A DNA stretch of 10,704 nucleotides from Candidatus Latescibacterota bacterium (GTDB taxonomy: Bacteria; Latescibacterota; UBA2968; UBA8231). The DNA is taken from NCBI GenBank assembly GCA_022825185.1, contig JAJDYK010000215.1, positions 1 to 10,704 of the forward strand, in the 5' to 3' direction. A program made the position numbers and the translations under genes. Shown one piece after another: positions 1 through 10,704 of this stretch. Position 1 is the stretch's first letter; every line of letters begins with the position of its first letter. The notes under the pieces were generated by a model. It had not been told where the DNA came from, searched no databases, and saw nothing but the letters and a program-made list of their open reading frames with translations.

Positions 1-99
1 GACTTGATCGATGCCGGGCACTTGGCGCGGGATGTCGCGGATTACAGCGGGCAGGGTCTGCTCTTCGTCAAAGCAGGGAATCTGCACGATCAACTTCAT
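1..99 (-). CDS. Family 2 glycosyltransferase, N-terminal fragment (runs off the window)
   Basis: Only the first 33 codons are inside the window. The protein begins MKLIVQIPCFDEEQTL, the usual opening of family 2 (GT-A fold) glycosyltransferases of the dolichyl-phosphate mannosyltransferase type: a beta strand, then P-x-[FY]-[DN]-E-[EA]-x-[TN]-[LI], the start of the nucleotide-sugar binding site. Sugar donor and acceptor cannot be told from this fragment. The ATG at 97-99 lies 4 nt after the stop codon of the flavin reductase gene, with a GGGG stretch about 8 nt upstream, so it looks like the next gene of the same leftward operon. An ATG at 101-103 is in a different frame and does not give this motif. 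The family call is fairly safe; anything finer is not. Confidence 0.7.
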   Translation of the reverse strand, partial: MKLIVQIPCFDEEQTLPAVIRDIPRQVPGIDQV

Positions 100-103
100 T
101 CAT

Positions 104-991
104 TCATCCCCAGCTTTCCTGCCGGATCTGCTTTTTGTCCAATCCGTGCTCCTGTAAGAGCGCGACCATGTTTTCGACGAAGCGCGGCTCGGGAGTCTCG
201 CCTTTGGCTCTAGCTGCCCGGCGCTCGTAGGGCGTGATGCCTGGGCCGCAGCTATAGGCCATCACCTTGGAGGGATCGGGGGCGACTTCGCGCAAGAGTT
301 CCCCAGAGATGCGCCCTTGGCGGGCACCGCGGATGCCGCTTGGGTCCTCGCGGGTGATGCAGTGGATTACGTCGAGTTGGTCGGGGTACTGATCCCGCAA
401 CTCCTCGAATTCCTCGAAGTAAATGACGTCGCCGCGCGTCTTGTTGCTAAATAGCAAGGTGTGCCTAAGCGGATCGCCGCGGTGTAGGCTTTCCTTGATC
501 AAGCTCCTGTTGGGCACGATGCCGCTGCCAGCGCATACGTGGACAATGTGATCAGTGCGCTCGCAGACATCGGTGGGAAAGGTGTACGCGCCGGTAAAAC
601 CGCTGATGACCAGCCGCCGACCCTCTTGGATGTAGTACGTCAACAGTGGCGACAAAAGCGGCGGGTACGGCGTCTCACCGCTCTCGTAGCGCTCTTCTTT
701 GATGGTGATGGCGAGGTGCTCCTCGTGAGGCGCAGAAGCCATGGAATAGGCTCGCGGCTTTTCCCGCTGCCCCTTTTGATCTTCTAAATAGGCGGTGAAG
801 TGCTCCAATTCGCCGAACTGATGCGGATCAATGGTGCAGAAGTGGCCGGCCTCGTATTCGATCAGTTCTTCGCCAGCCGACATAAAGAGCGTGGTGGTAT
901 CTGGGGTATCTCGGCGCACGTGGACGACCTCCACCTCCATCTCCCGGACTCTCCGCCTTGGCGTGCGCGTTGTTTGCGCTGAGGTGCTCAT
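104..991 (-). CDS. FNR-type FAD/NAD(P)H oxidoreductase without a ferredoxin domain
   Basis: A 295-residue ferredoxin-NADP reductase-like protein that should carry electrons from NAD(P)H through FAD to an unknown acceptor in the cytoplasm. The FAD-binding barrel contains R80-AYSMAS, the RxYS signature that grips the flavin. The nucleotide-binding domain has CAGSGIVP at about 153-160 and SCGPG at 247-251. The C-terminus QESWG is where PaaE/KshB/BenC-like reductases end their FNR module, and no [2Fe-2S] ferredoxin domain follows, so an external partner is needed. The start is 1 nt after the stop of the DUF5069 selenoprotein gene (TAG-T-ATG) and has only a weak ribosome site, which suggests coupled translation. 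An alternative start is Met18 (938-940), where the conserved fold begins and a GGAG lies about 10 nt upstream; the first 17 residues are Thr/Arg-rich and may not be translated. Substrate unknown. Confidence 0.85.
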   Translation of the reverse strand: MSTSAQTTRTPRRRVREMEVEVVHVRRDTPDTTTLFMSAGEELIEYEAGHFCTIDPHQFGELEHFTAYLEDQKGQREKPRAYSMASAPHEEHLAITIKEERYESGETPYPPLLSPLLTYYIQEGRRLVISGFTGAYTFPTDVCERTDHIVHVCAGSGIVPNRSLIKESLHRGDPLRHTLLFSNKTRGDVIYFEEFEELRDQYPDQLDVIHCITREDPSGIRGARQGRISGELLREVAPDPSKVMAYSCGPGITPYERRAARAKGETPEPRFVENMVALLQEHGLDKKQIRQESWG

Positions 992-992
992 A

Positions 993-1259
993 CTAGTGCT
1001 TTCTGGCCAAGTGCGCTTTCATCTTCTCGATCAGGGCATCGTCGTCTGCGGACGAGGCCACCATCTCCTCGAATGCTGCGGCTGTCAACTCCACTTCCTC
1101 CAGGAAGTGCTTGTCGGCCGGTCAGGGAAATACGTAGTCGCCGATGCGTTGCTGCTGGTGCGCCCGCGCCTTGTCGGCTATGCGCGCCAGCCAGGGGATA
1201 TCGCCGATGATCATACCCCGGGCTCGGGGCTTGAAGTCGAGAGTGTTCCACTCGCTCAT
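993..1259 (-). CDS. DUF5069-family selenoprotein, TGA at codon 46 read as selenocysteine
   Basis: An 88-residue protein if the in-frame TGA at 1122-1124 is decoded as selenocysteine. The N-terminal half has the DUF5069 pattern: PRARG, IPWLARIADKARAH, then IGDYVFP. Family members, as I recall them, continue with Cys-Pro-Leu-Asp after a GEY-(I/H)-(Y/F)-x segment; here the sequence is U46-P-A-D-K-H-F-L, so the TGA sits exactly at the conserved Cys. The frame stays open for 42 more codons with a helical C-terminus of family character (AAAFEEMV, DDALIEKMKAHL) and ends at TAG 993-995. A strong GGAGGA lies 5 nt before the ATG. The start overlaps the kinase stop (ATGA). A perfect hairpin follows the TGA. 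The function of DUF5069 is unknown to me; a Cys-to-Sec replacement would suggest a redox or metal-binding role. Alternatives are a nonsense mutation or sequencing error, which the hairpin and the second case in this window argue against. Confidence 0.82.
1092..1124 (-). promoter_or_regulatory. Candidate bacterial SECIS element of the DUF5069 selenoprotein gene
   Basis: On the minus-strand mRNA the UGA (1122-1124) is followed after 12 nt by CACUUCC, a loop UGGA, and GGAAGUG (1092-1109). This is a perfect 7-bp stem with a tetraloop. The loop begins 19 nt after the UGA and has G at its second position, which meets the general bacterial SECIS rules as I know them (upper stem close behind UGA, G in the first two loop positions, loop 16-37 nt away). 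Lower pairing is possible between CAA and UUG and between GGC and GCC further out, interrupted by mismatches. The same bases code for K-H-F-L-E-E-V, so the hairpin lies inside the reading frame, as SelB-dependent elements in bacteria do. Confidence 0.75.
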
Positions 1260-2293
1260 AGGGTTCCTCCGCGTGGTGACAAACAAAACTGCAACCGGCT
1301 TCTCAACTCGGTCGCGCTTGGGTCTGTGCTCAGGCCCTCGGCCAGCATGGCCGCGCATTGCCGCAGCCGCGCAAGGGGCCTTTTCCAGTGTTGGCGCAGG
1401 GCCAGCGCGTGCGGCTCGCCGTCGAGAGCCGCGCACAACAGGGCCGCGCTGTTTAAAAGAAAAAAGATGCGGTGATAATCGAGTGCCCGCGCACCGTCGC
1501 TGCGCCCGGACGCCTCGGCGTATAAACGCGCTGCGGACGCGTCCAGCAGCGAGCGCATGCGTCCGTCCTGCCGCCCGCTACCCATACTTGAAGTATACTG
1601 CGTCAAGCGCCTTTCCGTCCAGTCCCAACCAATTTTGGCAAATTCGAGGAAGTAAACGTGCGTGCCCTTCGGCGCGACGATTGCGTTGCGCGCGTTGTAA
1701 TCTACGCTGCCCAGCGCGGCTGGCCGCGCCGCCAGCCAGCCGTGCATGGTTTCGAGCAGTGGCTGTATCCCAGCGTCTAAGGACTGCTGGAGACGGCGGC
1801 AGAACTGTTCGATGCCAGCGTGCGCCCGCGCTCCTGCTTCGTCCCAAGCGGCGGCGAGGGCTGAGCGGTTGGCGCTTGGCACTACCCTCGGTGCCAACTG
1901 GTCGGCGCGTTGGGAGAACGCGTGCTCAATGGCGCACAGCCCGCGTATGGCCTGTATCGTCGTTGCACGGTCCCCGTCCTGAATGGCGTCGTCGAGGGTG
2001 CGGTCGCCGACCCATTGCAAGAAGATGCAGTGGGCTTCCCGATCAATACCTAGCACGACCGGCACCGGACAACTCGCTCTGTGCAGTATGCCGAGCACGT
2101 CGCGTTCGACCTCCAACAGGTCGTAAGCCGTGCCCTGCGTCAGCCTCCCAAAGGGCTGATGCTTGACCACGACCTTGCGGCCGTCTGCGTCCTCGACGCG
2201 CCAGACTCCTTCGGCGAGCGGAGCGATCGCGCGGATGGGTGGATGACCCGCGCGTACATAGGCTGCGGTCGCCGCGCAGTCGGCGAGGCTCAT
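1256..2293 (-). CDS. Aminoglycoside phosphotransferase-like (APH fold) kinase, divergent active site
   Basis: A 345-residue protein with the layout of the APH/choline-kinase superfamily. The N-lobe has GVWRVEDADGRKVVVKH (about 29-45) with K44 as the likely ATP-binding lysine and E61/E63 in the following helix. The hinge is CIFLQWVGDRTLDDAI (89-104). The catalytic segment reads SVDYNARNAIV (196-206), followed by FLEFAKIGWDWTERRL (215-230). Compared with the usual HGDxxxxN and IDWE motifs, D198 and N203 are kept, but the residue two before D198 is Ser rather than His, and the metal-binding Asp of the last strand appears as Glu217. Substrate unknown; antibiotic modification should not be assumed, as such kinases often act on sugars, choline or other small molecules. 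The start at MSLADC overlaps the lectin stop by 4 nt (ATGA), and its own stop overlaps the next start the same way, so translation is probably coupled. Reading further upstream in this frame only shadows the lectin gene. Confidence 0.78.
   Translation of the reverse strand: MSLADCAATAAYVRAGHPPIRAIAPLAEGVWRVEDADGRKVVVKHQPFGRLTQGTAYDLLEVERDVLGILHRASCPVPVVLGIDREAHCIFLQWVGDRTLDDAIQDGDRATTIQAIRGLCAIEHAFSQRADQLAPRVVPSANRSALAAAWDEAGARAHAGIEQFCRRLQQSLDAGIQPLLETMHGWLAARPAALGSVDYNARNAIVAPKGTHVYFLEFAKIGWDWTERRLTQYTSSMGSGRQDGRMRSLLDASAARLYAEASGRSDGARALDYHRIFFLLNSAALLCAALDGEPHALALRQHWKRPLARLRQCAAMLAEGLSTDPSATELRSRLQFCLSPRGGTL
1265..1270 (-). promoter_or_regulatory. Strong Shine-Dalgarno site of the DUF5069 selenoprotein gene
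   Basis: GGAGGA on the minus strand, 5 nt before the ATG at 1257-1259 and inside the 3' end of the kinase gene. It is the strongest ribosome site in the leftward operon. It fixes the start of the TGA-interrupted gene and indicates that the N-terminal half is actively translated rather than being a decayed remnant. Confidence 0.7.
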
Positions 2294-2667
2294 GGTTGGC
2301 TGAAGACGATGATTTGGGCGACGACTTTGCCGGCTTGGTTGTTGAAATCCGGGTTTTCGTTCATGGCCAAATGCAGGATGCCCGCGCGGTCGGCGATAAA
2401 GTCGTAGCGGCTGCCCACGGCAAAGATCGGCCCGTCGTCGCCGATGCGGGCTATGAGCGCGCCGACATTGGCCCCCGGCAGTAGGTAGCCCGATTCTGCG
2501 GGCAGATTGTACAAGCCATCGGCACCACACCAGGCGATTTGGTTGCGCATGTCCGGCGACCAAGTTTCCTCCGCGTCGATGACGACCCGCTGGCCGCTCT
2601 CTATTCGGATCAAGCTGTCTTGCCATTGCGGACTAGGCCGCACCGTACGCATAATTGTTACAGCCAC
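2290..2667 (-). CDS. LecA (PA-IL)-like lectin domain protein
   Basis: A 125-residue single-domain protein resembling the LecA/PA-IL beta-sandwich found in Pseudomonas galactose lectin and in many carbohydrate-binding modules. Visible hallmarks are GQRVVIDAEETWSPD (25-39), CGADG (47-51), the core LPGANVGALIARIG (63-76), FAVG (82-85), and a Ca-binding-like loop AMNENPDFNNQAG (101-113) matching the family's N-D-x(4)-D-N-x-G region. No signal peptide or membrane segment is present, so it may act inside the cell or be exported another way. The start is taken as GTG (2665-2667), with GAAGG 4 nt upstream; the alternative ATG at 2650-2652 would shorten the protein by five residues, and an in-frame TAG lies 15 nt upstream of the GTG. 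It appears to be the first gene of the leftward operon and overlaps the kinase gene by 4 nt. Ligand unknown. Confidence 0.7.
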   Translation of the reverse strand: MAVTIMRTVRPSPQWQDSLIRIESGQRVVIDAEETWSPDMRNQIAWCGADGLYNLPAESGYLLPGANVGALIARIGDDGPIFAVGSRYDFIADRAGILHLAMNENPDFNNQAGKVVAQIIVFSQP

Positions 2668-2716
2668 AGCACCTTCTCGCTATCTAAGTTTAATTAAAGC
2701 GCGTATTGCGAATTCA
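2668..2716. promoter_or_regulatory. Divergent intergenic spacer between the lectin operon and murD
   Basis: 49 bases, clearly richer in A+T than the flanking genes, including a TTTAATTAAA run at about 2689-2698. It must hold, or lie next to, the promoters of both the leftward five-gene operon and murD. I could not find a convincing pair of -35 and -10 boxes at the right spacing on either strand, so no individual promoter is called. Confidence 0.4.
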
Positions 2717-4105
2717 ATGGCGCTAAAGAAATCCTCCGGCCCCAAAGAGTCAAGCGCGGCTCTGCACCAGCGGCGCATTGCCCTGCTCGGCCTCGGCGTG
2801 GAAAACCGTGCGCTGGCCCGCTTTCTCCACGCGCGTCAGATTCCTTTCTCCGTGTGCGATGTTCGCGATCCGGCCACCCCAGTGGAGGGCGTGCAACAGT
2901 GGCGCATCGGCGAAGGCTATCTCGACGACCTGACCGACTTCGACCTGCTGTTCCGCACACCGGGTCTGCCGACGCTGGACCCGCGCCTGTGTGCGGCGCG
3001 GCGTTGCGGCGTCGAAGTATCGAGTCAGACGCGCCTTTTTTTGCAACTGTGTCCGGCCCCAGTGCTCGGCATTACCGGCACCAAGGGCAAGGGCACTACG
3101 ACTGCGCTGCTGCACGCCTTGCTGGCAACCGACCCGTCGGCACGGGTGTTTAGCGGTGGCAACATCGGCCGGCCGCCGATCGAATTCATGGACGAGTTGC
3201 AGCCGACCGATCGGGTCGTCCTAGAGCTGTCCAGCTTCCAATTGCAAGACCTCGGCCAAAGTCCGCATATCGCCGTGGTCCTTTCCGTCACCGAGGACCA
3301 TCTCGACTATCACGCCGACCGCGCCGAGTACGTCGCTGCTAAAAAGCCCGTGTGCCGCTACCAAACATCCGATCATATCCTCGTCGTCAATCGGGACTGT
3401 CCCACAGCTCGGACTTTTGCCGACGAGAGTCCAGCTACCCTTTGGACCTTTAGCACAACCACTCCGAGCATTCCGGGCGCGTGGGTCGCCGACGGCCAGT
3501 TGTGGGCCTGCTGCTCTGGGGCGCAGCCGATCGCCATTTGTCCGGTGGCCGACATTCCTCTGCGGGGACGGCACAACTGGAGCAATGTCGCCGCTGCGGT
3601 AGCTGGTGCGTTGGCTTTTGGTGCGCCAGCGACCCATTTTGCCGAGGCCATTCGCTCCTTTGCGGGTCTTCCTCATCGCCTCGAATACGTTGCCGAGCGC
3701 GACGGCGTTACCTATTACAACGACTCACTGGGCACGACAGTCGATGCTGCCTGTGCTGCTATCCAAGCCTTTGACGTGCCCCTGCTGCTGATCGCGGGTG
3801 GCGCTTCCAAAGGGGCCGATTTCAGCGCCTTGGGTACTGCGATTGCCGAGGCCAATGTCCGCGCCGTGCTGCTCATCGGCCAAGAGGCCCCGCGCATTGC
3901 CGCTGTCGTACAGCAAGCGGGCGCGGGCGAGGTCGTCCAATGCTGCCGCGAATTACCCCAAGCCTTGGACACCGCCCGCCGCTTGGCGCAACCCGGCGAC
4001 GTGGTGCTGCTTTCGCCAGCCTGCGCCAGCTTCGATCAGTTTGCCAGTTACGCCGAGCGCGGCGATCTGTTCAAGCGGCTGGTCCGCACAACGAGCGTTG
4101 TATGA
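2717..4105 (+). CDS. murD: UDP-N-acetylmuramoylalanine--D-glutamate ligase (MurD)
   Basis: A 462-residue Mur ligase that adds glutamate to UDP-MurNAc-L-Ala in cytoplasmic peptidoglycan precursor synthesis, using ATP. The N-terminal Rossmann domain opens with IALLGLGVENRALARFL (21-37). The ATP loop is GITGTKGKGTTT (118-129), followed by GGNIGRP (147-153), ELSSFQL (170-176), TEDHLDYH (192-199), RHNWSNV (285-291), LPHRLEYV (318-325), YNDSLGTT (334-341) and GGASKGADF (361-369); the C-terminus has the LLSPACASFDQF segment typical of MurD. The length is normal. The motif NDSLGTT stands where many MurD proteins have NDSKATN, so the usual Lys is Leu. The start ATG at 2717 has no clear Shine-Dalgarno; the frame is open further upstream to 2507, but that part overlaps the divergent lectin gene and is not Mur-like. 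No other cell-wall gene adjoins it. Confidence 0.93.
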   Translation: MALKKSSGPKESSAALHQRRIALLGLGVENRALARFLHARQIPFSVCDVRDPATPVEGVQQWRIGEGYLDDLTDFDLLFRTPGLPTLDPRLCAARRCGVEVSSQTRLFLQLCPAPVLGITGTKGKGTTTALLHALLATDPSARVFSGGNIGRPPIEFMDELQPTDRVVLELSSFQLQDLGQSPHIAVVLSVTEDHLDYHADRAEYVAAKKPVCRYQTSDHILVVNRDCPTARTFADESPATLWTFSTTTPSIPGAWVADGQLWACCSGAQPIAICPVADIPLRGRHNWSNVAAAVAGALAFGAPATHFAEAIRSFAGLPHRLEYVAERDGVTYYNDSLGTTVDAACAAIQAFDVPLLLIAGGASKGADFSALGTAIAEANVRAVLLIGQEAPRIAAVVQQAGAGEVVQCCRELPQALDTARRLAQPGDVVLLSPACASFDQFASYAERGDLFKRLVRTTSVV

Positions 4106-4179
4106 GCCGCCCGGTCTTCTTTACTTTGTCTGTACGCTATTTGCAAGCCCACTTACCTGGCTCACCAAGAGACGAGAAT

Positions 4180-4183
4180 GGAG
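4180..4183 (+). promoter_or_regulatory. Shine-Dalgarno site deciding the sulfatase start
   Basis: GGAG 7 nt before the ATG at 4191. The sulfatase frame is open back to 3798, but that stretch is a shadow of murD; this site and the immediate start of the sulfatase fold (RPNLLFIMPDQ) fix the true start. The 85-base spacer after murD shows no clear terminator or promoter. Confidence 0.65.
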
Positions 4184-4190
4184 TAGAATC

Positions 4191-5666
4191 ATGCCTGACC
4201 GACCCAATTTGCTGTTCATCATGCCCGACCAGATGCGCCACGACTTTCTCAGTTGTTATGGTGCCCCCCACATTTCTACGCCCAACATCGACCGCATTGC
4301 CGCCGAAGGCATCCGCTACGATCAAGCCTACAGCTTGCATCCGGTCTGCGTACCGGCGCGTTGTTCGCTGCTGACGGGCCTCAACGCTTGGCGCAACCAC
4401 GTGCTGACCAACGGCAACCACCTGCGCCCGGACCACGCTGCGTGTGGCATCCGCACTTGGGCGGAGATGTTGACCGATCACGGCTACCTTACCTCGGCCA
4501 TTGGCAAGATGCACTTCTACCCGTGGGAAGCCTCTTTTGGCTTCCAACATCGCATCGCCTGCGAGGATAAGGTGTGGGTCAACATCCAAGACGATTACTG
4601 GCACTATCTGCAACAGCGCGGCCACCGCAAGTACATGGGCAAGGAGCACGAAGGATACGACGAGCAGCGCGGCGCTTGCGTGTCGTTGCTGCCCTGGGAT
4701 TGCTATTGGGATTACTTCGTCGGCGAGGAGGCGGCGCGCTTCATCCGCGAGTACGATGACGAGCGGCCCTTCGCCTGCATGGTGGGTTTCCCCGGCCCGC
4801 ACGATCCCTACGACCCCACGCCGGAATTTCTGGCCAAAGTAGATGTCGATAAAATTCCCGATCCCGCCCCTGGCGACCCCATCCACCGCGATGTCCGCGA
4901 GGGCATCCACCCCCGGCCTCGGCCCGGCGTGCCGATATGGACTCCAGAGACCGAAGGCCCCTACACCGAGGAGCAGAAGCGCACGGTGCGCGCCCACTAT
5001 TCGGCGCTGATTTTGCAGATAGACCACGAGGTCGGCCAAATCCTCGCGGCCTTGGAGGAAAGCGGCCGTCTCGACAACACCATCGTCATCTTCGCCTCAG
5101 ACCACGGCGACTTGGTGGGGGATCACGGCGTAAACGCCAAGGGCAACTTTTACGAAGGTAGCTGCCACGTGCCCATGCTGGTGCGCCAGCCGGGCGGTGC
5201 TGCCGGTGAGGTGCGCGACGATTTGGTTTGCCTTACGGACGTCACCGCCACCCTGTTAGCCGCGTCTGGTCACGGCGTGCCGGAATATATGGACGCTCGA
5301 CCGCTGCCCGGCTTGGGCTTGGCTGACGATGCGCCGCGCGACATGCTCGTCGGCGGCTTGCAATCTGGTTGGATGGCCTACGACGGGCGGCACAAGTTGG
5401 TGAAGTACAGCAACGGCGCGGCCGGGCTTTTCGATTTGCAGGAAGATCCCCAAGAAGAGCACAATCTCGCCGAATCCGCAGCGCACGCGGCTGAATACCG
5501 CCACTTGGACGCTGCGCTCTGGCGCGAGATCATGCGCTCCGTGCAGGCTTCGCACTCCTACAATTTAGTAGATGCCTCTGAAAGTGGCCCGCTGTGGGCC
5601 GACAAGGTGTTCGGTGCGGAGGGGTGGGAGCGGGTCTATCCGCACAGTTCAGTTAAGAGGAGATAG
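4191..5666 (+). CDS. Type I sulfatase family hydrolase (formylglycine-dependent)
   Basis: A 491-residue alkaline phosphatase-superfamily sulfatase that should hydrolyse sulfate esters using a Cys-derived formylglycine. The opening RPNLLFIMPDQMRHDFLSCYG gives the first metal-ligand strand (D13/Q14), and PNIDRIAAEG follows. The modification site is C53-V-P-A-R57-C-S-L-L-T-G, a good CxPxR consensus. Further active-site elements are GKMHF (K106, H108), PGPHDPYDP (H204), ASDHGDLVGDHG (D304, H305) and K317. The C-terminus has LFDLQEDPQEEHNLA, the usual sulfatase LYDLxxDPxExxNL motif. There is no signal peptide, so it is probably cytoplasmic and works on an imported or internal ester. A phosphonate monoester hydrolase or choline sulfatase-like activity cannot be excluded. 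No formylglycine-generating enzyme gene is in the window. It converges with the cysH operon; a link through sulfur supply is possible but not shown. Confidence 0.9.
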   Translation: MPDRPNLLFIMPDQMRHDFLSCYGAPHISTPNIDRIAAEGIRYDQAYSLHPVCVPARCSLLTGLNAWRNHVLTNGNHLRPDHAACGIRTWAEMLTDHGYLTSAIGKMHFYPWEASFGFQHRIACEDKVWVNIQDDYWHYLQQRGHRKYMGKEHEGYDEQRGACVSLLPWDCYWDYFVGEEAARFIREYDDERPFACMVGFPGPHDPYDPTPEFLAKVDVDKIPDPAPGDPIHRDVREGIHPRPRPGVPIWTPETEGPYTEEQKRTVRAHYSALILQIDHEVGQILAALEESGRLDNTIVIFASDHGDLVGDHGVNAKGNFYEGSCHVPMLVRQPGGAAGEVRDDLVCLTDVTATLLAASGHGVPEYMDARPLPGLGLADDAPRDMLVGGLQSGWMAYDGRHKLVKYSNGAAGLFDLQEDPQEEHNLAESAAHAAEYRHLDAALWREIMRSVQASHSYNLVDASESGPLWADKVFGAEGWERVYPHSSVKRR

Positions 5667-5716
5667 ATGCAGTAGTAGATACGACCTGCTTCTTTTTAGG
5701 CTCTGCGACGCATCTA
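5664..5716. repeat. 7-bp inverted repeat spanning the convergent gene ends
   Basis: TAGATGC at 5664-5670 and its exact complement GCATCTA at 5710-5716 flank 39 bases. The outer three bases of each arm are the TAG stop codons of the sulfatase and of the UxxC selenoprotein. Inside lies TTCTTTTTA (about 5690-5698). It may form a weak transcription stop between convergent genes, but the loop is long and no compact GC-rich hairpin with a U-run was found, so chance is likely. Confidence 0.2.
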
Positions 5717-6064
5717 ATCCAACGCCGTCGGCAGCAGCGCCTGATTGTAGCCGACGATCAGGCGCGTGCCGCAGCGGAATGCGGGTGCCCGGAGCTTGCC
5801 GGAACGTCCCAGCAGGAGCTGAAGCAATTCTTCGTCTGGGGGTCGTTGCGACGTTAGGTCGAAGCGGAGGACGCGCTGTCCTTGGGCGACGAACAGCTCG
5901 GTCGCGTCTGCTAGTAGGGCGAGGGCGGCCGTGCCGGCGACCGGTTCTTTGGTCGCGCTCTGCACGATGCCGTCGGCAATGTTGTTTTGCACAAGAAACT
6001 CTTGTGCGCGCTTGCAGCTCGTTCAGCCGGGGCGGTGGTAGCGCCATTCTAAGGCGTGGGCCAT
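5714..6064 (-). CDS. ArsC/Spx-like thioredoxin-fold selenoprotein with UTSC motif, TGA at codon 14
   Basis: A 116-residue protein if the in-frame TGA at 6023-6025 is read as selenocysteine. The start is MAHALEWRYHRPG, then U14-T-S-C17-K-R-A-Q-E-F-L. This matches the ArsC/Spx opening, a strand ending in YxxPxC followed by a CxxC or CxxS redox site at the start of a helix; Spx itself has CTSC. The C-terminal part LLLGRSGKLRAPAFRCGTRLIVGY (about 83-106) matches the ArsC/Spx segment with the Arg-x-Pro turn (R92-A-P94). Length is normal for the family. The ATG at 6062-6064 lies 13 nt after the cysH stop, with AAGGA 9 nt upstream. Without recoding one would annotate a shorter product from the GTG at 5990-5992, which loses the active site. 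It is likely a cytoplasmic thiol/selenol oxidoreductase and a candidate electron donor for CysH; an arsenate reductase role is also possible. A pseudogene is the alternative, made unlikely by the hairpin and the intact frame. Confidence 0.82.
5989..6025 (-). promoter_or_regulatory. Candidate bacterial SECIS element of the UxxC selenoprotein gene
   Basis: On the minus-strand mRNA, UGA (6023-6025) is followed by GCACAAG, a loop AGUUU, and CUUGUGC (5989-6007). The 7-bp stem is perfect and can be read as 8 bp closing on GUU. The loop starts 22 nt after the UGA and has G at position 2 followed by U, as in known SelB-binding loops. The spacing and design closely resemble the element in the DUF5069 gene although the sequences differ, as expected for independently evolved hairpins that serve the same factor. 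The arms encode A-Q-E-F-L-V in the first helix. Confidence 0.75.
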
Positions 6065-6073
6065 TGCTCAGGT

Positions 6074-6078
6074 TCCTT
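6074..6078 (-). promoter_or_regulatory. Shine-Dalgarno site of the UxxC selenoprotein gene
   Basis: AAGGA on the minus strand, overlapping the last base of the cysH stop codon and 9 nt before the ATG at 6062-6064. It supports the start upstream of the in-frame TGA rather than the downstream GTG at 5990-5992, which would omit the redox motif. Confidence 0.55.
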
Positions 6079-6875
6079 CAGATGTTGTAGTGTAGCCCGC
6101 ACTCTTTGTGGTCGTCTGCGTCGTCGGTTTGTTCGTTGAACCAACGCCAGCGACCGTTGCGCTTGGGCTCGTCGGGCCGGATCGGGGTGGAGCAGATGAT
6201 GCAGCCAAAGCTCGGGTAGCCTTGGCCGTAGAGCGGATGCACTGGCAGGTCGTTTGCCCGCGTAAACTCCATTAGCTCCTCTTCGCTCCAATCGACCAAT
6301 GGATTGAGCTTGACTATTTTGCGCCGGGTGCCGTACTCGTCGATTAAGACCGCCTTCTTGGCCGTCTGCTGGCGATGCGCGGACTGGTCCCAGCGCTGCC
6401 CTGAAATCCAGCAGTCCGCGGTCTGCAACAGCGCGTTGTTAGGCCATTCCTTCCGCACTTGGCAGCAGTGTTCCTGTTTTTCCTTGGAGTCGAAAAACAA
6501 GTACTCGCCGTGGCGTGCGACCATCCGCTCGACATCGCCGCGCTTGGGTTGGACGACCTCAAAGTGGCAGCCGTAGCGCGCTCTGACTTCCTCCATAAAG
6601 GCGTACGTCTCAGGGTGGAGACGGTGGGTGTCGATGGTGGCAAAGCGCAAGTTCAGCCCCATCTCCGTCGCCATGTGGATCATCGCCACGCCAGTGTACT
6701 GGAAGCTGGTGTTGAGTACGGCCCGGCCGGGAAAGGTCTCGCTGGCCCAGCGCAAAAGATCCTCGGCGGGCATCTGCTCCAAGCCTAGGTCGCGGAGGTA
6801 GTGCGCTAGCTGCTGATCGCGCTCTTCGCTGGACGAGGACACCAGCGTTTTTTGGTCTGCGGTCATGGCGGTCAT
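6078..6875 (-). CDS. cysH: Assimilatory APS/PAPS reductase (CysH), iron-sulfur type
   Basis: A 265-residue sulfonucleotide reductase that reduces adenylyl sulfate (APS) or PAPS to sulfite in assimilatory sulfate reduction. The PP-loop-type ATPase fold shows RAVLNTSFQYTGVAMIHM (51-68), IDTHRLHPETYAF (81-93) and WISGQRWDQSAHR (156-168). Cysteines C137, C138, C225 and C228 form the CC-x(n)-CxxC set that binds a [4Fe-4S] cluster, which favours APS as substrate. The C-terminal E258-C-G-L-H262 contains the catalytic Cys that forms the enzyme-thiosulfonate and needs a thioredoxin-like reductant. The start is put at the ATG 6873-6875, the next in-frame ATG being 6864-6866; residues encoded further upstream do not look conserved. 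There is no strong Shine-Dalgarno. The gene after it encodes a UxxC thioredoxin-fold selenoprotein, a plausible partner. Confidence 0.93.
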   Translation of the reverse strand: MTAMTADQKTLVSSSSEERDQQLAHYLRDLGLEQMPAEDLLRWASETFPGRAVLNTSFQYTGVAMIHMATEMGLNLRFATIDTHRLHPETYAFMEEVRARYGCHFEVVQPKRGDVERMVARHGEYLFFDSKEKQEHCCQVRKEWPNNALLQTADCWISGQRWDQSAHRQQTAKKAVLIDEYGTRRKIVKLNPLVDWSEEELMEFTRANDLPVHPLYGQGYPSFGCIICSTPIRPDEPKRNGRWRWFNEQTDDADDHKECGLHYNI

Positions 6876-6882
6876 AGACTTT

Positions 6883-6911
6883 ATAATGTAAGGATAAGAG
6901 CAGATTGGAAA
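6883..6911 (-). promoter_or_regulatory. Possible sigma70-type promoter of cysH
   Basis: On the minus strand, TTTCCA (6906-6911) and CATTAT (6883-6888) are separated by 17 bases in an AT-rich patch. Transcription would begin about 7 nt later, next to the ATG at 6875, so the mRNA would be almost leaderless, in line with the missing ribosome site. Both boxes are only partial matches, so this is a weak call. Confidence 0.25.
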
Positions 6912-7009
6912 AATAGATCGCCGAAGTCCGCATCGCGTGCAAGACTGGATGGCACGCCCGCGTATAGTTTGCCCTTGCCATTGTTTCAATGCCAAGAGAG
7001 TTTTTTCAA

Positions 7010-7022
7010 GGTTGAGTCAACC
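7010..7022. repeat. 13-bp palindrome upstream of the ABC transporter operon
   Basis: GGTTGAGTCAACC is perfectly symmetric (two 6-base arms around one G) and lies 24 bases before the start of the first ABC gene, in the 171-base divergent spacer (6876-7046). It is of operator size and could bind a dimeric regulator. No matching second copy was seen nearby. Apart from this and the weak cysH promoter, nothing else is evident in the spacer. Confidence 0.3.
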
Positions 7023-7046
7023 CATTTTGCGGGGCCTTACCAAGAC

Positions 7047-9281
7047 ATGAACGCGCAAAAACTGCTAGAATCAGCCGACGCGACCGCGACCGCGCGGATT
7101 GCCGCTGTTCTCCCCGCTGAGGAGGAGGTGCTCATCCGCGCCTCGACGGATTTGGCCGCGGACGGGCGCTTTGGCCGCCAGTGGTTGGTCGCTACCGAGC
7201 ATCGCGTCCTCGTCGTGCCCGCTCAGGGCGAGGTCGTCGATATCCCACTCGCCGCGCTGGCCGAGGTGCGCACCGACGCGCTCGTCGGTGGCGGCCAGTT
7301 GGAGATCGAGCGAGTGGATGCGCCGACCTTGTCGCTGAGCTATACCAGCTCGGAAGCCGAAAAGATGTCCGAGGTGGCGCGGGGTTTGGAGCAGTTGCGT
7401 CAGGGGCAGCCGTTTGCCGTCAATGGGCACTTGGACCGAACCCGCTGCGAGAGTTGCGACCGGCTCTTGCCGGAGAAAAACGGCATCTGTCCGGCGTGCA
7501 TCAAGAAACTGGCGACCCTCAAGCGCATTGCCAGCTATCTCGGTCCGTACAAGCTCAAGGCGGGCGTCTTGGCCTTCGCCTCCATTGCCACTACGGTCGC
7601 GGAGTTGGCTCCACCGCTGATTACCAAGCGCATCGTCGATGAGGTGTTGGTCCCAGTGGAGGGCCAGGCTACGGGGTTTGACGAGCGCATCCACCTCTTG
7701 GGCCTATTCGTCGTGGCCTTGGTCGGCGTCCGCTTCTCGGCGTGGGTGGCCGAATGGGCCCACGGCTGGATTGCTACTTGGCTCGGCGCCCAGCTCACCG
7801 CAGATATTCGCTCGAACCTCTATCGCCGGTTGGAGATGCTGTCCTTGCAGTTTTACGACAAGCGCAAGGTCGGCTCCCTCATCTCGCGGGCCACTCGCGA
7901 CGCCGGCATGTTGCAGGACTTCCTCGTCGATGGTTTGCCCTATATCGTCATCAACGGCCTGATGGTATTTGGCATCCTCGGGTTTTTGTTTTGGATGAGT
8001 TGGTCGTTGAGCCTATACGTGTTGATACCCGTGCCGCTGACCATGGTATGGGGGGTGATTTTTTGGAAGCGGCTGCGCGGATTTTTCGTCAAATGGGGCC
8101 AGGTCTGGTCTGGCCTGACCGAGCGCACGGTGGAGACGCTTTCCGGCATCCGCGTGGTCAAGGCATTTGCCCAGGAGGATCGGGAAATAGCGGCCTTTGC
8201 CAAGCCCAATGGCCGGCTGCGCGAAGTTGCCGAAAAGACCGCGGTAAATCGCGGCGTATTCTTCGCTACCATCACGTTCTTGACGGGTTTGGGGGTCTTG
8301 GTAGTATGGCTGCTCGGCGGGCTGCAAGTCCTCGGCGACAAGATGACCTTGGGCACGCTGTTGGCCTTTTACTCGTATATGTGGCTGTTCTACGGCCCCT
8401 TGGAGTGGTTCGGCCAAGTCAATTCCTGGATGTCGCGGGCCTTTGCCGGAGCCGAGCGCATCTTCGAGGTCATCGACACCCAGCCCGAGGCGTACGAAGA
8501 CCCGACCGCAAAGCGGGTGCCGCGCATGAAAGGGGGCATTCGCTTCGAGGGCGTCACCTTTGGCTACGACAAGAGCAAGCCCGTGCTGAAGGATTTTGAC
8601 TTGGACATCCAGCCGGGCGAGATGATCGGCCTCGTGGGCAAGTCCGGGGTCGGCAAGACGACGACGGTCAACCTCATCGCCCGGTTCTACGACGTCGATT
8701 ACGGGGCCATTGCGATCGACGGGACCGACATCCGCAAAATTCATCTGCGCGACTTGCGCTCGCAGATCGGCATTGTGCTGCAGGAGCCGGTGCTTTTTTC
8801 CGGCACCATTGCCGAGAACATCGGCTACGGCCGGCCCGGCTCTTCCTTTGCGGACATTATGGCGGCCGCCCGCGCCGCCAACGCCCACAACTTCATCATG
8901 GCCAAGCCCGACGGCTATGAAACCCAAGTCGGAGAGAAGGGGGCGGGGCTTTCGGGCGGGGAGCGCCAGCGCGTCTCCATCGCCCGCGCCATACTCCACA
9001 ACCCGCGCATATTGATCCTCGACGAAGCCACGGCCTCAGTCGATGTGGAGACCGAGTTGCAGATCCAGGAGGCGATTCAGCGGCTCATTGAGGGCCGCAC
9101 CACCGTGGCCATTGCCCACCGACTTTCGACGCTGCGCAACGCCGACCGGCTGATGGTCCTCGACGACGGTCGCATTGTCGAGCAGGGGACGCACGCAGAG
9201 CTTATGGCGAAGCAGGGGACCTTTTACGAGTTGGTCAATTTGCAAAGAGAAGTGGCCGAGATCATCGCCATTAAGGAATAG
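7047..9281 (+). CDS. ABC exporter half-transporter with N-terminal PH-like domain and zinc ribbon
   Basis: A 744-residue fused permease/ATPase of the type IV ABC exporter class (MsbA/LmrA/BmrA-like). Residues about 1-125 form a beta-rich domain resembling bacterial PH domains (RQWLVATEHRVLVV, then IPLAALAEVRTDALVGGGQLEIE). A zinc ribbon follows with C134, C137, C148 and C151. The six membrane helices lie roughly at 165-190, 212-235, 295-317, 320-341, 402-428 and 432-452, with the coupling segment SGIRVVKAFAQE at 366-377. The ATPase has Walker A GKSGVGKT (531-538), Q-loop Q579, signature LSGGE (635-639), Walker B ILILDE (655-660), D-loop SVD and switch H691, so it should hydrolyse ATP. The start ATG at 7047 has only a weak ribosome site; upstream codons in frame belong to the spacer. 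The next gene, a paralog, begins 7 nt after its stop, so a heterodimer is likely. The substrate is unknown. Confidence 0.9.
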   Translation: MNAQKLLESADATATARIAAVLPAEEEVLIRASTDLAADGRFGRQWLVATEHRVLVVPAQGEVVDIPLAALAEVRTDALVGGGQLEIERVDAPTLSLSYTSSEAEKMSEVARGLEQLRQGQPFAVNGHLDRTRCESCDRLLPEKNGICPACIKKLATLKRIASYLGPYKLKAGVLAFASIATTVAELAPPLITKRIVDEVLVPVEGQATGFDERIHLLGLFVVALVGVRFSAWVAEWAHGWIATWLGAQLTADIRSNLYRRLEMLSLQFYDKRKVGSLISRATRDAGMLQDFLVDGLPYIVINGLMVFGILGFLFWMSWSLSLYVLIPVPLTMVWGVIFWKRLRGFFVKWGQVWSGLTERTVETLSGIRVVKAFAQEDREIAAFAKPNGRLREVAEKTAVNRGVFFATITFLTGLGVLVVWLLGGLQVLGDKMTLGTLLAFYSYMWLFYGPLEWFGQVNSWMSRAFAGAERIFEVIDTQPEAYEDPTAKRVPRMKGGIRFEGVTFGYDKSKPVLKDFDLDIQPGEMIGLVGKSGVGKTTTVNLIARFYDVDYGAIAIDGTDIRKIHLRDLRSQIGIVLQEPVLFSGTIAENIGYGRPGSSFADIMAAARAANAHNFIMAKPDGYETQVGEKGAGLSGGERQRVSIARAILHNPRILILDEATASVDVETELQIQEAIQRLIEGRTTVAIAHRLSTLRNADRLMVLDDGRIVEQGTHAELMAKQGTFYELVNLQREVAEIIAIKE

Positions 9282-9288
9282 ACCATCC

Positions 9289-10704
9289 ATGTCCACCTTT
9301 TTGGAAAATCTGCCGCACGCCGTCGAGGCCAAAGTCGAATCGCGCAAGGGCCGCGAGGAGCCAGTCCTGATCCAAGTTGCCACGGATATGGCTGGCGAGG
9401 ACCGCTTTGAGCAGCGCTGGTTGGTCGTAACGGCGAAGCGCCTGATGGTCCTCGATCCCAACGGCACAAGTGGCGACGAGGAGTTTTCGCTGCAAGCGGT
9501 TAAGTCCGCTCGCATTGAGGCGCTCGTCGGCGGTGGGCGCTTAGAAGTGGAACGAGAAGAAGGCGCACCGACGCATCTGTACTACTCCAATTCTCTCGCG
9601 TCCAAATTCGCCGAGGTCGCCGAGGGCATCGAACAGCTCAAAAAGGGCCAGGACCTCAACCTGCCCCACGAACTGGACCGCACGCACTGCGAACAATGCG
9701 GGCGCCGCCTGCCCGAAATAGGTGGGATATGCCCGGTCTGCATTGCCAAGTTCGATACCTTTAAGCGGCTGATCGGCTACATGCTGCCCTATCGATTTCA
9801 GCTAGTCTTGTTGCTGGGCCTGACCGTGTTGTCCTCGCTGTTGGAGTTGGCACCGCCCTATATCGTCAAGCATCTGATTGACGATGTACTCGTCCCCGGC
9901 ACGGAAGCCAACCTACTCTACTGGCTGGTCGGCGGCCTATTCGCAATTGGCGTCGTCGAGTGGTGCGTCGGCGTGGTGCGCCGCTGGCTCAACGTCCGGG
10001 TCGGCTTCCGCGCCATTGAGCACTTGCGTACGGACTTGTTCAGGGCGCTTCAGTATTTGCCTTTGCGCTTTTACGACAAGCGCAAGGTCGGCGCGTTGAT
10101 CTCCCGCATGAACAACGACTCGGAAATGGTCGAAGACTACCTGCTCTTTGACATGCCCTATATCGTCTCCAATGCCGCGATGATTGTCGGTATCCTGGGG
10201 CTGCTGTTCTACATGAACTGGGAGCTGACCCTGTACGTGCTGGCCCCGGTGCCGCCGATTATCATTGGCTCGAGCCTGATCTGGAATCGCCTGCAGCGCT
10301 TCTGGGGCCGTTGGTCGGCGCGCTGGTCGCGGCTTACTACGCATCTCAACGAGTCGATCTCCGGCATCCGCGTGGTTAAGGCTTTTGCGCAAGAGCACCG
10401 CGAGTCCGAGCGCTTTGATCAGCGCAACCACGCCTTGCGCCAAATCAGCGTCAGCGCCGAGCGCTCGTGGTTGGTGTTCTTTATGGTGACCAACTTCTTT
10501 ATGAGTTTTGGCGGATTTTTCGTGTGGTATTTCGGCGGTCAGCAGATCGTTGGCGGCGAGCTATCGCTGGGGGAGCTGATGGCCTTTATCGCCTATCTGT
10601 GGATGCTCTACCACCCGCTCAAGTGGTTTGGCGATTTCTACAGCTTCATGGTGCGGGCCTTTGCCGGTGCCGAGCGCATTTTTGAAATCGTCGATGCGCC
10701 CTCC
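9289..10704 (+). CDS. Second ABC exporter half-transporter, paralog of the preceding gene, 3' end outside the window
   Basis: The open frame starts at ATG 9289, with AAGGA about 11 nt upstream at the end of the preceding gene, and runs off the window after 472 codons. It repeats the architecture of the first ABC protein: PH-like domain (RWLVVTAKRLMVLD, then ARIEALVGGGRLEVE), zinc ribbon with C134, C137, C148 and C151 at the same residue numbers, then six membrane segments with the same RFYDKRKVGALISR and ISGIRVVKAFAQE sequences. The window stops at the linker AGAERIFEIVDAP just before the ATPase domain, so whether its Walker and signature motifs are intact cannot be judged. It most likely forms a heterodimeric exporter with its neighbour and arose by tandem duplication. 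Substrate unknown. Confidence 0.88.
   Translation, partial: MSTFLENLPHAVEAKVESRKGREEPVLIQVATDMAGEDRFEQRWLVVTAKRLMVLDPNGTSGDEEFSLQAVKSARIEALVGGGRLEVEREEGAPTHLYYSNSLASKFAEVAEGIEQLKKGQDLNLPHELDRTHCEQCGRRLPEIGGICPVCIAKFDTFKRLIGYMLPYRFQLVLLLGLTVLSSLLELAPPYIVKHLIDDVLVPGTEANLLYWLVGGLFAIGVVEWCVGVVRRWLNVRVGFRAIEHLRTDLFRALQYLPLRFYDKRKVGALISRMNNDSEMVEDYLLFDMPYIVSNAAMIVGILGLLFYMNWELTLYVLAPVPPIIIGSSLIWNRLQRFWGRWSARWSRLTTHLNESISGIRVVKAFAQEHRESERFDQRNHALRQISVSAERSWLVFFMVTNFFMSFGGFFVWYFGGQQIVGGELSLGELMAFIAYLWMLYHPLKWFGDFYSFMVRAFAGAERIFEIVDAPS

Follow-up and report, generated by a model that had tools for sequence, protein, structure and literature searches.

A DUF5069 protein of a Latescibacterota bacterium as a probable selenoprotein

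The DNA analysed here, a stretch of 10,704 nucleotides from a Candidatus Latescibacterota bacterium (contig JAJDYK010000215.1, hereafter called the window), carries on its minus strand, at positions 993..1259, a DUF5069 gene that is interrupted by an in-frame TGA. As judged from sequence comparison, this gene most probably encodes a selenoprotein, with selenocysteine (Sec) inserted at UGA codon 46, and we give this reading a probability of about 95%. A DUF5069 selenoprotein had been proposed in the initial annotation of the window, and the proposal is now supported by the position of the codon on a conserved Cys column, by a covarying hairpin, by the Sec machinery of the nearest genome, G001, and by the conservation of the TGA across two phyla.

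In the mechanism that we propose, SelB with Sec-tRNA(Sec) would bind the hairpin located at 1109-1092 and would enable recoding of the UGA at 1124-1122, which the ribosome would then read as selenocysteine. The predicted product would be an 88-residue helical DUF5069 protein, in which Sec stands just before a helix, in a P-U-P-A-D motif, and replaces the Cys of the relatives.

The reading frame and its codon 46

When the minus strand is read directly, the frame runs from an ATG at 1259-1257 through 45 codons to the TGA (1122..1124, minus strand), and then through 42 further codons to a TAG at 995-993, exactly as had been described, so that the product has 88 residues with U46. The Shine-Dalgarno sequence that had been noticed before the ATG is also there, as a GGAGG read at 1270-1266 (minus strand), 6 nt upstream. 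Standard translation of the gene stops at TGA codon 46, and UGA is otherwise a normal stop in the window, where four other genes have TGA as their terminator and encode Trp by TGG.

The window protein matches DUF5069 (PF16798) with an E-value of 1.2e-12 and a score of 48.6 bits, for a Pfam gathering cut-off of 27, the match spanning profile positions 4-79 of 133 and thus a part rather than the whole of the domain. It belongs to a short DUF5069 subfamily, whose listed relatives are 49-121 aa long, the protein search having admitted relatives of 0.55-1.75 times the query length only.

Codon 46 was compared in 80 loci from named genomes, the best 80 of 100 relatives found by scan. It is TGA in 65 of them, TGC in 10 and TGT in 5, without any other codon, the Sec codon of the window aligning with the TGC or TGT of the Cys homologues. 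Pro at position -1 and Asp at position +3 are found in all these best 80 loci (80/80). The distribution by label, still among the best 80 of 100, is 49 TGA and one Cys for the 50 Poribacteria loci, 16 TGA and seven Cys for the 23 loci labelled Latescibacterota, Gemmatimonadetes, a few other phyla or none, and exclusively Cys (7/7) for those of Bacillota/Clostridia, Chloroflexi and one unnamed bacterium. The residue following U is Gly or Ala in eight of the 65 Sec forms of this best-80 set, and that following Cys is Pro in all 15 Cys forms. Some bins labelled Alphaproteobacteria or Gemmatimonadetes (L031, which is JAJDWH010000054.1, L028 and L030) contain near-identical genes and neighbours, and their labels or binning look wrong.

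At the protein level, the prediction that U46 would fall on the conserved Cys column was checked by alignment and holds: among 122 distinct aligned database homologues, 112 have Cys at this column, eight have Trp and two are gapped. These were gathered from a first protein search (46 homologues, with 43 Cys, one Trp and two not reaching the column) and from a profile search that found 2837 proteins, of which the best 120 were listed and 77 aligned (69 Cys and eight Trp), one protein being common to both alignment sets. The Trp-containing proteins are P0076, P0094, P0045, P0101, P0103, P0113, P0116 and P0118. As the codons of the loci are TGA, TGC or TGT only, these eight entries are most simply read as TGA translated with a code in which TGA specifies Trp (code 4).

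The part of the frame that follows the TGA is under purifying selection. Between the window and nine of the nearer TGA loci, it displays a pN of 0-0.111 and a pS of 0.113-0.585, the corresponding values being 0-0.105 and 0.100-0.533 for the part that precedes the TGA; in both parts, changes thus occur mainly at silent sites.

The hairpin downstream of the TGA

A perfect 7-bp hairpin with a UGGA loop, 12 nt after the TGA, had been pointed out in the initial annotation, and it is found as such when positions 1109-1092 are read, the arms CACUUCC and GGAAGUG enclosing the loop UGGA. This candidate SECIS hairpin (1092..1109, minus strand) has its stem at 1109-1103/1098-1092, its loop at 1102-1099 and an energy of -8.4 kcal/mol. 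A search for TTCCTGGAGGAA finds it a single time in the window and not at all in 200 shuffles. Taken alone, the 53-nt fold around the hairpin is only mildly unusual (z of -1.9, with 8 of 200 shuffles as good), and it is therefore the comparative evidence that carries the case for the hairpin.

Among the best 80 of 100 relatives, the loop is TGGA in 65 of 65 TGA loci, at a spacing of 19 nt in 64 of them and of 22 nt in one, and the stem has all seven pairs formed in 41 and six in 24. The same loop is present in 84 of 84 further TGA genes, with 5 to 7 pairs, again at 19 nt in all of these except one (83 at 19 nt, one at 22 nt). In a Poribacteria locus that has an inserted codon (L102), the whole hairpin is kept, shifted three bases downstream.

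Covariation was analysed on 74 aligned TGA sequences, 67 of which are distinct. Over these 67 sequences, the 7-bp stem is 93.8% paired, as compared to 78.9 in shuffles, and the number of double-change cells is 49, versus 15.3 in shuffles (0/500 as high) and at most 11 in slid-partner controls. The stem covariation score reaches 0.298, versus 0.072 when shuffled and 0.132 for the best slid version. Of the five covariation measures, two stay at the level of shuffles, namely pairs changed on both sides (3 versus 3.0) and further pair types (8 versus 7.8). The signal is located in the outer three stem pairs. Counted from the loop, pair five is GC in 52 sequences, CG in 14 and AU in one, and pair six shows similar variation; the outermost pair does not form in 27 of the 67 sequences, and the inner four are nearly constant.

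Silent sites are fixed in the hairpin codons of the Sec loci, in a count that omits L102 for its insertion: TTC is used for Phe in 64/64, CTG for Leu in 64/64, GAG for Glu in 63/63 and GAA for Glu in 61/61. These codons vary in the 15 Cys loci, and Phe, Glu and Tyr elsewhere in the Sec genes use both of their codons. A chance hairpin is rejected on the basis of the covariation, the frozen silent sites and the absence of the hairpin sequence from the shuffles.

The geometry of the element can be set beside that of the bacterial SECIS (bSECIS) model, which, in the available part of a 2026 review, has a loop of 3-9 nt with G in the first two positions, a stem of 4-16 bp and a spacing of 16-37 nt, with an energy limit of -7.5 kcal/mol (PMC13188914). 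The window agrees with the geometry given there (loop TGGA, 7 bp and a spacing of 19 nt), and a model hairpin is present in 65/65 TGA loci. The energy limit given there is reached by the window and, for the hairpin alone, by 11 of the 65 TGA loci, 2 of the 15 Cys loci and 30 of 1300 control TGAs; an energy of -5 kcal/mol is reached by 63 of the 65 TGA loci. Because few TGA loci reach -7.5 kcal/mol, the case for a SECIS rests on comparison and not on energy. A search of the hairpin region against Rfam gave no match at E 1. The proposal that the hairpin is a SECIS is backed by the covariation and by the agreement with the bSECIS geometry. The real gene end is also a TGA in five Sec genes, and none of these has a stable SECIS-model hairpin after it (none found, or -2.3 kcal/mol at best).

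These features are those of bacterial SelB-dependent selenoproteins with a bSECIS, such as formate dehydrogenase and SelD, in which an in-frame UGA likewise stands at the Cys of relatives and is followed, just downstream, by a hairpin with G in the first two loop positions, here with a 4-nt loop, a 7-bp stem and a 19-nt spacing. The likeness extends to the genome, as selA, selB, selC and selD accompany the gene in G001.

Sec machinery, distribution and Sec/Cys exchange

The machinery was examined in G001, which shares 50% of the window's sampled 31-mers, rather than in the window's own assembly. The DUF5069 gene of G001 is 97% identical to that of the window, TGA included. The initial annotation had made the presence of selA, selB, selC and selD a test of its reading, and all are found in this nearest genome, with scores of 476 bits for selA, 353 bits for selB and 377 bits for selD, and with a tRNA-Sec of 70 bits whose anticodon is tca according to ARAGORN. 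The selD gene of G001 (L022) carries a TGA in frame, in CGG-U-ASK, which makes it a candidate selenoprotein gene in its own right, and UxxK is the Sec place listed for SelD in the part of the review available (PMC13188914).

A survey of two phyla, whose genomes overlap with the named loci above so that the two sets of counts are not additive, shows how widespread the TGA form is. In the phylum of G001 (64 genomes), 36 genomes have the TGA form, seven the Cys form, three only weak matches to longer relatives and 18 none; the codon at column 46 was read in all 36 TGA genomes and is TGA in each. For the 84 genomes of the Poribacteria phylum, the corresponding numbers are 71, six, three weak matches and four, and the 77 codons, all read, are TGA in 71, TGC in five and TGT in one. 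The TGA form is thus present in 107 of the 148 surveyed genomes, with the codon read in all 107. SelB is above the cut-off in 102 of these 107 genomes (35/36 in the G001 phylum and 67/71 in the Poribacteria phylum). Among the TGA genomes, G045 has a SelB fragment of 124 bits, below the cut-off, and G109, G110, G113 and G138 gave no SelB match at E 1e-62, a limit that hides fragments; for G109, a tRNA-Sec search at E 1e-9 was likewise negative among the 150 of 691 candidates that were scored. Cys forms occur both with and without SelB, which accompanies them in 6/7 genomes of the first phylum, 5/6 of Poribacteria and 3/7 of the others.

All these results bear on what the TGA could be if not a Sec codon. 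A real stop, leaving a pseudogene or a 45-residue truncated protein, would suit the standard translation that ends at this codon and a 49-residue database entry (P0047) that ends at the same place. We nevertheless consider it very improbable: 65 loci conserve the frame past the TGA, where changes per site are few for amino acids and more numerous at silent positions, and the hairpin is conserved at silent sites; a pseudogene, in particular, is rejected because pN is low relative to pS after the TGA across nine of the nearer TGA loci. A sequencing error is excluded, since separate assemblies give the same TGA in 65 of the 80 homologous loci (with L054 and L076 sharing one assembly). It is hardly credible, finally, that UGA would be decoded as tryptophan, or as some other standard amino acid, by a code change or by near-cognate suppression. 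The eight Trp-containing homologues among the 122 aligned would fit such a reading, but they look themselves like TGA translated under code 4, and the 15 loci without TGA among the best 80 of 100 have a Cys codon, never TGG. The presence of Sec machinery genes in G001 also argues against it, and a change of the genetic code to Trp is rejected because the codon column contains TGA, TGC and TGT only and because the window combines TGA stops with TGG for Trp. Insertion of Sec at codon 46 thus stands as the preferred reading.

Sec and Cys appear to have been exchanged repeatedly at this position. In a tree of 87 rows, at least five Sec/Cys changes are counted, three of them forced by well-supported branches; the tree is built on 78 columns, 26 of its 75 inner branches are starred, its bootstrap is not settled, and gain and loss cannot be told apart on it. 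One Cys gene, L036 (TGT, in genome G058), keeps the full 7-bp stem, with a loop changed to TACA. In G058, which is 86% complete, no SelA-family match exceeds 41 bits, SelB does not rise above the cut-off and a tRNA-Sec search at E 1e-9 is negative, and L036 is likely a relic of a Sec gene that turned into a Cys gene when the machinery was lost. A Poribacteria Cys form, L210 (in G070; the same locus as L057), has a TGGA loop at 19 nt with only five of the seven stem pairs, and the other five Poribacteria Cys forms that were read are without a TGGA loop.

A third residue is found in a paralogue of G001. L002 (364-1725, minus strand) is a 453-residue DUF5069 protein of three domains, matching the family with 247 bits, that shares with the window protein P11, R12, A25, R26, D29, K30, G40 and the Asp at +3, and differs from it by a Ser in place of Cys/Sec, preceded by two inserted residues, in all three domains. 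The Cys that had been called invariant is present in 112/122 of the aligned homologues, but the term does not extend to this paralogue, and position 46 would be Sec, Cys or Ser in the DUF5069 proteins examined. Long frames resembling L002 (about 420-450 aa), which are weak matches, are common in Poribacteria.

Protein model, gene neighbours and possible role

The structure model, computed with Cys in place of Sec (mean pLDDT of 90.8), is mainly helical and places U46 just before the helix 47-55. Among proteins of known structure, the one solid relative is 3omd from Leptospirillum rubarum, itself a DUF5069 protein without an assigned function, in which Cys-Pro-x-Asp is kept (profile E of 3e-17). 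Compared to 3omd and to the Cys forms, the window protein has Sec for Cys and is a protein of 88 residues that covers positions 4-79 of 133 of the profile. Among the best 80 of 100 relatives, further Cys are absent from 62 of 65 Sec proteins, counting the 40 residues before U and all of those after it. That a single Sec stands where a helix begins suggests a reactive selenol, one that would function without a resolving Cys and be reduced from outside.

In the window, the DUF5069 gene is closely flanked. The upstream gene (1256..2293, minus strand) is phosphotransferase-like, with an APH/choline kinase fold according to its model (pLDDT 91.4; best Foldseek match 8ahd, E 1.6e-7, TM 0.50), and the downstream one (104..991, minus strand) encodes an NAD-binding/FNR-like oxidoreductase (PF00175, E 2.9e-14). 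The stop TGA of the former overlaps the DUF5069 ATG as ATGA and the latter starts 1 nt past the DUF5069 stop TAG, so that the three genes look like one operon. The upstream gene has no Pfam family above the cut-off; it is a frequent neighbour of short DUF5069 genes in several phyla and could represent an unnamed family. Elsewhere in the window, two ABC exporters lie side by side on the plus strand (6852-9281 and 9175-10704); by eye, their N-terminal parts resemble each other, and they are perhaps a heterodimer or a tandem duplicate.

Among the best 80 of 100 relatives, a phosphotransferase-like gene immediately precedes DUF5069 in 22 loci, of which 18 are of Latescibacterota type and the others are the Cys forms L095, L098, L100 and L101, and thus reaches the Cys forms of Bacillota/Clostridia and Chloroflexi. 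The FNR-like oxidoreductase is the next gene in 17 of these best 80 loci, all of Latescibacterota type. Neither neighbour was found at the Poribacteria loci, in up to 3 kb on each side.

Our best guess at the role, a tentative one, is that Sec would be the catalytic nucleophile of a single-selenol redox enzyme. The Pro at -1 and the Asp at +3 of all 80 loci, the usual lack of further Cys and the place of U46 ahead of helix 47-55 speak for it. Because another Cys is usually absent, oxidised Sec would need an outside reductant, and for Latescibacterota the obvious candidate as electron donor is the FNR-like NAD(P)H oxidoreductase encoded next door. With similar caution, DUF5069 could be regarded as an enzyme family of helical, non-thioredoxin fold, with one nucleophilic Cys or Sec in P-C/U-x-x-D where a helix begins, performing redox chemistry without a resolving Cys. 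Against a redox role stand the differences in neighbours between phyla, a fold match to a protein whose function is unknown and the Ser paralogue. The main rival is that Sec is inserted and has a non-redox role, either as a metal or substrate ligand or as a group-transfer nucleophile linked to the phosphotransferase-like neighbour. This neighbour is present more widely than the oxidoreductase among the best 80 loci (22/80 versus 17/80), and the SxxD of the paralogue fits a nucleophile that does not need redox activity. We hold such a role to be only a little less likely than the redox one, considering that Poribacteria loci are without a phosphotransferase-like neighbour in the stretches examined and that most uncharacterised selenoproteins are judged likely redox in the available part of the review (PMC13188914).

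To our reading of the sequences, the Sec form of DUF5069 would constitute a new selenoprotein family, small, helical and usually without other Cys. In the part of the 2026 review that was available, 119 prokaryotic selenoprotein families are catalogued, and neither DUF5069 nor PF16798 appears among them, including in the whole of Table 1 (PMC13188914). No NCBIfam model matches the window protein at E 1. Literature searches, covering a minority of subscription journals and excluding all bioRxiv preprints, found no paper naming DUF5069 or PF16798 and none linking DUF5069 or Poribacteria with selenoproteins; the matches to '3omd' concern another abbreviation, judging by the listed counts. The claim that no Sec-containing DUF5069 protein had been described is thus borne out within these sources. 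Most characterised selenoproteins have a thioredoxin-like fold, according to the same available part of the review (PMC13188914), whereas the DUF5069 model is helical and the proteins usually have no second Cys.

Genes of this type are easily missed, since a standard gene caller ends them at the UGA, and some entries have apparently taken this codon for Trp. Their recognition names a likely active-site residue for a family whose function is unknown and for which a structure is available (3omd), and the role of this residue could be tested by a one-residue replacement in a Cys relative. The loci also provide a natural set of Sec/Cys exchanges, including a Cys locus in which the stem is kept and the loop is changed. 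If the redox reading is true, the Sec form would be a widespread selenoprotein of two uncultured phyla, and the repeated exchange of Sec and Cys would mark its active site.
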